Source: Bacillota bacterium (lineage in GTDB: Bacteria; Bacillota; Bacilli; Bacillales; Cytobacillaceae). Taken from it: 64,000 nucleotides of DNA. Below the pieces are notes generated by a model. That model saw nothing but the letters and a program-made list of their open reading frames with translations, was not told the DNA's origin and did not search any database. The position numbers and the translations under genes are program-made. Shown piece by piece: positions 1 to 64,000 of this stretch (the first letter of the stretch is position 1; each line of letters opens with the position of its first letter). The stretch is taken from NCBI GenBank assembly GCA_030705955.1, contig JAUZPL010000002.1, positions 62,001 through 126,000 of the forward strand. Direction: 5' to 3'.

Positions 1-579
1 CTATATCGAAGGGCAGATTATTTGATTGAGGTAAACTCAACATTCAAATATGCGACCATTTCGGTCCATGATGAACTTGCCCTAAAGCATGCCATGATGA
101 ATTTATATAGCTCCTTCATCGTCCACCATAATTGGGGGCTTCTCATCCATTCCTCCTGTGTAATTGAAAAAGGGAAAGTGCATATTTTCGCAGGGCAATC
201 AGGTGCTGGAAAATCAACTGCAGCTAAACTTTCATACCCGAGAACACTCCTTTCCGATGAAGCAACCCTTGTAAAAATTACTCAAAACCAAATAACGGTT
301 TTTAATTCTCCTTTTAGAAGCGAAATAGAGACGGATGATTTTAAAGGAAGCTTAGATGCAGCTAGTGTGCAAATCCTTTACCAAGCATTGCAAAATAATA
401 GAGTAAAGTTAACAAGATCGGATGCCCTTCTTCAGTTAATGGATAAAGTTTTCTTTTGGCCACGTAGTCCAGAAGAAATAAAAACCATCATGAGGCTATT
501 AACAATGTTGGTAAAAAATGTGCCTGTATTCGAATTATATTTCCAAAAAAACAATACCTTTTGGGAGTTGATCTCTTAA
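1..579 (+). CDS. HPr kinase-like protein of a lasso-type RiPP cluster (5' end outside window)
   Basis: The frame is open from base 1, so only the last 192 residues are seen. A P-loop, GQSGAGKST, lies near visible residue 66, after a segment typical of the HPr kinase/phosphorylase fold (LIHSSCVIEKGKVHIFAG). Proteins of this kind in Bacillales lasso peptide clusters phosphorylate the precursor peptide, as in paeninodin. The PqqD-like gene, exporter and nucleotidyltransferase downstream fit such a cluster. True HprK/P for carbon catabolite control is not expected in this context. The stop overlaps the next ATG. Kinase activity and substrate are inferred; the precursor and cyclase would lie upstream of the window. 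Confidence 0.75.
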   Translation, partial: LYRRADYLIEVNSTFKYATISVHDELALKHAMMNLYSSFIVHHNWGLLIHSSCVIEKGKVHIFAGQSGAGKSTAAKLSYPRTLLSDEATLVKITQNQITVFNSPFRSEIETDDFKGSLDAASVQILYQALQNNRVKLTRSDALLQLMDKVFFWPRSPEEIKTIMRLLTMLVKNVPVFELYFQKNNTFWELIS

Positions 580-851
580 TGACCCAGTATATTCAAAAGG
601 CCAAATTTGAAAAAACGGAACTTGATGGAGAGTGGATTATTTTGAATACAGAAGATTTTACTGTTACGAAATTGAACGAGGTAGGGGGGCTCTGCTGGGC
701 ATTATTAAATGAAATCCAAACGGTTGAAACTCTTACTCAGTCTTTGCTAGAAAAGTTCTCTTCCCAAAACAACATGGAGCAAGTCAAAAGAGACATAGAG
801 GAGTTTTTGTCTCAGCTTGTTCACTGTGGATTAATTCAACATGTTGATTGA
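579..851 (+). CDS. PqqD-like RiPP recognition protein (lasso B1 type)
   Basis: The protein has 90 residues. The pattern ELDGEWIILNTEDFTVTKLN followed by EVGGLCWALL is the PqqD/B1 fold, which binds the leader peptide and presents it to the modifying enzymes. ATG at 579 overlaps the preceding TAA (TAATG), with GGGAG about 11 bases upstream; a TTG at 561 is in frame but lacks a good site. It is translationally coupled to both neighbours, since the next gene starts inside its last codons. A role as leader-binding chaperone is well supported by family and context; the cognate precursor is not visible here. Confidence 0.8.
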   Translation: MTQYIQKAKFEKTELDGEWIILNTEDFTVTKLNEVGGLCWALLNEIQTVETLTQSLLEKFSSQNNMEQVKRDIEEFLSQLVHCGLIQHVD

Positions 852-1296
852 TCAGGAAACTTTTAAGATCCTTAGAGCAGCTATCACAAAGGAAGGATGG
901 GTAGAGCTGCCTGCTTATGGAAATAGTATGTACCCTTTGATTCAAAAGGGAGATATTTGTCGATTTATATTCTTTAAACCTTCTGTGGTAAAAAAGGGGG
1001 ATATTCTTTTATTTCAAACAACAAAAGGCCAATTAATTGCCCATCGATTTTATAGTACGGAAAGAATAAATCACATGCTTTATTACATTACAAAAGGGGA
1101 TACAAATCTTGGATTTGATAATCCGATATTGGAAAGTCAAGTAGTTGGAAGGTTAGTAAGCATTCAAAAAAAACATATCATTTTAAGACAAGGAAATGTA
1201 TTAACTGCCTTATGGGGAAAAATGATTCAATCTTTTCCACTCATCACAGGTATTTTAAGAAGCTATTTAAATAGGAATGACGGAGTGTCTACATAA
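841..1296 (+). CDS. S24/S26-type serine peptidase, signal-peptidase-like, in the RiPP cluster
   Basis: 151 residues. Motifs follow the ER/SipW branch of signal peptidase I: GNSMYP with Ser29, GDI at 37-39, an IAHRF box with His68 and a TKGDTN..D box with Asp87 and Asp93. His in place of Lys suggests a Ser-His mechanism. No N-terminal membrane helix is obvious; a short hydrophobic stretch near residues 130-143 might associate with membrane. It overlaps the PqqD-like gene by 11 bases and abuts the ABC gene. It sits where the transglutaminase-like B2 leader peptidase of lasso clusters is often found, so precursor cleavage is a reasonable inference. It could instead act on another export substrate. 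Confidence 0.7.
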   Translation: MLIDQETFKILRAAITKEGWVELPAYGNSMYPLIQKGDICRFIFFKPSVVKKGDILLFQTTKGQLIAHRFYSTERINHMLYYITKGDTNLGFDNPILESQVVGRLVSIQKKHIILRQGNVLTALWGKMIQSFPLITGILRSYLNRNDGVST

Positions 1297-3089
1297 TGAA
1301 GGATCAGATCAAAGAGCTCATAAAACAGTATTTTGCCATGAAGGATATTCGAAGGACGTATTCGTTATTGAAACCTTTTATTTTAAAACAATGGAAGGCT
1401 TATTCTGCTCTTCTTCTTCTCTTACTGGTTGATATCTATTTAACGATTGCTTTTGCAAAGTTTTATGGACAAATAACAGATTCAGCCATACATGGAGGCT
1501 TTCATCAAATATTGACACTATTTCCCTACGGATCATTTCTTATTATGTTAAGTATTGTTGCAAATGTTTCCTATACCTATTTAGACACAGTTGCCACCAA
1601 TGGGGTTAAGAAGGATCTCAAGAACCATCTTTATCACCATATTTTACGGTTGCCTGAAGAAGAGACCTCGAATCTTCGTACAGGAGAGCTAATGGCCCAT
1701 TTTTCAAATGATATTCATGGAGTAGATGGGGTTATTGGAAATAGTCTTATTACGCTTATAAGAATGCCTATTATTTTCATTGTTGTCTTTTTTTATTTAA
1801 TGAAGGTAAATTTGATTTTATGTTTGCTAAGTTTAGCTATTGCTCCAATTTCAGCAATAGGGGGCATTGTATTTGGATTATACCTTCGAAAAAGTGGACG
1901 GATGATTCACAAGCTTGTTGGTGACATTAATAGCCATCTTAATGAGACTTTTCAAGGACTAAACGTTATTCGGTCCTTCACGCTTGAAAAAATGCAATAT
2001 AAAAGGTACGCCCAAAAAAATCAGGAATTGTACCAGTTGGAGTTGGGAAATTCAAAGCTTCAAGGATGGTATTATACAGGTGGACGTCTCGTTGGCTCCA
2101 TTTCTTTTCTTGTAAATCTCACTGTTGGTGCATTATTTGTATCAAAAAGTGTACTAACAGTTGGTGCCTTGTTAACCTTTTTAAACCTGGTTGACCATAT
2201 GGTTTACCCTGTTACGGGAATTGCCAGCCATTGGGCGGGATTTCAACGGTCCATTGCTGCACTTGAAAGAGTTTTAGCCGTCTTAGAAAAAACAACTGAC
2301 ATCAAAGAACTTCCCTCTTTCTCCCCTGAAATTAATTTAGTCGATTCACTTCAATTCCAAAACATCACTTTCCGTTATGATGAAAATAAAAATGTATTTG
2401 ATCATTTTCATTTAGATATTTCTGCAGGGAAGGTAACAGCGCTAGTTGGACCAAGTGGAGCAGGAAAAAGTACATTGTTTAATCTTTTACAAGGATTGTA
2501 TAAACCGCAAGCAGGAACAATATTATTTGATGGCATACCAATGGAGGAGTTTTCGATACCACATTTAAGAAGTGGGATTGCTCATGTTCCTCAAGAAACG
2601 TTTCTCTTTGCAGGAACCGTTCGAGAAAATCTCCTCCTCGCACGTCCAAATATTTCAGAAAAAGAGATGGTTGATGCTGCTATTAGTGCACAGATTCACG
2701 AGTTTATTCACACATTGCCAAACGGGTATGATACTGAAATCGGTGAAAGGGGAATAAAACTATCTGGTGGACAAAAACAAAGGATAGCTATTGCCCGGGC
2801 TATTTTAAAGGATGCTCCCATCCTATTGTTGGATGAGGCAACATCAGCCTTAGATGGAGAGACAGAGTTTTATGTAAAAGAGGCAATTGAAATGTTAATG
2901 AAAGGAAGAACAACTATTATTATTGCCCATCGATTGTCAACGATTCTACATGCAGATGTCATTATGGTGATGGATCAAGGGAATCTTCTTCAAAAGGGAA
3001 CACATGAAGAGCTAATTGTTCAAAGCGGCTTATATCGAAATCTCTATGAATCTTATAATAAATCAAATCAAATGGCGGGAAGTGTATAG
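1296..3089 (+). CDS. ABC exporter, fused membrane and ATPase domains
   Basis: 597 residues: a six-helix exporter membrane domain to about residue 330, then an ATPase domain with Walker A GPSGAGKST near 388, signature LSGGQKQR near 489 and Walker B ILLLDEATSALD. This is the single-chain half-transporter layout that works as a homodimer. No N-terminal C39 peptidase domain is present, so leader removal must be done by another protein, perhaps the S26-type peptidase just upstream. The ATG shares its first base with the last base of the upstream stop. Export of the mature cluster peptide, giving immunity, is the likely role from position. Confidence 0.85.
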   Translation: MKDQIKELIKQYFAMKDIRRTYSLLKPFILKQWKAYSALLLLLLVDIYLTIAFAKFYGQITDSAIHGGFHQILTLFPYGSFLIMLSIVANVSYTYLDTVATNGVKKDLKNHLYHHILRLPEEETSNLRTGELMAHFSNDIHGVDGVIGNSLITLIRMPIIFIVVFFYLMKVNLILCLLSLAIAPISAIGGIVFGLYLRKSGRMIHKLVGDINSHLNETFQGLNVIRSFTLEKMQYKRYAQKNQELYQLELGNSKLQGWYYTGGRLVGSISFLVNLTVGALFVSKSVLTVGALLTFLNLVDHMVYPVTGIASHWAGFQRSIAALERVLAVLEKTTDIKELPSFSPEINLVDSLQFQNITFRYDENKNVFDHFHLDISAGKVTALVGPSGAGKSTLFNLLQGLYKPQAGTILFDGIPMEEFSIPHLRSGIAHVPQETFLFAGTVRENLLLARPNISEKEMVDAAISAQIHEFIHTLPNGYDTEIGERGIKLSGGQKQRIAIARAILKDAPILLLDEATSALDGETEFYVKEAIEMLMKGRTTIIIAHRLSTILHADVIMVMDQGNLLQKGTHEELIVQSGLYRNLYESYNKSNQMAGSV

Positions 3090-3090
3090 A

Positions 3091-4167
3091 TTGTGTATTG
3101 AGTTAATAAAGGGATTGTATGACTCCCAAGCCTCATTTCCTAAAGAGGAAGATTACTACCACAATGCCCAAATACTTATTGAAAATGAGGGGATTTCCTC
3201 GCAAATGTTTTATTTGTTGAATAACAGTGGAAAATTACAACAAACCCCTTTGTTTTTCCAAAAGTTTTTGAAGGAAAACTATGAAAAAAGCTTGGTACAA
3301 AACCTTTTTATTAAAAGTCAGTTAGAGCAAATTTTAAGAAAACTTGAGGAAAATAGGATAGAGGTTATTCCTTTAAAAGGGGTTTTATTTGCTGAAAAAT
3401 ACTTTGGATATTATGGTGCAAGGCCAACCTCTGATATCGATTTATTAATTCGACTGGAGGATCTCGAAAAAGCAATACAAGTGGCAGAGGATTTGCAGTT
3501 TTTTATAGAGGAGAAACAAATTACTGATCATTTTCATTGTTCACTTGGTAAAAAATTGAAAGGATCAATGATTCCATTAAGAGTAGAGTTTCACTGGAAT
3601 CTTGTTCTAGAAAAGACAGCTGACCTTAATGTGGAACCGTTATGGGACCAAGCCGTTCCATTAAAAGGCTCATTGTATGTTAAGGAACTTTCAGATTATC
3701 ATGCGTTTTATATGATTTGCCTTCATGGATGGAGGCATAATTTAGATTCACTAAAATACTTTATTGATATTATTCAAATGGTTCACCTATTACAAGGTAA
3801 ACTAGACTATGACTCTTTATTTAAAGAAGCTGCTTTACATAAAACCTTAAATAGAATGACTAGAACATTAACAATTGTTTATCAGCGATTTCCCCATCTT
3901 GATAAAATTAAATATTTATCTTATAAAAGTAAAAATATTTATCGCCAATACTACTCTGATAAGGGAGTAAAAAAGTATATTGATTTTTTTGATTACCAGT
4001 TTTTAAGCTATGACTCTTTGAGGCACGGTCTAATTGGGATTTCTCAATGGCTTTTTCCTACAAAATCTGAATTGCGGACCCAATTTGGTGATAGGTCAAC
4101 AAAACAAATGATACTTGCTGTTACCTTGAAGCGGATTAAAAACTTCATAAAAAGTATTGCCCCGTAA
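3091..4167 (+). CDS. Nucleotidyltransferase family protein (PF14907 type)
   Basis: The core KGVLFAEKYF ... RPTSDIDLLIR is the nucleotidyltransferase-fold signature with the paired acidic residues of a DxD motif. This family recurs in lasso and other RiPP clusters of Firmicutes, where it is thought to modify the peptide or a phosphate on it, but the chemistry here is unknown. The start is uncertain: TTG at 3091, directly after the exporter stop and 10 bases after GGCGGGA, gives 358 residues and a family-like N terminus; ATG at 3046 inside the exporter gene has no clear ribosome site. It is the last gene of the operon, followed by a terminator. Confidence 0.7.
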   Translation: MCIELIKGLYDSQASFPKEEDYYHNAQILIENEGISSQMFYLLNNSGKLQQTPLFFQKFLKENYEKSLVQNLFIKSQLEQILRKLEENRIEVIPLKGVLFAEKYFGYYGARPTSDIDLLIRLEDLEKAIQVAEDLQFFIEEKQITDHFHCSLGKKLKGSMIPLRVEFHWNLVLEKTADLNVEPLWDQAVPLKGSLYVKELSDYHAFYMICLHGWRHNLDSLKYFIDIIQMVHLLQGKLDYDSLFKEAALHKTLNRMTRTLTIVYQRFPHLDKIKYLSYKSKNIYRQYYSDKGVKKYIDFFDYQFLSYDSLRHGLIGISQWLFPTKSELRTQFGDRSTKQMILAVTLKRIKNFIKSIAP

Positions 4168-4170
4168 GTA

Positions 4171-4206
4171 GAGACTTTATCAATTAGATTGAGGTCTCTT
4201 TTTTGT
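4171..4206 (+). terminator. Terminator of the RiPP operon
   Basis: AGAGAC pairs with GGTCTCT across an AT-rich hairpin, followed by six T residues. It starts three bases after the nucleotidyltransferase stop. Confidence 0.75.
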
Positions 4207-4362
4207 TTCTTTCTTCAATCTACATCCACATTTCATCTTCCCTAAAAATAAAAAAATTCTTTATTTCCAAATAAGTTCTTAAAATTATTATTACAAAGCA
4301 TTATAATGAAAATAGGTTGTAAAAATTTTGTAACATTTTGACGAAATTTGGGGGATTTTAGT

Positions 4363-5370
4363 ATGTTTTTAAGTAAAGTAAAATATGAAAATTTAATAGA
4401 AGAAAATAAAAAATTAAAAGAAAAGCTGGTATTCGTGCAGAGGGAGGCAGAGGATAAGGAGAATTTTTTCAAAAGTTTTCTAGAATCCTTTAATTTTGAA
4501 TTAACAAAAACCATTGATCAACATGAATTGGTTAACAGTCAGCACCATGTAATGGGAGATTTAGTAGCGAAAATTAAAGAGCGATTTGATAAGGTAAACG
4601 ATCTTTGCAGTTTTTCCTTCGATAATTCAAAAATTCTTTCTGAAAAGGGAGAAAGCTTAATTGAATCAGCAAAAGATATGGTGTTAAAGACAGAAGAAGG
4701 CCGTCAATCTGTTAGTATGGTTGAAAAGTTAATTTTACAATTAGGAAACCAGCTTGGGGAAACCTATAATAAAATGAATCAACTTAATGAACGTTCCAAG
4801 GAAATTGAGCTTATTGTAAAAGTCATTAAAGAAATAGCAGATCAAACAAATCTATTAGCCTTAAATGCTTCCATTGAGGCAGCAAGGGCAGGAGAACAAG
4901 GTAAAGGATTTGCAGTTGTAGCAGATGAAGTTAGAAAGCTCGCTGAAAACACAGCTGTAAGTACAAACAGTATTAGTGAATTAACAAAAAATATTCAAAA
5001 GGACATTCAGGAGACTCTTTCTTCTACCACCACAAGTACAGAGCTTGTTAATAATGGTATCACCTTAAGTGCAGATACAACGCAAAAAATCGTTTATATT
5101 ACGAGTGTAATTACGAATGTTCAAACAGAAGTAAGCGCTGTAAATGGGAAAATTGAAGAGCAAAAGGTCTATTCACAGAATGTAATGAGTGAGATTACGA
5201 ATACGAAGTCATTGTTTGATGAAGTAAACGAAGTGATTCTTAAACATATAAATGATGCAAATGTTGTCGATATAAAACTAGAAGGTGCTATGAAACAAGT
5301 AAATCAATTAAATTCAAAAGAGGAAATAATAGAGCAAAGTGAATTTCCTGAAAAAATGGAGGTGTCATAA
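4363..5370 (+). CDS. Soluble methyl-accepting chemotaxis protein
   Basis: 335 residues with no membrane segment. A coiled-coil N terminus rich in Glu and Lys leads to the conserved receptor hairpin tip ([20 protein letters not shown], near residues 165-184) and the flanking signalling helices. Cytoplasmic receptors of this type resemble B. subtilis YfmS in size and layout. ATG 4363 follows GGGGGA by 7 bases; the TTG at 4348 has no such site. The stop overlaps the start of cheV by one base, so receptor and coupling protein are probably made together. The sensed signal is unknown, as no PAS, globin or heme-binding domain is recognisable. Confidence 0.85.
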
Positions 5371-6269
5371 TGGAGCAAAAAGGAGTCTTGCTAGAAAGTG
5401 GAACAAACGAGTTAGAAATTGTTGAATTTAGTGTTGGCCATAATAAGTTTGGAATTAATGTTATTAAGGTAAGAGAAATTATTAATCCAATTCCTGTAGT
5501 AACCATTCCTCATTCCCATCCAAATATTGAAGGAATTATCGAGCTTAGAGGAGAGATTCTTCCGGTTATCAACATTGCAAAGGTATTAGGATATCCGGAA
5601 TCTAGTCAACCTACACTCGATAAATATATAGTTACCGAGTTTAATTTGCAAAAGGTTGTTTTCCATGTACATGGGGTTGATAAAATTCACCGTATTTCTT
5701 GGGGAGATATTGAAAAACCTACAAATTTATATTCAGGTTTGGATAGCCATATTATTGGTGTGATTCGCAGAGAAAATGGAATGATCTTGCTATTAGACTT
5801 TGAAAAAATTGTTGTAGATATTAATCCAGCAACAGGAATTAACCATGATCGACTAAAGCAGGTAGAAAAACGAGATCGTTCAAAATACCGGATTGTTGTA
5901 GCTGAGGATTCAGCCCTTTTAAGAAAGCTTATTTCAGATACTTTAACAGAAGCGGGATTCCAACATATAGAGTTTTTTGAAAATGGAAAGGATGCTTTTG
6001 CCTATCTTGAAACTACTGTAAAAAGTGAAGTTGAATTAGTAAGTACAGTCAACCTGGTTATTACAGATATTGAAATGCCAATTATGGATGGTTTGTTCCT
6101 AACAAAGCAAATCAAAATACATCCGCTGTTTTCGAAACTTCCTGTTGTCATTTTTTCATCCTTAATTACTGACGATCTTCGCCATAAGGGACAAGACGTC
6201 GGAGCAGATGCTCAGGTAAGTAAACCGGAAATTGCAGAATTAATTAAGATCATGGATGGGTTACTATAA
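5370..6269 (+). CDS. cheV: Chemotaxis coupling protein CheV
   Basis: 299 residues: an N-terminal CheW-like domain (SGTNELEIVEFSVG ... GINVIKVREI) and a C-terminal response receiver with the phospho-acceptor Asp in VITDIEMPIMDG and the conserved Lys in VSKPE. CheV couples receptors to CheA and takes part in adaptation through receiver phosphorylation. Here it is coupled to a soluble receptor, sharing one base with its stop. Most Bacillaceae have a cheV elsewhere, so this could be a dedicated second copy for the neighbouring receptors, which is inference. Confidence 0.88.
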   Translation: MEQKGVLLESGTNELEIVEFSVGHNKFGINVIKVREIINPIPVVTIPHSHPNIEGIIELRGEILPVINIAKVLGYPESSQPTLDKYIVTEFNLQKVVFHVHGVDKIHRISWGDIEKPTNLYSGLDSHIIGVIRRENGMILLLDFEKIVVDINPATGINHDRLKQVEKRDRSKYRIVVAEDSALLRKLISDTLTEAGFQHIEFFENGKDAFAYLETTVKSEVELVSTVNLVITDIEMPIMDGLFLTKQIKIHPLFSKLPVVIFSSLITDDLRHKGQDVGADAQVSKPEIAELIKIMDGLL

Positions 6270-6316
6270 GGAGCCACAAATAGGTTTAAACTAAAATAGA
6301 AGGAGCATTATCCAAC

Positions 6317-8086
6317 ATGAAAAAACTTACATTGTCCAGCATTTCTTCAAAGTTGCTTCTTTTCATTACTATTATCATTGTTGTAATCAGTGGTTCAATT
6401 GGAGTGATAAGTTATAACATCACAAAAGATAACCTAGTGAGTAATGGAAAGGCAGATTTGAAGTATATTGTTTCTACAGCAATTCCGACACTAGACATGT
6501 TAAATAAACAAGTAGAATTAGGTAACCTAACTTTGCAAGATGCACAAGATCAAGCACGGAAAATGTTTCTTGGCCCGAAGATGGAGCAAGGAGATAAAAT
6601 GTCCTATGATTTTTCAAAATCCTTTTTTAAATATAAACAAAATGGATATCTTTTTGCTTATGATGAAAAAGGAAGGATAACTATGCATCCAACTATTCCA
6701 GTAGGTACAGATAAGTTTAATACAAAGAATGATGAGGGTGTCTATGTTATTCAAGGTGTTCTGAAAGCAGCACATGCTAAAACGTTAGATGGCCATTACT
6801 TTACGTATATGTGGAAAAACCCAGGGGAAAGCAATGAAAAAGAAAAAATATCTTATGTTGTGGATTATAAACCTTGGGGATGGAGCGTTGGTGTTGGTGC
6901 CTATACTGAAGAGTTTTACTCAGCTTTAAACAGTATTAAGATTTTAATTACCCTAATTTCAGTTGGGATAGCTGTTATTAGTCTATTAGCTTTTTATTTT
7001 ATGACAAAACGTAAAATGAAACTATTAAGTGAAGTTTCGAACGCTTCCTTAAAAATTGCTCGGGGTGAATTAGATTTAGTAGAATTACCTGAATCGAAGG
7101 ATGAAATAGGTCAATTAGCAGCCTCCTTTAATTTGATGTCTAAAGAGCTTAGAGAACTGATGATGAAATTGAAGGAAACAAGCTCTCATTTGATAGGATC
7201 TTCATCAGATTTAGCTGCAATTGCCGAGGAATCTACTGCCAGCAGTGAGGAAATCGGAAAGGCAATGTCAGAAATTGCAACAAGTACGGTTTCTCAATCA
7301 GAAAATATAGAGAAAACCAACAAACGTGTCGAGCTTTTATCAGAATCCATTAAAAAGATGAATAGAGAAAACAGTGCGATTTTGGATATTACAAATACAT
7401 CTTTGACTGCAACAGAACGTGGTAGTGCAATGGTTTCATCTCTTAAGAAAGCAAATACGGATACTGAAAAAGCAATTGATAAAATTAGTTTAGGCATTAC
7501 AAATTTATATATGAAGATAAAGGATATCTCACATATAACAGAAACTATTCAACAGATTACCCAACAGACAAATCTTTTAGCTTTAAATGCAAGTATCGAG
7601 GCGGCAAGAGCCGGAGAATATGGAAAGGGCTTTGCAGTTGTTGCAGAAGAAGTGAGAAAACTAGCTGAGGGTTCAAATGCTGCTACGAAAAAGATTCAGG
7701 AAATGATCGAAGGAATTGAAAAAGAAACAGAATCAACTGTTATGTATATGTCTGATACAACTACATTATCCATACAACTTAATGAATCAGTTAATAACAC
7801 AGAAGCGGAATTCACCAAAATTGGACAAGCAGTTTCCATGACGATGGAAGCAGTAAAGGCTTTGAGCAATGAGATAGCCTCTGTAACAACTCAAAATAAT
7901 GAAATTACTGAATTTATGGGGCATATTTCTGCCATTTCTCAGGAAACAGCTGCTGGCTCAGAAGAAGTAACAGCTTCTGTTGATGAGCAGGTCAAAGCAG
8001 TCTTAACTGTCAGCCAATCAGCTGATGGTTTAATGGGCTTAAGTGAGCAATTGAATTCGGTTATAGAGAAATACCGTTTTTCATAA
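6317..8086 (+). CDS. Membrane chemotaxis receptor with a single Cache domain
   Basis: 589 residues. A helix at about 12-32, an extracellular sCache-type sensor ([18 protein letters not shown] ... [10 protein letters not shown]), a second helix at about 208-228, a HAMP linker and a receptor signalling domain with [26 protein letters not shown] stands 11 bases before ATG. sCache_2 sensors often bind small carboxylates, but the ligand cannot be told from sequence. It lies 47 bases after cheV and probably belongs to the same unit, ending at a strong terminator. Confidence 0.87.
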
Positions 8087-8098
8087 TAAAAAGCTTTT

Positions 8099-8136
8099 AA
8101 TCCACCTTTTAGAGTTGCCTAAAAGGTGGATTTTCA
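8099..8136 (+). terminator. Terminator after the chemotaxis block
   Basis: AATCCACCTTTT pairs with AAAAGGTGGATT around a 10-base loop and is followed by a T-rich tract. Confidence 0.8.
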
Positions 8137-8192
8137 TTTAGGATAGTTCATATAAACTAAAATGGAATTTTAGAATGATAGGTGGTTGAGGT

Positions 8193-9083
8193 ATGTTAGG
8201 TGCCATTGAAGCTGGCGGGACAAAGTTTGTTTGTGCCGTTGGGGATGCAGAAGGCGTTTTGGTGGATAGAATCCAAATTCCAACGACGGTTCCAAATGAA
8301 ACGATACCGAAAGTGATTGATTTTTTTAAACAATATGAGATAAATGCAGTTGGAATTGGTTCATTCGGACCTATAGATGTTAATAAAGAAAGTCTTACTT
8401 ATGGTAATATTACTTCTACACCTAAACCAGGATGGCGAGATTACCCCCTTGTTAATACCATAAAAAATGTATTTTCAATCCCGGTAGGGTTTAATACGGA
8501 CGTTAATGCTGCTGCGCTTGGTGAGGCAACTTTTGGGGCTGCAAGAGGAATGGTTAGCTGTTTATATATCACAATTGGAACAGGTATTGGAGCAGGGGCC
8601 ATTGTTCAAGGACAGCTTTTACAGGGATTGTCCCATCCTGAAATGGGCCATATTCTAGTCAGACGTTATCAAGATGATCATTATAACGGGAAATGTCCAT
8701 ACCATCATGATTGTTTAGAAGGCCTTGCGGCTGGGCCAGCAATTGAAGAGCGATGGGGTGATAAGGGCTTAAATCTTGTTGATAAAGATGAGGTTTGGGA
8801 TTTAGAAGGCTACTACATTGCTCAGGCTTTAATGCAATATATGTTAATCTTGTCGCCTAAAAAAATTATTCTTGGTGGCGGAGTGATGAATCAAAAGCAG
8901 GTTTTTACTTCTATCTATAAATATTTGCCAGAACTAATAAATGGTTATATTTCTTTACCAGAGCTTTCTGATTATATTGTAAGTCCTGGTCTTGGAGATA
9001 ACGCTGGTATTATTGGCGCACTTCTTCTTGCAAATCAAGCTTTTCAAGAGGAAAATAGAAATGAAATGACTTCTGGAGAGTGA
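8193..9083 (+). CDS. ROK-family sugar kinase (fructokinase type)
   Basis: 296 residues. The N-terminal phosphate motif GAIEAGGTKF, the catalytic region NTDVNAAALGEATFGAA with the general-base Asp, GTGIGAG and the zinc-binding pattern (GHILV ... CPYHHDCLEGLA) define a ROK kinase. It resembles B. subtilis GmuE/YdhR, a fructokinase. The mannose-6-phosphate isomerase six bases downstream interconverts mannose-6-P and fructose-6-P, so fructose or mannose entry into glycolysis is the likely role. AGGTGG stands before ATG. No transport gene is adjacent. Confidence 0.85.
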   Translation: MLGAIEAGGTKFVCAVGDAEGVLVDRIQIPTTVPNETIPKVIDFFKQYEINAVGIGSFGPIDVNKESLTYGNITSTPKPGWRDYPLVNTIKNVFSIPVGFNTDVNAAALGEATFGAARGMVSCLYITIGTGIGAGAIVQGQLLQGLSHPEMGHILVRRYQDDHYNGKCPYHHDCLEGLAAGPAIEERWGDKGLNLVDKDEVWDLEGYYIAQALMQYMLILSPKKIILGGGVMNQKQVFTSIYKYLPELINGYISLPELSDYIVSPGLGDNAGIIGALLLANQAFQEENRNEMTSGE

Positions 9084-9089
9084 AACAAA

Positions 9090-10034
9090 ATGGAACCATT
9101 ATTTTTAAAACCAGTTTTTAAGGAACGAATTTGGGGAGGAACAGCATTAGAAAAAGAATTTGGCTATTTGATTCCTTCTGATAAAACAGGTGAATGCTGG
9201 GCAATTTCTGCTCATCCAAACGGGCCTTCAATAATAGAAAATGGCTCATATACTGGAGTATCTCTGGACAATCTCTGGAAAGAGCACCCAGAACTTTTTG
9301 GAAATCCAACTGAGGAGGTTTTTCCTCTTTTAACGAAAATCTTAGATGCCAATATGGATTTATCTGTTCAAGTACATCCAGATGACACGTATGCAAATGA
9401 ACATGAAAACGGAGAATTGGGAAAGACTGAATGCTGGTATGTCATTGATTGTAAAGAGGATGCCGATATCATTGTTGGTCATACAGCGAAGACTAAAGAA
9501 GAGTTAGTAACCTTAACCCAAGAGGGAAAATGGAACCAATTACTTCGCAAAGTAAAAATTAAACCTGGTGATTTTTTCTATGTTCCAAGCGGAACGATTC
9601 ATGCTATTTGTGAAGGCACTCTTATCTTAGAAACACAACAAAGCTCTGATACCACGTATCGTGTATATGATTATGACCGCCGTGATGACAAGGGAAACTT
9701 AAGAGAGCTGCATTTAGATAAAGCAATTGGTGTTACAAATGTTCCACATCAAGATGCTGGGATGTCTCCTGTCCTTGAGACAAAAGAAAATACGACCATC
9801 ACTACCTATATAAAATCAGAATTTTTTTCTGTTTATAAATGGGATGTGAAAGGGAAAACTTGTTTTGCCTTTGATAATCAATACTTGCTTTTAAGTGTAA
9901 TTGAGGGTGAAGGATCCCTTATTAATAAAGAGGAAAAATACCCATTAACAAAAGGAACCCATTTCATTCTCCCTGTTGGATTTGGAGAATTTGAGCTTGA
10001 TGGAAATTTACAAATGATTGTGTCACATATGTAA
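9090..10034 (+). CDS. manA: Mannose-6-phosphate isomerase, class I
   Basis: 314 residues, the size of the short Bacillus isomerases (ManA/GmuF/Pmi). Opening FLKPVFKERIWGG, zinc-site residues in QVHPDD and KTECWY, and the substrate loop FYVPSGTIHAICEG are all present. It converts mannose-6-P to fructose-6-P. It forms an operon with the ROK kinase upstream: its ribosome site GGAGAG is inside the kinase gene. A hairpin terminator follows closely. Confidence 0.9.
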   Translation: MEPLFLKPVFKERIWGGTALEKEFGYLIPSDKTGECWAISAHPNGPSIIENGSYTGVSLDNLWKEHPELFGNPTEEVFPLLTKILDANMDLSVQVHPDDTYANEHENGELGKTECWYVIDCKEDADIIVGHTAKTKEELVTLTQEGKWNQLLRKVKIKPGDFFYVPSGTIHAICEGTLILETQQSSDTTYRVYDYDRRDDKGNLRELHLDKAIGVTNVPHQDAGMSPVLETKENTTITTYIKSEFFSVYKWDVKGKTCFAFDNQYLLLSVIEGEGSLINKEEKYPLTKGTHFILPVGFGEFELDGNLQMIVSHM

Positions 10035-10043
10035 GAAATAAAA

Positions 10044-10074
10044 GGCCAACTTGAAAAGAAGAGTTGGCCGTTTT
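10044..10074 (+). terminator. Terminator after manA
   Basis: GGCCAACT and AGTTGGCC form the stem; GTTTTC follows. Confidence 0.8.
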
Positions 10075-10097
10075 CTATATAAAGGAATGATGAATAA

Positions 10098-10790
10098 GTG
10101 AAAATGAAAGCTGTTTTTTTTGATTTGGATGATACGCTACATGACCACCAAAAACCTTTTGCAGATGCATTCAACAAAGTATTTCATATAAAGCTTCCAA
10201 TAGAAACACTCTACAAAAAATTTAGAGATTATAGTGATTTTCTTTGGGATAGCTATGTGAAAAATAATTTATCTTTGGTAGAGCTTCGACAACAAAGAAT
10301 TATGTTAGCTTTAAAGGACTATGAAATGGAAATTACTGAAAAACAAGCGCGGGACTTTCAAGATTACTATGAGTATTGCTTAAATCATCTAGAGTTATTT
10401 CCAAATACAGTAGAATTGCTTGAGAATATTAAGAAACTAGGTATGGGGGTTGGGATTTTATCAAATGGGCCGACTGAACATCAATTAAATAAGATCTCAT
10501 CCCTTGGACTAACCAAAATAATTGAAAGGGACCTTATTTTTATTTCCGATTCAGTTGGAGTGGCAAAACCTAATCCGGAAATTTTCATCCATGTAGCGAA
10601 CAAAGTTCATATTACTCCTAACGAACTGCTTTATGTCGGAGATTCATGGATAAATGATGTTGTCGCTCCCTCACAGGCAGGTTGGAGTGCCGTTTGGTTC
10701 AATCATCGGGGAAGAAAACCCGGTACAAAGCATACCCCTTTAGCTGAAATTAATGAATTATCTAAAATAGTAGAGGTTTTACGTGGATAA
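10098..10790 (+). CDS. HAD-family phosphatase (subfamily IA)
   Basis: 230 residues with all four HAD motifs: FFDLDDTLHD (nucleophile Asp), LSNG, Lys in VAKPNPEIF and LYVGDSWINDV. A helical cap between motifs I and II marks subfamily IA, close to YjjG/YfnB-like nucleotidases. GTG at 10098 lies 11 bases after AAAGGA; an ATG two codons on is the alternative. Substrate unknown; a house-cleaning phosphatase is plausible. Confidence 0.82.
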   Translation: MKMKAVFFDLDDTLHDHQKPFADAFNKVFHIKLPIETLYKKFRDYSDFLWDSYVKNNLSLVELRQQRIMLALKDYEMEITEKQARDFQDYYEYCLNHLELFPNTVELLENIKKLGMGVGILSNGPTEHQLNKISSLGLTKIIERDLIFISDSVGVAKPNPEIFIHVANKVHITPNELLYVGDSWINDVVAPSQAGWSAVWFNHRGRKPGTKHTPLAEINELSKIVEVLRG

Positions 10791-10794
10791 TAAA

Positions 10795-10828
10795 AAATGG
10801 GCATCAGATTTATCATTGATGCCCATTT
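10795..10828. terminator. Bidirectional terminator
   Basis: AAATGGGCATCA pairs with TGATGCCCATTT. The T-run is best on the minus strand (ATTTTTTATTA), where it would stop the lactonase gene; the plus side serves the HAD gene. Confidence 0.75.
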
Positions 10829-10863
10829 GACCTTTCATTCACTTAACAAGGAATGAAATCCCG

Positions 10864-11925
10864 CTAAACATGCAAAAATTTCACACAGACTGGGTATGGA
10901 ACCGTAAAATCGGATTGTAACAAAGTCAATCTCCCTGTCTCTGTATCTCGAGAATATAAGACAAGATTATGGGATTCCTGATTGGAAGAGACAACAAATG
11001 TTCCAGTTGGATCAATCATAAAATCCCTTGGCCAATCCCCTTCTGATGAAACACGTTCTACAATTAGAAGTTCACCAGTTTCTGCATCTACCTTAAATAC
11101 GGCAATACTATTATGACCACGGTTCCCCGCATAAACAAAACGTCCATCTGCTGAAAGATGAATGGCACTGCCTTGATTGTTTTCTTTAAAATCTTCTGGA
11201 ATTGTTGAAATGGCCTGTATCTGGTTGAAGCTTCCATTCTCTTCGTTATATTGTAGAGTCACTACCTCTGAACTAAACTCTGTCATCACGTAAGCAAACC
11301 TTTTGTTTGGATGAAAGTCAAGATGACGTGGACCGCTTCCAGGCTTAAATCCTAAACGACTAACCTCCATTAATTCCCCACTAGTTCCTATTTGGTATGT
11401 AATCAATTGATCACTACCTAACTCTATCACAGCCAGATATTTCTCATCAGGGGTTACTCCTGAAAAATGGGTATGCGGTTTTTCCTGTCTTGGATCAGGA
11501 CCAGACCCTTCATGTTGAATCACAGAAACATGAGATTTCAAGGAACCATTTTCTTGATTGACTAAATAGGACTCTACCGTTCCTTTATGATAGTTAGCAC
11601 TAAAAACAAAACGATTTTGGCTGTCCATACTAACGTGGCATGGGGAGGAACCTGGTGTAACTATTGAATTTAGGAAGGTTAGATCACCTGTTTGATTATC
11701 AATAGAGAAGCTAGCTACCCCGCCTTGATCTCCTTCTTTTGCCACAGCATAAAGGGTTTGATTATCCTGACTGATGGTAACGTATGTAGGGTTTTCTATA
11801 TGTCCAACAGCTCTAACATTTGTAATTGTGGCATTCTTTGTATCAAGTTCAAAGGCGTAAATCCCTTTGCTGTCTCCTTTTGTATAGGTACCAATATATC
11901 CTTTAAATTTTGTATTTGTGTTCAT
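10864..11925 (-). CDS. pgl: 6-phosphogluconolactonase-type beta-propeller (YkgB-like)
   Basis: 353 residues of a seven-bladed lactonase propeller: opening YIGTYTKGDSKGIYAFELD, repeated blade motifs such as NPTYVTIS and GSGPRHLDFHPN, and HTHFSGVTPDEKYL. The family includes B. subtilis YkgB, which hydrolyses 6-phosphogluconolactone in the oxidative pentose phosphate route. It is monocistronic, with terminators on both sides. Some relatives have other lactone substrates, so the exact substrate rests on family resemblance. Confidence 0.82.
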   Translation of the reverse strand: MNTNTKFKGYIGTYTKGDSKGIYAFELDTKNATITNVRAVGHIENPTYVTISQDNQTLYAVAKEGDQGGVASFSIDNQTGDLTFLNSIVTPGSSPCHVSMDSQNRFVFSANYHKGTVESYLVNQENGSLKSHVSVIQHEGSGPDPRQEKPHTHFSGVTPDEKYLAVIELGSDQLITYQIGTSGELMEVSRLGFKPGSGPRHLDFHPNKRFAYVMTEFSSEVVTLQYNEENGSFNQIQAISTIPEDFKENNQGSAIHLSADGRFVYAGNRGHNSIAVFKVDAETGELLIVERVSSEGDWPRDFMIDPTGTFVVSSNQESHNLVLYSRDTETGRLTLLQSDFTVPYPVCVKFLHV

Positions 11926-12006
11926 AGATTTTAGTACTCCTTATGTTATTTTTTCGTCTTAGTTTATCATAATATCTTTAGATTATTTAGCAAAAGAAAT
12001 AGCTTC

Positions 12007-12046
12007 AAAAAAGAGGATTCCCAAAAGTATTCAGGACTCCTCTTTT
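12007..12046 (-). terminator. Terminator of the HxlR regulator gene
   Basis: On the minus strand AAAAGAGGA and TCCTCTTTT form a hairpin followed by TTTTTTG. It lies about 40 bases past the regulator's stop. Confidence 0.65.
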
Positions 12047-12083
12047 AATTTAAATGGAATGAGACTGTTATGAATAAATGGTA

Positions 12084-12404
12084 TTATTCACTTTTAAGTT
12101 TTATCCAATTCTGTGACCATTTTTCCATTTCTCTTATGGCAGATTCTAAAGCCTTTCCCTTTTCTGTTAAAGAATATTCTATGCGAACCGGAGTTTCTGA
12201 ATAAACATCTCTTTTTACAATTCCCTCCTGTTCCAAATCTTTAAGCCGTTCAGACAATAGTCTCCCACTAATCGGAAGGGCTGACTCAATGGAACAGAAT
12301 CTTTGTGGTCCAAATAAAAGCTGATAAATAATTAAGCCATTCCAACGCTGGCTGATCATTTTCATGGCTTTCTCAAATTTAGGGCATAATGTCTTTTGAA
12401 TCAT
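12084..12404 (-). CDS. HxlR-family winged-helix transcriptional regulator
   Basis: 106 residues. The pattern KAMKMISQRWNGLIIYQLL ... ISGRLLSERLKDLEQEGIV is the HxlR winged helix. One Cys near the N terminus (TLCPKF) corresponds to the redox-sensing Cys of YodB and CatR, which respond to quinones and diamide. ATG at 12404 follows AGAGGTG by 7 bases; the TTG two codons earlier is too close to it. It is divergent from a DODA-type dioxygenase, and a palindrome lies in the shared promoter, so it probably represses that gene. Electrophile or quinone sensing is inference. Confidence 0.85.
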   Translation of the reverse strand: MIQKTLCPKFEKAMKMISQRWNGLIIYQLLFGPQRFCSIESALPISGRLLSERLKDLEQEGIVKRDVYSETPVRIEYSLTEKGKALESAIREMEKWSQNWIKLKSE

Positions 12405-12480
12405 TGTCAATCACCTCTATACCATTATTATAGCTAATTATAACTTCTAGTAAAATGATGTCCTCTTGTAATATGGATAC

Positions 12481-12509
12481 TTGACATTCCTTGATTACGA
12501 AAGTATAGT
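12481..12509 (+). promoter_or_regulatory. Sigma-A promoter of the dioxygenase gene
   Basis: TTGACA at 12481-12486 and TATAGT at 12504-12509 with a 17-base spacer; the gene starts 36 bases after the -10. Confidence 0.7.
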
Positions 12510-12525
12510 TACTTACATAAAGTAA
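12509..12525. promoter_or_regulatory. Candidate HxlR operator
   Basis: TTACTT-ACATA-AAGTAA, a perfect 6-bp inverted repeat starting at the end of the -10 box, so binding would cover the transcription start. It resembles TACT...AGTA operators of YodB-like HxlR proteins. Confidence 0.55.
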
Positions 12526-12544
12526 TTAAGAGGAGGAATATAAA

Positions 12545-13309
12545 ATGATCCCTTCACTATTTTTAGCACATGGGTCTCCAATGCTTGCTATAGAAGAGAC
12601 TGAATATACAAGATTTTTAGCTTCTTTAGGCAATAAAATAAAACCAAAGGTCATTGTCCTTTTTACAGCCCATTGGGAAAAGGATACTTTAACCATTTCT
12701 TCAACAGATGATATATATGAGACAATCTATGATTTTTATGGTTTTCCAGATGAACTTTATGAAGTAAAATATCCAGCACGCGGATCAAAAAAGCTTGCAG
12801 ATAAACTAAAAATGAAGTTTGAGCAAGAAGGAATTCCGGCTGAACTTGATTCAACTAGGGGGTTGGATCATGGATCATGGACCTTGCTTTATAAAATGTA
12901 TCCTAAAGCTGACATTCCAGTTGTTCAAATATCTGTTTCTCCATTTCTAAGCCCGGAAAAGCAGTATCAAATTGGGAAAGTACTAAAAGATTTAGGCAGT
13001 GAGGATATACTTGTAATTGGAAGTGGGGTAACAGTGCATAACCTGCGGATTATTAATTGGAGTGCAACTGAACCTGAACAATGGGCCATCGATTTTGATG
13101 ATTGGCTAATCGATAAAATTCAAAAACGTGATTTGGCTCATTTATATAATTATGAAAAATTAGCACCTAATGCAAGCCTTGCTGTTCCAAGACCAGAGCA
13201 TTTTGTTCCACTTTTTATTGCAATGGGAAGTGGACAAACAGATGAACCCCAAGTTATCCATAGAAGCTATGACCTTGGGACATTAAGCTATCTATGTTTT
13301 CAATTTTAA
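12545..13309 (+). CDS. DODA-type extradiol ring-opening dioxygenase
   Basis: 254 residues of the LigB class III family: SLFLAHGSPM with the first metal His, VLFTAHWE with the second, LDHGSWTLL, and IGSGVTVHNL near the end. The family opens catechol rings with non-heme iron or zinc (YgiD, plant DOPA dioxygenase). GAGGAGG stands before ATG. Adjacency to an HxlR regulator, common in Bacillaceae, points to detoxification of catechol or quinone compounds. The actual substrate is not known. Confidence 0.85.
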   Translation: MIPSLFLAHGSPMLAIEETEYTRFLASLGNKIKPKVIVLFTAHWEKDTLTISSTDDIYETIYDFYGFPDELYEVKYPARGSKKLADKLKMKFEQEGIPAELDSTRGLDHGSWTLLYKMYPKADIPVVQISVSPFLSPEKQYQIGKVLKDLGSEDILVIGSGVTVHNLRIINWSATEPEQWAIDFDDWLIDKIQKRDLAHLYNYEKLAPNASLAVPRPEHFVPLFIAMGSGQTDEPQVIHRSYDLGTLSYLCFQF

Positions 13310-13312
13310 TAT

Positions 13313-13356
13313 AAAAACAAGGCTGATTTTATTAAGAAATCAGCCTTGTTTTTTTA
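13313..13356 (+). terminator. Terminator of the dioxygenase gene
   Basis: ACAAGGCTGATTT pairs with AAATCAGCCTTGT, followed by seven T residues. Confidence 0.85.
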
Positions 13357-13591
13357 AAAGATATGAGAGGTAAACTATGAACTTAGTGAACTGTCTAGCT
13401 TCGAAGTAGAGGATGTGCAAGTGCCGACTTTGCCGCATGGATGCGGCGTTTTTCTTCAACCAGAGTGATCATGAAGCCCGGGTAAGGGTAGAAAGTCTAA
13501 AGACGGTCGTCATAGAAAAGTTCCTATTAAGAAAGTTTAACTTTATTAACGCACTAAGGCTAAGGACTTGGCGAACGCCAAGTTTTTCTAA
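13357..13591. other. Non-coding segment with two hairpins
   Basis: No convincing gene. It holds GCCGCAT-GG-ATGCGGC followed by GTTTTTC (13432-13454) and ACTTGGCG-AA-CGCCAAGT followed by TTTTTC (13566-13588), both terminator-shaped on the plus strand although the gene ending at 13592 is on the minus strand. The tract starting CTGTCTAGCTTCG resembles degenerate intergenic repeats of Bacillaceae. A 60-codon open frame at 13413 has no ribosome site and runs across the hairpins. Confidence 0.5.
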
Positions 13592-14635
13592 TTAATGTGC
13601 CATGACCATGCTGCCGTCATCCTTGCCATCCTTTGTTACCTTTAGTACTCCACTTGCTCCTTTTGTTGCATCATTAAATTGGTGATTAACGAACGGATAG
13701 CTGCCTTCTTTTGTTACTGTAAATTCTACTACTGCACCACCTGCTGCAGGAAGTAAAACAGTCTGCATCCCTTTTAAATGATTGTATGGATTTCCATCTA
13801 GGTAAACATCATCAAATAATGTACCAACGACGTGAAAACTGCTCGTTTCATTTGGGCCGACGTTTAACACGTAGAATCTAACTTTATCGCCGATTTTTGC
13901 AAGAAGTGGGTGATCGATAAGAGCTCCCACCGTACCACTTGTATTCAACTCTCCTGGTTTTAAAGCCTTTGTTGAGAAAACGACATACTTTGGTTTTCCA
14001 TTCGTCATATCGTTTATATCATTTGCTTTATACCATTCATTTTGAATGACAACATATTCACGATCTACTTCTTTATCAGTTGGATACCCATTCTTTGGCT
14101 TTACAATAATCATCCCGTGCATGCCATTGGCAATATGCTCAAGTACTGGCTGTGTGCCACAATGGTACATGAATACCCCCGCATTATCAGCTGGATAACT
14201 GAATGAACCACTTTTATTTGGCATTACACTGACAAAATCTTTAGATGGTGCGGCGTGTACAGCATGCATATCCATGCTATGTGGGATGGATGGGTCCATG
14301 TTTTTTAAAGTAAAGTTAATGGTATCGCCTTGATTTACCACAATGACTGGACCAGGAGCTTCCCCGTTAAATGTCCATGCTTTATATACATCACCTTTTG
14401 CAATTTCGATATTGGTGATCTGAGCTGTCATTTCAATATTTACTTCATGTTCACCAACACGCTGTATTTTAATAGGTGTAGGTTTTTGGTTTATATTCTT
14501 ATGAGGCTCGAAAACCTGCGAAGATGTTTGTGTTTTATTTTTTTGTTTTTCAGTTGTTTGATTGGATGTATTACAAGCACTTAAAATCAGGCCACAAGTA
14601 ACAAGAACCGATGCTAATTTCCCTACTGTACTCAT
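13592..14635 (-). CDS. nirK: Copper-containing nitrite reductase, lipoprotein
   Basis: 347 residues. A lipobox (LILSAC) gives a membrane-anchored extracytoplasmic protein. Two cupredoxin domains carry the whole NirK ligand set: HSMDMH (type 1 His, catalytic Asp, type 2 His), YHCGTQP...EHIANGM (type 2 His; type 1 Cys, His, Met), the catalytic His in SSFHVVG and the third type 2 His in FVNHQF. It reduces nitrite to nitric oxide. GGAGGG stands 6 bases before ATG. No nitric oxide reductase, maturation or nitrate reductase gene is adjacent. A laccase-like oxidase is less likely given the complete type 1/type 2 pattern. Confidence 0.85.
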   Translation of the reverse strand: MSTVGKLASVLVTCGLILSACNTSNQTTEKQKNKTQTSSQVFEPHKNINQKPTPIKIQRVGEHEVNIEMTAQITNIEIAKGDVYKAWTFNGEAPGPVIVVNQGDTINFTLKNMDPSIPHSMDMHAVHAAPSKDFVSVMPNKSGSFSYPADNAGVFMYHCGTQPVLEHIANGMHGMIIVKPKNGYPTDKEVDREYVVIQNEWYKANDINDMTNGKPKYVVFSTKALKPGELNTSGTVGALIDHPLLAKIGDKVRFYVLNVGPNETSSFHVVGTLFDDVYLDGNPYNHLKGMQTVLLPAAGGAVVEFTVTKEGSYPFVNHQFNDATKGASGVLKVTKDGKDDGSMVMAH

Positions 14636-14738
14636 GTAATTCCCTCCATGTATGAATAACCTTTATACCTTCAGTTTAACTTTTTCGTATATTCCATTAG
14701 TGATAAAAGTCACAGGAAATAAAAAGGAAGGTGAACAA

Positions 14739-14748
14739 TTTGTGAAAT
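14739..14748 (+). promoter_or_regulatory. Possible ResD-like site upstream of nirK
   Basis: TTTGTGAAAT is close to the ResD target TTTGTGAAT described for oxygen-limitation genes of B. subtilis, and GTGAAC repeats flank it on both sides. It lies about 100 bases from the nirK start in the divergent region. Confidence 0.3.
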
Positions 14749-14869
14749 AGTGAACGAAAGTTTTACCAACAAAAAGAACGAGTGTTTAGAACGAAGTAAT
14801 AGAAAGATCTTTTAAAAAGACTTAAAATAAATACAATGGGTTTTTCAACAAAGAGAGGTACAATAATAG

Positions 14870-16087
14870 ATGTTTTATATTTTTAAATCTTTTTCGACTG
14901 AATTAAAATTTTATTTAATAATGACTGCTTTGTTTTCCTTCGGGAATTCAATGTCAGGAGTTTTTCAAAGTATATTTCTTTGGAAGCTTGATAAAACATA
15001 TTCACTGCTTGCCCAATATAGTTTGTATTGGTCAGTTTCAATCATTGTTAGTTTTGGACTTTGTGCATGGCTTGCCCGAAAAACAAGTCCAATGATCACG
15101 ATGCGTTTAGGATTTCTGTTTTATTTGTTTGTCTATATTGTCATGCTTTTTTTTCATCAATCTTTAAATCAACATATAATTTTGTTAGGTGGAACAATGG
15201 GTCTTGCCTTAAGTTTATATTCTGTAGGCATGCATATGGCTATTTTGGATTTAACGACAAATGAAAAACGAGATCAATTTTTGTATATTCAAGGAACATT
15301 GACTACCATTGGAGGAATTATTGCTCCTCTATTATCGGGTATTTTAATCTCACATTTTAAAGGGATGCATGGGTATTTTGTTGTATTTGTAGCCACCTGT
15401 TGCTTTTTCATTATTGCTTTTATTGTTTCCTTGAAGGTGAAAGGGAAACCAATCGAATCAAAAAGCTATCTTTGGGAGGTTATCAGGAAACCATCAATGG
15501 AATGGAAAAAAATGTACCCGGTTATGTTTGCGGATGGTATTGTGTCAGGAACATTTGTAATGTTCCTAGTATCCATGATGACATTTAAAGTTGCAGGAGG
15601 GGAGTTAAATCTAGGGATTTTTAGTTCAACAGCACAAATTGTCTCTATTTTAACCTTTCTCATTCTAGCTAAATTTTCAAATCCTGAATACAGAATTGCT
15701 ATTTTTGCCATTGGTGGGGCTTGTATATTTTTAAGCTCTGTTTTATTATCCATTTTCCCCATTTTCATCACTTTAGTTCTTTTTGCTTTTATACAGCCCA
15801 TTTCAATGAATATGATAGGTACCTCAATGAGTGCCTTAATTTATGCCTCTATTGAAAAAGATCCCGAATATCGAGTAAAACGTCTTGACTACATAATCAT
15901 TCGGGAACTCCCGCTAGGATTTGGAAGAATCATAGGTATCTTTTTGTTTTTAATCATGCGGAATAACTTTCAGCTTGATCGGCTTTTACCCGTTTCTTTT
16001 AGTTCTTTTTCTATTGTTTATCTGCTGATGGTACCGTCTCTGTATGTTATTTGGAGAAATAGGAAACAATCAAAGGAGGTTATTTAG
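14870..16087 (+). CDS. Major facilitator superfamily transporter
   Basis: 405 residues with about 12 membrane helices and a short loop after helix 2 (ARKTSPMITMRLG), the usual MFS position. Substrate unknown. AGAGAGGT lies 10 bases before ATG. It is divergent from nirK and separated from the next gene by a terminator, so it is probably a single-gene unit. Similar 400-residue Bacillus carriers are annotated only as MFS efflux proteins. Confidence 0.75.
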   Translation: MFYIFKSFSTELKFYLIMTALFSFGNSMSGVFQSIFLWKLDKTYSLLAQYSLYWSVSIIVSFGLCAWLARKTSPMITMRLGFLFYLFVYIVMLFFHQSLNQHIILLGGTMGLALSLYSVGMHMAILDLTTNEKRDQFLYIQGTLTTIGGIIAPLLSGILISHFKGMHGYFVVFVATCCFFIIAFIVSLKVKGKPIESKSYLWEVIRKPSMEWKKMYPVMFADGIVSGTFVMFLVSMMTFKVAGGELNLGIFSSTAQIVSILTFLILAKFSNPEYRIAIFAIGGACIFLSSVLLSIFPIFITLVLFAFIQPISMNMIGTSMSALIYASIEKDPEYRVKRLDYIIIRELPLGFGRIIGIFLFLIMRNNFQLDRLLPVSFSSFSIVYLLMVPSLYVIWRNRKQSKEVI

Positions 16088-16119
16088 CTATTTCAAGTAT
16101 ATGGAATAGCCTTTTTTTT
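16087..16119 (+). terminator. Terminator of the MFS gene
   Basis: GCTATT and AATAGC form a short stem that includes the last base of the stop codon; CTTTTTTTTG follows. Confidence 0.65.
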
Positions 16120-16203
16120 GCCTTTTCACAAAACTTTTTCTCTAGACTTTCTTTGCTTTTTTTTGATACGATTTGAAAGGCAATGATTTAGGGGTGGTAT
16201 TTT

Positions 16204-17097
16204 TTGGAGATACGAGAGCAAGTATCTAAAAAAGTTTTGCTAATTAGTGTATGGAGTAATGTCCTCCTTGCTGTGGGAAAATGTATATTTGGCTATTTTG
16301 GACACAGTAATGCTGTTTTTGCGGATGGAATTCATTCTGGAACAGATGTATTTACTTCTATTATTGCTCTTTTCATTATAAAAATTTCAAATAAACCGGC
16401 AGATGAGGACCACCCATATGGTCATGGGAAAGCAGAAATAATGTCTTCTGGAATTGTGGGTGTTCTATTAATTATCATATCGTTATATTTAGGGTATGAG
16501 GGTATTATTGGATTAATCCAGCCTTTGGAAACACCTAAAGCTGTAACCTTATATGTAGCCTTGTTTTCATTTGTCTTTAAGCAGTTTTTATTTCGTTATT
16601 CATTAAAGATTGCAATCAAATACAATAGTAAAGCAGTTGAGGCCATTGCTATAGATCACAAGGCAGATATTGCAGCATCTTTTACAGCAGCTATAGGGGT
16701 TATTCTTTTTCAGGTAGGTTTACATAGGCATATAGAAATGCTTCTTTATAGTGATAAAGTGGCGAGTATTATTGTGGCTGGTTTAATTTTTAAAATGGCT
16801 ATTGAAATCATAGTGGAAACCATTGATATTTTACTGGAGCGAAATATTGATGGTGAAATTCTTGAGAATTTGAGCAAGATCATTTCGCAATTTGAAGAGG
16901 TAAAGAGGATTGACAAAATTCGTGCTAGAGAATATGGACATTATATCATTGTAGATGTAAGAATAGCGATTGACCATAATAGGACGATTAAAGAAGGACA
17001 TGACCTTGCCAAGGAAATAAAATTTACACTCATAGAAAAGTATACTAATATTGAAGAGGTATTAATTCATTTTAATCCATATTACCAAGAATCGTAA
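16204..17097 (+). CDS. Cation diffusion facilitator (CDF) metal efflux protein
   Basis: 297 residues. Six membrane helices with the metal site HSGTD..TS in helix 2, the signature DHPYGHGKAE, and HKADIAAS with the second Asp in helix 5, then a cytoplasmic ferredoxin-like domain (IDKIRAREYG ... IEEVLIHFNP). It exports divalent cations (Zn, Mn, Fe or Co) against protons. TTG at 16204 is the only sensible start: GGGGTGG stands 6 bases upstream and no ATG follows in the N-terminal region. It lies 13 bases before bdbD. Confidence 0.87.
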   Translation: MEIREQVSKKVLLISVWSNVLLAVGKCIFGYFGHSNAVFADGIHSGTDVFTSIIALFIIKISNKPADEDHPYGHGKAEIMSSGIVGVLLIIISLYLGYEGIIGLIQPLETPKAVTLYVALFSFVFKQFLFRYSLKIAIKYNSKAVEAIAIDHKADIAASFTAAIGVILFQVGLHRHIEMLLYSDKVASIIVAGLIFKMAIEIIVETIDILLERNIDGEILENLSKIISQFEEVKRIDKIRAREYGHYIIVDVRIAIDHNRTIKEGHDLAKEIKFTLIEKYTNIEEVLIHFNPYYQES

Positions 17098-17110
17098 TTG
17101 AGGTGTATTT

Positions 17111-17803
17111 ATGGCCAAAAGCTCTAAAAATGTTTCGAATTCCTCTTCAAAGTTTGTTTTCTGGATAATTGGATTGGTTGCCGTTTTTATTATTGGATTT
17201 ATTTTTTTAGGAAATCATTCAAAAACAGACATGAAGCCTAAAGGAACGATTGATTATTCCAATCAGCCATTTCTTGGCAGTAAATCCGCACCCGTTTCTA
17301 TTATTGAGTTTGGTGATTACAAATGCCCAAATTGCAAAAACTTTGCCGCAAATGTCATTCCGGTTATAAAACAAGAATTAGTAGATACTGGGAAAGCAAA
17401 GTTGTATTTTATGAATGATTCCTTTATAGCAACAGATTCTGTCCGTTCAGCCAAGTTTGCAGAATCTGTCTATCAAGAATTAGGCAATAAAACCTTTTGG
17501 AAATTCCATGATCTGCTTTATAAAAAACAGCCCGTTGGTGAGCAGTATGAAAAAATGGATGTTGAAGACGAAAAGTTTCTCACCTCTATTTTAAATGAAG
17601 TAGCACCTAAGGCTGATGTGGAAAAAGTAGTGAAGAATTTTGAAGAGAAAAAATCGGATGCAGCTTGGAAAAAGGATATGAATTTAGCTGATAAATTAAA
17701 TGTATCCGGAACACCAACCATATTCGTAGATGGTAAATTATTTAATGGAAAGACGCTAAATGATTTAGAGAAGCTGGTTGAAAAGTCAGCAAAGGGGAAA
17801 TGA
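17111..17803 (+). CDS. bdbD: Membrane-anchored thiol-disulfide oxidoreductase BdbD
   Basis: 230 residues: one N-terminal helix (16-34) anchoring a DsbA-like thioredoxin domain outside the cell, with active site C72-P-N-C75 and the cis-Pro loop SGTPTIFVDG. It introduces disulfides into exported proteins and is re-oxidised by BdbC, encoded immediately downstream. The pair serves, for example, competence pilin folding in B. subtilis. Position after a CDF gene suggests co-transcription. Confidence 0.9.
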   Translation: MAKSSKNVSNSSSKFVFWIIGLVAVFIIGFIFLGNHSKTDMKPKGTIDYSNQPFLGSKSAPVSIIEFGDYKCPNCKNFAANVIPVIKQELVDTGKAKLYFMNDSFIATDSVRSAKFAESVYQELGNKTFWKFHDLLYKKQPVGEQYEKMDVEDEKFLTSILNEVAPKADVEKVVKNFEEKKSDAAWKKDMNLADKLNVSGTPTIFVDGKLFNGKTLNDLEKLVEKSAKGK

Positions 17804-17807
17804 AAAT

Positions 17808-18215
17808 ATGAATAAGTCATTGCTTTTCGCATGGGTGACGGCACTTATTGCCACCATTGGCAGTTTATATTTTAGTGAGGTTCGCCATTTTATTCCTTGT
17901 ACACTTTGCTGGTATCAACGTATTTTTATGTATCCATTAACGGTGATTCTTGGAGTTGCTTTTTACCGAAATGATAAGGAAATTTATCGATATACTTTAC
18001 CACTAACAGTAGTTGGAATACTTTTATCTGGCTATCATATAGCCTTGCAAAAAATTCCTTATTTACAGGAGTTTGAAATGTGCAAAACAGGAATTCCCTG
18101 TTCAAAAGATTACCTGAATTGGCTTGGGTTTATAACGATTCCAATGATGGCCTTTGCGGCATTTATTATTATTACCATTAGTCTTGTTGTTTTAAAAAGG
18201 AATAGTGGAAGGTAG
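17808..18215 (+). CDS. bdbC: Disulfide bond formation protein BdbC (DsbB-like)
   Basis: 135 residues with four membrane helices, the quinone-linked pair C31-T-L-C34 in the first outer loop and a second pair C92/C98 in KTGIPCSKD. It passes electrons from BdbD to quinone. ATG 17808 is five bases after the bdbD stop, and its ribosome site AAAGGGGA is inside bdbD; an in-frame TTG at 17778 would overlap bdbD and has none. A strong terminator follows. Confidence 0.9.
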   Translation: MNKSLLFAWVTALIATIGSLYFSEVRHFIPCTLCWYQRIFMYPLTVILGVAFYRNDKEIYRYTLPLTVVGILLSGYHIALQKIPYLQEFEMCKTGIPCSKDYLNWLGFITIPMMAFAAFIIITISLVVLKRNSGR

Positions 18216-18221
18216 CATGAT

Positions 18222-18258
18222 AAAGCGGTTTGATTTTTTTAAAATCAAACCGCTTTTC
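18222..18258 (+). terminator. Terminator after bdbDC
   Basis: AAAGCGGTTTGATTTT pairs with AAAATCAAACCGCTTT and is followed by TTC-TT. Confidence 0.85.
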
Positions 18259-18356
18259 TTATTTCACCAAATAGATTTTTTATTGAGAGCAGTATTTCAC
18301 TTTTTAAAATAGAATAATTATACAGAAATCCCATTTTGCTATTATGGGTGATTAAA

Positions 18357-18485
18357 ATGCGAAAAAAAATAAATGAGTTTCTTCTATGGGTGTATTTTAA
18401 AATTAGTAACACAAAACCTGGCTTTGTAAGATTTCCACCAGGTTTTTTTAGCCGTTTGATTGAGTTTTTAAAAATAAGAAGGTAG
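18357..18485 (+). CDS. Possible small basic protein, 42 residues
   Basis: The frame begins MRKKINEFLLWVYF and ends KIRR. GGGTG stands 6 bases before ATG. It lies alone between the bdbDC terminator and a convergent gene. The frame runs through a hairpin with a T tract (18413-18455), which argues against a protein, though hydrophobic-basic small proteins can look like this. I do not recognise it. Confidence 0.25.
   Translation: MRKKINEFLLWVYFKISNTKPGFVRFPPGFFSRLIEFLKIRR
18413..18455 (+). terminator. Terminator-like hairpin
   Basis: AAAACCTGG and CCAGGTTTT form a stem followed by a T-run. No annotated plus-strand gene ends just before it, except the doubtful small frame that contains it. Confidence 0.5.
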
Positions 18486-18508
18486 TTTTAGCGCTTTTCT
18501 ATCTATTT

Positions 18509-19429
18509 TTAAGACTTCTTCTGTTCCTCCTCTTTTTTCACCTTTAGTCTTTCGTCTAAAACATGAATCATATTTAGAAAATGATTTGCTTCTCTCACCA
18601 CATGGTCTGCCAATAATGGTTCAATGACATTACGAATTTGGCAGCTTTTAATTAGCTCAAGGCCAGCCTGCTTAAAATTCCTTAACTCAGTAGCAGCATT
18701 TTCACTATCTTGGTTTAACTTTCCGATAATTGGATAGGTAGGACTTTTCTTATATAGCATGGATTCAACATCACGTGCTTGATTAAGAAGAACTTCAAAA
18801 TCATCGGCAAATTTTCTTGCGGTAATAACAAGATTTCGTTCGGACTGGTCTAATAAGGAAGCAATGAAGCGCGAATGTTCCATCATAATTCGTAACCAAA
18901 ATACATTTTCCTTAATAATAGAATCTTGGATCGGGTCTAAAATTCCTTCATTAAATTTTTTTAAAGTCCTCATAAAATATTCGGCTTCACGGGCAATATG
19001 GTCTACTAAAAGAGGGAAATTAAACCCGCTAATTTTACAATTAATAATTAATAAAAGAAGATTCCTTTTAAAATTTCGAAACCCATATACCAGTTGAATC
19101 GTGTCTTCATTTAATTTTCGAACAGCTGTCACATTATTTGGAGTTTGATACGCCTTTTTTTCCTGTTCTTCAAAAAATTGATGGAAACGGTCTGTTTGTT
19201 GAATTAATTGTTTATCTTTTTTATTAAAGCCTTCACCTAGAAAATAGGCATGTTCCTTCATGATTCTTAGCCAAAATTTATTCTCAGTCAGTGATCGCTC
19301 AATAAAAAGCTGTTCAGTTAATGATTCCTTTGGAGCCGCAAATTTTTCTGGCGGAATAAGCATTGGATTACTACTATCCATACTGGAAAAATTTTGATTA
19401 ACCAACGATTTCCCCTCCTTAAAATTCAA
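18509..19429 (-). CDS. DUF2935 protein, two ferritin-like helical repeats
   Basis: 306 residues formed by an internal duplication: KFWLRIMKEHAYFLGEG near residue 52 recurs as VFWLRIMMEHSRFI near 175, and DHIAREAEYF recurs as DHVVREANHF. The regularly placed Glu and His pairs (KEH, REAE, MEH, REANH) suggest a metal-binding helical bundle, as seen for DUF2935 in Firmicutes. The function is unknown. It is divergent from the acetolactate-synthase-like gene, sharing an 80-base upstream region. Confidence 0.8.
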   Translation of the reverse strand: MNFKEGKSLVNQNFSSMDSSNPMLIPPEKFAAPKESLTEQLFIERSLTENKFWLRIMKEHAYFLGEGFNKKDKQLIQQTDRFHQFFEEQEKKAYQTPNNVTAVRKLNEDTIQLVYGFRNFKRNLLLLIINCKISGFNFPLLVDHIAREAEYFMRTLKKFNEGILDPIQDSIIKENVFWLRIMMEHSRFIASLLDQSERNLVITARKFADDFEVLLNQARDVESMLYKKSPTYPIIGKLNQDSENAATELRNFKQAGLELIKSCQIRNVIEPLLADHVVREANHFLNMIHVLDERLKVKKEEEQKKS

Positions 19430-19508
19430 TCCTACCTTTAATGTATTGGAAATTTTTTTAAATCATTCCGTAAATACTAAGCATAATAAATTATTGCTGG
19501 AGGAAATC

Positions 19509-21104
19509 ATGAAAGCTTCAGATATGCTTATTCGCTGTTTAGAAAATGAAGGGGTAGAATATATTTTTGGAATCATTGGGAAAGAAATTATAGATATAGC
19601 ACATTCTTTATCTAAATCTAAACAAATACGATTTGTTCCTGTACGGCATGAGCAGGCCGCAGCCTTTATGGCTGATATTTATGGGAGAGTTTCAGGAAAG
19701 CCAGGTGTGTGTCTAACCACACTCGGGCCAGGAGCAGCTAATCTACTAACTGGAATTGCAAGTGCATATTTAGATCATTCCCCTGTTGTTGCCTTAACAG
19801 GACAAAAGAGTCTAAATGTTCAGTATAAACCTGCACATCAATACATCGACATTCAAAGAATCTTTGAGCCTGTATCAAAACAGTCATTACAAATAATAGA
19901 ATCAAATACAGTCCCTGAAGTTATTCGTAGAGCCTTCGTTACGGCCTGCCAAGAAAAAACGGGTCCTGTTGTATTGACCATTCCTGAAAATGTTGCAAGT
20001 GAAAATTGTATAACAAAGCCTTTCCCTATAACTGCCTCTCCTGTAAGTGTTCCTTCAAAAGAGGCATTAAAGACCGCTTACAAGGCTTTAAATCAGTGTG
20101 AGCGGCCCTTTATCATTGTGGGAAATGGAGTAATTAGAGGACAAGCTGAAAAGGAAGCAGTGGCCTTTATTGAAAAGTTAGGCTGTCCAGTTACATCAAC
20201 CTTTATGGCAAAAGGAGTCTTATCCGCAGATGATCCGCAAAACTACTATACCTTCGGTTTTCAAGAGAAGGATTACGTTCTGCGTGGGATAGAAGAGGCA
20301 GATTTACTTGTGGTCATGGGCTTTGATTTTAATGAAAAGCTGCCTTCTGAATGGAATAAAAAGAAAGCGCCAATCATTCATATTGATACTGTGCCATCGG
20401 GTATAGATGAATACTACTCAATAAGAGCAGAATTAGTGGGGACGATTAAGGAGACCTTACATTCAATGCTATCCGAGGAAATTGCAGAAAGAAAGTGGAA
20501 ACCATCTGCAAATTTAAAAGAAAGATTGCAAACATCATTTTCAATTGGGGAAGAGAACATTCAAAATCCTGCTTTAACAATCGAAAATATCTTGCATGTG
20601 ATTGAAAGAAATGCGAATGAACAAACTATTATTCTTTGCGATGTAGGTTCACATAAGGTTTCAGTGGCTAGAACATTGCAGCCGAAACATGGAAAACAGC
20701 TTATTATATCTAATGGGTTTGCTTCAATGGGAATTGCTATCCCTGGAGCCATTGGGGCAAAACTGGCATCACCTGAAAAGAAGGTTATTTGCATAACAGG
20801 TGATGGCGGTGCATTAATGAATATTGCTGAACTAGAAACAGCAAAACGGTTAGGCCTCTCTTTTGTCATTATTCTTTTAAACGACGAGATGTTAAAGCTA
20901 GAGGTAGACATGATGAACCAGAAATTTGGAGAAAGCTTTGGCGTTTCATTTACCAATCCCAATTTTCTTGAATTGGCAGAAAGCTTCAAAATAAAGGGAG
21001 CACGGCCAAAGAATATTTACGAATTTGAGAGTATTCTCCAACATGGAATGAATTCAATCACGGACATTACATTAATTGATGCCGTGATGGAACAAAAGGT
21101 ATGA
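19509..21104 (+). CDS. Thiamine-diphosphate enzyme, acetolactate synthase-like
   Basis: 531 residues. Three-domain ThDP architecture: the activating Glu in RHEQAAAFMADIYGR, the central FAD/nucleotide-like domain, and the ThDP-Mg motif GDGGALMNIAELET...LLND. It resembles catabolic acetolactate synthase (AlsS): no small-subunit gene is adjacent, but neither is alsD. ATG 19509 follows GGAGGA by 5 bases; a TTG at 19446 extends the frame without such a site. Other pyruvate-using ThDP enzymes of this family cannot be excluded. Confidence 0.75.
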   Translation: MKASDMLIRCLENEGVEYIFGIIGKEIIDIAHSLSKSKQIRFVPVRHEQAAAFMADIYGRVSGKPGVCLTTLGPGAANLLTGIASAYLDHSPVVALTGQKSLNVQYKPAHQYIDIQRIFEPVSKQSLQIIESNTVPEVIRRAFVTACQEKTGPVVLTIPENVASENCITKPFPITASPVSVPSKEALKTAYKALNQCERPFIIVGNGVIRGQAEKEAVAFIEKLGCPVTSTFMAKGVLSADDPQNYYTFGFQEKDYVLRGIEEADLLVVMGFDFNEKLPSEWNKKKAPIIHIDTVPSGIDEYYSIRAELVGTIKETLHSMLSEEIAERKWKPSANLKERLQTSFSIGEENIQNPALTIENILHVIERNANEQTIILCDVGSHKVSVARTLQPKHGKQLIISNGFASMGIAIPGAIGAKLASPEKKVICITGDGGALMNIAELETAKRLGLSFVIILLNDEMLKLEVDMMNQKFGESFGVSFTNPNFLELAESFKIKGARPKNIYEFESILQHGMNSITDITLIDAVMEQKV

Positions 21105-21157
21105 AGACCAGCACCCCTTGAATATTTTTATAATAAGAAATATTTGGGGGGATATAG

Positions 21158-22462
21158 ATGAAACGAATGATCAATACGGATGATTTACAACTGCTTCCTG
21201 GCTATACGATAGAGGTAGTTGAAAAGGATTTAAATACGCCCATCTCAATAGATATAACCGATAAAAATGAAATAATCATTGGAGATGCTGGAATTTTATC
21301 AGGATCAGGAAAGGTATTCATCTTAACTTCTTCTGGCCCGAAACTCATTGCTGAAGGTTTTAATCCTCCTTTAACTGGAATTACCTATTATAATAAAAAC
21401 ATTTATGTCGCCCACCGTGGAACTATTACGAGGCTAGGATTAGACGGAGGACGGAAAGACATACTTACGGGTCTCCCAAGCTTTGGAGACCACCACAACA
21501 ATCGGGTTGTATTCGGAGCAGATGGAAAAATGTATTTTGGACAGGGAACTGCAACAAATTCTGGTGTTGTCGGGGAAGATAACCACTGGTTAAAAAAGTT
21601 TCCTTTTTTTCATGACTTTCCTGGTGCGACTATTTCTTTAACAGGGCAAAATTTCCAAACAAAAAATGTTTTTGCAGAAGGGTCACGAGAAAAAATTTGG
21701 ACCGGTTCTTTTTCTCCATTTGGTGTACCTGTTTATCCTAATGAATATATAAAGGGTGCGGTGAAAGCTAGTGGTAGTATTTTACGAGCAAATGAAGATG
21801 GTTCCCAGCTCGAATTATTTGCTTGGGGCTTAAGAAATCCGTTTGGATTAAAATTTGACCGGTTTCAGCGGCTCTTTTGTACAAATCATGGCATAGATGT
21901 TAGGGGAAGTAGACCAGTCGCAGAATCTCCAGATGAATTTCAATGGGTACGAAAAGGTGTATGGTATGGCTGGCCAGATTTTAGTGGAGGCGAACCCATT
22001 ACGAATCCAAAATTTAAACCACTAGGACATCAACAACCACAGTTTCTTCTAGCAAAGCATCCAATGACACCTCCAAAGCCAGTTGCTACTTTTAGGCCTC
22101 ATTCTGCTATTATGGGTTTTGATTTTAATATCGATCCTGTTTTTGGAGAGGTAGATGAAGTGTATTTAGCTGAATTCGGAAGTGAAGCCCCTGAAACTAC
22201 CGGGGGTAAAAAGACACCAGGAGTTGGACATCGTGTTTCAAAAGTAAATTTGAGCACGGGTAAAATGACCAATTTCCTTATGAACAAATCAGGAAAGCCT
22301 GCTTCTGAAACTCGTGGAGGAGGAATAGAAAGGCCAATAGATATTGTATTTGGAAAGCAGCATGAAATGTACATTGTAGATTTTGGTTTCCGCAAGCCAT
22401 TTGGAACTGGAGAGGGGTATCTACCTGATACGGGAGTAATATGGAAAGTTAGTAGAGACTAA
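21158..22462 (+). CDS. PQQ-type glucose/sorbosone dehydrogenase-like beta-propeller
   Basis: 434 residues without a signal peptide. Blade motifs match the sGDH family: GDHHNNRVVFGADGKMYFG, the hallmark AWGLRNPFGLKFD, and HSAIMGFDFN. Members oxidise sugars with PQQ, but many Bacillus relatives have no known activity and Bacillus rarely makes PQQ. The lack of an export signal is odd for the family. GGGGGG stands before ATG. It is followed by a terminator and probably transcribed alone or with the upstream gene, 53 bases away. Confidence 0.72.
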   Translation: MKRMINTDDLQLLPGYTIEVVEKDLNTPISIDITDKNEIIIGDAGILSGSGKVFILTSSGPKLIAEGFNPPLTGITYYNKNIYVAHRGTITRLGLDGGRKDILTGLPSFGDHHNNRVVFGADGKMYFGQGTATNSGVVGEDNHWLKKFPFFHDFPGATISLTGQNFQTKNVFAEGSREKIWTGSFSPFGVPVYPNEYIKGAVKASGSILRANEDGSQLELFAWGLRNPFGLKFDRFQRLFCTNHGIDVRGSRPVAESPDEFQWVRKGVWYGWPDFSGGEPITNPKFKPLGHQQPQFLLAKHPMTPPKPVATFRPHSAIMGFDFNIDPVFGEVDEVYLAEFGSEAPETTGGKKTPGVGHRVSKVNLSTGKMTNFLMNKSGKPASETRGGGIERPIDIVFGKQHEMYIVDFGFRKPFGTGEGYLPDTGVIWKVSRD

Positions 22463-22469
22463 AAGGTTA

Positions 22470-22500
22470 AAAAACCAATTGCAGATGCAATTGGTTTTTG
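22470..22500 (+). terminator. Terminator of the propeller gene
   Basis: AAAACCAATTGCA pairs with TGCAATTGGTTTT; the T-run continues. Confidence 0.85.
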
Positions 22501-22656
22501 ATGTAAGAGGAGATTAAATGTTAAAACTAATACTTTGTCACAATTTATTCACAAAATCTTTATTGTTAATGTGTTGCTTGTTTACTATGATTAGTTTGGA
22601 ATAGATAAAAATCACTAGTACTTTTTAGGTATTTTGTTAAAATTGGGGGCTTCACA

Positions 22657-24282
22657 GTGTTTCGTTATAAAAAAATATTCCTTTCTCTTTTTTTGTTGTT
22701 AATCACATTTTTTACATATCCGAGTTTTTCTTCGGCACATGCAACTGTTGTCAAATCGAATCCGGCAGAAAATCAACTTTTAGTGAATTCACCTGATCAG
22801 GTTAGTGTTGAATTTGATGAACCTATTCAATCTTCCTTTTTTTCTATAGAGGTATATGATACATATGGAAACCAAAAAAACAGGGATGATGGTTATATAG
22901 ATAGCAGTAACCCTAAGCTGCTCGTGTCAGATTTAAAGGGAAAGCTTTCGAATGGAGTTTATACAATTAAGTGGAGAGCTGTTTCAAGTGATGGACACCC
23001 AGTTAATGGATTGATTCCTTTTCAGATTGGAACTGAAAAATCACCAACATTATTAAAATCAAAAGTACAAGGATACCTTCCTCATTTTGACTCTATTTTC
23101 CTTCGTTGGATTCAATATATTAGTGGTGCAATTTTTGTAGGACTGACATTTTTTTATTTAACTGTCCTGCCTCGGGAATTATTACAAAACACTCCCCTTA
23201 TGAGCAGGTATAAAAAAATAATTAATATTTCATTTGTCTTATTTTGGATTAGCATTCTGCTTGGCTTACCATTAGAGGCTACAATTGAAGCCGGTGTTTC
23301 CTGGCAGGGTGCACTACATTTATCCATTTTAAAGGACCTTCTTAGCCATACATTGTTCGGAACAATGTGGTTTATTGAAGTTATCATGCTTGTTCTTCTT
23401 TTGTTTACTGTGAAAAGAAACAATCATTTATTTTTATGGTGGAGTTCTTTTATACTTGGAGCTTGTTTGCTATTCACAAAAGCTATTACGGGACATGCTA
23501 ATACATCAAAGGATCTACTTGTTTCTATTGAATTTGACTTTTTACATTTGTTTAGTGCATCCATTTGGATAGGAAGTTTAATCGCAATGGTTATATTACT
23601 TCCCATGCATCATAAAGAAGAGAGTAAGGATCAATATATAAAAATGGTTAAAAAGTTTTCCACATGGGGAAAACTGTGTGTTTTTGCTTTAGTCTTTTCA
23701 GGGATTTATATGAGTGCTCAATATGTGCCAACCATACACTCTCTTTTTAGTACAAACTATGGCAGAGTATTAATTGGAAAAATCACTCTTTTTGCTATCA
23801 TGCTCCTCTTTGCCTTTATGAATAATAGGAAAGGGCGTAATGACGGAGGAAATTGGAGATTCACCTTGTGGGGTGAAATTACAACTGGATTGTTTATCCT
23901 GATTTTGGCTGTATTATTAACAAATTTGCCTACAGCTTATTACTCACTTGGTCCCATCAATCAATTGAAAAGTTTTGGGAATCATGATCGTGTACAACTA
24001 AAGGTAAGTCCAAATATTGCTGGAGAAAATACCTTTGAAGTTGTTTTAAAGGATAAGCAGGGACACCCTTTGACTCAAGTTCAACAAGTTACTTTAACGC
24101 TTGATTATCAACAAATGGATATGGGCTCTGATACGATTATCCTTCCAAAGGTGAAAGACGGTAGGTATAAAACTCAAGGTCTTTATTTTACAATGTCTGG
24201 TCAATGGAAAGCCCATATACATGTATTAACGAAATCAGAAGATAGTCTAGACACTGATTTTACTTGTATTGTTGGTCGATAA
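22657..24282 (+). CDS. ycnJ: Copper resistance/uptake protein with CopC, CopD and YtkA-like domains (YcnJ type)
   Basis: 541 residues, the same length as B. subtilis YcnJ. A signal peptide ends at SSA, leaving a mature N terminus HATVVKSNPAEN whose His binds copper in CopC domains, with the partner motif SSDGHPVNG. About eight membrane helices (CopD, residues 150-430) follow, then a C-terminal YtkA-like domain (QQVTLTLDYQQMDMGS). Role: copper import or handling at the membrane. GTG start after GGGGGC. The usual ycnK repressor and ycnI genes are not adjacent. Confidence 0.82.
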   Translation: MFRYKKIFLSLFLLLITFFTYPSFSSAHATVVKSNPAENQLLVNSPDQVSVEFDEPIQSSFFSIEVYDTYGNQKNRDDGYIDSSNPKLLVSDLKGKLSNGVYTIKWRAVSSDGHPVNGLIPFQIGTEKSPTLLKSKVQGYLPHFDSIFLRWIQYISGAIFVGLTFFYLTVLPRELLQNTPLMSRYKKIINISFVLFWISILLGLPLEATIEAGVSWQGALHLSILKDLLSHTLFGTMWFIEVIMLVLLLFTVKRNNHLFLWWSSFILGACLLFTKAITGHANTSKDLLVSIEFDFLHLFSASIWIGSLIAMVILLPMHHKEESKDQYIKMVKKFSTWGKLCVFALVFSGIYMSAQYVPTIHSLFSTNYGRVLIGKITLFAIMLLFAFMNNRKGRNDGGNWRFTLWGEITTGLFILILAVLLTNLPTAYYSLGPINQLKSFGNHDRVQLKVSPNIAGENTFEVVLKDKQGHPLTQVQQVTLTLDYQQMDMGSDTIILPKVKDGRYKTQGLYFTMSGQWKAHIHVLTKSEDSLDTDFTCIVGR

Positions 24283-24302
24283 AAAGTTCAAGTAGAACAC
24301 CA

Positions 24303-24342
24303 AAAAAAGAGGCTGCCTATTTTTCCACAGGCAAGCCTCTTT
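24303..24342 (-). terminator. Terminator of the Ni/Co transporter gene
   Basis: On the minus strand AAAGAGGC...GCCTCTTT, with a small internal mismatch, precedes TTTTTTGG. It touches the transporter's stop codon. Confidence 0.75.
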
Positions 24343-25372
24343 ACATTTTTATAGGATGATTCCAGCGTTCTTCAATTTTAAATAACTTCCATATAGCATA
24401 AGAAATTCCCCATGATAATAGAAATAATGCAACTAATAAATAACCAAGCAAACCAATATCCAAATTCTGGATCCAATGCCATATTCCATTTGTGAAACCC
24501 ATCTTTTTGGAGAAAACCTGTGCTAATTCAATCATTCCAATTAATAAAGCGGCAGCAACAGATAAGGCTGTAACAGTCAAGTTGTAGTAAACCTTCCTTA
24601 ATGGTGTTGAAAAAGCCCATTTGTACGCATTTGTCATAAAAACACCATCAGCTGTGTCCATTAAGCTCATACCTGCAGCAAAAAGTATTGGGAGGGATAA
24701 AATCCCTACAATTGGTAAAGCATTCTTGGCTGCTCCTGCAGAAATAGCAAGGAGTGCTACTTCACTTGCAGTGTCAAAGCCTAAACCAAATAAGAATCCA
24801 AGGGGATACACATGCCAGCTTTTATTGATTAATTTGAAGAGAGGTCCTGCAAAACGAGCAATAAACCCTCGGTTCAGTAATAGTTCCTCTACTTCATTTT
24901 CATTATAAGTCCCATTTTTCATCTTTAAAAAAACCTTTTGTAAATCGATAAGAATAACGGCATTTAATATACCAATAAATAATAGAAAACAACCAGATAC
25001 AATGGTACCAATTAAACCTCCTAAATCCTGCCAGTGTGGCAGCTCTTTTTGTGCCCATTGGACAGAGGCAGTAAGAATAACCGCCATAATAAAAACAACA
25101 CTAGAATGACCTAAAGAGAAAAAGAATCCCACTCCCACTGGATTTTTCTTTTGCTGAACTAATTTTCTTACGGTATTATCGATTGCGGCAATATGATCAG
25201 CATCAAATGCATGCCTAAGCCCTAGGGTATAGGAAAGAAAGGCCATACCAAGTAAGATAGGATGGTTTTTCGCCCCAATAAATAAAAATAAAAGACCAAT
25301 TATATGCAAAAAAAACACAATTAATCCGTATGGAAGCCAATTCTTATTTAATAATTTTTGTGAACGTTTCAC
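24341..25372 (-). CDS. Nickel/cobalt transporter, NixA/HoxN family
   Basis: 343 residues with about eight membrane helices. The defining signature LRHAFDADHIAAIDN is in helix 2, with a second motif LGFDTASEVALLAIS. These single-component permeases import Ni2+ or Co2+. No urease, hydrogenase or cobalamin gene is in the window, so the metal cannot be chosen from context. The gene is monocistronic with a terminator at its 3' end. Confidence 0.88.
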   Translation of the reverse strand: MKRSQKLLNKNWLPYGLIVFFLHIIGLLFLFIGAKNHPILLGMAFLSYTLGLRHAFDADHIAAIDNTVRKLVQQKKNPVGVGFFFSLGHSSVVFIMAVILTASVQWAQKELPHWQDLGGLIGTIVSGCFLLFIGILNAVILIDLQKVFLKMKNGTYNENEVEELLLNRGFIARFAGPLFKLINKSWHVYPLGFLFGLGFDTASEVALLAISAGAAKNALPIVGILSLPILFAAGMSLMDTADGVFMTNAYKWAFSTPLRKVYYNLTVTALSVAAALLIGMIELAQVFSKKMGFTNGIWHWIQNLDIGLLGYLLVALFLLSWGISYAIWKLFKIEERWNHPIKM

Positions 25373-25714
25373 AAAATCCCCTCCAGCTACATGCCTCCTT
25401 TTTATTGTAACATCGTGTTGTAAAAAGAAGTGAGTGTCTTAAAGGTGGGAAAATGACAAAATGTTGAACATTCCCAAACCTATTAATCCTGAAGAATACT
25501 ATTACATTCACGTAATAATTCGTAATAATCATTCATAGTTTTGGGGATTTTGGATTTTTTAGGACAATTTTATAGACTGGTGGGTAATTCCAAAGGATAT
25601 TTTACATGCTTAATAGAAAGGGTTTTCGGAGTATACCATTTTTTGGTCAATGAAATGAAATATTACAGCTGATAACCTAGTAGTAGAGAACGAAACAACT
25701 ACTAGGAGGTAATC
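25373..25714. other. Divergent control region of the Ni/Co transporter and LysM hydrolase genes
   Basis: No gene seen. CGTAATAAT occurs twice as a direct repeat with 10-base phasing (25511-25519, 25521-25529), resembling half-sites of metal regulators such as Zur (TCGTAAT-N-ATTACGA). No cobalamin riboswitch core was recognised. Close to the plus-strand gene lies a hairpin that touches its ribosome site. Confidence 0.4.
25676..25709 (+). promoter_or_regulatory. Hairpin partly covering the ribosome binding site of the LysM-SleB gene
   Basis: CCTAGTAGT (25676-25684) pairs perfectly with ACTACTAGG (25698-25706) over a 13-base loop. The AGGAGG ribosome site (25704-25709) shares three bases with the stem, five bases before the ATG at 25715. 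Confidence 0.6.
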
Positions 25715-26317
25715 ATGAAAAAGATTAAAAAACTAGTAATTGCGACGGGATTATTGTTATCAATTTCATTTGGAGCATCAACAATTCATTCTGAAGCAGC
25801 AACTACAACACATAAAGTACAATATGGTGAAACATACTGGAAGATTGCAGTAAAATATGGAGTACCAGTAAAAACATTAATGCAAGCAAATGTGGCAACA
25901 AGTTCTTCACTATATGCAGGTCGAAATATTGTAATCCCCAATTCTACTGTCTCAGATGCGGATAAAGAATTAATGGCTCGACTTGTTCATGCGGAGGCAG
26001 TTGGCGAACCTTATGCTGGAAAAGTTGCAGTGGCTACGGTAATATTAAACAGAGTTTCAAACCCTAATTTTCCAAATACAGTAAGGGGAGTTATTTATCA
26101 AATTTCGAATGGCCACTATGCATTTACACCTGTTCAAAATGGTCAAATTAATCAGCCTGCCGATGCGGCTTCAAAGGAAGCTGTAAATGAGGCTTTAGCT
26201 TTCAGAGGACAAGGAAAAGGATCATTATTCTTCTACAACCCAAAAACAGCTGTAAGTCAGTGGATTTTATCACGAACAGTTACAGTTACCATCGGGAATC
26301 ACCGTTTTGCTAAATAA
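25715..26317 (+). CDS. Secreted LysM cell wall hydrolase of SleB/CwlJ type (YkvT-like)
   Basis: 200 residues: a signal peptide cut after SEA, one LysM domain (HKVQYGETYWKIAVKYGVPV, residues 32-75) that binds peptidoglycan, and a hydrolase_2 domain (LMARLVHAEAVGEPYAGKVA ... FYNPKTA). SleB-type enzymes are lytic transglycosylases acting on spore cortex; the LysM form resembles B. subtilis YkvT. Glu in HAEAVGEP is the likely catalytic acid. Translation may be modulated by the hairpin at its ribosome site. Confidence 0.87.
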   Translation: MKKIKKLVIATGLLLSISFGASTIHSEAATTTHKVQYGETYWKIAVKYGVPVKTLMQANVATSSSLYAGRNIVIPNSTVSDADKELMARLVHAEAVGEPYAGKVAVATVILNRVSNPNFPNTVRGVIYQISNGHYAFTPVQNGQINQPADAASKEAVNEALAFRGQGKGSLFFYNPKTAVSQWILSRTVTVTIGNHRFAK

Positions 26318-26326
26318 TTATTTTTT

Positions 26327-26357
26327 AAACACCAACTTTAAGGGTTGGTGTTTTTTA
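26327..26357 (+). terminator. Terminator of the LysM hydrolase gene
   Basis: AACACCAAC and GTTGGTGTT form the stem, followed by T residues. Confidence 0.85.
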
Positions 26358-26481
26358 GTATTTGGCAAAATCAGTTTTTTAAAAAATAAATTTAAAAATA
26401 TGGAGTTTAGCTATTAAAATTCAACGAGATGTTATGTTACACTAAAGGATAAAAGCGAACAAGAAGTTGAGGGGTAGGAAA

Positions 26482-27624
26482 ATGGTAAAGACGGTATTGT
26501 TTGATGTAGATGGTGTATTGTTGAGCGAAGAGCATTACTTTGATGCCTCTGGTCTGACAGTTTGGGAAATGTTAGTAAGTAAGAATTACTTAGGACTGGC
26601 TCCAGAGCAATTTAAAACTGAATATAGTGAAGCTGAGATTGCAGTAATAAGAAAGCGTGTTTTTGAACATGATCAGGTATTAAAGTTTTGTAAATCCCGT
26701 GGATTAAACGCAAATTGGGACATGATTTATTTGGCTTTTAGCTACCAACTAATTTATTTGTTATCTCAAATTAAAGAAAGTGAATTGGAACATATTAAAG
26801 GATGGCTTGGAAAAGAAATTACAAGGGAAACGTTGTTAGATATAGGGCAGATTCTTGCTCGCTATGATGTTCAAATGAGATTTGATTTGTTTGTTGAGGA
26901 TTTCCGCGGTTCTTCAGAAACAAAACAAGGGCTTATGAATCACCTGGATCTTTTAGCTAGTGAAAAGTTAGGATTTGAAACAAGTATTTTTAAAAATAAG
27001 GGTACTTTATGGTCTGTTTGTGAACATGTTTCTCAAGAATGGTATGTAGGGGATGAAAATGTTTTAGCTTCAACTGGGAGACCATCTGTCCAGCTTGGGA
27101 AGAAGGGATTTCTTGCAAATGAAACAACCTTGTGTTCTCCAGAAGAAATACATCAACTTTTTGAATGTCTAAAAGCAAAGGATGTATTTATTGGAATTGG
27201 GACAGGGAGACCTGAATTAGAAACCATTCAGCCGTTTCAACATTTAGGCTGGATTCAATATTTTGATGAAAATCACATTATTACGGCCGATGAGGTTTTA
27301 AAGGCCCAAAAGGTGGTAAACCAGAAGCAGTCTTTGTCCAAACCACATCCATTTACTTATTTAATGGGACTAGCAGGGAAGAATAGCTCTGTAACAGACT
27401 GTTTGGATCAACGCTTACCAATAAAAAATGGTGAAGAGGTATTGATTGTCGGGGATTCTTTAGCAGATCTACTAGCTGCCCGGCAAATGGGCTGCCAGTT
27501 TGCAGCCGTGTTAACAGGTTTATCTGGTAAGGATGCTAGAGGTGAATTTGAACAACATCAAGCAGACTACATTTTAGATTCAGTTTTAGATATAAAGGAG
27601 TTAATTCTAACTCTAATTAAATAG
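26482..27624 (+). CDS. HAD-family hydrolase, large helical insertion
   Basis: 380 residues. Motif I VLFDVDGVLLSEE is at the N terminus, motif II in IGIGTGRPELE, the motif III Lys in SKPHPFTYL and motif IV in VLIVGDSLADLLAARQMG. About 230 residues between motifs I and II form an unusually long helical cap. Substrate unknown. ATG 26482 is 7 bases after GAGGGG; the TTG five codons earlier overlaps that site. Its terminator has been split by an IS element directly downstream. Confidence 0.78.
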   Translation: MVKTVLFDVDGVLLSEEHYFDASGLTVWEMLVSKNYLGLAPEQFKTEYSEAEIAVIRKRVFEHDQVLKFCKSRGLNANWDMIYLAFSYQLIYLLSQIKESELEHIKGWLGKEITRETLLDIGQILARYDVQMRFDLFVEDFRGSSETKQGLMNHLDLLASEKLGFETSIFKNKGTLWSVCEHVSQEWYVGDENVLASTGRPSVQLGKKGFLANETTLCSPEEIHQLFECLKAKDVFIGIGTGRPELETIQPFQHLGWIQYFDENHIITADEVLKAQKVVNQKQSLSKPHPFTYLMGLAGKNSSVTDCLDQRLPIKNGEEVLIVGDSLADLLAARQMGCQFAAVLTGLSGKDARGEFEQHQADYILDSVLDIKELILTLIK

Positions 27625-27637
27625 CCAAACAAAAAAC

Positions 27638-27660
27638 ACTGCATCCCTAATGAATGCAGT
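27638..27660. repeat. Left copy of a 23-bp duplicated terminator hairpin flanking the IS element
   Basis: The stem ACTGCAT ... ATGCAGT with loop CCCTAATGA is identical to 29537-29559 and in the same orientation. An A tract lies to its left, but the matching T tract is missing on its right, where the element begins. Confidence 0.85.
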
Positions 27661-27662
27661 CA

Positions 27663-27695
27663 GGCTGTCGAAAAACATTCGATAGCCTTTAATTT
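27663..27695 (+). terminator. Inward-facing terminator in the left IS end
   Basis: GGCTGTCGAA (27663-27672) pairs with TTCGATAGCC (27678-27687), one G-T pair, five-base loop, then TTTAATTTC. It would stop transcripts entering from the HAD gene. Confidence 0.6.
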
Positions 27696-27728
27696 CACTC
27701 ATTTTCTTTAATTATTCACCGCGTTAAT

Positions 27729-27738
27729 TTGGTATAAT
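27729..27738 (+). promoter_or_regulatory. Extended -10 promoter in the IS left end
   Basis: TGGTATAAT contains an extended -10 (TG-N-TATAAT; TATAAT at 27733-27738). No good -35 is visible. It points toward the transposase. Confidence 0.45.
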
Positions 27739-27766
27739 GTAATTAGTACATAAGCTTTTAAACAGG

Positions 27767-27900
27767 TCTGTTGATTTCCGCTCCAGTCGCTCGCTTTCCG
27801 CGGGCGTGCCGGGGAGCTTCCTCGGCGCTGATGCGCCTGCGGGATCTCCCCAGCCACGTACTCCCGCAGGAGTCGAGCGCCTTCCGCTCCAATCAACAGA
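27767..27900. repeat. 134-bp GC-rich palindromic repeat, left copy
   Basis: It begins TCTGTTGATT and ends AATCAACAGA, perfect complements, with GC-rich internal inverted segments (CTCCCCAG, TCCCGCAGGAG). The reverse complement aligns along its length with 29313-29446. Composition is very unlike the AT-rich surroundings. It would lie in the 5' leader of the transposase transcript. Confidence 0.85.
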
Positions 27901-27958
27901 GTGTTGTTCAATTAAGACTTTCAGCTCTACTAATTAATAATAAAAGCGGTGAAATTAA

Positions 27959-29303
27959 TGTTTAAGCCAAAAGATTCTAGTCAAAATGAATATGAATTTG
28001 TATCTACTGATGAATTGGTACCTGATGACCATCTCCTTCGTTAATTGAAAAATATATTGATTTTTCGTTTCTTCTAGAAAAAATTCGTCCATATTACAGC
28101 GATGATAATGGACGCCCAACTGATCCCCTCATACTTTTTAAAATGATGTTTATTAGTTAAATTTATGGCATTCGTTCTGAACGTCAACTAGAAAGAGAAA
28201 TTAGAACAAACGTCGCCTACCGCTCGTTTTTAGGTCTAAAATTCAAGGACTCAGTACCTCATCACTCTACGATTAGTTGGAATCGTCAACACCGTTTTAA
28301 AGATACTACTATTTTTCAGGATATTTTTGATGAGATTGTTCTTCTAGCAATGAATTATAGGATGGTTGGTGGACGTGTTTTATTTACGGATTCTACACAC
28401 TTAAAGGCAAACGCAAATAAAAACAAGAAGTGGAAATAGATACCCGAGAGTATTTTGATGACTTAAACAAGGCGATTGAAGAGGATAGACTTAAACACGG
28501 AAAAAGGCCATTAAAAGAGAAGGAGAAAGTGAAAGAAACTAAGGAAATTCGAGTAAGTACAACTGACCCTGAATGTGGTTTTATGTCCCGTGAAAATAAG
28601 CAAGAAATGTTCTGTTACCTTGACCACCGAACTACAGACATGAAGTTTAATATAATTACGGACGTATATGTTACTCCTGGTAATGTTCATGATTCCGTTT
28701 CATATCTTAGTCGGTTGGACCGTCAGGTCCAACGTTTTGGATTTAAGATAGAAGCAGTAGCTTTAGATTCAGGTTATCTTACAAGTCCTATTTGTAAGGG
28801 ACTTTCTGAACGGAAAATTTTTGGAGTCATTGCCCATAGAAGATACCATCCTACCACTGGTTTATTTCCTAAATGGAAATTTACAAGTGATAAAGAGCAT
28901 GATCTGTATATTTGCCCCAACAACCAAAAATTAACATACAAAACTACAACCCGTGAGGGATATAGAGAATATAAGTCTGATTCAAAGAAGTGTATGAACT
29001 GTCCATTACTTTTCCAAAAATAAGATAAAAGTTGTAACACGACATGTATGGGAGGAGCATAAGGAAAAGGTAAGGTTGAATCGCTTATCCAAATCGGGAA
29101 AGATGCTTTATAAATTTAGAAAGGAAAAAATTGAGCGAAGCTTTACAGACTCAAAAGAGCTGCATGGGCTTCGCTACTGCCAGTTACGGGGATTGAAGAA
29201 TGCACGTGGACAGGCTCTTCTTACCGCAGCCTGCCAAAATATAAAACAGATTGCAACACTACTAGCAAGGTTAGAAAAAGTGTGTTGCAATAATTTAAGT
29301 TGA
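27959..29303 (+). pseudogene. IS1182-family transposase, inactivated
   Basis: Translation begins MFKPKDSSQNEYEFVSTDEL and breaks after PDDHLLR at a stop (TAA near 28042) caused by a frameshift. The shifted frame continues IEKYIDFSF and reaches an in-frame TAA in place of a sense codon near 28158, then runs through the catalytic region with FTDSTHLKANANK. Another frameshift near 28430 leads to DTREYFDDLNKAIEED ... CYLDHRTTDMKFNIITD, and a last one near 29020 precedes the end (IERSFTDSKELHGLRY, ALLTAACQNIK). At least four lesions; all domains of the DDE transposase are still recognisable. Confidence 0.85.
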
Positions 29304-29312
29304 TTTAACCCC

Positions 29313-29446
29313 CTGTTTATTGGAGCGGAGGGCACTCGACTCCTGCGGGATATAGAGGTCACTGGAGACCCCGCAAGCGCCAAAGGCGCTGAGGAGGCTC
29401 CAGGACCTCCCCGCGGAAAGCGAGTGCTCGCAGCGGAAATCAACAG
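29313..29446. repeat. 134-bp GC-rich palindromic repeat, right copy
   Basis: It starts CTGTTTATTGGAGCGGA and ends GCGGAAATCAACAG. It is the inverted counterpart of 27767-27900, identical in length, with scattered differences mostly in the middle. Confidence 0.85.
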
Positions 29447-29490
29447 GCCCATTTGCATGGATAATTAATAAATTAAGTATTTAGATACTG

Positions 29491-29532
29491 ACAAAATAAA
29501 AATTGCCGAGAAAAATACCCCTTTCTCGACAA
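29491..29532 (-). terminator. Inward-facing terminator in the right IS end
   Basis: TTGCCGAGAAA (29503-29513) and TTTCTCGACAA (29522-29532) form a stem with one wobble pair. On the minus strand it is followed by TTTTTATTTTG, so it would stop transcripts arriving from serA. Confidence 0.65.
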
Positions 29533-29536
29533 TCTG

Positions 29537-29559
29537 ACTGCATCCCTAATGAATGCAGT
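29537..29559. repeat. Right copy of the 23-bp duplicated terminator hairpin
   Basis: Identical to 27638-27660 and followed by GTTTTTTG. Joined to the left flank it restores one continuous bidirectional terminator with A tract, stem and T tract. Confidence 0.85.
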
Positions 29560-29584
29560 GTTTTTTGATTTTTACCTACAATTC

Positions 29585-31225
29585 CTATCTGCTCTCCACT
29601 TTTTCATGCTCGAATTGACCTGGATAAGAAGAGTCAACATTCAATAGCTCAAGAAATTGTGCTTCCTTTAAACCGTTAATGGATCCTAAGGAACGAAGAA
29701 CTTCTTCTTTTAGTATTTTATCAAGGGTAAGGACCATGATGGCTTCCCCGCCGACGGTTGTTCTGCCTACCTGCATCGTTCCGATGTTTATTTGGTAATC
29801 TCCCAGAAGAGAGCCAACCTTTCCAATCATGCCTGGGATATCTTGATGTTTGATATATAATAAATATCTTTCAGGTCTTACGTCAATCCGATACTCGTTT
29901 ATTTTCACAATTCTTCCGCCATAACCATTTAAAACGGTAGCACCAATACTTGCTTTTAAATCTCCTCTTGATACTGTTAATTCCATATAATTTGCAAAAC
30001 CTTTATTGGTCGCATTCTTTTGAACGTTATATGAAACACCTTGGTCTTTTAATAAATGAAAGACATTAATGAGATTAACAGAATCACTCAAGTGATGTGA
30101 TAAAACACCTTTTATCATTGTTCGAGTTAATAAATCCGTGTCCTCTTCGATTAGTTCACCATAATAGTTGATATCTATTTTGGTTGGGGCCTCTTTAAAT
30201 AACTGAATGATAAGACTTCCAACCTGATCACCAAGCAATAAATAAGGCTTTATTTTTTGCTGAGCTTCTCCAGACATTTGCGGCATATTGACTGCATTTT
30301 GAATGGCTCCGGATTCAAAGATTTCAATAATTTCAGCACTAACTTCTTCTGCAACCTTTTCTTGTGCTTCGACAGTTGATGCACCAAGATGAGGGGTTAC
30401 AATAATATTGGTTTCTCGAAGAAGGTCAAGGTTCGCAACAGGTTCTTTTTCAAAAACATCTAACGCAGCTCCGGCAACATGTCCAGACTGTATGGCCTTG
30501 ACAAGGGCGTGTTCATCAATAATTCCACCTCTTGCACAATTTATAAATCTAACCCCTTTTTTTGTTTTTTGTAAAAAATCATCACTAATTAATCCTTTTG
30601 TTTCATTGGTTAGTGGCGTATGGGTTGTAATAAAGTCGGATTCCCTTGCAATCGTATCAAGAGTAGCTTTAGTAATACCAAGTTTTTCTGCTTTTTCCGT
30701 TGAAAGATAAGGATCAAATCCTAAAATATTCATCCCAAATGCTTTAGCACGCTTTGCTACTTCAATTCCAATCTTCCCCATACCGATGACACCAAGGGTT
30801 TTTTTGTACAATTCTACCCCTTTAAAGGAATTTCGGTCCCAGTTTCCAAGGGATGTTTTCAGGTGTGCTTGTGGGATTTTTCTAGCTAATGACAGCATCA
30901 TAGCTAGAGTATGCTCTGTAGCTGCAATGGTATTGGCCCCAGGAGCATTAATAACTATAATCCCCTTTTTTGTTGAAGCATTAACATCAATGTTATCCAC
31001 TCCTACACCAGCACGTGCAATTACCCTGAGCCGATTACCATGCTGAAGTAGAGAGTCTGTAACCTTTGTTTGACTTCGAACAATCAATGCGTCATATTCT
31101 CCAATGATTTTTGCCAATTCTTCTTCCGGCAAGGTAGGGAATTGATCAATGGAAAAACGGGGGTGATCAAATAACCTTTTTAAACCAGTTTCGCTAATTC
31201 CATCTGTAACAAGAACTTTATACAT
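29585..31225 (-). CDS. serA: D-3-phosphoglycerate dehydrogenase
   Basis: 546 residues, the long SerA form: substrate and NAD domains (VTDGISETGLKRLF, LGVIGMGKIGIEVAKRAKAFGM, RGGIIDEHAL, catalytic His in PHLGAST), an intervening ASB domain and a C-terminal ACT domain (YLLYIKHQDIPGMIGKVGSL) that senses serine. It starts serine synthesis from 3-phosphoglycerate. ATG at 31225 overlaps the end of the aminotransferase gene; AGGAGG lies 12 bases before it. The pair is under a T-box leader. Its terminator has been interrupted by the IS element. Confidence 0.9.
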   Translation of the reverse strand: MYKVLVTDGISETGLKRLFDHPRFSIDQFPTLPEEELAKIIGEYDALIVRSQTKVTDSLLQHGNRLRVIARAGVGVDNIDVNASTKKGIIVINAPGANTIAATEHTLAMMLSLARKIPQAHLKTSLGNWDRNSFKGVELYKKTLGVIGMGKIGIEVAKRAKAFGMNILGFDPYLSTEKAEKLGITKATLDTIARESDFITTHTPLTNETKGLISDDFLQKTKKGVRFINCARGGIIDEHALVKAIQSGHVAGAALDVFEKEPVANLDLLRETNIIVTPHLGASTVEAQEKVAEEVSAEIIEIFESGAIQNAVNMPQMSGEAQQKIKPYLLLGDQVGSLIIQLFKEAPTKIDINYYGELIEEDTDLLTRTMIKGVLSHHLSDSVNLINVFHLLKDQGVSYNVQKNATNKGFANYMELTVSRGDLKASIGATVLNGYGGRIVKINEYRIDVRPERYLLYIKHQDIPGMIGKVGSLLGDYQINIGTMQVGRTTVGGEAIMVLTLDKILKEEVLRSLGSINGLKEAQFLELLNVDSSYPGQFEHEKVESR

Positions 31226-32375
31226 TTTGCAACCATACCTCCTGTGCTCTTTTAGTGGCAACACCTAATACCTGTTTTCTATCCAATTCATGAAGTGTCA
31301 TTTCAATACTGCTCAATATTTTTAAAACATCAAATGGGGTACAGTAACCCATGTGACCAATTCTAAAAATTTCACCCTTAAGCCTTTTTTGTCCTCCACC
31401 AAGCGTAATGGCAAATTTGTCTTGAAGCATTTTTTTAATTTGTTTAGAAGAATCATCTGCTGTTTTAACTGCTGTAACAGTTGGTGAAGCCTCACTATCT
31501 GAAACAAGAAGAGGAAGTTCAATTGCTTCTAATCCCACGCGAACCATGTCCTTTAGAACCTGATGACGTTTAATCACATTATGAAATCCTTCTTCCTCAA
31601 TCATTTGGCACACCTCTTGAGCACCATAAATGAGAGAGACGGCTGGGGTAAAAGGAGTAGATTTTTCTTTTTCATAGGATGATAAATATTTATTTAAATC
31701 CAGGTAAAACCGTTTTGATTGGCATTTTTCAATGGTTTCCCTTGCCCTTTCACTAATTGCAACAAAGGCTAATCCAGGCGGCAGCATTAACGCTTTTTGA
31801 GAGCCAGAAACGAGAATATCAATTCCCCATTCCTCCATCTCGACCGGAACGGCCCCGATACAGCTTACTCCGTCAACTACGAATAGGGCATCAGTCGATT
31901 GCTTTGTTACTTTTCCTAATTCCAAAATGGGATTCAAAACACCTGTTGAGGTCTCACAATAAGTGGCAAAGACAGCTTTTACATTTTTTTGTAAGGATTT
32001 TAAATAATCCTCTAATTGATCAGGTGAGCATGTTTTTCCCCATTCAATATTTAAACGATGAACATTTGCTCCAAAGGCTTCGCAAATACTTGCCAGTCGA
32101 TCTCCAAAAGCTCCAGTAACAATAACTACGACTTCATCATTTTCCTCCACAACATTTGAAACAGCCGTTTCTAAAGCAGAAGTTCCGCTTCCAGCAATGA
32201 CTAATACGGGAAGCAAAGAGCCGAAAACTGGCATTAATCTTGTGGAGACATCTTCTAAAAGCTTAGGAAATGCATTTCCACGATGGCCAATCATTGGTTG
32301 ATTCATGGCATGATAGACACGATTGGGAACGGGAGTGGGACCAGGGGTAAATAAAAACTGTTGATCTAAAAGCAT
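31218..32375 (-). CDS. PLP-dependent aminotransferase of the alanine-glyoxylate/serine-pyruvate family
   Basis: 385 residues, fold type I class V: opening FTPGPTPVPNRV, the PLP Asp in VVDGVSCIGAVP and the Schiff-base Lys in VSGSQKALMLPPGL. It is translationally coupled to serA (8-base overlap) behind a T-box. The partnership suggests it transaminates 3-phosphohydroxypyruvate, filling the SerC role, or interconverts serine/glycine with glyoxylate or pyruvate. No serC or serB is in the window. AAGGATG lies 8 bases before ATG. Substrate is inferred from context. Confidence 0.82.
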   Translation of the reverse strand: MLLDQQFLFTPGPTPVPNRVYHAMNQPMIGHRGNAFPKLLEDVSTRLMPVFGSLLPVLVIAGSGTSALETAVSNVVEENDEVVVIVTGAFGDRLASICEAFGANVHRLNIEWGKTCSPDQLEDYLKSLQKNVKAVFATYCETSTGVLNPILELGKVTKQSTDALFVVDGVSCIGAVPVEMEEWGIDILVSGSQKALMLPPGLAFVAISERARETIEKCQSKRFYLDLNKYLSSYEKEKSTPFTPAVSLIYGAQEVCQMIEEEGFHNVIKRHQVLKDMVRVGLEAIELPLLVSDSEASPTVTAVKTADDSSKQIKKMLQDKFAITLGGGQKRLKGEIFRIGHMGYCTPFDVLKILSSIEMTLHELDRKQVLGVATKRAQEVWLQNV

Positions 32376-32416
32376 GGGTATATCATCCTTTCAATATCTT
32401 TTATATAAAAAGAAAC

Positions 32417-32455
32417 ATCCCTCATAACAGACATAGATCTTCTGTTATGAGGGAC
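32417..32455 (-). terminator. Regulated terminator of the T-box leader
   Basis: CCCTCATAACAGA pairs with TCTGTTATGAGGG and on the minus strand is followed by ATGTTTCTTTTT. It competes with the antiterminator formed with the T-box sequence. Confidence 0.85.
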
Positions 32456-32660
32456 GTGGAGTAACGTGGTACCACCCTCTTTTGCTGCAAACGTAAGCAG
32501 CCTCAAAAAGATAACGGTTTTTTACCGGGCGTGCCTACTGTAGTTCGACAAGCCAGTTCAGAAGTGCTGGGCATACATATAAGAATAAGCACCGGTTTAC
32601 ACCTGCCACCGGCTCTCTGCAAGCTTTTTCTTACTGCCGTCTTCATCATTACATTCTAAA
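32417..32660 (-). promoter_or_regulatory. T-box leader controlling the aminotransferase-serA operon
   Basis: On the minus strand in order: the opening AATGATGAAGACGGCAGTAA with the AGTA of the specifier loop, AGAGAGCCGGTGG...GGTGTAAACCGG of stem I, the T-box sequence AGGGTGGTACCACG (core 32465-32476), then a terminator. The 3' side of the specifier loop reads ATATGTATGCCCAGCA; TGT (Cys, 32575-32577) fits the canonical position next to AGTA, while AGC (Ser, 32566-32568) fits the pathway better. Uncharged tRNA would favour read-through into serine biosynthesis. Confidence 0.88.
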
Positions 32661-32814
32661 GGTTCTGTATTTTATGAATATTCTACAACCCAAACTTTAC
32701 TATTGTAAAGGGTTAAAATAAATTAATTTTTCATAAAAATTTTTTAAAAAAGTTTAAGTCTTGATTTATTGCATGAGTAAGCGATTACAGAGTAATTTTA
32801 AAAAAATGAATCTA

Positions 32815-32843
32815 TTGTAAAAAAATAAAGAGAGTTCTATAAT
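32815..32843 (+). promoter_or_regulatory. Sigma-A promoter of hom-thrC-thrB
   Basis: TTGTAA (32815-32820), 17-base spacer, TATAAT (32838-32843); the start codon of hom is 57 bases further on. No leader peptide or attenuator was seen. Confidence 0.65.
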
Positions 32844-32900
32844 GTCTACTATATAAAAACAAATGTACATATAAAAAAGACAACACAAGGGGGATAAAGA

Positions 32901-34193
32901 ATGAAGCCAATTTATATTGGGTTATTGGGACTTGGAACGGTAGGCTCAGGTGTTGTCAAAATTATAAAGGATCATCAAGACAAAATTATGCATCAGGTGG
33001 GGTGTCCTGTAGAAATAAAAAAAATACTTGTACAGGATTTAAAGAAAACCCGAAGTGTTCTTGTTGAAAACAACTTGCTAACGACAAACCCAAAGGAAAT
33101 TCTTAATGATTCTGAAATAGATGTTGTTATTGAGGTAATGGGTGGAGTTAAAGATACAAAAGGATTTCTACTAGAGGCGTTAAGGCAGGGTAAACACGTG
33201 GTTACGGCAAATAAAGATTTAATGGCCACTCATGGATCAGAATTGCTTAATGTTTCCTCATTAAATGGTTGTGACTTATTTTATGAAGCAAGTGTTGCAG
33301 GGGGAATCCCCATCCTAAGAGGCTTAGTTGATGGACTAGCATCAGATCGAATCACAAAAATGATGGGAATTGTGAACGGAACAACTAATTATATATTGAC
33401 AAAAATGAGTAAAGAAGGAAGGGCATATGAAGAAGTATTGAAGGAAGCTCAAGATTTAGGTTTTGCAGAATCAGATCCTACATCTGATGTCGAGGGACTA
33501 GATTCAGCAAGGAAAATGGCCATCTTGGCTACACTTGGATTTTCTATGAATATTGCCCTTGAAGATGTATTGGTAAATGGAATATCCGGAGTAACAGAAG
33601 AAGATTTACACTATGGAAACCAACTTGGCTATACAATGAAATTAATTGGCTATGCCCACAGACAAGGAGAAAAGGTAGAGGTAAGTGTACAACCAACCTT
33701 TCTTGCAAATCATCATCCACTTGCATCAGTACAAAATGAATATAATGCCGTTTATGTTTATGGTGAAGCAGTTGGAGAAACGATGTTTTATGGACCTGGT
33801 GCAGGAAGTTTACCAACAGCAACAGCAGTCGTTTCTGATTTGGTAGGGGTCATAAAAAATTTAAGGCTTGGAGTTAATGGAAGAAGTGCAGTAACCCCGC
33901 AATTTTCAAAATGTTTAAAGAATGCAGACGAAAAGTTTTCAAAGTATTTTTTACGACTCCATGTACAGGATGAAGTAGGGGTTTTCTCAGATATAACATC
34001 CACCTTTGCAAATTTTGGAGTTAGTTTTGAAAAGATTTTGCAGCTTCCGGTTGAAAAAAATAAAATTGCTGAAATCGTTTTGGTTACCCATACGGCATCA
34101 TTAAATAGCTATGAAAAGATCTTAAATAGTTTGAGGGATAAGAAAACGATTAAAGAAATTAAAAGTTCATATAAAGTTGAGGGGAATTCATGA
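32901..34193 (+). CDS. hom: Homoserine dehydrogenase
   Basis: 430 residues: NAD(P) domain ([15 protein letters not shown]), catalytic core with [12 protein letters not shown] and [11 protein letters not shown], and a C-terminal ACT domain ([20 protein letters not shown]) for threonine feedback. It reduces aspartate semialdehyde to homoserine. AAGGGGG stands before ATG. It is the first gene of hom-thrC-thrB, the B. subtilis order, and its stop overlaps thrC by four bases. Confidence 0.93.
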
Positions 34194-35254
34194 TGAGATG
34201 GCCAGGTTTATTAGAATCATATAAAGAATTTTTACCAATAAATGATCATACGCCATTACTTACTTTAAATGAAGGAAATACTCCGCTTGTTAAGCTGGAA
34301 CAACTTTCAAATGAATGGAATATAGACTTATTTGTTAAGGTAGAAGGGGCAAATCCGACAGGCTCCTTTAAGGACCGTGGAATGGTGATGGCTGTAGCAA
34401 AAGCTGCAGAAGAAGGAAGCAAAACCATTATATGCGCTTCGACAGGAAATACCTCTGCTGCAGCTGCGGCCTATGCTGCACGAGCAGGATTACGCTGTAT
34501 TATCGTCATTCCAAATGGAAAGATTGCACTAGGAAAGTTGGCTCAGGCCATGATGTATGGTGCTGAGATTATCTCCATTGATGGGAATTTTGATCAAGCA
34601 CTGCAAATGGTTAGAAATATAAGTGAAGTAGAACCTATAACATTGGTAAACTCCGTTAATCCTTATCGATTAGAGGGACAAAAAACGGCTGCATTTGAGG
34701 TTTGTGACCAATTGGGGAGTGCTCCTGATATATTGGCAATTCCTGTTGGGAATGCGGGAAATATTAGTGCATATTGGAAGGGTTTTAAAGAATATGCTGA
34801 TAAAAGAGGATTCAGCTTACCTCGAATGTTTGGGTTTGAAGCAGAGGGAGCAGCAGCTATTGTTCATAATCGTGTATTTGAGAATCCAGAAACCATTGCA
34901 ACAGCCATTCGAATTGGTAACCCGGCCAGCTGGCATTTAGCTGTAGCAGCCGTCAATGAATCAGATGGCTTGATTGATGAAGTAAGTGATGAGGAAATTA
35001 TAGATGCCTATAAAAAGTTAGCACGAACAGAAGGCATTTTTGCTGAGCCAGCTTCATGTGCTTCACTAGCAGGAGTATGGAAAAATAGGAAAAATGGAAA
35101 AATTCCTGTGGGAGCAAAGGTAGTGGCGGTACTTACGGGAAATGGTTTGAAGGATCCAGACACAGCTATTAATAGCAGTCTCATCAAGCCTTGTCTTTTG
35201 CCAAATGATGAAAAGGCCGTTTCTGAGCATATTAGGGGAGTTGTCGCGAGATGA
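34190..35254 (+). CDS. thrC: Threonine synthase
   Basis: 354 residues of the short bacterial type: N terminus [12 protein letters not shown]...[16 protein letters not shown] Lys in [10 protein letters not shown], phosphate loop in [11 protein letters not shown]. It converts O-phosphohomoserine to threonine. ATGA overlaps join it to hom upstream and thrB downstream, implying tightly coupled translation. Confidence 0.93.
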
Positions 35255-36168
35255 CATCTAAGGATCATTGGATGATTAAGGTTCCGGCAAGTACTGCAAA
35301 CCTAGGGCCTGGCTTTGATTCAGTCGGGCTGGCTGTAAATCTATATTTAACTATAGAGGTAGAATTGAGTCATGAGTGGCAATTTATTGCGGCTACTAGT
35401 GATTTAATTAAATTCCCCTCAAATGACCAGCATTTTATTTGTCAGGTTGCAAAGCAAATTGCAGGTAGAAAAAACAAAGTGCTATCTCCTTGTAAGGTAA
35501 CGGTCAGCAGTGAGATTCCATTAGCACGTGGACTTGGTTCAAGTGCTGCTGCCATTGTAGCGGGCATTGAACTTGCAGATTTAATAGGTAATCTAGAATT
35601 AACGAAACATGAAAAGTTATTATTTGCGACTGAGTTTGAAGGACATCCAGATAATGTGGGGGCTTCTCTTTTTGGTGGGCTCGTCATTGGCAGTTGCTTT
35701 GAAAACCAGGTTGAAATGATTTCATATCCCAACCTTTCATTTGAAGTGGTTGTCGTGATACCTCAAGAAGAATTGCTGACAAAGGTTGCCCGTGAGGTAT
35801 TACCAAATGTTCTTCATTACCATGAGGCAGTCCAAGCATCCTCAGCAGCAAACCTTTTGATTGCTGCGCTACTCACTAAAAATTGGAAGTTGGCTGGAAA
35901 GATGATGGAACAGGATCTATTTCATCAACCATATCGCAAGCCATTAATCCCATACTATTCTGAAATTGAAACATCAGCTAAAGAATATGGTGCATTTGGG
36001 GTTGCGCTTAGCGGTGCTGGCCCAACCTTAATTTGTTTTACTGAAAAGAGAAATGGTGCAAAGCTTTCGAGCGCCTTACAGCAGGAATTCCCCTTGATGG
36101 AAGTTAAGCAATTATCAATTGAGACAAAGGGAAGCAATGTATGGAAGAAAGAGACTTGTAGAAATTAA
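35251..36168 (+). CDS. thrB: Homoserine kinase
   Basis: 305 residues of the GHMP kinase family: [20 protein letters not shown] at the start, the ATP loop [18 protein letters not shown], and the C-terminal [11 protein letters not shown]. It makes O-phosphohomoserine for ThrC. Last gene of the operon; no terminator lies directly behind it, the next candidate being about 265 bases downstream. Confidence 0.93.
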
Positions 36169-36581
36169 GTGTTCAAAAAGCGTTTGGAAGTCAATCTAAA
36201 GGGTGGATTTGACAGAATGCTATATATATAGTAACGTATCTATAATACATGCTTATAATGTTTTGCATGAATACCTTTCATTTAAGACCTTTAGCAAAAA
36301 GTTAATAATATGTTATTGACTGTATGAAAAAGGGAATCTTATTAAAGGTAGAAAATGATTATTTATTTCATCTTTAATGAATAAAATTTAATAAAGGTAG
36401 ACTTTGTAAAAGCTCAATTGAGCAGTTAAAGGTAAACCGACAATTTTCAAAGTTTAATGGTTGTAAAAAGGACCATTAAATGTAGAAACTTGTCGGTTTT
36501 TTTATTTCTTATAATACTTTTCAGCAGAAAAACATTCATATAAACGCTGCATATCTTTAATTTCTTTCGGAGGAAGCTAGA
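36169..36581 (+). promoter_or_regulatory. Leader region of the dab operon with three short direct repeats
   Basis: No gene seen in these 413 bases. A motif (A/G)TTAAAGGTA(G/A)A or AATAAAGGTAGA occurs at 36341-36352, 36390-36401 and 36425-36436, spaced 49 and 35 bases. TTGACA at 36209 and TATAAT at 36241 and 36254 are not correctly spaced with each other. A terminator-like hairpin at 36433-36503 is followed by TATAAT at 36510. These may be regulator sites or attenuation elements for the downstream operon. Confidence 0.4.
36433..36503 (+). terminator. Two-tier hairpin with T tract before the dab operon
   Basis: Outer stem AAACCGACAA/TTGTCGGTTT encloses an inner stem TTTAATGGT/ACCATTAAA, followed by seven T residues. 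It may end the thr operon transcript or attenuate the dab operon, 79 bases before its start codon. Confidence 0.6.
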
Positions 36582-38105
36582 ATGTTATATTATATTGGGC
36601 TAATTTCATTGCCAACTGTATTCTTTGCCATTCTTGCGGTCTCATTGCTAAGCGCAATTTTCCTACAGAGTGCAAAGGTACCCTTAAATTTTGTTCGTTT
36701 TCACATAGGGATTATATCGTTACCTCCAATCGTCGCGTTATGGGGGCTTGTTACTAACAATAGAGGTGTGATGTATGGTCCATGGCGTTTTGATTCTCTA
36801 TCTTGGCTCCTAGCCCTATTTGTCTTAACAATTAGTTTAATTGTGCAGCGCTATTCAGTTCGATACTTGTTAGGTGACAGTTGTTACAGAAAATACTTTA
36901 CGTTGATGACATTCACAACCTCTGCTGACACTCTTACCTGGCTCAGCGATGATCTTCGCCTTCTGTTGGTTTGTTGGGGAGCAACTCTTTTGGGACTGAC
37001 ATTGCTAATACGAATAAACAAGGAGTGGCAGATTTCCAGAAAAGCTGCTGCCATTTCATGGCGCTTATTTTTACTCAGTTGGCTTATGTTATTACTGGCT
37101 ATATTCTGGATTACGCAAGCCACAGGACACTGGCAACTATCAATCGTACTTGCAAAAAGCAATCTTACACAACTTGCTTCATGGGAGAAGATCTGTATAA
37201 ACCTCCTAATGATCGTTGCAATGATTATTCCGGCAGCACAGTTTCCTTTCCAACGTTGGCTGCTAGACTCGGTAGTGGCTCCAACACCTGTTTCAGCTGT
37301 TATGCATGCTGGTATAGTGAATGCCGGGGGTCTCATGTTGACTCGTTTTGCACCGCTTTTTAACGGTGAATCAGCACAGATTATTTTGCTCGTTGTGTCC
37401 AGTTTCTCAGTTTTACTCGGGACAGGAATAATGCTGGTGCATGTAGACTATAAACGACAGCTTGTAGGATCAACCATTGCTCAGATGGGGTTCATGCTAA
37501 TTCAGTGTGCACTTGGCGCCTATTTGGCAGCCATTATTCATGCTATTTTACATGGATTATTCAAAGCAAGCCTTTTCCTACAGTCCGGGTCCGCAATCCA
37601 CTTAAAGGAGTCTTCTTCCGCTAAGGATCACCAGATTCCTAATTTGTGGATGATGACGGGATGGATGATAGGTCTCATTACGGGGATTGGTTATTGGCTA
37701 ACATCCCCTGGAGAGGGTTATCAATTGATAAGCACTCTCATTTTAGGATTGTCCATGACATTTGCTTGGAATGGACTCGTTACTGTTGGACACGGCCGTA
37801 TGGGTCGAATGGCAGGTTTAACTTTCCTTGCAGGAGGGGTATGCATGTTCAATGTTATCCATCATACCCTACACAAGCTGTTACATGAAGCAGTTTTGTA
37901 TAGCATTCAACAGCCTGCTCCTGGTACAATCATGGTTCTGTTTATCTTGCTAGGCGGAAGTGCTTTTGGTTTATGGTTAGTAAACCATCGTTCTTCAACC
38001 TTATTCACTATTATTTTTCTTTGGCTTGTACATTTGGGTGAGCCTCACAAAGATTTGGTTGAAGGTCATCCAAAATACTTGTCTTATAGGAGGTTATTTA
38101 GATGA
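36582..38105 (+). CDS. dabB: DabB, proton-conducting membrane subunit of the DAB inorganic carbon pump
   Basis: 507 residues and about 13-14 membrane helices of the complex I NuoL/MrpA antiporter family (APTPVSAVMHAGIVNAGGLM; IHAILHGLFKASLFLQSGS). Alone it could be called NADH dehydrogenase subunit 5, but it overlaps a dabA-type gene by four bases (ATGA), and no other complex I genes are present. In DAB systems DabB channels cations to energise DabA. It matches the B. subtilis ndhF-ybcC arrangement. GGAGGAAG precedes ATG. Confidence 0.88.
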   Translation: MLYYIGLISLPTVFFAILAVSLLSAIFLQSAKVPLNFVRFHIGIISLPPIVALWGLVTNNRGVMYGPWRFDSLSWLLALFVLTISLIVQRYSVRYLLGDSCYRKYFTLMTFTTSADTLTWLSDDLRLLLVCWGATLLGLTLLIRINKEWQISRKAAAISWRLFLLSWLMLLLAIFWITQATGHWQLSIVLAKSNLTQLASWEKICINLLMIVAMIIPAAQFPFQRWLLDSVVAPTPVSAVMHAGIVNAGGLMLTRFAPLFNGESAQIILLVVSSFSVLLGTGIMLVHVDYKRQLVGSTIAQMGFMLIQCALGAYLAAIIHAILHGLFKASLFLQSGSAIHLKESSSAKDHQIPNLWMMTGWMIGLITGIGYWLTSPGEGYQLISTLILGLSMTFAWNGLVTVGHGRMGRMAGLTFLAGGVCMFNVIHHTLHKLLHEAVLYSIQQPAPGTIMVLFILLGGSAFGLWLVNHRSSTLFTIIFLWLVHLGEPHKDLVEGHPKYLSYRRLFR

Positions 38106-40717
38106 CAACGACATTAGCGAAAACGTTAAATTGGGAAGGGCTTCCTGAAGAATTGAGCCCTACTATTCATGATTTGGTAAAGTCAGCTAGCAAAGTCATC
38201 GCACCACTAGGTCCTATTAGCAAGTTTGCAGCTCGTAGCCCATGGGTAGGCTTAGAACAACAAACATTTGAACAGACAGCACGTCGTTTCAAAGAAATTT
38301 GTGATATAGAGTTGTTTCCCAATGATTCTGTAATACAGTCTGCACGAGATCAAGGAGAAATTGAACTCAATTTTCTAGAAGAAGGGCTACAACAATGGAT
38401 AGATAAGCATTCTTTCGAACTCCCTCGTAAGGTTGTAGAACATTTTTGTAGAGCGGCACTTACACAAGGTGATCTGCCTTCTAAATTGTTGGAACTTCCT
38501 GAAGTTAAAAGATTAGGAAAGAAATTTAGTGGCTTTAAGCTCAAACTGAAGGAAAAACAACTAGTGAAGCCTCATAGTCAGCGGTTCGAAGAGCTTGGCG
38601 GCGATTGGGCGTTAAGAGATCTCAACCGCCACATGATTAAGTGGTGTAAATTGTTCTTGGATGAATCTCAAGCTGTGTGGTCTATGCCAAATCGAGAGGA
38701 AGGATTCTATCGTGCATGGCGGAAGATGGCTCCCTATGACCCAGACCTAAGTGCTGAGACACGTAGACAGATAAAAAGTTTGCCGGAAGAAGCTGATACT
38801 GCTTTAAAAGAGGCATTATCTAAATTAGGAATCCTCCACTCCGAGAATCAAGAATACCTTGAAGCTCATTTACTTGCCTTGCCAGGATGGGCAGGTATGA
38901 TGCTTTGGCGAACACAGCAACAAATAAACGAAAGTTCTTTGCTTACTGACTATTTGGCAGTACGAATATCAATGGAGCAGATATTGATTAAGCCTTATTT
39001 TCCTTTTCCAAAGCAAAGAACGGAAGAAGACCATCACATAGAATCGTTAATGGCTGCCTGGCTTCATTGGGGGGGATTTCCTATCCATGCATGGTCACAA
39101 CTGCCTCTTGTGGAACAAAAAGCTCGATTGACCCTTGCTTGGCAGTTTGATCATGTTATCCGAAGTAGACTTTGGTTGGAAGCGTGGGAAAAAACATATG
39201 AAGATCAATTAATGAAAAAAATAATACTAAAACAGAATACCTCTAATCAAAAAAAGCCTGTATTAGCACAATTTGTTTTTTGTATAGATGTGAGATCCGA
39301 GCCTTTCCGTGGCAAACTGGAAAGTGCAGGTAGTTTTGAAACCTATGGGGCTGCAGGATTTTTTGGTTTGCCGATTGAAACAAGCAAACTCGGTAACAAC
39401 CATAGCCATTCTTCATTGCCGGTGATGTTAAAACCGCAATTCAAGGTAAGTGAATATTTGCCTGAATATCAATACAAAAAATTTAGCCAAAGGATGCAGG
39501 CAGTAAATTCACTTAAAGACACATTCAAAACGATGAAACACAACCTGCTTGCAAGTTTATTACTACCAGAAATTAGCGGTCCCTGGCTTAGTTTACAAAC
39601 ACTGATGCGCAGTTTTTTACCAAGAAGTACAGGACCAATCTTCAAGAAACTACATGAGGCATGGACCCAGAAACTTGATGTGGAACTAACACTGGACCGT
39701 ATTCATCCATCAAAAACGGAATTACCGGTTGGTTTTTCTGAGGAGGAGAAAGTCCATTATGTGGAGCAGGCTTTAAAAACGATAGGGCTCACAGATCACT
39801 TCGCTCCATTAGTGGTAATTTGTGGGCATGGAAGTTGCAGTACCAATAATCCGTACGCCTCTTCGCTTGATTGTGGGGCATGTGGTGGTACATCAAGCTC
39901 TTTTAATGCCAGAGTACTGGCAACTTTATGTAACCTTCCAAATGTAAGACATTTGCTCAAGGAAGGTGGAATTTCGATTCCGAGTGATACTATTTTTGTG
40001 GCTGCAGAACATATTACAACACTTGATGAACTACATTGGGTCTATCTTCCGCAACTTTCAAGTAAGGCTGAAGTGGCATTTAGACGAATCCAAACCATAC
40101 TACCAAAAGTTAGTGAGGAAGCAATTGCTGAGCGACTACCTAAATTACCAAATCTCAAAGTTACCTACAAAAATACTAAAGCTGAAGCTGTACGACTTTC
40201 AGAGGATTGGAGTGAGGTGCGGCCTGAATGGGGACTTGCGAATAATGCGGCGTTTGTCATCGGGGATCGGAAGCTGACCCAGGAGTGTAATCTGGAGGGA
40301 AGAGTTTTTTTACAAAACTATAACTGGAAAAAGGATAAAAGTGGCTCCCTACTTGCTAACCTGATAGCTGGCCCGGCAACAGTTTGTCAATGGATTAACT
40401 TGCAATATTACGCATCTACTGTTGCACCTCATTATTTTGGCAGCGGGAACAAAATAACCCAAACAGTGACGGCAGGAATTGGAGTTATGCAGGGGAACGC
40501 CAGTGACTTATTAACCGGTCTTCCATGGCAATCCGTCATGCAATCGGATCAAAAAGTCTATCATGCACCATTAAGGCTACTGGTGGTGATCCAAGCACCG
40601 ACAGAATACGTGGAACGTTTGTTGAATCAAGATCGAACATTTCGGCAAAAAGTTCAAAATGGATGGCTTCGTCTAGCGTGCATTGATCCAGAAGGAAACT
40701 GGAAAAGATGGTCTTAG
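38102..40717 (+). CDS. dabA: DabA, zinc-dependent CO2-hydrating subunit of the DAB pump (DUF2309, YbcC-like)
   Basis: 871 residues. The carbonic-anhydrase-like zinc site known from Halothiobacillus DabA is conserved: C394 and D396 in VFCIDVRSEPFRG, H576 in CGHGSCSTNNP and C591 in SLDCGACGG, with the same 15-residue spacing between the last two ligands. DabA is thought to hydrate CO2 to bicarbonate unidirectionally at the inner face of the membrane, driven through DabB. Role: concentrating inorganic carbon for anaplerotic carboxylation in a heterotroph. Confidence 0.9.
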   Translation: MTTTLAKTLNWEGLPEELSPTIHDLVKSASKVIAPLGPISKFAARSPWVGLEQQTFEQTARRFKEICDIELFPNDSVIQSARDQGEIELNFLEEGLQQWIDKHSFELPRKVVEHFCRAALTQGDLPSKLLELPEVKRLGKKFSGFKLKLKEKQLVKPHSQRFEELGGDWALRDLNRHMIKWCKLFLDESQAVWSMPNREEGFYRAWRKMAPYDPDLSAETRRQIKSLPEEADTALKEALSKLGILHSENQEYLEAHLLALPGWAGMMLWRTQQQINESSLLTDYLAVRISMEQILIKPYFPFPKQRTEEDHHIESLMAAWLHWGGFPIHAWSQLPLVEQKARLTLAWQFDHVIRSRLWLEAWEKTYEDQLMKKIILKQNTSNQKKPVLAQFVFCIDVRSEPFRGKLESAGSFETYGAAGFFGLPIETSKLGNNHSHSSLPVMLKPQFKVSEYLPEYQYKKFSQRMQAVNSLKDTFKTMKHNLLASLLLPEISGPWLSLQTLMRSFLPRSTGPIFKKLHEAWTQKLDVELTLDRIHPSKTELPVGFSEEEKVHYVEQALKTIGLTDHFAPLVVICGHGSCSTNNPYASSLDCGACGGTSSSFNARVLATLCNLPNVRHLLKEGGISIPSDTIFVAAEHITTLDELHWVYLPQLSSKAEVAFRRIQTILPKVSEEAIAERLPKLPNLKVTYKNTKAEAVRLSEDWSEVRPEWGLANNAAFVIGDRKLTQECNLEGRVFLQNYNWKKDKSGSLLANLIAGPATVCQWINLQYYASTVAPHYFGSGNKITQTVTAGIGVMQGNASDLLTGLPWQSVMQSDQKVYHAPLRLLVVIQAPTEYVERLLNQDRTFRQKVQNGWLRLACIDPEGNWKRWS

Positions 40718-40786
40718 CGTTGCTAAATTGTGTGTAAGACTATCTCTCTATTTTAGTGTTATTCATACAGAAGGGAAATGAATCAA

Positions 40787-41152
40787 ATGGAAAAGTCAAA
40801 GGGCGCTCTAGAAGCAGAAATTAGTAAAGCGTTAACTCAATGGGAGAAAAATTATCTTGGTCGTGGTTCAATCAATGTAAAGTCTGATATTTTACGGGAC
40901 ATGGTTATTGTTACATTGCAGCGTATATTAACCCCTGCTGAATATATCTTATGTAAGGAAAAAGATGGATTGTTATCAATAAAAAAGACACGAAATAGCT
41001 TGGTGGAATCGGGTCAAGAAGAATTAAAGCAAATTATTTTTTCTACCACAGGTCAGGATGTAATAAGTTTTCATACGGATATCAGTACCCAAACCGGTGA
41101 AAGGGTCATGGTGTTTAAACTTTCAGGAGATTTGGAAAAAAAGCTTTTATAA
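40787..41152 (+). CDS. DUF2294 protein (YbcI-like) in the dab operon
   Basis: 121 residues: GALEAEISKALTQWEKNYLG, then VTLQRILTPAEYIL and ETRNSLVES-like helices, typical of DUF2294. B. subtilis has a DUF2294 gene, ybcI, in the ybcC gene group, so the association is conserved. Its role is unknown; no membrane helix or catalytic motif is visible. ATG 40787 is about 10 bases after AAGGGA, whereas the upstream ATG 40778 is only two bases from it. It lies 69 bases after dabA. Confidence 0.75.
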   Translation: MEKSKGALEAEISKALTQWEKNYLGRGSINVKSDILRDMVIVTLQRILTPAEYILCKEKDGLLSIKKTRNSLVESGQEELKQIIFSTTGQDVISFHTDISTQTGERVMVFKLSGDLEKKLL

Positions 41153-41161
41153 AAATAATGA

Positions 41162-41209
41162 TACTTACCAAGACAAAATTTTTAAATAACATTTTTGTTT
41201 TGGTAAGTA
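41162..41209. repeat. Intercistronic inverted repeat in the dab operon
   Basis: TACTTACCAAGACAAAA (41162-41178) pairs with TTTTGTTTTGGTAAGTA (41193-41209) with one mismatch over a 14-base loop. No T tract follows, so it is more likely an mRNA stability or processing element, or an operator, than a terminator. Confidence 0.6.
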
Positions 41210-41260
41210 AAGTCCTATTGAAATAGCCTTATATCTAAATTCAATGATGGAGTGAACTTT

Positions 41261-41752
41261 ATGAATATTGATGCAAAGAAAAAAGTTCTGTTTGTGATTG
41301 GAATGGACCAAAATCCGGAAATTGTAACAAAAGAGATGAGTAGACTTCAAGGACATAATATCTTGATCTTACAATCTTATGGACCAGACATTCTACCCTT
41401 CGGTGAGTTAATGCGTGACATTATTATCGCTGTTTATCAGGATAATGTTGAAGAAATCATTATTACTGTACCAAAAAACTATCGAAATTATTCAAGTGAG
41501 ACTTTTAAGAAAATATATGAAAATAAAGAATTACAAGGGAGAATTCAAACATTGGAGTATCTTTTTAAAAATTGCTTGTCAGAATACCCAAAAGACAATA
41601 TAAAAGAATGGCTTGAAGGCAGTGAAGAATCATCCAACAGTATGAAAAATAGTGCGGGGGTTATTCGTAATCATCCATTAATGCCTTCAAATGTGAAGAT
41701 TACGGAATTAATAATCGAGAATGAGAAGCAATCAAAAATTGCCATACAATGA
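41261..41752 (+). CDS. Beta-carbonic-anhydrase-like protein lacking the zinc ligands (YbcF-like)
   Basis: 163 residues. The fold is recognisable by comparison with small beta-carbonic anhydrases such as YtiB: VLFVIGMDQNPE replaces VILSCMDTRL, LPFGELMRDIIIAVYQ replaces HPFGSIMRSILVAVYE, and VIRNHPLMPSNVKITELII matches the C-terminal HHPLFP segment. The zinc Cys is Gly14, the catalytic dyad keeps Asp16 but Arg is Asn18, and the His and Cys of HxxC are Pro71 and Tyr74. It is thus probably not an active hydratase. ATG 41261 has GGAGTG 6 bases upstream. A regulatory or structural partner of DabAB is inferred. Confidence 0.72.
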   Translation: MNIDAKKKVLFVIGMDQNPEIVTKEMSRLQGHNILILQSYGPDILPFGELMRDIIIAVYQDNVEEIIITVPKNYRNYSSETFKKIYENKELQGRIQTLEYLFKNCLSEYPKDNIKEWLEGSEESSNSMKNSAGVIRNHPLMPSNVKITELIIENEKQSKIAIQ

Positions 41753-41784
41753 TAAATTTCGAAAAAATTCAAAAAATAAACCTG

Positions 41785-41841
41785 TTAATTAACATATAAC
41801 CCCTTCAACTTGACTTCGTAGAGGGGATATATGTTAATTAA
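41785..41841. repeat. Long inverted repeat between convergent dab and yczE-like genes
   Basis: A 20-base arm beginning TTAATTAACATATAACCCCT pairs with 41822-41841 with one mismatch around a 17-base loop. No T tract follows on either strand beyond the AT-rich arms, yet its position between convergent genes suggests transcription end or a protein binding site. Confidence 0.6.
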
Positions 41842-41870
41842 AATATTGGCTCTTAATCAACGAGTCTTCT

Positions 41871-42521
41871 TTATCCTAATTTTTCAAATGGGATAGACTG
41901 CTTTAATTCTTGCCTTTTCTCTATCTTTTCTACTATTTTTTTAAAAAAATTTAAGGATTGATGAAACATAGGGCTTTGGATAAAGGTGTAAAAAAAGCTT
42001 GCAATAAAAATAGGTCCACTTAAAAAATAGCCAATAATTAAGACCAGACTTTCTACAATCATCCGCGCCTTACTGACGGAAAGCCCTGTCTTGTCGGAAA
42101 TGGAAAGCATAAATCCATCTCTTGGTCCTGCACCAATCCCTCCTGCTACATACATTCCACCGCCAATCCCAGTAATGATGATAGCTGTTAAAAGTATGAA
42201 ATAGTCAACCCAGGTATGTGTAGCATTAGGTAATATTCCTGACCATAGGAAGAAGTCCATTGTGGGCCCGATAATTAGGGCATTTAAAAAGGTTCCGATA
42301 TTGATATATTTTCGGTTCATAAATAAGGAAATAGAAACAAGAAATAAGCCGCAAATGATGGACCATGTTCCAATCGATAAACCGAAGTGCTGATAGAGTG
42401 CTACATTGAGGACATCCCATGGATGCAGCCCGAGGAATTTAACCTTAATGGCCAGAGCATTCCCCAGACCGAAACAAACTAGTCCTCCAAAAAATAATAA
42501 GTAACGAAACAACTTAATCAA
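41871..42521 (-). CDS. YczE/YyaS/YitT-family membrane protein
   Basis: 216 residues, about five membrane helices. Family motifs FGLGNALAIKVKFLGLHPWDVL and GGMYVAGGIGAGPRDGFML are present. B. subtilis YczE influences surfactin and bacillomycin production, apparently in the membrane, but the biochemical role is unknown. Monocistronic, convergent with the dab operon. Confidence 0.8.
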   Translation of the reverse strand: MIKLFRYLLFFGGLVCFGLGNALAIKVKFLGLHPWDVLNVALYQHFGLSIGTWSIICGLFLVSISLFMNRKYINIGTFLNALIIGPTMDFFLWSGILPNATHTWVDYFILLTAIIITGIGGGMYVAGGIGAGPRDGFMLSISDKTGLSVSKARMIVESLVLIIGYFLSGPIFIASFFYTFIQSPMFHQSLNFFKKIVEKIEKRQELKQSIPFEKLG

Positions 42522-42602
42522 TCATCAGTCCTCCCTAGCTGCATTGAAATTTACTGAATATTAAGGAATATATTAAGGGAGAATCTAAATAATAGCAATA
42601 TA

Positions 42603-42638
42603 AAAAAGCATTCACCTTAATGAAGGGTGAATGCTTTC
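42603..42638 (-). terminator. Terminator of the chemoreceptor gene
   Basis: AAAGCATTCACC pairs with GGTGAATGCTTT; on the minus strand TTTTTT-like bases follow (GCTTTTTTATATTG). Confidence 0.85.
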
Positions 42639-42644
42639 CCTTTT

Positions 42645-44345
42645 TTAAACACTAAATTGATCAACCGCTTCTTTTAGATCCTCACCCATTTTTGCAAATA
42701 GACTTGTAGAGGATGAGATTTCCTCCATGGATGCGGTCTGTTGTTGGGCCTCGTTTGCAATGTTTTTTGCACGATCTCTGGCCACATGAGAAATCGCCTC
42801 AATTTCTTGAAAGGATGAGGTAACAAGTTTCATTTCATCATCCATTTTTTTAATGGCACTCGATACTTCATTAATTTCTGTAGAAATATCTGAGACTGAT
42901 TGAAAAATTTGTTGGAATGATTCTCCAGCCTTTTCTACAGTCTGTATCCCGCTTTTTACACTCGTATAGCTTTGATTTGATATAGTAACCGCTGAAGTAA
43001 TTTCTGTCTGAATCTCATTTAAAATTTGACCAATTTGTAATGCAGCTTGACTTGATTGTTCCGCTAATTTGCGAACCTCATTTGCAACAACTGCAAACCC
43101 TTTTCCATGCTCACCGGCTCTTGCAGATTCAATGGAGGCATTTAATGCAAGAAGATTCGTTTGGTCAGTTACACTACGAATTAAAGTCAGAATTTGACCA
43201 ATTTCCTGTGACTTGCTTTGCAGGCTTTCAACAGAATTTGAAATGGATTCTGAATACTTGTTTATATTAGCCATTTCTGTAATGGCACTTTGGATAACAG
43301 TATTACCTGTTTCGGCCGTAGTCGAAGCATCTTTAGAAGTATGATTCACATCAAGCATCATATTAACAATTTGCTCCATTTCTTGACCAACTCTAATGAC
43401 AATCTGATTAGCTTCTGTTGCATTTTGTACTTGCTGTTCCGCACCAACCGCAATTTCTTGTATAGCATCTGATATTTGCAAGGTTGATTGAGTTGTTTGG
43501 TCAGTACCAGCCGCTAATTGAACGGCAGCAGAAGCGACACTTTCTGAATGGAATAAAACCTTTTCTATTACCTGTTTAAGACTGCCTACCATTCTATTAA
43601 AATCATCACTTAAATGACCGATTTCATCCTTTGATTTAATTTTAATCGGCTCCACCTTTAGATTGCCCCCTGCGACATTTTCAACATGTGAACTAATTCT
43701 TTTTAAAGGTGAAATGGCAGAACGAACAAAATAAACAGTAACACCAGCGGCAACGATAGGGATAAGAAGTTGTAATAATAAAGTCCATTTCACCATATCC
43801 CATGTTCTTTGTGAAATGATGCTTGCATCAAAATCAATCGCATTTATCGCAATTACTTTTTTAGATGGATTTTGATCTTCGAAAATAGGTGCATATCCAG
43901 TAATTCGTTTTAATCCCCCATACGTATATTCACCGGAATATTCTGGGTGTTTCATTTTTATAACCATATCAACTGCTGACTTATCAATATGGAAGGTTTG
44001 TCCAGCCTTAAAGCCTTGAGATTTGAGTGATTGATCAGCTGCAAGGATTTTACCATTTGAATCTAAAATATAAGCATTTTTAAAAATGGGCTTCTTTTTA
44101 ACTGTCCAGCTAATTGCTTTTTCAAGCCTTTTAATTTTAGAAGTATCTCCATCAAGAACTGATTGAAGTAAATTTGTATCGACCAATGCAGTAGTGATAC
44201 TTGCACAGCCATATAATTCAATTCCTGCCGCTTTTTCTATTTGGTTGTAGCTGGATTCGTAGCTTAATGATGTAACAATAATAGAACTAACCGCAAATAG
44301 AACAATAACGATTGCCGTTATTTTCCCTGTTAAACCAAGTTTCAT
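42645..44345 (-). CDS. Membrane chemotaxis receptor with extracellular Cache-like sensor
   Basis: 566 residues: helix at 8-28, an extracellular region with [20 protein letters not shown] and [14 protein letters not shown] typical of a Cache/PAS-like sensor, second helix about 187-207, HAMP ([20 protein letters not shown]) and a signalling tip [29 protein letters not shown] and similar Glu-rich stretches are probable methylation sites. GGAGGG stands before ATG. The ligand is unknown. It is separate from the chemotaxis block at 4363-8086. Confidence 0.87.
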
Positions 44346-44493
44346 AAATTCCCTCCATTGAAAGTTTAATTTCCTATCTATAGGACTAAAATCCTAGAGA
44401 TATAACACATATTTTCACATATTTTGTCGAATAAATCTATAGAATTTTTACTAAATTAAAATAAATATAAATTATGTTTATAAAATCTTAACG

Positions 44494-44521
44494 TTGACAG
44501 TAAAAATCAATATGTTATAAT
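44494..44521 (+). promoter_or_regulatory. Sigma-A promoter of glnK-amtB
   Basis: TTGACA (44494-44499), 16-base spacer, TATAAT (44516-44521). Both hexamers are perfect, so expression would be high unless repressed. Confidence 0.75.
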
Positions 44522-44529
44522 TCATAACA
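44513..44529. promoter_or_regulatory. TnrA/GlnR box overlapping the -10
   Basis: TGTTATAATTCATAACA matches TGTNA-N7-TNACA at every fixed position. It covers the -10 and the start of transcription, a repressing position. Confidence 0.75.
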
Positions 44530-44565
44530 TCTAATGTAAGGAAACCTAACAAGGGGTTGTTTACA

Positions 44566-44940
44566 GTGAAAAAAATTGAAGCGATTATTCGACCAGAAAA
44601 AATTACAGAGACAATCAAGGGCTTGAAAAATATTGGAATTACTGGATTTACCGTTTCCCAGGTAGTTGGTAGGGGAAAACAAAGGGACACTGAGGGTGTT
44701 TATAGAGGAAAAAATTATAAAGTAACTCTGCATCCGAAGGTGAAATTGGAAATTGTACTGTCTGATTATATGGTGGATGCAACTATTAAAACCGTGATTC
44801 AATCGGCGCAGACTGGAGAAGATGGCGACGGTAAAATTTATGTTTATCCCATTTTAGAGGCTTATAATATCCGAACAGGAACTGCTGATTTCAGTATCGA
44901 TGATTTAGCAAATGGGGGGAGGGACAAGGGATGGAGTTAA
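44566..44940 (+). CDS. glnK: PII nitrogen regulatory protein GlnK
   Basis: 124 residues. MKKIEAIIRPEKITETIKGL at the start, T-loop YRGKNY with Tyr at position 51 as in classic PII proteins, and GDGKIYVYPI. It binds ATP/ADP and 2-oxoglutarate and controls AmtB and, in Bacillus, TnrA. GTG 44566 is 9 bases after AAGGGG; the TTG at 44557 is too close, and the Tyr51 numbering supports the GTG. It precedes and overlaps amtB, opposite to the amtB-glnK order in B. subtilis. Confidence 0.92.
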   Translation: MKKIEAIIRPEKITETIKGLKNIGITGFTVSQVVGRGKQRDTEGVYRGKNYKVTLHPKVKLEIVLSDYMVDATIKTVIQSAQTGEDGDGKIYVYPILEAYNIRTGTADFSIDDLANGGRDKGWS

Positions 44941-46241
44941 TGTATATTAATACTGTTTGGATTGTATTGGCCTCTGCCATGGTATTGTTTATGGAGGGTG
45001 GATTCAGCCTTCTTGAGGCAGGTCTTGTTCGTACAAAAAATGCAGTTAATGTAACAATGAAGATTTTTGTGGATTTAACAGTTGGTGCATTAGCCTTTTG
45101 GGTGGTTGGATTTGGTGTTTTATTTGGCAAAGATCAATCGGGACTTATTGGTACAAGTCTTTTTGGAAGTCCGCAATTAATATCATTACCCGTTCATTTA
45201 CCTGGTGCTGCATTTGCCCTTTTTCAAATTGGATTTGCTGTTGCATGTATTTCCATTGTTTCCGGTGCTGTTGCAGAAAGAATGAATTTTAAGGCCTATA
45301 TTTTGACTGCCTTTTTGATTACGGTTATTATTTACCCAATTTCAGGGCATTGGATATGGAATTCAAATGGCTGGTTAGCAAAGATGGGAATTAAGGACTT
45401 TTCAGGATCTGCAGCCATTCATGCAGTAGGAGGATTTACTGCATTGGCAATGGCAAAGTTTCTTGGTGCGAGAAAAGGGAGATTTAATTCAGATGGAAGT
45501 GCAAATGTATTTGCTCCAAGTAATATCCCACTTGCCTCAGCGGGTACTTTTATTTTATGGTTTGGTTGGTTTGCCTTTAATGCTGGCAGTACGTTAGATG
45601 TTTCGAATGCTTCTCTTGCACCAGTAGCTATTAATACATTGCTGGCAGGGGCAAGTGGTGGTGCAGTTTCTTTATTCGTGACACTTAAAAAGTATGGAAA
45701 AGCTGATCCGAGTATGACCATCAATGGTATTTTATCTGGGCTAGTTGCAATAACTGCTGGATGTGCCTATGTGTCAGAATGGAGTGCTATTATTATTGGG
45801 GCAATTAGTGGATTTATTGTCATTTACGCCACCCTATTTATTGATAATTTAAAAATAGATGACCCTGTTGGGGCAGTAGCTGTACATGGTTTTAATGGAG
45901 TGTTTGGGACTATTGCGGTAGGATTATTTGATACTTCTCATGGATTGCTGACAACAGGTGAATTTTCGTTTTTTTTCGTTCAATTGTTAGGTGCGGTTGT
46001 TGTGATTGTATGGGGCTTAATTGGAGGCACCTTTATTGCAAAGGTATGTGAAAAGACAGTTGGGTTCCGGGCAGCTGAACGAGAAGAAGAAGAAGGACTT
46101 GATATGTCCTATCACGGCATCCCTGCTTATAATGAGTTGGAACGATTTACAGATATCCCTACAAGTCTTTATGACTTTGAAGAAACAACTGGAATTAGTA
46201 TTGCTCCTATCATGAATAAAGAGAAGGAAATGGCTCGATAA
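44931..46241 (+). CDS. amtB: Ammonium transporter AmtB/NrgA
   Basis: 436 residues with 11 helices. Family motifs FMEGGFSLLEAGLVRTKN, AAIHAVGGFTALAMA and the pore His of AVHGFNGVFGTIAVG are present. It imports ammonium and is gated by GlnK, encoded just upstream. ATG 44931 lies within the last codons of glnK after GGGGGAGGG; an ATG three codons on overlaps the glnK stop by one base and is also possible. The C-terminal tail is cytoplasmic and Glu-rich. Confidence 0.92.
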   Translation: MELMYINTVWIVLASAMVLFMEGGFSLLEAGLVRTKNAVNVTMKIFVDLTVGALAFWVVGFGVLFGKDQSGLIGTSLFGSPQLISLPVHLPGAAFALFQIGFAVACISIVSGAVAERMNFKAYILTAFLITVIIYPISGHWIWNSNGWLAKMGIKDFSGSAAIHAVGGFTALAMAKFLGARKGRFNSDGSANVFAPSNIPLASAGTFILWFGWFAFNAGSTLDVSNASLAPVAINTLLAGASGGAVSLFVTLKKYGKADPSMTINGILSGLVAITAGCAYVSEWSAIIIGAISGFIVIYATLFIDNLKIDDPVGAVAVHGFNGVFGTIAVGLFDTSHGLLTTGEFSFFFVQLLGAVVVIVWGLIGGTFIAKVCEKTVGFRAAEREEEEGLDMSYHGIPAYNELERFTDIPTSLYDFEETTGISIAPIMNKEKEMAR

Positions 46242-46248
46242 AAATAAG

Positions 46249-46285
46249 AACCCGTGGGATTTAGGAAATACCTACGGGTTTTTTT
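46249..46285 (+). terminator. Terminator after amtB
   Basis: AACCCGT pairs with ACGGGTT, with extra internal pairs, followed by six or more T residues. Confidence 0.8.
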
Positions 46286-46354
46286 ATGTGGAGAACAATT
46301 AATTTTCCATATTTCCTTCCTTATACATAGGGCATGAGAGTTAAAAATGATCCC

Positions 46355-46434
46355 ATCTACTCAATGGTAGGAACCTCCTCGTGTTTTGCGATTTCGCGAA
46401 AAGTAAAGAGGAAGGCCTTTAAAGTTTAGTAGAT
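46355..46434 (+). other. Structured intergenic element, possible RNA
   Basis: Nested helices: ATCTACT/AGTAGAT at the base (46355-46361 with 46428-46434), AGG..CCTCCTC with GAGGAAGGCCT (46369-46380 with 46408-46418), and an apical TTTTGCG/CGCGAAAA with loop ATTT. No T tract follows. It lies about 90 bases before an aminotransferase gene and matches no family I recognise. Confidence 0.4.
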
Positions 46435-46521
46435 AAAATACTTTAAAAAAAGGTTTTACTTTCTCTTCAGAAAAGTCTATATTATTAAAATAGTTAATTA
46501 AGTGATGGAGGGGAATAACCA

Positions 46522-47685
46522 GTGAAGCTTGTTGCATCAGAAAAAGTAAAGAAATTGACTACCAGTATTTTTACGGAGGTAGCCAATCGTAAACAAGAGG
46601 CAATTAAAAAAGGCATAGACGTAATTGATTTAAGTGTTGGAAGTCCAGACTTTCCACCCCCATCCTTTGTAATGAATACCCTAGTAGATTATGCGATGGA
46701 TTCAAGTAAATACGGATATACATTAAAAGGTATTGATGAATTTCATGAAGCTGTTGGTTACTTTTATAAGGAAAGGTATGCTGTAGAGCTTGATCCTGCT
46801 AAAGAGGTTCTTCAACTTATGGGTTCACAAGACGGACTGGCGCATTTAGCTACTGCATTAATAGATCCAGGGGATTATGTATTAGTGCCAGATCCGGGCT
46901 ATCCAATTTACGAGGCAGGAGTGTTGCTTGCAGGCGGGTTGATTTATCCGATGCCATTGCTGGAAGAAAATAAATATTTACCACAACTTGATCAAATTCC
47001 TCTAGATATTTTAGAAAGAACAAAATTTATGATTATTAGCTACCCAGGTAATCCTGTGACAGCTCTTGCTGATGAAGACTTTTTTAAAGAAGTTGTTGAG
47101 TTTGCTAAACGTCATCACATCCTGGTTGTACATGACTTTGCTTATTCTGAATTGATTTTTGATCATCATCCGCAAATAAGCTTCCTTTCTATTCCTGGAG
47201 CAAAAGAAGTGGGAATTGAGTTTAATTCCCTTTCCAAAACATTTAATATGGCAGGCTGCCGAATTGGATATGTGGCAGGAAATGAGAATGCATTAAATAT
47301 TTTGGCAGCATTGAAATCAAATATTGATTATGGAACATTTTATCCGATTCAAAAGGCAGCAGTAGCAGCACTTACTTCAGATTTTTCATCGCTTGATCAA
47401 CAAAAGAGAGAGTATGAGATTCGCAGAGATACATTGATGTCTGGATTGGAAAAGAGCGGATGGCAGGTGCCAAAATCCCCGGCCACCATGTTCATTTGGG
47501 CAAAGATTCCTAAAGGATGGACTTCACGTGAATTTGCATTTGAATTAATTGAGAAAGCGGGAGTTGCTGTTATTCCTGGGGATGCATTTGGAAGGCTTGG
47601 GGAAGGCTATGTTCGAATTGCTTTAGTTCAACCTCCTGAACGACTTGAAAAGGCTGCTGACCGTATCTCGCAATTTTTACTATAA
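46522..47685 (+). CDS. Class I/II aminotransferase
   Basis: 387 residues, fold type I: LSVGSPDFPPPSFV, the PLP region GSQDGLAHLATALIDPGD, PDPGYPIYEAG, SYPGNPV and the Schiff-base Lys in NSLSKTFNMAGCRIGY. It resembles LL-diaminopimelate or aspartate aminotransferase-like proteins (often called DapL or aspC-like), but specificity cannot be read from sequence. GGAGGGG precedes its GTG start. It stands between terminators, so is probably a single gene with a structured 5' region. Confidence 0.83.
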   Translation: MKLVASEKVKKLTTSIFTEVANRKQEAIKKGIDVIDLSVGSPDFPPPSFVMNTLVDYAMDSSKYGYTLKGIDEFHEAVGYFYKERYAVELDPAKEVLQLMGSQDGLAHLATALIDPGDYVLVPDPGYPIYEAGVLLAGGLIYPMPLLEENKYLPQLDQIPLDILERTKFMIISYPGNPVTALADEDFFKEVVEFAKRHHILVVHDFAYSELIFDHHPQISFLSIPGAKEVGIEFNSLSKTFNMAGCRIGYVAGNENALNILAALKSNIDYGTFYPIQKAAVAALTSDFSSLDQQKREYEIRRDTLMSGLEKSGWQVPKSPATMFIWAKIPKGWTSREFAFELIEKAGVAVIPGDAFGRLGEGYVRIALVQPPERLEKAADRISQFLL

Positions 47686-47740
47686 AAGGACTGTCCTTTC
47701 TTCCTATTCTAAAAATCCAAAAAGCACATATATTCTTTTA

Positions 47741-47772
47741 AAAAGACCTTCCGAAAAAAGAAGGTCTTTTAT
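47741..47772 (+). terminator. Terminator of the aminotransferase gene
   Basis: AAAAGACCTTC pairs with GAAGGTCTTTT, followed by AT-rich sequence. Confidence 0.7.
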
Positions 47773-47797
47773 CTATGAATAGAAGGAAGGAATGGGA

Positions 47798-48232
47798 ATG
47801 CCAAGCGGAATGCATCAAGTTGTGTTAGAGGTACCAATAGAAAGGGTATGGAATTTTGTTAAAAATATGGATCATTGGGCTCCTCTCGTACCAGGGTATA
47901 TACGCCATGAAAAGGTAAATGAAAGGCAGTCTACATGGGAGTTTTACAGTGACATTGGAATACTAAAAAAGAAAATTAGTTTAATGGTCACGATTAAAGA
48001 ATGGCTGGAACCTACGAAGGTAACTTTTGATTTGAAAGGATTAAATGAGAATTTCACAGGGAAAGGATATTTCCAGGCTGAAGCAATTGGATCAGAGAAA
48101 ACAAGAATGATAGGTTTATTAGATATTGTTGCCGAAGGACTGATGGGAAAAATGGTAAACAATATTTTAAAAACATCCGTCCCTGAAATGACAACGGAAT
48201 TAACGGAAAATATTGCGGCGAATATAAAATAA
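47798..48232 (+). CDS. SRPBCC/CoxG-family protein
   Basis: 144 residues. The helix-grip fold pattern VPIERVWNFVKNMDHWAPLVPGY ... GKGYFQAE resembles CoxG and related START-like proteins, which bind hydrophobic ligands. No CO dehydrogenase gene is near, so a specific role is not supported. ATG 47798 is 7 bases after AAGGAAGG, better than the ATG two codons earlier. Confidence 0.75.
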   Translation: MPSGMHQVVLEVPIERVWNFVKNMDHWAPLVPGYIRHEKVNERQSTWEFYSDIGILKKKISLMVTIKEWLEPTKVTFDLKGLNENFTGKGYFQAEAIGSEKTRMIGLLDIVAEGLMGKMVNNILKTSVPEMTTELTENIAANIK

Positions 48233-48235
48233 AAT

Positions 48236-48283
48236 GGACTGTCTCCCATCAAATTGAAGAAATGGGAGACAGTCCTTATTTTT
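48236..48283. terminator. Bidirectional terminator
   Basis: GGACTGTCTCCCAT pairs with ATGGGAGACAGTCC; T-rich on both strands (TTATTTTTG and ATTTTATTTT). It serves the SRPBCC gene and the convergent LysR gene. Confidence 0.85.
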
Positions 48284-49163
48284 GTACTAATTCGTTTGAG
48301 GCTTGTATAAATAATTTGGAAATTAGCGGAAGAGTCTTATTTTTATTGTAAACAAGGTAAAAATATCTTTCTGTATCAAAATCTTCAATAGGATAGGCAT
48401 TGAGCATTTTGTATGAACGGTATTCATTTGCAGCAACTTCAGAAATAATGGAAATGCCAATATTTTGAACGACAAACTGAATTAAGCTTTGACCGTCCGT
48501 ATAGGCAATAATATTTAACTGCTCTTTTGAAATTTGACTTTCTTGCAGAAACTTTTGAAGGATGGTATTTGTTCCTGAGTCGGAATTTCTCATGATAAAA
48601 GGATATTTTTTTATTTCTTGAATGTTAATTGGGCTATTCATATTAACTAGATTTGAGGTAATAAGAACCAATTTTTCTTTTAATAGCGGAATATAGCATA
48701 GCTTTTCATCCTCGTACTTTTCTCCTAAAATACCGATGTCAACTATGCCGCTAAGAACATGTTCAGCAACTGTTTTGGATGAACTTTGGTTGATGTGAAA
48801 TGTAACTCCTGAATAGACTTCTCTGAATTGCTTGACCATTTTTGGGACGATAAATTGACCTGGGACAGAACTGACAGCCATGCGAATAGCGCCCTTAGAC
48901 TCTGTTAAACCTTGCCCAATGTCAAGTAAGGCCTCGTCCTTTAATTGTAAAATTTTCAGTGCCCATTGGTATAACCGTTCACCATATGGAGTAAGCACAC
49001 TTTCTCTTCCCACTCGATCAAAAAGGTGGACATTTAAACTTTTTTCCAATGATTGAATATGAGAGCTTACTGTTGATTGGCTTAAAAAAATATCATCTGC
49101 TGCCTTTGAAAAGCTTTTATGCTCAACAACCTTCGTAAAAACATACAATTGATGTAGATCCAT
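48276..49163 (-). CDS. LysR-family transcriptional regulator
   Basis: 295 residues: N-terminal HTH (SFSKAADDIFLSQSTVSSHIQSLEKSLNVHLF) and a periplasmic-binding-type effector domain. The start at 49163 has GAGGTG 8 bases upstream; a longer frame to 49211 adds 16 unlikely residues. Similar Bacillus proteins are named selenium-metabolism-associated LysR regulators, but no selenium genes are here. A 20-base palindrome upstream may be its own operator. The effector is unknown. Confidence 0.85.
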   Translation of the reverse strand: MDLHQLYVFTKVVEHKSFSKAADDIFLSQSTVSSHIQSLEKSLNVHLFDRVGRESVLTPYGERLYQWALKILQLKDEALLDIGQGLTESKGAIRMAVSSVPGQFIVPKMVKQFREVYSGVTFHINQSSSKTVAEHVLSGIVDIGILGEKYEDEKLCYIPLLKEKLVLITSNLVNMNSPINIQEIKKYPFIMRNSDSGTNTILQKFLQESQISKEQLNIIAYTDGQSLIQFVVQNIGISIISEVAANEYRSYKMLNAYPIEDFDTERYFYLVYNKNKTLPLISKLFIQASNELVQK

Positions 49164-49219
49164 ATTGATTACACCTCTACAATATCTACAAAACAGATTA
49201 AAAGACATCATTTCTATAG

Positions 49220-49239
49220 ATAAACTAAATATAGTTTAT
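49220..49239. promoter_or_regulatory. Candidate LysR operator
   Basis: ATAAACTAAATATAGTTTAT, arms ATAAACTA and TAGTTTAT perfect, 57 bases upstream of the lysR start. Typical for autoregulation by LysR proteins. Confidence 0.5.
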
Positions 49240-49344
49240 TATACCATTTTATTCTCACAACCTGTTTAATTTTTAATGCCTATTAGTAAAGTAAAAATAA
49301 TGAAAAAAATTTGGTATTTTTATTAACACCTTCATTTCTACACA

Positions 49345-49373
49345 TTGACAATAGTGATAATAAAAACAATAAT
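49345..49373 (+). promoter_or_regulatory. Sigma-A promoter of the HD-GYP gene
   Basis: TTGACA (49345-49350), 17-base spacer, AATAAT (49368-49373). Confidence 0.6.
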
Positions 49374-49421
49374 TAAGAAAGGTACGTGATGTTAAAATGG
49401 GGTACTTTTGGGGTGGTATTT

Positions 49422-50489
49422 TTGAGGCTGGTTTCCATACATAATTGTGAAGAAGGATTAGTACTCGCGAAGCCTATCTATGATCAGAACAGCCGAATTC
49501 TATTAAATGAAGGAACTGTACTCTCATTAGGGTTTATCCATAGATTAAAAAATAAAAATATTCATTATGTATATGTTCAATCAGAAATTACTCATGATGT
49601 AGAAATAAATGATAATATCCCCACTCACCTAAGATTTGAAGCGGCAACAAAGCTAAATGAGGTAATTGCTGATTTAGCAGAAGGAAAGACAGGGAAAAAC
49701 AAAGCAATAGGCAGAGTTCGATTAATTAGAGATTTAAACAATGTGTTTGATAAGATCATGAAAGAAATGCAGACTTCTAAACATTTGTTAAATTTGTTAA
49801 GTCATATGCAATTTTCATTGGATGAGTTGTTTGAACACTCGGTAAATGTTAGTTTGTATTCTGTTTCAATCGGTAAACATTTAGGCCTTAAAGAAAGTGA
49901 ATTACAAATACTAGGCTTAGGAGCCTTATTTCATGATATTGGTAAATTGAAAGAAACAAAGGAATGGAGAAACCATCCTGAAGTTGGTTTTGAAATGCTA
50001 AGGAAGGAATCGGAATTTCATCTTTTGATTGCCCACTGTGCGTATCAACATCATGAAAATGTAGATGGAAGTGGATTTCCAAGAGGAATACGAGGAAGCG
50101 AAATTCACCTTTTTGCAAAGATTATTTCAGTTGCTGAGGCATTTGATCACTTAACAGCTCATAAATCCATGCTTCCACATGAAGCAATGGAAATCATTGT
50201 TGGACGCTGTTTTACAAGGTATGATAGTAAAGTTGTAGATTCTTTTAAAAATGCTGTTGCAATTTATCCTATTGGGGTAACAGTTGTTTTAAATACTGGG
50301 GAAACTGGAGTTGTTATTGCCTACAATAAAAAATATCCTCAACGCCCTATTGTAAGGATTTTTAAAGATTCCCAAGGTAATAAACTTCCAATAAAAGAGT
50401 TTTATGAAATTAATTTGATGGAATCCCTTAACATCATGATTGTGAAATGTGATGCAATTATTGAAAGAGATATGATGAAGTCAAAATAA
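49422..50489 (+). CDS. HD-GYP domain protein, probable cyclic-di-GMP phosphodiesterase
   Basis: 355 residues beginning MRLVSIHNCEEGLVLAKPIY, the usual opening of these Bacillus proteins. The HD-GYP core follows: HSVNVSLYSVSIGKHL, FHDIGKLKE, HHENVDGSGFPRG and KIISVAEAFDHLT; GFP replaces the canonical GYP. These enzymes hydrolyse cyclic di-GMP with a di-iron centre. TTG 49422 is chosen because GGGGTGG is 5 bases upstream; an ATG at 49389 would lie nearly at the predicted transcription start. The C-terminal segment (residues 265-330) is a small extra domain. Confidence 0.82.
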   Translation: MRLVSIHNCEEGLVLAKPIYDQNSRILLNEGTVLSLGFIHRLKNKNIHYVYVQSEITHDVEINDNIPTHLRFEAATKLNEVIADLAEGKTGKNKAIGRVRLIRDLNNVFDKIMKEMQTSKHLLNLLSHMQFSLDELFEHSVNVSLYSVSIGKHLGLKESELQILGLGALFHDIGKLKETKEWRNHPEVGFEMLRKESEFHLLIAHCAYQHHENVDGSGFPRGIRGSEIHLFAKIISVAEAFDHLTAHKSMLPHEAMEIIVGRCFTRYDSKVVDSFKNAVAIYPIGVTVVLNTGETGVVIAYNKKYPQRPIVRIFKDSQGNKLPIKEFYEINLMESLNIMIVKCDAIIERDMMKSK

Positions 50490-50510
50490 GTTAAAGATTG
50501 AGAGCCTATT

Positions 50511-50547
50511 AAAAAATGCCTTCTTCTAGTAGAAAAAGGCATTTTTT
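50511..50547. terminator. Bidirectional terminator
   Basis: AAAAAATGCCTT pairs with AAGGCATTTTTT; good T tracts on both strands for the convergent HD-GYP and lipoprotein genes. Confidence 0.85.
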
Positions 50548-50554
50548 TATGTAA

Positions 50555-52801
50555 TTATTTATTAAATCTCTGAATGATATTCTCTACCATGATAGAGAGT
50601 TTGGGGTCTATGATTAAGCTTCCACCAAACGTGATAGATCCCACCGAAAAGACACCACCACCTTCAGGTGTATCGTAGTAGACCATATCCGCTCCTTTAC
50701 CAAATGTATTGGTTCCTTTTGCTAAAAGAATCGTGTTTTTAGGAGAGTTTTTGTCCATTTGATCGGTTTCCCATCCTGAAGCACCACCGATAGACTTACT
50801 AACTGCATTTAAGCCCTTTACACCAATTAAATCCCCACGCTTTACGTTTGTATGGGCAAATATCCAATGAGAAGGATTAATGACACGATATGGAGCCGGT
50901 ATAGCAAAGCCAGTGCTTCGATACCTAACACCCAATACAGAGGATTCCGGATGACTAGTTGCTCCAAATCTTCCACCTTTCCATTTCAATTTAAGTAAGG
51001 ATTTATAACCGCTATTTTTATTTACCTCAATTTTTCCATCCTCCAGGTTTGCACGCCAGTAGATTCCATTACCAGCTAAGTAAAGCAGCGTTCCACCATG
51101 ATGCAAATAGTTTTGAAGGTTACTATACATTTGAGGTGTCCAGTACTCACTATGCGTACTTATAATTAGCACTTTATAAGGATCCAATAAATGTGGATTA
51201 TCATTTAAATCATGATCTGCCATTAAATCATAATGATAGCCCATCGATTCTAACCACGATAAAATATGCTTTTCCCCATTTGCAAGGTGGCCAACGTCAC
51301 CATTAGGATCTGCTTTTGGATTCGGTCTCTCAAAGCTTACAACATTTTGAAAAATAGACTTTCCATTCATTACTTGATAGGTATATAAGCTTTTTCCACC
51401 CCAGTCATTATAGGCTTGCCAAGTATCCGTTGACGAAAGAACAGCTATATCTTTTTTCAGTGGCTGTTTATTTTTAATAACAAAAGTTACAAAAAATTGA
51501 TTTGCATGATCAAACAGTCTAGCAGCATACAATCCGCTTTGCCAATTATCTGGAATCTTAAATTGGTACGTTGTATCCCATTCAGCCCCTTCCTTATATG
51601 AATCTGGAAAATAGTTTTGGGGTTGTCCAGAAATGGTAGAAATATTTTTAAGTATTTTTTCTTCTTTACCATAGCGAATCATATTAATAGAAAAAGTTAG
51701 GTTTGGTGCATGTACCTTTAGCTGAATGGTTTGCCCAGGAAAATAGCTAATCTGATCTGAATACCCTTCTATTGTGTGGGTATTGATAATTGGAAATAAG
51801 TTTTTCTCAACATCATCTGCAATGGATATTTGATTCCCAAGAACCGTAAAGTTTCCAGTCTTACCTTCTCGAAGTATTTCTTTAGTTTCAAGCGGTACTA
51901 CATTGGATGCTGTTAAAAGCAGTGCAGCATGCTGTTTTGCTGCTAGAACAGATCCTGTTATTCCATCTGAAGGTGATATATTGGATGCGATAAAAATATG
52001 AAATATATTCATATTAAATTTTTTAATTATATTTTTTCCTACCTCAAATTCGTTTTTGCCGTTTATTCTCAGTTTCTTTCCTGGTAGTTGGCTAAATATT
52101 TTGGAATTAATACTATTTGGCCCTCCTATAACTAAAATCCTCTCTTTATGCTTCAGAATTTTTGTTGTATCCGGAGGAAGGTTATTGGAATCTGTAAGTA
52201 AAATAGGTATTTCATTTTTTGCAGCATATGGTGCGATTGATAATGCTTCCACGATTTTAGAACTATTTGTAATAATAGCTGTTTTGGATTTCATTAATTG
52301 ATTTGCAACCATATCAGCAATTTCAAATTGGTTCTTCCCACTTAAGCGATTTATCTTTATCCCTAAGCTTCCAATAGTGTCAGCTACATTTCTTGAAATA
52401 CTTTTTTCGTCACCAATAAGTATGACTTTAGAAGGGTGTAATGATTTAATTTCATCTTCGGTTGCCCTTGGTACCTGGTTTGTTTGCACTAATAGAATTG
52501 GAGCATGATTTTTATATGCTATTGGTACAGTTACCAAAGCATTTGCGTATGCACCATAATTGACTATATATATTATTTTACAATGACCGTGCCATCCATT
52601 TTTGGCTATGTTAACGGCAACATCAAAGGGAGAGTTTCCAGTAATTCTCAAAGGAGCAGATCTCGTTATTTTAATGTTTGTCGTTACTTTAGGAGGTTTC
52701 TTTTTGATGCTATTCTGTTGTTTTGATTGATTAGGCTGTGTCATACAGGATGAGAGTATTAAAACAGTAATACAGAAAAGTATAAGAAAAAATTTTTTCA
52801 T
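50555..52801 (-). CDS. Lipoprotein with cell-wall-binding (CWB2) repeats and a dimethylformamidase-like domain
   Basis: 748 residues. A lipobox (LILSSC) anchors it to the membrane. Residues 45-340 contain three CWB2 repeats (for example RLSGKNQFEIADMVANQL ... ILLTDSNNLPPDT, and ERILVIGGPNSI), a fold that attaches proteins to the wall. The rest (370-748) includes AARLFDHANQFFVTFVI, AYNDWGGKSLY, HLANGEKHILSWLESMGYHYD, VLIISTHSEYWT and GGTLLYLAGNGIYWRA, the pattern of the N,N-dimethylformamidase large subunit with its GATase-like core. Enzyme activity is unproven. Monocistronic. Confidence 0.78.
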   Translation of the reverse strand: MKKFFLILFCITVLILSSCMTQPNQSKQQNSIKKKPPKVTTNIKITRSAPLRITGNSPFDVAVNIAKNGWHGHCKIIYIVNYGAYANALVTVPIAYKNHAPILLVQTNQVPRATEDEIKSLHPSKVILIGDEKSISRNVADTIGSLGIKINRLSGKNQFEIADMVANQLMKSKTAIITNSSKIVEALSIAPYAAKNEIPILLTDSNNLPPDTTKILKHKERILVIGGPNSINSKIFSQLPGKKLRINGKNEFEVGKNIIKKFNMNIFHIFIASNISPSDGITGSVLAAKQHAALLLTASNVVPLETKEILREGKTGNFTVLGNQISIADDVEKNLFPIINTHTIEGYSDQISYFPGQTIQLKVHAPNLTFSINMIRYGKEEKILKNISTISGQPQNYFPDSYKEGAEWDTTYQFKIPDNWQSGLYAARLFDHANQFFVTFVIKNKQPLKKDIAVLSSTDTWQAYNDWGGKSLYTYQVMNGKSIFQNVVSFERPNPKADPNGDVGHLANGEKHILSWLESMGYHYDLMADHDLNDNPHLLDPYKVLIISTHSEYWTPQMYSNLQNYLHHGGTLLYLAGNGIYWRANLEDGKIEVNKNSGYKSLLKLKWKGGRFGATSHPESSVLGVRYRSTGFAIPAPYRVINPSHWIFAHTNVKRGDLIGVKGLNAVSKSIGGASGWETDQMDKNSPKNTILLAKGTNTFGKGADMVYYDTPEGGGVFSVGSITFGGSLIIDPKLSIMVENIIQRFNK

Positions 52802-53056
52802 TCTTTCACCTTGGTTTCTATTTTTAAGTCTTCTATTTTATTAATTTATTACAATTTTAATCATTAAACAATAGAAGAGAAGCAATAGTTTTCTTAAAAA
52901 AATTATATGGAATAAAAAGTGTAAGGTAGGGTATCAAGAATTCTCTTTTTTATAGGTTGTATTAAAGTTCATTAGTAGTTTAGGGTGCTTTGGCCAGGTT
53001 ATTTTCAAAAATGGTAATAAAACGAAAGAAATTTTTTTTTACAAATGTGTTGATAA

Positions 53057-53073
53057 ATGAAATTTTTTTTCAT
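53057..53073. promoter_or_regulatory. Candidate RpiR-family operator in the gntP promoter
   Basis: ATGAAATTTTTTTTCAT, arms ATGAAA and TTTCAT, lying exactly between -35 and -10. The same arms and spacing recur at 55531-55547. Confidence 0.6.
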
Positions 53074-53090
53074 ATAATGAAAATAAGCTT

Positions 53091-53104
53091 TGAAAGTGCT
53101 TTCA
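53091..53104. promoter_or_regulatory. cre-like catabolite control site of gntP
   Basis: TGAAAGTGCTTTCA, one base from the ideal TGAAAGCGCTTTCA, 12 bases after the -10, so CcpA bound here would block transcription. Confidence 0.65.
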
Positions 53105-53226
53105 TATTTTTGGCCAAATAGTAGAAAGTCATTTTTTTTTGAAGAGAAATGGGAATAGTATTGTAGGGTATTTCTTTAGATTCTTTGAAATGTTTACAGA
53201 AAAATAGGAAAGGGTGGAATTATATT

Positions 53227-54543
53227 ATGACTCATATCATACTTGCCTTACTAGCAATCATTATTGTTATATTAGGTGTTTCATGGTTTAAATGGCATGC
53301 TTTTATCAGCTTAACAGTTGCAGGTCTATTCTTAGCCATTTCTTCTGGGTTATCAATGGATAAAATTGTGGCTAGTTACGAGACTGGAATGGGTGGAACG
53401 TTGGGCCACTTAGTTGGAATTTTAGCTCTAGGAACGATCCTTGGAAAAATGATGGCTGAGTCTGGAGCTGGAGTCCAAATCGCTGAGTTCTTTATCAAGA
53501 AATTCGGTGTTAAATACCTTCCATGGGCAATGCTGCTTTCAGGAATTGTGGTTGGTCTACCAGTATTCTTTGAAGTAGGAATTTTAATTATCTTGCCTTT
53601 AGTCATTTCTATTCATAAGACATCAAAACAAAACATCCTTCTAATTGCACTTCCTGCCATTACAGGATTATCGATTGTTCACGGTTTAGTCCCTCCACAT
53701 CCAGGGGCAGTTGCTGCAATTGGTATTTATAATGCTAATCTTGGAAAAGTTCTATTATATTCGTTAATTGTTGTGATTCCTTCTGCTATTTTAGCAGGTC
53801 CAGTTTTTGCAAAATGGGTTCATAAACGCGTTGTACCAGAAAATGAGCCTGAATTAATCAAAATCAATATGGAAGCAAAAAAACCAGGTGCTGGAATCTC
53901 TTTCTTTGTAATTTTATTACCAGTTATTTTAATGATTTTCTCTGCTGTAGCACCATATATGCATTTCTCTGTTGGATTAACAAAGTTCTTTGTCTTTATC
54001 GGAAGTCCATTACTTGCCTTATTAATTTCTGTTTTCGTTGCGTTTTACTTCCTTGGTGTTCGTCAAGGTATCAATAAAGCGGATCTTAAGAAGTTTACAG
54101 AAGAATGCCTTTTACCTGTTGGCTCCATTCTTGCTATAATCGGTGCTGGCGGTGCATTTAAACAAATTCTTATCGATAGTGGAGTAGGAACAACCATCGG
54201 TGGGTATGCACAACACTTCTCACTATCACCACTAGTATTAGCGTTTATCATTGCTGGCTTAATCCGTATTGCAACTGGATCTGCAACCGTTGCACTTACA
54301 ACGGCAGCAGGTATTGTTGCACCAATTGTACAACATATGTCAGGTGTTAACTTAGAACTATTAGTTATTGCAACAGGGGCAGGTTCTTTAATGTTCTCCC
54401 ATGTTAATGATGCAGGCTTCTGGATGGTAAAAGAATATTTAGGGTTATCTGTTAAAGAAACATTTAAAACTTGGACTGTTTTAGAAACGATTCTTTCCTT
54501 TGTCGCATTTGGAGTCACTTTAATCTTAAATATGTTTGTGTAA
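53227..54543 (+). CDS. gntP: Gluconate permease, GntP family
   Basis: 438 residues, about 12-14 membrane helices. GntP features include GGTLGHLVGILALGTILGKMM, GLPVFFEVGIL, HGLVPPHPGAVAA and SHVNDAGFWMVKEY. It imports gluconate by proton symport. ATG 53227 is 9 bases after AGGGTGG; a longer frame has no site. The kinase and an RpiR-type regulator lie next door, giving a complete gluconate uptake module in three units instead of the gntRKPZ operon. Confidence 0.88.
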   Translation: MTHIILALLAIIIVILGVSWFKWHAFISLTVAGLFLAISSGLSMDKIVASYETGMGGTLGHLVGILALGTILGKMMAESGAGVQIAEFFIKKFGVKYLPWAMLLSGIVVGLPVFFEVGILIILPLVISIHKTSKQNILLIALPAITGLSIVHGLVPPHPGAVAAIGIYNANLGKVLLYSLIVVIPSAILAGPVFAKWVHKRVVPENEPELIKINMEAKKPGAGISFFVILLPVILMIFSAVAPYMHFSVGLTKFFVFIGSPLLALLISVFVAFYFLGVRQGINKADLKKFTEECLLPVGSILAIIGAGGAFKQILIDSGVGTTIGGYAQHFSLSPLVLAFIIAGLIRIATGSATVALTTAAGIVAPIVQHMSGVNLELLVIATGAGSLMFSHVNDAGFWMVKEYLGLSVKETFKTWTVLETILSFVAFGVTLILNMFV

Positions 54544-54594
54544 GAATATAAACATAAAGCACATTGGAATTGACCTTCGAACATTGCAATTTAC

Positions 54595-54637
54595 AAAAGA
54601 AACTCCCTCATTATTTTTGGGGGAGTTTCTTTTTTAT
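54595..54637. terminator. Terminator between convergent gntP and the RpiR gene
   Basis: AAGAAACTCCC pairs with GGGAGTTTCTT, followed by T residues on the plus strand. The regulator's stop codon is inside the loop. Confidence 0.8.
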
Positions 54638-55414
54638 TTTGATAATGCTAGAACATAAAGCATCTATTAGGGCTAATTGAGTAATTTGTGATGAAAATCC
54701 TGCTGGTAGATTTTCTGTTTCTTCTGTACTCGTATAAAGAGCAATATCTACGTTTAAACTAATGGGAGAATTTAGAGAACTAGTGATTCCAATTGTCTTG
54801 GCACCGGTTTCATTTATTGTTTTTAAAATAGTTATGGTATCCTGATTTGACCCGGAGTGAGAAATAATGATGGCAACATCATTTTTAGTTAAATTTGAAG
54901 CAGAAATGGTTTGAAGATTTGAATCCATACAGGCAGATGCTTTCATTCCGATACTCATAAACTTAAAAGAAGCATTCATTGCTATAATGGAAGAAAGACC
55001 AGACCCATAAAATTCAATTCTATTTGCATGTTGAATGAGGTCAATTGCCTTTTTTATAGACTGATTGTCGATTGATCCTAAAGTATTTTGCAAGGAACGA
55101 ATGTTCAATTTAAAAATTTTTTCAGTTAAGTTTTTTTCAATATCTTCTTCTGTTATTTCCTCCTGGATACTTCGAACAGGGGTTATAACTTCAGATGCAA
55201 GGGCAATTTTCATGGCTTGAAAACCTTTAAAACCAATACGTTTTGAAAATCTAAAAACTGTTGCATCCGCTATGTTTAAGTCATCTGCCACTTCATTAAT
55301 CGTTCTGTGTATGATTGTTTCAGGTTTTTCTAATATATAATCAGCAATTTTCTTTTCCTTTTCGCTAAACTTAGAATAAGAAGAGCGGATGGTTCCTAAG
55401 CAATTTTGCGTCAT
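54611..55414 (-). CDS. RpiR-family transcriptional regulator of gluconate genes
   Basis: 267 residues: N-terminal RpiR HTH (FSEKEKKIADYIL ... DDLNIADATVFRFSKRIGFKGF) and a C-terminal SIS sugar-phosphate binding domain (IEFYGSGLSSIIA, VAIIISHSGSNQDTI). The likely effector is a phosphorylated gluconate intermediate. It lies between gntP and gntK, divergent from the latter. ATG 55414 has AAGGGA 9 bases upstream; an ATG six codons earlier overlaps that site. It replaces the GntR repressor usual in Bacillus gluconate operons. Confidence 0.85.
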   Translation of the reverse strand: MTQNCLGTIRSSYSKFSEKEKKIADYILEKPETIIHRTINEVADDLNIADATVFRFSKRIGFKGFQAMKIALASEVITPVRSIQEEITEEDIEKNLTEKIFKLNIRSLQNTLGSIDNQSIKKAIDLIQHANRIEFYGSGLSSIIAMNASFKFMSIGMKASACMDSNLQTISASNLTKNDVAIIISHSGSNQDTITILKTINETGAKTIGITSSLNSPISLNVDIALYTSTEETENLPAGFSSQITQLALIDALCSSIIKIKKKLPQK

Positions 55415-55485
55415 AGTTTGATTTCCCTTCATTATAGCTCTACCAGCAGTATAGCATAATTGGATATTGGAAAAAATTTTTTTCG

Positions 55486-55499
55486 TGATAACGTTTGCT
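55486..55499. promoter_or_regulatory. cre-like site at the gntK promoter
   Basis: TGATAACGTTTGCT keeps the TG, CG and C positions of the cre consensus, with one mismatch. It overlaps the -35. Confidence 0.5.
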
Positions 55500-55522
55500 T
55501 AATAAAAAAAATTTCGTATAAT
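55494..55522 (+). promoter_or_regulatory. Promoter of gntK
   Basis: A weak -35 (TTTGCT 55494-55499) and TATAAT (55517-55522) with a 17-base spacer. Confidence 0.5.
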
Positions 55523-55530
55523 TAATTTAG

Positions 55531-55547
55531 ATGAAAAAAATTTTCAT
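55531..55547. promoter_or_regulatory. Candidate RpiR-family operator downstream of the gntK -10
   Basis: ATGAAAAAAATTTTCAT, same arms and same five-base spacer as the palindrome at 53057-53073. It lies just after the predicted transcription start. Confidence 0.6.
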
Positions 55548-55615
55548 CATATGTTTTTGTAGATGTTAAAACATGCTGTATTTGGATGATACGCAGTTTT
55601 ATAGGAGGATTAACT

Positions 55616-57154
55616 ATGAATTTAAAATATGTAATTGGAGTAGATATTGGTACGACTAGTGCTAAATCAGTTCTGTACTCGAAGGATGGGACGGTTATCT
55701 CCAATTATCAAATTGAATATCCTTTATACTCTCCAACACCTGAAACCGCTGAGCAAAATCCTGAGGAAATTTTCCGAGCGGTAATAAATACAATTAGACA
55801 AACTATACAAGGAAGTCATGTAAAACCGAAAGACATTCTTTGTGTTTCGTTCAGTTCCGCGATGCATAGTGTGATCGCAGTCGACAAAGAGGGCAAACCT
55901 TTAACAGAGTGTATAACATGGGCTGATAATAGAAGCTCTGACTGGGTTGAAAAAATAAAAGCGGAAATGAATGGACATGACCTTTATTTGCGAACTGGGA
56001 CGCCTATTCATCCAATGGCACCTTTAGCAAAGTTACTTTGGCTTCGAAATGATTATTCTGATCTTTTTTCAAAAAGCTTTAAATTTATTTCAATAAAAGA
56101 ATATATTTTTTATAAGCTTTTCGGAAGGTATGTAGTGGATTATTCTATTGCCTCTGCTACTGGAATGTTTAATATACATTCCTTAAAATGGGATGAAGAA
56201 GCATTGAAGGTCGCGGGTGTTACACCTGATCAATTATCAGAGCCTGTTCCAACCACATATCGTATGACTGGTCTAGATGAAAAGTTCGCAAAGGAAATGA
56301 ACTTACTAAAAGATACACCATTCATTGTAGGAGCAGGTGATGGTGTTCTATCAAATTTAGGTGTGAATGCAATAGAACCTGGAGTCGTTGCGGTCACAAT
56401 TGGAACAAGCGGTGCGATACGCGCGGTTACTGATCGACCAATCACAGATCCAAAAGGAAGAATCTTCTGCTATGCATTAACAGAAAATCACTGGGTTATT
56501 GGTGGACCTGTAAATAATGGCGGAATGATATTTAGATGGGCAAGAGATCAGCTGGGTGATTCAGAAATTGCCGTTGCCAAACGGTTAGGAAAGGATCCTT
56601 ATGAGCTTTTGACAGAAATAGCTGACAGGGTAACCCCAGGTGCTGATGGGCTATTATTTCATCCATATTTAGCTGGAGAACGTGCACCTTTATGGAATTC
56701 AAATGCACGTGGATCCTTTTTTGGAATTGGAATGCATCATAAAAAAGAACATTTAATTCGTGCAGTGCTTGAAGGTGTTATTTTTAATTTATACACAGTC
56801 TTATTGGCACTAAGTGAACTCATTGGTGAACCTAAGAAAATTCATGCCACAGGTGGTTTTGCTAGGTCTGAGTTATGGCGGCAAATGATGTCCGATATTT
56901 TTAATCACGAGGTTTATGTACCGGAAAGCTTTGAAAGTTCTTGTCTTGGTGCAGCCATTTTGGGACTTTATAGTCTTGGTGAAGTTGAATCCTTAAATGT
57001 TGTATCTGAAATGGTCGGAGCAACATATCATCATACACCGGTAAGTGAAAATGTATCTATTTACGAGGATCTTATTCCAATTTATATTCGACTATCAAGA
57101 CTTTTTGAAGAAGAGTATGAAAGTATTGCTTCATTCCAAAAGAAATGGGTTTAA
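55616..57154 (+). CDS. gntK: Gluconokinase, FGGY family
   Basis: 512 residues: N-terminal phosphate motif IGVDIGTTSAKSVLYS, substrate segment CITWADNRSSDWV, central GAGDGVLSNLGVNAIEPG and the FGGY signature HATGGFARSELWRQMMSD. It phosphorylates gluconate to 6-phosphogluconate for the pentose phosphate pathway. GGAGGA lies 7 bases before ATG 55616, better than the longer frame. Strong terminator downstream. Confidence 0.9.
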   Translation: MNLKYVIGVDIGTTSAKSVLYSKDGTVISNYQIEYPLYSPTPETAEQNPEEIFRAVINTIRQTIQGSHVKPKDILCVSFSSAMHSVIAVDKEGKPLTECITWADNRSSDWVEKIKAEMNGHDLYLRTGTPIHPMAPLAKLLWLRNDYSDLFSKSFKFISIKEYIFYKLFGRYVVDYSIASATGMFNIHSLKWDEEALKVAGVTPDQLSEPVPTTYRMTGLDEKFAKEMNLLKDTPFIVGAGDGVLSNLGVNAIEPGVVAVTIGTSGAIRAVTDRPITDPKGRIFCYALTENHWVIGGPVNNGGMIFRWARDQLGDSEIAVAKRLGKDPYELLTEIADRVTPGADGLLFHPYLAGERAPLWNSNARGSFFGIGMHHKKEHLIRAVLEGVIFNLYTVLLALSELIGEPKKIHATGGFARSELWRQMMSDIFNHEVYVPESFESSCLGAAILGLYSLGEVESLNVVSEMVGATYHHTPVSENVSIYEDLIPIYIRLSRLFEEEYESIASFQKKWV

Positions 57155-57158
57155 AGAA

Positions 57159-57207
57159 AAGCGTTTGTTCCAAGTGTTTACTACTTGGAACAAACGCTTA
57201 TTTTTTT
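57159..57207 (+). terminator. Terminator of gntK
   Basis: AAGCGTTTGTTCCAAGT pairs with ACTTGGAACAAACGCTT, followed by ATTTTTTT. Confidence 0.9.
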
Positions 57208-57378
57208 CTTCAAAACTAGACAAATCCTCCAAAATAAAGGCGAAATGGTAAGTAATTTGTCTAAAGATTCTGATATTTTTTAAAAGGAAAAATAATTAGA
57301 TAGGCGAATCTTTTAATCGAAGGAGGGAGATAAAAACTGCGGAAGTACAATCTTTTTATTTTAGGAGGAGGCTATCGA

Positions 57379-59742
57379 ATGAAAAGAAAAGAAAGCAAAA
57401 AAGTGAATAAGAACAAAGTGGTGAAAGTGACAACAACCCTTGCAATTTGCACGGGAATCGCGTGGAGTCCTTTAGGGCTTGCACACGCAACGACCGGTTT
57501 TACGCAAAAGCCAGTCTCTGTAGCACACGGCCCTATGAATCAACCTCTCAGTAATCTAACACTACCTAAAAATGTTGTAAGCCCCAAATTCATGGACGTG
57601 AACACTCATTGGTTACAGCTTGGACCAAGCCCAATTACAGGTGAATACGGAGATAATGGTGCACCACGATCTGATTCTGGTCGTGTGGCGAGTATTGCCA
57701 TTTCAGAAAATAAAAATCTCAAAACAGTTTATGTTGGTGCGGCAAATGGTGGTGTTTGGTCATCAATTAATGATGGTACAACCTGGACGCCGCTAACCGA
57801 TGACCAGGCAACCCTTGCAACTGGCAGTGTGGCTGTTGATCCCAACAATACAAGCATTGTTTATGTTGGCACAGGTGAGCAGCACTTTAGTGCAGATTCC
57901 CGTTATGGGCGGGGGATTCTAAAGTCCACTGACGGAGGGAAAAGCTGGGCAACCCTTGGTGCAGATGTTTTTGGTGGGTACCACATTGGTAAAGTTGCTG
58001 TTGATCCAAACAATTCATTAAATGTTTGGGTGGCCGCAGATAATGGGCTTTATAAATCCACTAATGGGGGACAGACCTGGACTGTAAAGTGGTCAACTCA
58101 AGGCAATATATCTAAACCGACTGATGTCTATATTGATAAAAACAATCCAGGCGTTATTTATATGAGTTCTGCGCGTGGTGGTCTTTATAAGAGTACAGAT
58201 GGTGGATCCAGTTTTAAATTGTTAGGTGAAGGCACTCTTCCAAACTACAATGTAAACCCAAGCATGTATAATGCTTCTCTTGCTGTTGTGGAAGGTGCAG
58301 GTGGTCAATCTGATACTGTTTATTCTGCCTACTCTGATGGTTATGGTAACCTTATGGGTATGTTCAAGAGCACTGATAGCGGTGAGACATGGAATCAATT
58401 AAACAATGTGCCTCAGTATTTTGATTCAAACTATAGTTATTATGGAGAATACGACCCAAAGTATGCTGGCGGTCAGGGATGGTATGATAACGTCATTGCT
58501 GTAGATCCAACGAATCCAGAGCATATTATCGCAGGTGGTATCACGTTAATTGAAACGTACGATGGTGGTACGACTTGGAAGTCACTAGATACATTCTTTA
58601 ATGCAAACCCAGGTGATATTAATACCCATCCTGACCAGCATACTATTGTTTTTGATTCACAAGGAAATGCTTATGTAGGGAATGATGGTGGGGTCTTTAA
58701 GGAATCAACAGATGGGAAATGGCATAATTTAAACTCTAACCTAAATACAGTGACATTCTATCCTGGACTAACTGCTTTTAATGGCGGTAACTTTGTGATG
58801 GGTGGCGCTCAAGACAATGGAACAAATCTTTATACGGGTCAAAAATCATGGCTACAAGAAACTGGTGGTGATGGAGGCTATACTTATGTTGATCCACAAA
58901 ATCCTAATTTTATGCTCGCTGAGTTCCAATACGGAACAATTCTGAAATCTGAGGATGGCGGGCAAAATTGGGATTATGCATATCCAAAATACTTGGATCC
59001 AGATTATCTCCAAGATGAAGAATCAGTAAATGATGATGAAGATGGTGCTGCTCCGTTTGTTACTCCATTCACGGCTAGGCCTCTAGATAATGGTAAATAT
59101 GAGGTTATTGTAGGTGCTGACCGTATATATAAGAGTACGAATAATGGTAACGTGGGCAGTTATAGTGCTATTAGCCCAGTGTTAGGTTCTGCTGTAAATG
59201 CAGTTTCCCAATCTAAAACAAATCCTAATGTCATTTATGTTGGAACAGCTAAAGGTGATGTATATGTGACCTATTCAGGTGGTGGTACAGATCCATCTGC
59301 ATGGCACAAAATCACCCGTTCTGGTACCTTAGATGCTCGTGCATACGTGGCTGGAATTGCTATTAATCCAACAAATGACCACGAAATAACAGTGACTTAT
59401 AGCAATACAGGGTATTACAGTCCAGAAAGTACAAATCACGTCTTTTATTGTGCAGATACAACAAATCCAAACTGGACCAATGTATCAGCGAACTTACCAG
59501 CAACTTACGCACCGTCTGTTACCTACTTAGGTCAAAGCGTGGTGGTCGGTACTGAACAAGGTGTCTTCATGGCAAAACCAGGCAGTGATGATTGGTCCAA
59601 ACTTGGAAATAATCTTCCAAATGTTCCGGTAACTAGCGTTGTTTATGCAGGCAATGGTAAATTGGTTGCGGGCACTTATGGACGTGGTGCATTTAGTCTC
59701 GAACTAGGTCCAGATGCTAAACATCTTGCAGGTCTTAAATAA
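57379..59742 (+). CDS. Secreted Asp-box (BNR) beta-propeller protein
   Basis: 787 residues with a signal peptide (cut near LAHA, residue 37). At least seven Asp-box motifs occur: SINDGTTW, STDGGKSW, STNGGQTW, STDGGSSF, STDSGETW, TYDGGTTW, SEDGGQNW, suggesting two propellers as in sortilin/VPS10-like bacterial proteins. HPDQHTIVFD and GNDGGVFKES, GGAQDNGTN and GGDGGYTYVDP are hallmarks of a widespread uncharacterised family. No catalytic residues, anchor or binding module can be assigned. AGGAGGAGG is 7 bases before ATG. It lies alone between the gluconate and galactose modules. Confidence 0.75.
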   Translation: MKRKESKKVNKNKVVKVTTTLAICTGIAWSPLGLAHATTGFTQKPVSVAHGPMNQPLSNLTLPKNVVSPKFMDVNTHWLQLGPSPITGEYGDNGAPRSDSGRVASIAISENKNLKTVYVGAANGGVWSSINDGTTWTPLTDDQATLATGSVAVDPNNTSIVYVGTGEQHFSADSRYGRGILKSTDGGKSWATLGADVFGGYHIGKVAVDPNNSLNVWVAADNGLYKSTNGGQTWTVKWSTQGNISKPTDVYIDKNNPGVIYMSSARGGLYKSTDGGSSFKLLGEGTLPNYNVNPSMYNASLAVVEGAGGQSDTVYSAYSDGYGNLMGMFKSTDSGETWNQLNNVPQYFDSNYSYYGEYDPKYAGGQGWYDNVIAVDPTNPEHIIAGGITLIETYDGGTTWKSLDTFFNANPGDINTHPDQHTIVFDSQGNAYVGNDGGVFKESTDGKWHNLNSNLNTVTFYPGLTAFNGGNFVMGGAQDNGTNLYTGQKSWLQETGGDGGYTYVDPQNPNFMLAEFQYGTILKSEDGGQNWDYAYPKYLDPDYLQDEESVNDDEDGAAPFVTPFTARPLDNGKYEVIVGADRIYKSTNNGNVGSYSAISPVLGSAVNAVSQSKTNPNVIYVGTAKGDVYVTYSGGGTDPSAWHKITRSGTLDARAYVAGIAINPTNDHEITVTYSNTGYYSPESTNHVFYCADTTNPNWTNVSANLPATYAPSVTYLGQSVVVGTEQGVFMAKPGSDDWSKLGNNLPNVPVTSVVYAGNGKLVAGTYGRGAFSLELGPDAKHLAGLK

Positions 59743-59779
59743 ATTTTTGGTAACGAAATCACCTAAGAAATAACTCATG

Positions 59780-59817
59780 AACCGTTTAGGAATAAACATT
59801 CCTAGGCGGTTTTTTTA
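59780..59817 (+). terminator. Terminator of the Asp-box gene
   Basis: AACCGTTTAGGAAT and ATTCCTAGGCGGTT form a stem with a small mismatch, followed by T residues. Confidence 0.75.
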
Positions 59818-59861
59818 ACTAAAAAGGATTCATTTTCTGTCATGGGGTATTAATCAAATAC

Positions 59862-59906
59862 AACGAGATGACCACTTTATAGTAATGGTCATCTCGTTAT
59901 TTCTTG
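59862..59906 (+). terminator. Second hairpin downstream of the Asp-box gene
   Basis: AACGAGATGACCA pairs perfectly with TGGTCATCTCGTT, followed by ATTTCTTG. It may back up the first terminator. The remaining AT-rich sequence to 60099 holds only the regulator's control region. Confidence 0.6.
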
Positions 59907-59999
59907 TTAATTGGCCCCCTGCAATTAAGGCTCATGATCAGAATTATTTCTTATGTAAATAGGCTTTTCATGGTTGATTGGATGTATAAAGTGATGGAA

Positions 60000-60016
60000 T
60001 AGTAAAATATTTACTA
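60000..60016. promoter_or_regulatory. Candidate operator of the LacI-family regulator
   Basis: TAGTAAA-ATA-TTTACTA, perfect 7-bp arms, about 85 bases before the regulator's start. TTTACTA half-sites recur at 60031 and at 61132 upstream of galK. Confidence 0.5.
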
Positions 60017-60021
60017 AATAA

Positions 60022-61086
<1,065 letters not shown>

Positions 61087-61219
61087 CATAAACCTTTCTT
61101 CTATTTAAAGATAATTAAAAATTTACTAAAATACAGAATATTTTTTACTTAAAAAAGAAATAAGGATTTTGTTTGTACTATTTATTAGTAACATTACAAT
61201 TATTTGAGGTGAACGTGCA
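61087..61219 (+). promoter_or_regulatory. Upstream region of galK with a TTTACTA half-site
   Basis: No gene. TTTACTA at 61132-61138 matches an arm of the candidate operator at 60000, and TACTA-TTTAT-TAGTA forms another inverted repeat near 61176-61190. The ribosome site GAGGTGA lies before ATG 61220. Confidence 0.4.
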
Positions 61220-62407
61220 ATGGAATTTAAACAATTGGAAAGAAAATTCAATGAAGTTTTTTCAACTATACAAACTAATGAATTTCGTACATTTTTTTCA
61301 CCAGGAAGAATTAACTTAATTGGTGAACATACAGACTACAATGGTGGACATGTCTTTCCCGGTGCCATTACGTTTGGAACCTACGGATTGTCAAGAAAAA
61401 GACAAGATCGCATGATTCGGTTGTTTTCAATGAATTTTGAAGAAAAAGGAATCGTCGAGTTTCCCCTTGATGAATTATCTTATGAAAATGCTCATGGTTG
61501 GGCAAATTACCCAAAAGGAATGATCCGTTATATTCAAGAGAAAGGCTGGGAGTTATCTTCTGGACTTGACATTCTTATATATGGAAATATTCCAAATGGT
61601 GCTGGTCTTTCCTCCTCTGCATCACTTGAAATATTAATAGGAATTATTGTGAATGAAATGTTTGCCCTGCATATTCATCGTCTGGATTTGGTGAATTTAG
61701 GAAAAAAAGTAGAAAATGAGTTTATTGGTGTGAATAGCGGTATCATGGACCAATTTGCAGTTGGAATGGGAAAGGAAAACTGTGGGATTCTACTAGATTG
61801 CCAGACACTTAAATACGAATATGCACCATTAGATTTGGATGGATATAAAATCATCATCATAAACACAAATAAAAGAAGAGAACTTTCAGACTCAAAATAT
61901 AATGAGCGAAGAAGTGAATGTGAAGAAGCACTAAAACGCCTTCAACAGATAAAAAATATATCTTCTTTAGGTGAATTAACAGAGGAAGACTTTGAAGCGG
62001 TAAAAGAAGTGATTCATAATGAGGTTTTAACAAAACGAGCAAAGCATGCAGTCTATGAAAATCAAAGAACATTAAAGGCGTTGAAGTCATTAAAAAGTGG
62101 GGATTTAAAAAGATTTGGGCAATTGATGAATGCTTCCCATGTTTCATTAAGAGATGATTATGAGGTAACGGGGGTAGAATTAGATACCCTTGTTGAGGCG
62201 GCTTGGGAACAAGAGGGGACCATTGGCGCAAGAATGACGGGGGCTGGATTTGGTGGCTGCGCGATCGCCATTGTTGAGGATGAAAATGTGGAAAAATTTA
62301 TTCGGGAGGTTGGGATAAATTATCAAGAAAAGATTGGTTATGAAGCAACTTTTTATGTAGCTAGTATTGGAGATGGAGCAAAAGAAATAACGAAAGAGTT
62401 AAATTAA
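61220..62407 (+). CDS. galK: Galactokinase
   Basis: 395 residues of the GHMP family with the galactokinase signature [23 protein letters not shown] loop [12 protein letters not shown], and [14 protein letters not shown]. First enzyme of the Leloir pathway, making galactose-1-phosphate. galE follows after 17 bases. Confidence 0.93.
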
Positions 62408-62424
62408 TAAGGGGGCTTCCAAAA

Positions 62425-63414
62425 ATGAGTATATTAGTTCTTGGTGGTGCAGGGTATATTGGTTCCCATGCTGTTTACCAATTAATTGATCAACATGTTG
62501 AAGTGATTGTTGTAGATAACCTACAAACAGGCCATAAGGATGCCATCCACCCAATGGCGAAGTTTTATGAGGGGGATATTCGAGATAAAGCTTTTTTAAA
62601 AGAAGTGTTTGAAAAAGAACATATTGATGGAGTTATTCATTTCGCAGCCAATTCACTTGTTGGTGAATCGATGATAAATCCAATCAAGTATTTTGATAAT
62701 AATGTATACGGAACACAAGTTGTTCTAGATGTAATGAAAGAATATAACGTGAACAAAATCGTTTTCTCTTCTACAGCAGCAACCTATGGTGATCAAAAAG
62801 TAATGCCAATTACCGAAGAAGCCGCTACGATTCCAACCAATGCATATGGTGAAACAAAACTAGCCATGGAAAAATTAATGAAATGGTGTGATAAGGCTTA
62901 CGGCATTAAATATGTGGCCTTAAGATATTTCAATGTAGCTGGGGCAAGAGCAACAGGTGAAATTGGCGAAGACCACCACCCTGAAACCCACTTAATTCCT
63001 GTTGTTCTACAGGTAGCATTAGGTCAACGTGAACATATTTCTATTTTTGGTGAAGACTATGATACTCAAGATGGAACCTGCATTAGGGATTATATCCATG
63101 TCGAGGATTTAATTGACGCACATATTTTAGCTTTACATTACCTTCAAAATGACGGAGAAAGCAATGTGTTTAATCTTGGCAGCAGCCGAGGTTTTTCAGT
63201 AAAGGAAATTGTAGAAGCAGTAAGAGAAGTAACTGGACATCCAATTCCTGCTAAAGTGGAAGGAAGACGAGCTGGAGATCCAGGATCCCTGGTTGCTTCT
63301 TCAGAAAAGGCAAAACATGTACTTGGTTGGAATCCGAAAAGGACCTCAATACAAGAAATTATTGAACATGCATGGAAATGGCATCTGTCAAACCCAAAAG
63401 GGTATACGAATTAA
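62425..63414 (+). CDS. galE: UDP-glucose 4-epimerase
   Basis: 329 residues. NAD motif GGAGYIGSHAVYQLI, catalytic SSTAATYG and Y-x3-K in NAYGETKLAME. It interconverts UDP-glucose and UDP-galactose. GGGGG precedes ATG. galT begins 12 bases after the stop. Confidence 0.93.
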   Translation: MSILVLGGAGYIGSHAVYQLIDQHVEVIVVDNLQTGHKDAIHPMAKFYEGDIRDKAFLKEVFEKEHIDGVIHFAANSLVGESMINPIKYFDNNVYGTQVVLDVMKEYNVNKIVFSSTAATYGDQKVMPITEEAATIPTNAYGETKLAMEKLMKWCDKAYGIKYVALRYFNVAGARATGEIGEDHHPETHLIPVVLQVALGQREHISIFGEDYDTQDGTCIRDYIHVEDLIDAHILALHYLQNDGESNVFNLGSSRGFSVKEIVEAVREVTGHPIPAKVEGRRAGDPGSLVASSEKAKHVLGWNPKRTSIQEIIEHAWKWHLSNPKGYTN

Positions 63415-63426
63415 GGAGTAGAGACC

Positions 63427-64000
63427 ATGAATGTTTATTCGGCCATAAAGCAGCTTGTTCAAAGGGCAATTTTATTGAATTTGATTCAACAAGAGGACGA
63501 AATCTATGCAGTAAATCAAATTATGTCCCTTATAGGTCTTACAGATATTCGAGAAGAACAAGTGGGTTACGAACTTTCAGAAATTCCAAATATTTTGGAT
63601 GAATTAGTGTTATATGCCGTTCGGGAGGGAGTTATTGAGGATTTATTTGAGGAAAAAGAAATAGTAAGCAGTAAAATCATGAATGTCTTTTTATCAAAAC
63701 CTTCTGAGGTTAATAAAGCTTTTTATGAAAGGTATCTTGAGAAACCGGAAAAAGCAACTGAGTATTTTTACAATCTAAGTCGTAACAGTAATTACATTCA
63801 AACAAAAAGAATTAGTAAAAATAGTAGTTATAAAACTCTGACCCCGTATGGAGAATTAGATATTACCATTAATTTATCAAAGCCTGAGAAGGATCCGAAG
63901 GAAATTGCGAGGGAAAAAGAAAGAAAAAAGGTATCTTCCCAATATCCTGTATGCCTTCTTTGTGCTGAAAATGAAGGATATACTGGTAGAATTGGTCATC
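63427..64000 (+). CDS. galT: Galactose-1-phosphate uridylyltransferase, Firmicutes type 2 (3' end outside window)
   Basis: The frame stays open to the window end, giving the first 191 residues, MNVYSAIKQLVQRAILLNLI onward, with YPVCLLCAENEGYTGRIGH typical of the long type 2 GalT. AAGGAG is 8 bases before ATG. It exchanges UDP between glucose and galactose-1-phosphate and completes the Leloir pathway after galK and galE. The active-site HPH-like motif lies beyond the window. Confidence 0.88.
   Translation, partial: MNVYSAIKQLVQRAILLNLIQQEDEIYAVNQIMSLIGLTDIREEQVGYELSEIPNILDELVLYAVREGVIEDLFEEKEIVSSKIMNVFLSKPSEVNKAFYERYLEKPEKATEYFYNLSRNSNYIQTKRISKNSSYKTLTPYGELDITINLSKPEKDPKEIAREKERKKVSSQYPVCLLCAENEGYTGRIGH

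Follow-up and report, generated by a model that had tools for sequence, protein, structure and literature searches.

Duplication of whole terminator hairpins by a clade of IS1182-family insertion sequences

Transposases normally cut their target with a fixed stagger, which leads to target duplications of set length. Among the closest systems described so far are IS1272 and TnSha1 of staphylococci, members of the IS1182 family whose targets, according to the parts of PMC4923244 and PMC5678879 considered here, are inverted repeats or hairpins of unrelated sequence, several of them confirmed terminators. Specifically, Furi et al. describe the insertion of TnSha1/IS1272 into hairpins, with partial deletion of the hairpin and no duplication (PMC4923244, in part), and Wan et al. 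describe the replacement of the hairpin, proposing a replacement pathway for IS1272 (PMC5678879, in part); in Figure 13 of the latter article, pathway b depicts the duplication of a whole stem-loop as a possibility. As reported in excerpts of the same two articles, Siguier et al. (2015) stated that some IS1182 members target palindromes. In addition, ISfinder, as cited in an excerpt of PMC7335449, gives direct repeats of 2–60 bp for the IS1182 family, which is there called an extreme case.

We analysed a stretch of 64,000 nucleotides from a Bacillota contig (JAUZPL010000002.1), hereafter the window. An insertion sequence of 1876 bp, delimited by its terminal repeats and by the boundaries of a direct repeat, occupies positions 27661–29536 (+ strand). 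On both sides it is bordered by the 23-mer ACTGCATCCCTAATGAATGCAGT (27638–27660 and 29537–29559), 100% identical and in the same orientation, which repeat search and folding identify as a palindromic stem-loop with 7-bp arms and a 9-nt loop. An A tract (27631–27636, +) lies before the left copy and a T tract (29561–29566, +) after the right one. When the flanks are joined through a single copy of the 23-mer, the resulting 53 nt read as A tract, 7+9+7 stem-loop and T tract, and refold with −19.0 kcal/mol (z −8.0), a value equalled by none of 200 shuffles. This original bidirectional terminator is shared by two convergent open reading frames, both reading towards the insertion and named as in the original prediction: a HAD-family-like gene on the left (26467–27624, +) and a serA-like gene on the right (29585–31264, −). 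In the window, as at other sites of this type, the stem extends outward beyond the cut through A:T pairs, here between the A and T tracts, so that the cut does not lie at the foot of the longest possible hairpin. The original prediction had described an element flanked by identical, same-orientation terminator copies, had proposed that its removal together with one copy restores the terminator of the HAD and serA genes, and had taken this to be a palindrome-targeting insertion; coordinates, lengths and refolding bear out this description of the site.

The terminal repeats of the element, CAGGCTGTCGAAAAA (27661–27675, +) and CAGATTGTCGAGAAA (29522–29536, −), are imperfect, with 8 of the first 10 bases in agreement. 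Each end contains an inward-facing terminator-like hairpin followed by T-rich DNA: 11 pairs at 27662–27688 (+; −16.1 kcal/mol, z −6.6) and 16 pairs at 29500–29535 (−; −17.7 kcal/mol, z −6.5). Long GC-rich subterminal inverted repeats lie further inside, one with arms at 27734–27828 and 29386–29480 (71% complementary), the other at 27862–27905 and 29307–29350. Stretches resembling these repeats recur in the genome, where the element has 74 matches, many of them at contig ends.

Open reading frames and profile matches place the transposase gene at 27958–29303 (+). It is broken, as the reading frame jumps and stops occur in all three frames, and its longest intact piece (28430–29020) encodes 197 aa. 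This piece matches NCBIfam NF033551, the IS1182-family transposase profile, over profile positions 190–401 (1.5e-49, 169.2 bits); it stays under the 270-bit whole-protein cut-off because it is a fragment of a broken gene, and intact clade members, for example L153, exceed that cut-off. Both the transposase match and the terminal inverted repeats thus place the element in the IS1182 family, whose transposase we take to be of the DDE type. Matches to DDE_Tnp_1_6 and DDE_Tnp_1 fall slightly below the Pfam cut-offs, and an alignment of 18 clade members contains five invariant aspartates and no invariant glutamate. The intact piece of the window copy is 82–89% identical to its counterparts in L032, L033, L042, L044 and L053, all of which carry the duplication. 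The broken transposase of the window itself forms no row in the trees described below, in which L032, L042, L044 and L053 are clade rows.

The assembly is broken inside many copies of the element; therefore, ends rather than whole copies were analysed in the same genome. A pattern search found 43 exact terminal-repeat matches, all readable together with their flank. Seventeen left ends are joined to 17 right ends by the same flank of 17–32 bp (15 exact, two with one mismatch), the window copy being one of these pairs, and each of the 17 shared flanks is a hairpin. Of the nine ends left unpaired, six likewise adjoin a hairpin (score of at least 5). By this tolerant score, with left and right contig ends paired, 40 of the 43 ends abut a hairpin at a score of at least 5, and no abutting hairpin was found at the other three (L108, L121, L140). 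A strict score requiring perfect pairing, by which 31 of the 43 ends have a perfect abutting stem of at least 5 pairs against 4.5% of 20,000 random positions, was replaced since it missed hairpins with a mismatch or a shift.

Two loci of this genome deserve separate mention. L140 holds, at 932–969, a solitary right-end hairpin of the element, the rest of which is missing, and no hairpin target adjoins it. L146 (797–1087; G000 C157:30196–30486) holds 291 bp with one-mismatch CAG-type ends, too small for a transposase and a candidate miniature element, whose flanks by eye are two diverged 24-bp copies (19/24 alike) of an ACAAAAC..GTTTTGT hairpin.

Complete copies were collected from relatives. 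A contig scan yielded 54 loci, and a family search of 398 Bacillota genomes found the family in 68 of them (E ≤1e-80), from which further copies were taken. Boundaries were set by the terminal repeats (CAG..TGT in this group) and a length prior; repeat-first detection was dropped, because choosing boundaries by the direct repeat would bias the count. No row was made for loci that lack one end or have ends of another type. From 68 rows, 66 distinct complete CAG-type copies were retained after removal of L041 (the same element as L038) and L220 (a false motif); L180 and L204, which have CAG-type ends with another IS inside, were kept. Direct repeats of 16–35 bp flank 58 of the 66 copies, 49 exactly and nine with 1–2 mismatches, and the window copy is one of these 58. 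The duplicated segment is a palindrome: at least 80% of the arm positions are paired in 51 of the 58 repeats, against 17 of 23,200 control windows of the same length from the same flanks (0.07%), and in 53 of the 58 the dyad centre is the repeat centre. The seven repeats below 80% symmetry (L032, L038, L043, L044, L158, L185, L209) look like shifted or mismatched hairpins.

No matching repeat was found around the other eight of the 66 copies (L040, L046, L047, L072, L073, L155, L163, L168). All eight have a hairpin score of at least 5 on at least one side, and five have a score of at least 4 on both, the background being 5.0% at score 5 and 16% at score 4. This is as expected if these copies arose by recombination between copies.

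The same type of insertion was observed outside chromosomal contexts of the Bacillota survey, in 17 plasmid and phage loci hand-picked from the match lists (L278 not among them), which include Rhizobium, Aminobacter, Sphingobium, Vibrio and Salinivibrio, some of them proteobacterial. CAG-type ends were found in all 17 (one end reading TAG in L263), and 16 are flanked by a hairpin duplication; in L264 two right ends tied in score and the one with the repeat was chosen. The exception, L265, lies between two different hairpins with no matching repeat. In two Aminobacter plasmids, the element sits in the same 20-bp hairpin, a terminator between kynU and an ABC-transporter ATPase gene, in opposite orientation and with identical 20-bp boundaries (left hairpin copies at L272 1933–1952 and L273 1922–1941). 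The flanks of this pair are 99.6% identical over 980 nt and the elements 98.6% identical. Two independent insertions are the simplest reading, although a single insertion that was later inverted may also account for the pair.

By combining the 58 duplications with the 16 from plasmids and phages, we examined the position of the cut at 74 sites. All 74 repeats differ in sequence, and their length is 22.7 ± 4.2 bp (range 16–35). The duplication of the window had been put forward as unusually long; in this respect the original prediction does not hold, as 23 bp is ordinary for the group. Inside the repeat, 81% of the outermost positions and 91–97% of the next six are paired, and just outside it pairing amounts to 61–76% for three positions (the left side being mainly A), then to 42–46% for five. 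Of the 74 repeats, 66 begin with A and 61 end with T. Taken together, the pairing and base profiles indicate that the cut tends to fall at the border between a G+C-richer stem and an A/T tract, alike on both strands.

Most of the targets have the features of intrinsic terminators. Among the 58 sites, the 8 bases that precede the left repeat include 5 or more A in 41 (control 8.9%), and the 8 that follow the right repeat include 5 or more T in 39 (control 6.9%); 52 sites have at least one of these tracts and six have neither. By crude ORF calls, 29 of 65 sites lie between convergent genes, 30 between tandem and 6 between divergent ones (one more was incomplete), and these counts depart from a 25/50/25 expectation (p = 0.0002).

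The hairpins in the element ends also recur. In 81 copies (64 of the 66, plus the 17 from plasmids and phages), 60 left and 41 right ends carry such a hairpin with 4 or more T among the 8 bases that follow it, compared to 5.6% of 4371 control positions. After insertion, the transcript of each neighbour meets its own copy of the target hairpin and then the hairpin of the element end with its T-rich DNA. As judged from sequence and folding, these inward end hairpins probably stop read-through from both neighbours.

We looked for the site before insertion in related records. A homologue of the left, HAD-like gene is present in 10 of 61 genomes, that of the window included. In four of the nine others (L097, from the same genus as the window, L098, L100 and L105), a serA homologue, located by tblastn with the serA-like protein of the window, is convergent with and close to this gene; in the remaining five, none was found beside it within the stretch examined. 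The intergenic stretch of the four relatives holds one strong hairpin, in single copy, and no element, with weaker unrelated stems besides in the folds of L100 and L105. In this case, the hairpin sequences differ from that of the window, so that the comparison gives the arrangement rather than a base-for-base empty site. Base-level comparison was provided by four other insertion sites, for which seven empty records were taken from 3, 103, 35 and 7 matching records per site (self included). All seven near-identical records lack the element and have one hairpin where the filled site has two. At a B. subtilis plasmid site, both empty records (one of B. velezensis, the other of B. subtilis) agree with the filled one over 600 of 600 positions of the joined flanks, and in the other five records 593–599 of 600 positions agree. 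These empty records are direct proof of duplication.

A comparison with relatives and a survey of other copies had been suggested as checks of the original prediction. No double repeat was found in these relatives and records without the element, and terminator hairpins are preferred by the copies of the same genome, of relatives, and of plasmids and phages. The observation is therefore confirmed and general beyond the window, and the mechanism originally proposed is supported in outline; the dependence of the duplication length on the hairpin was a point absent from it.

A first tree was built from 103 of 106 clustered transposase sequences (L079, L150 and L061 out). In it, all 40 CAG-type hairpin-flanked rows belong to one group of 46 (SH-like support 100), and in the other six rows of this group a visible end also abuts a hairpin, by eye. 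A second tree, computed with a mixture model on 80 rows, left out 26 of the 106, mostly long-branched sequences or sequences with undetermined ends and partly for speed; the 45 group rows kept form one side of a branch (SH-aLRT 99). Among the 26 is one hairpin row, L273, the annotated CDS of which has a length not divisible by three. Outside the clade, where 29 rows of the 103-row tree have no determined ends, no hairpin duplication was recognised except in L180 and L204. These two have a hairpin duplication around CAG-type ends and, inside, a transposase of another branch; since they enclose another IS, the hairpin label in the tree was not given to their transposase.

The enclosed IS is an IS1182 relative with 4-bp ACGT repeats, found inside CAG-type ends in L180, L203 and L204 of one Bacillota genome (G294). 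In L180 and L204, hairpin duplications surround the composite as a whole (roughly 1.93 kb), giving the impression of a small passive element that acquired another IS.

Other types within the family have short repeats, namely 8–9 bp next to GAGGCCACTGAA-like ends (L208, L214, L235) and 4 bp, CTAG or ACGT (L240, L252). A generic inverted-repeat scan of all family members often set false boundaries for single copies, and its results were kept only for multi-copy types or clear motifs. A further type, the GGGG-type Bacillota relatives ending in GGGGCTGT, had both ends found in 29 of 36 loci (for example L173, L202 and L215). Its left flank is A-rich in 22 of the 29 copies and its right flank T-rich in 19 (at least 5 of 8 bases; controls 7.9% and 8.1%). 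None of the 29 has a duplication of more than 3 bp. This arrangement resembles a terminator in which the element has taken the place of the hairpin.

On the basis of these comparative data, it is very probable that the hairpin-duplicating IS1182 clade inserts at the symmetric points of a palindrome, that the hairpin sets the duplication, and that a cruciform or hairpin is the form likely to be recognised. Specifically, the target would be a palindrome, perfect or nearly so and in most cases an intrinsic terminator, into which the transposase inserts the element at two symmetric points. With insertion at these points, the staggered cut would span the whole stem-loop, and gap repair would leave the element with a complete hairpin on either side. 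The hairpin, and not a fixed stagger of the enzyme, would then set how long the duplication is (16–35 bp), while locally the cut would tend to have an A directly after it on one side and a T directly before it on the other. We infer that the palindrome is most likely recognised in extruded form, as a cruciform or hairpin whose formation supercoiling at transcribed gene ends would favour, and that the 3′ ends of the element may attack the 5′ feet of both cruciform hairpins. This strand chemistry would match pathway b of Wan et al. (PMC5678879), as far as the part of that article considered here describes it.

Alternatively, the transposase could read a symmetric base sequence in the DNA duplex, with a consensus at each cut, and palindromes would be a by-product. 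The preference for a first A (66/74) and a last T (61/74), together with A-rich DNA outside, does form a mild consensus at the cut. However, when arms were swapped between equal-length sites, none of 262 combinations reached 80% pairing, with a mean of 0.35 against 0.88 observed; there is no common arm sequence, and this control largely refutes the duplex-consensus reading. The dyad also stays central over repeat lengths of 16 to 35 bp, and the 74 repeats all differ, so that we regard this explanation as highly improbable. A location near gene ends (29 convergent, 30 tandem and 6 divergent of 65, by crude ORF calls) would also be expected if insertion were random and selection spared the copies in terminators as the least harmful ones. 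Selection, however, cannot centre the repeat on the dyad (53/58) or tie the duplication length to the hairpin, and the other IS1182 types in the survey have short repeats (8–9 bp; 4 bp), which leaves random insertion with a very slim chance.

Transcription could act more directly, through recruitment of the transposase by a polymerase paused at the terminator, or by a nascent RNA hairpin or R-loop. The A or T tracts at 52 of the 58 targets and the proximity of targets to gene 3′ ends agree with such a role, but six of the 58 sites have neither tract, six of 65 lie between divergent genes (by crude ORF calls), and the two-strand symmetry fits a DNA cruciform without RNA; we therefore consider recruitment via transcription possible, though doubtful. 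As to the idea that both repeats predate the insertion or came from recombination, we found nothing in its support: no close relative was seen with two hairpins and no element, and a single hairpin is present both in the seven near-identical records of four sites and in the four HAD–serA relatives, which makes this origin of the repeats next to inconceivable. Insertion at the symmetric points of a palindrome, with the hairpin setting the duplication, is thus the reading that we adopt.

The same behaviour is seen in relatives from many bacteria, so it seems to be DNA shape that chooses both the site and the stretch that is copied, and not a set sequence or length. The duplicated length follows DNA structure in copies from both Bacillota and Proteobacteria, and the duplications may serve as a natural readout for the formation of cruciforms or hairpins in vivo. 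A dependence on structure would explain why the direct repeats reported for the IS1182 family differ so extremely in length. The data also suggest a safe mode of landing: a terminator has no coding function, both sides retain the hairpin, and inward-facing terminators come with the element itself. Intact elements, available from harmless bacteria, could be used to ask how a transposase recognises structure rather than sequence. More broadly, we see about an even chance that a cross-phylum DDE clade reads DNA secondary structure, with the hairpin fixing both site and stagger, that another branch of the family loses the hairpin, and that one family switches between duplication and deletion by the point of attack at the hairpin foot, which would explain the 2–60 bp range.

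Insertion of IS1182-family elements into hairpins is already known from the published accounts, in the parts considered here. As far as our searches reach, the new elements are the duplicating clade, the hairpin-set length of the duplication and its spread over two phyla. In the open-access literature, searched by titles and abstract openings, we did not find whole-hairpin duplication as the actual mode of an IS1182 branch; the Siguier et al. 2015 review and ISfinder may say more. Likewise, neither the branch responsible nor an identity of duplication and hairpin was found in the portions of PMC4923244, PMC5678879 and PMC7335449 considered here. A copy annotated as ISSep1 (L278), fetched to place IS1272 in the tree, showed no clear ends in the stretches examined.

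Compared to the described systems, the window element resembles IS1272/TnSha1, as these are known from parts of the published accounts, in belonging to the same family and in targeting hairpins; however, IS1272 and TnSha1 lose the hairpin and leave no duplication, whereas the window element, whose target hairpin is present twice, duplicates it as a whole. With the GGGGCTGT-ended relatives, the window clade shares the position between an A-rich left and a T-rich right flank but, unlike them, it produces a duplication. The nearest annotated counterpart within the hairpin clade is ISBspe1, from a plasmid of Alkalihalophilus pseudofirmus OF4 (L268), which is 64.8% identical to the 197-aa piece of the window and is flanked by the 20-bp hairpin repeat ACCACATCTATTGATGTGGT; its transposase is annotated as one open CDS, whereas that of the window is broken.
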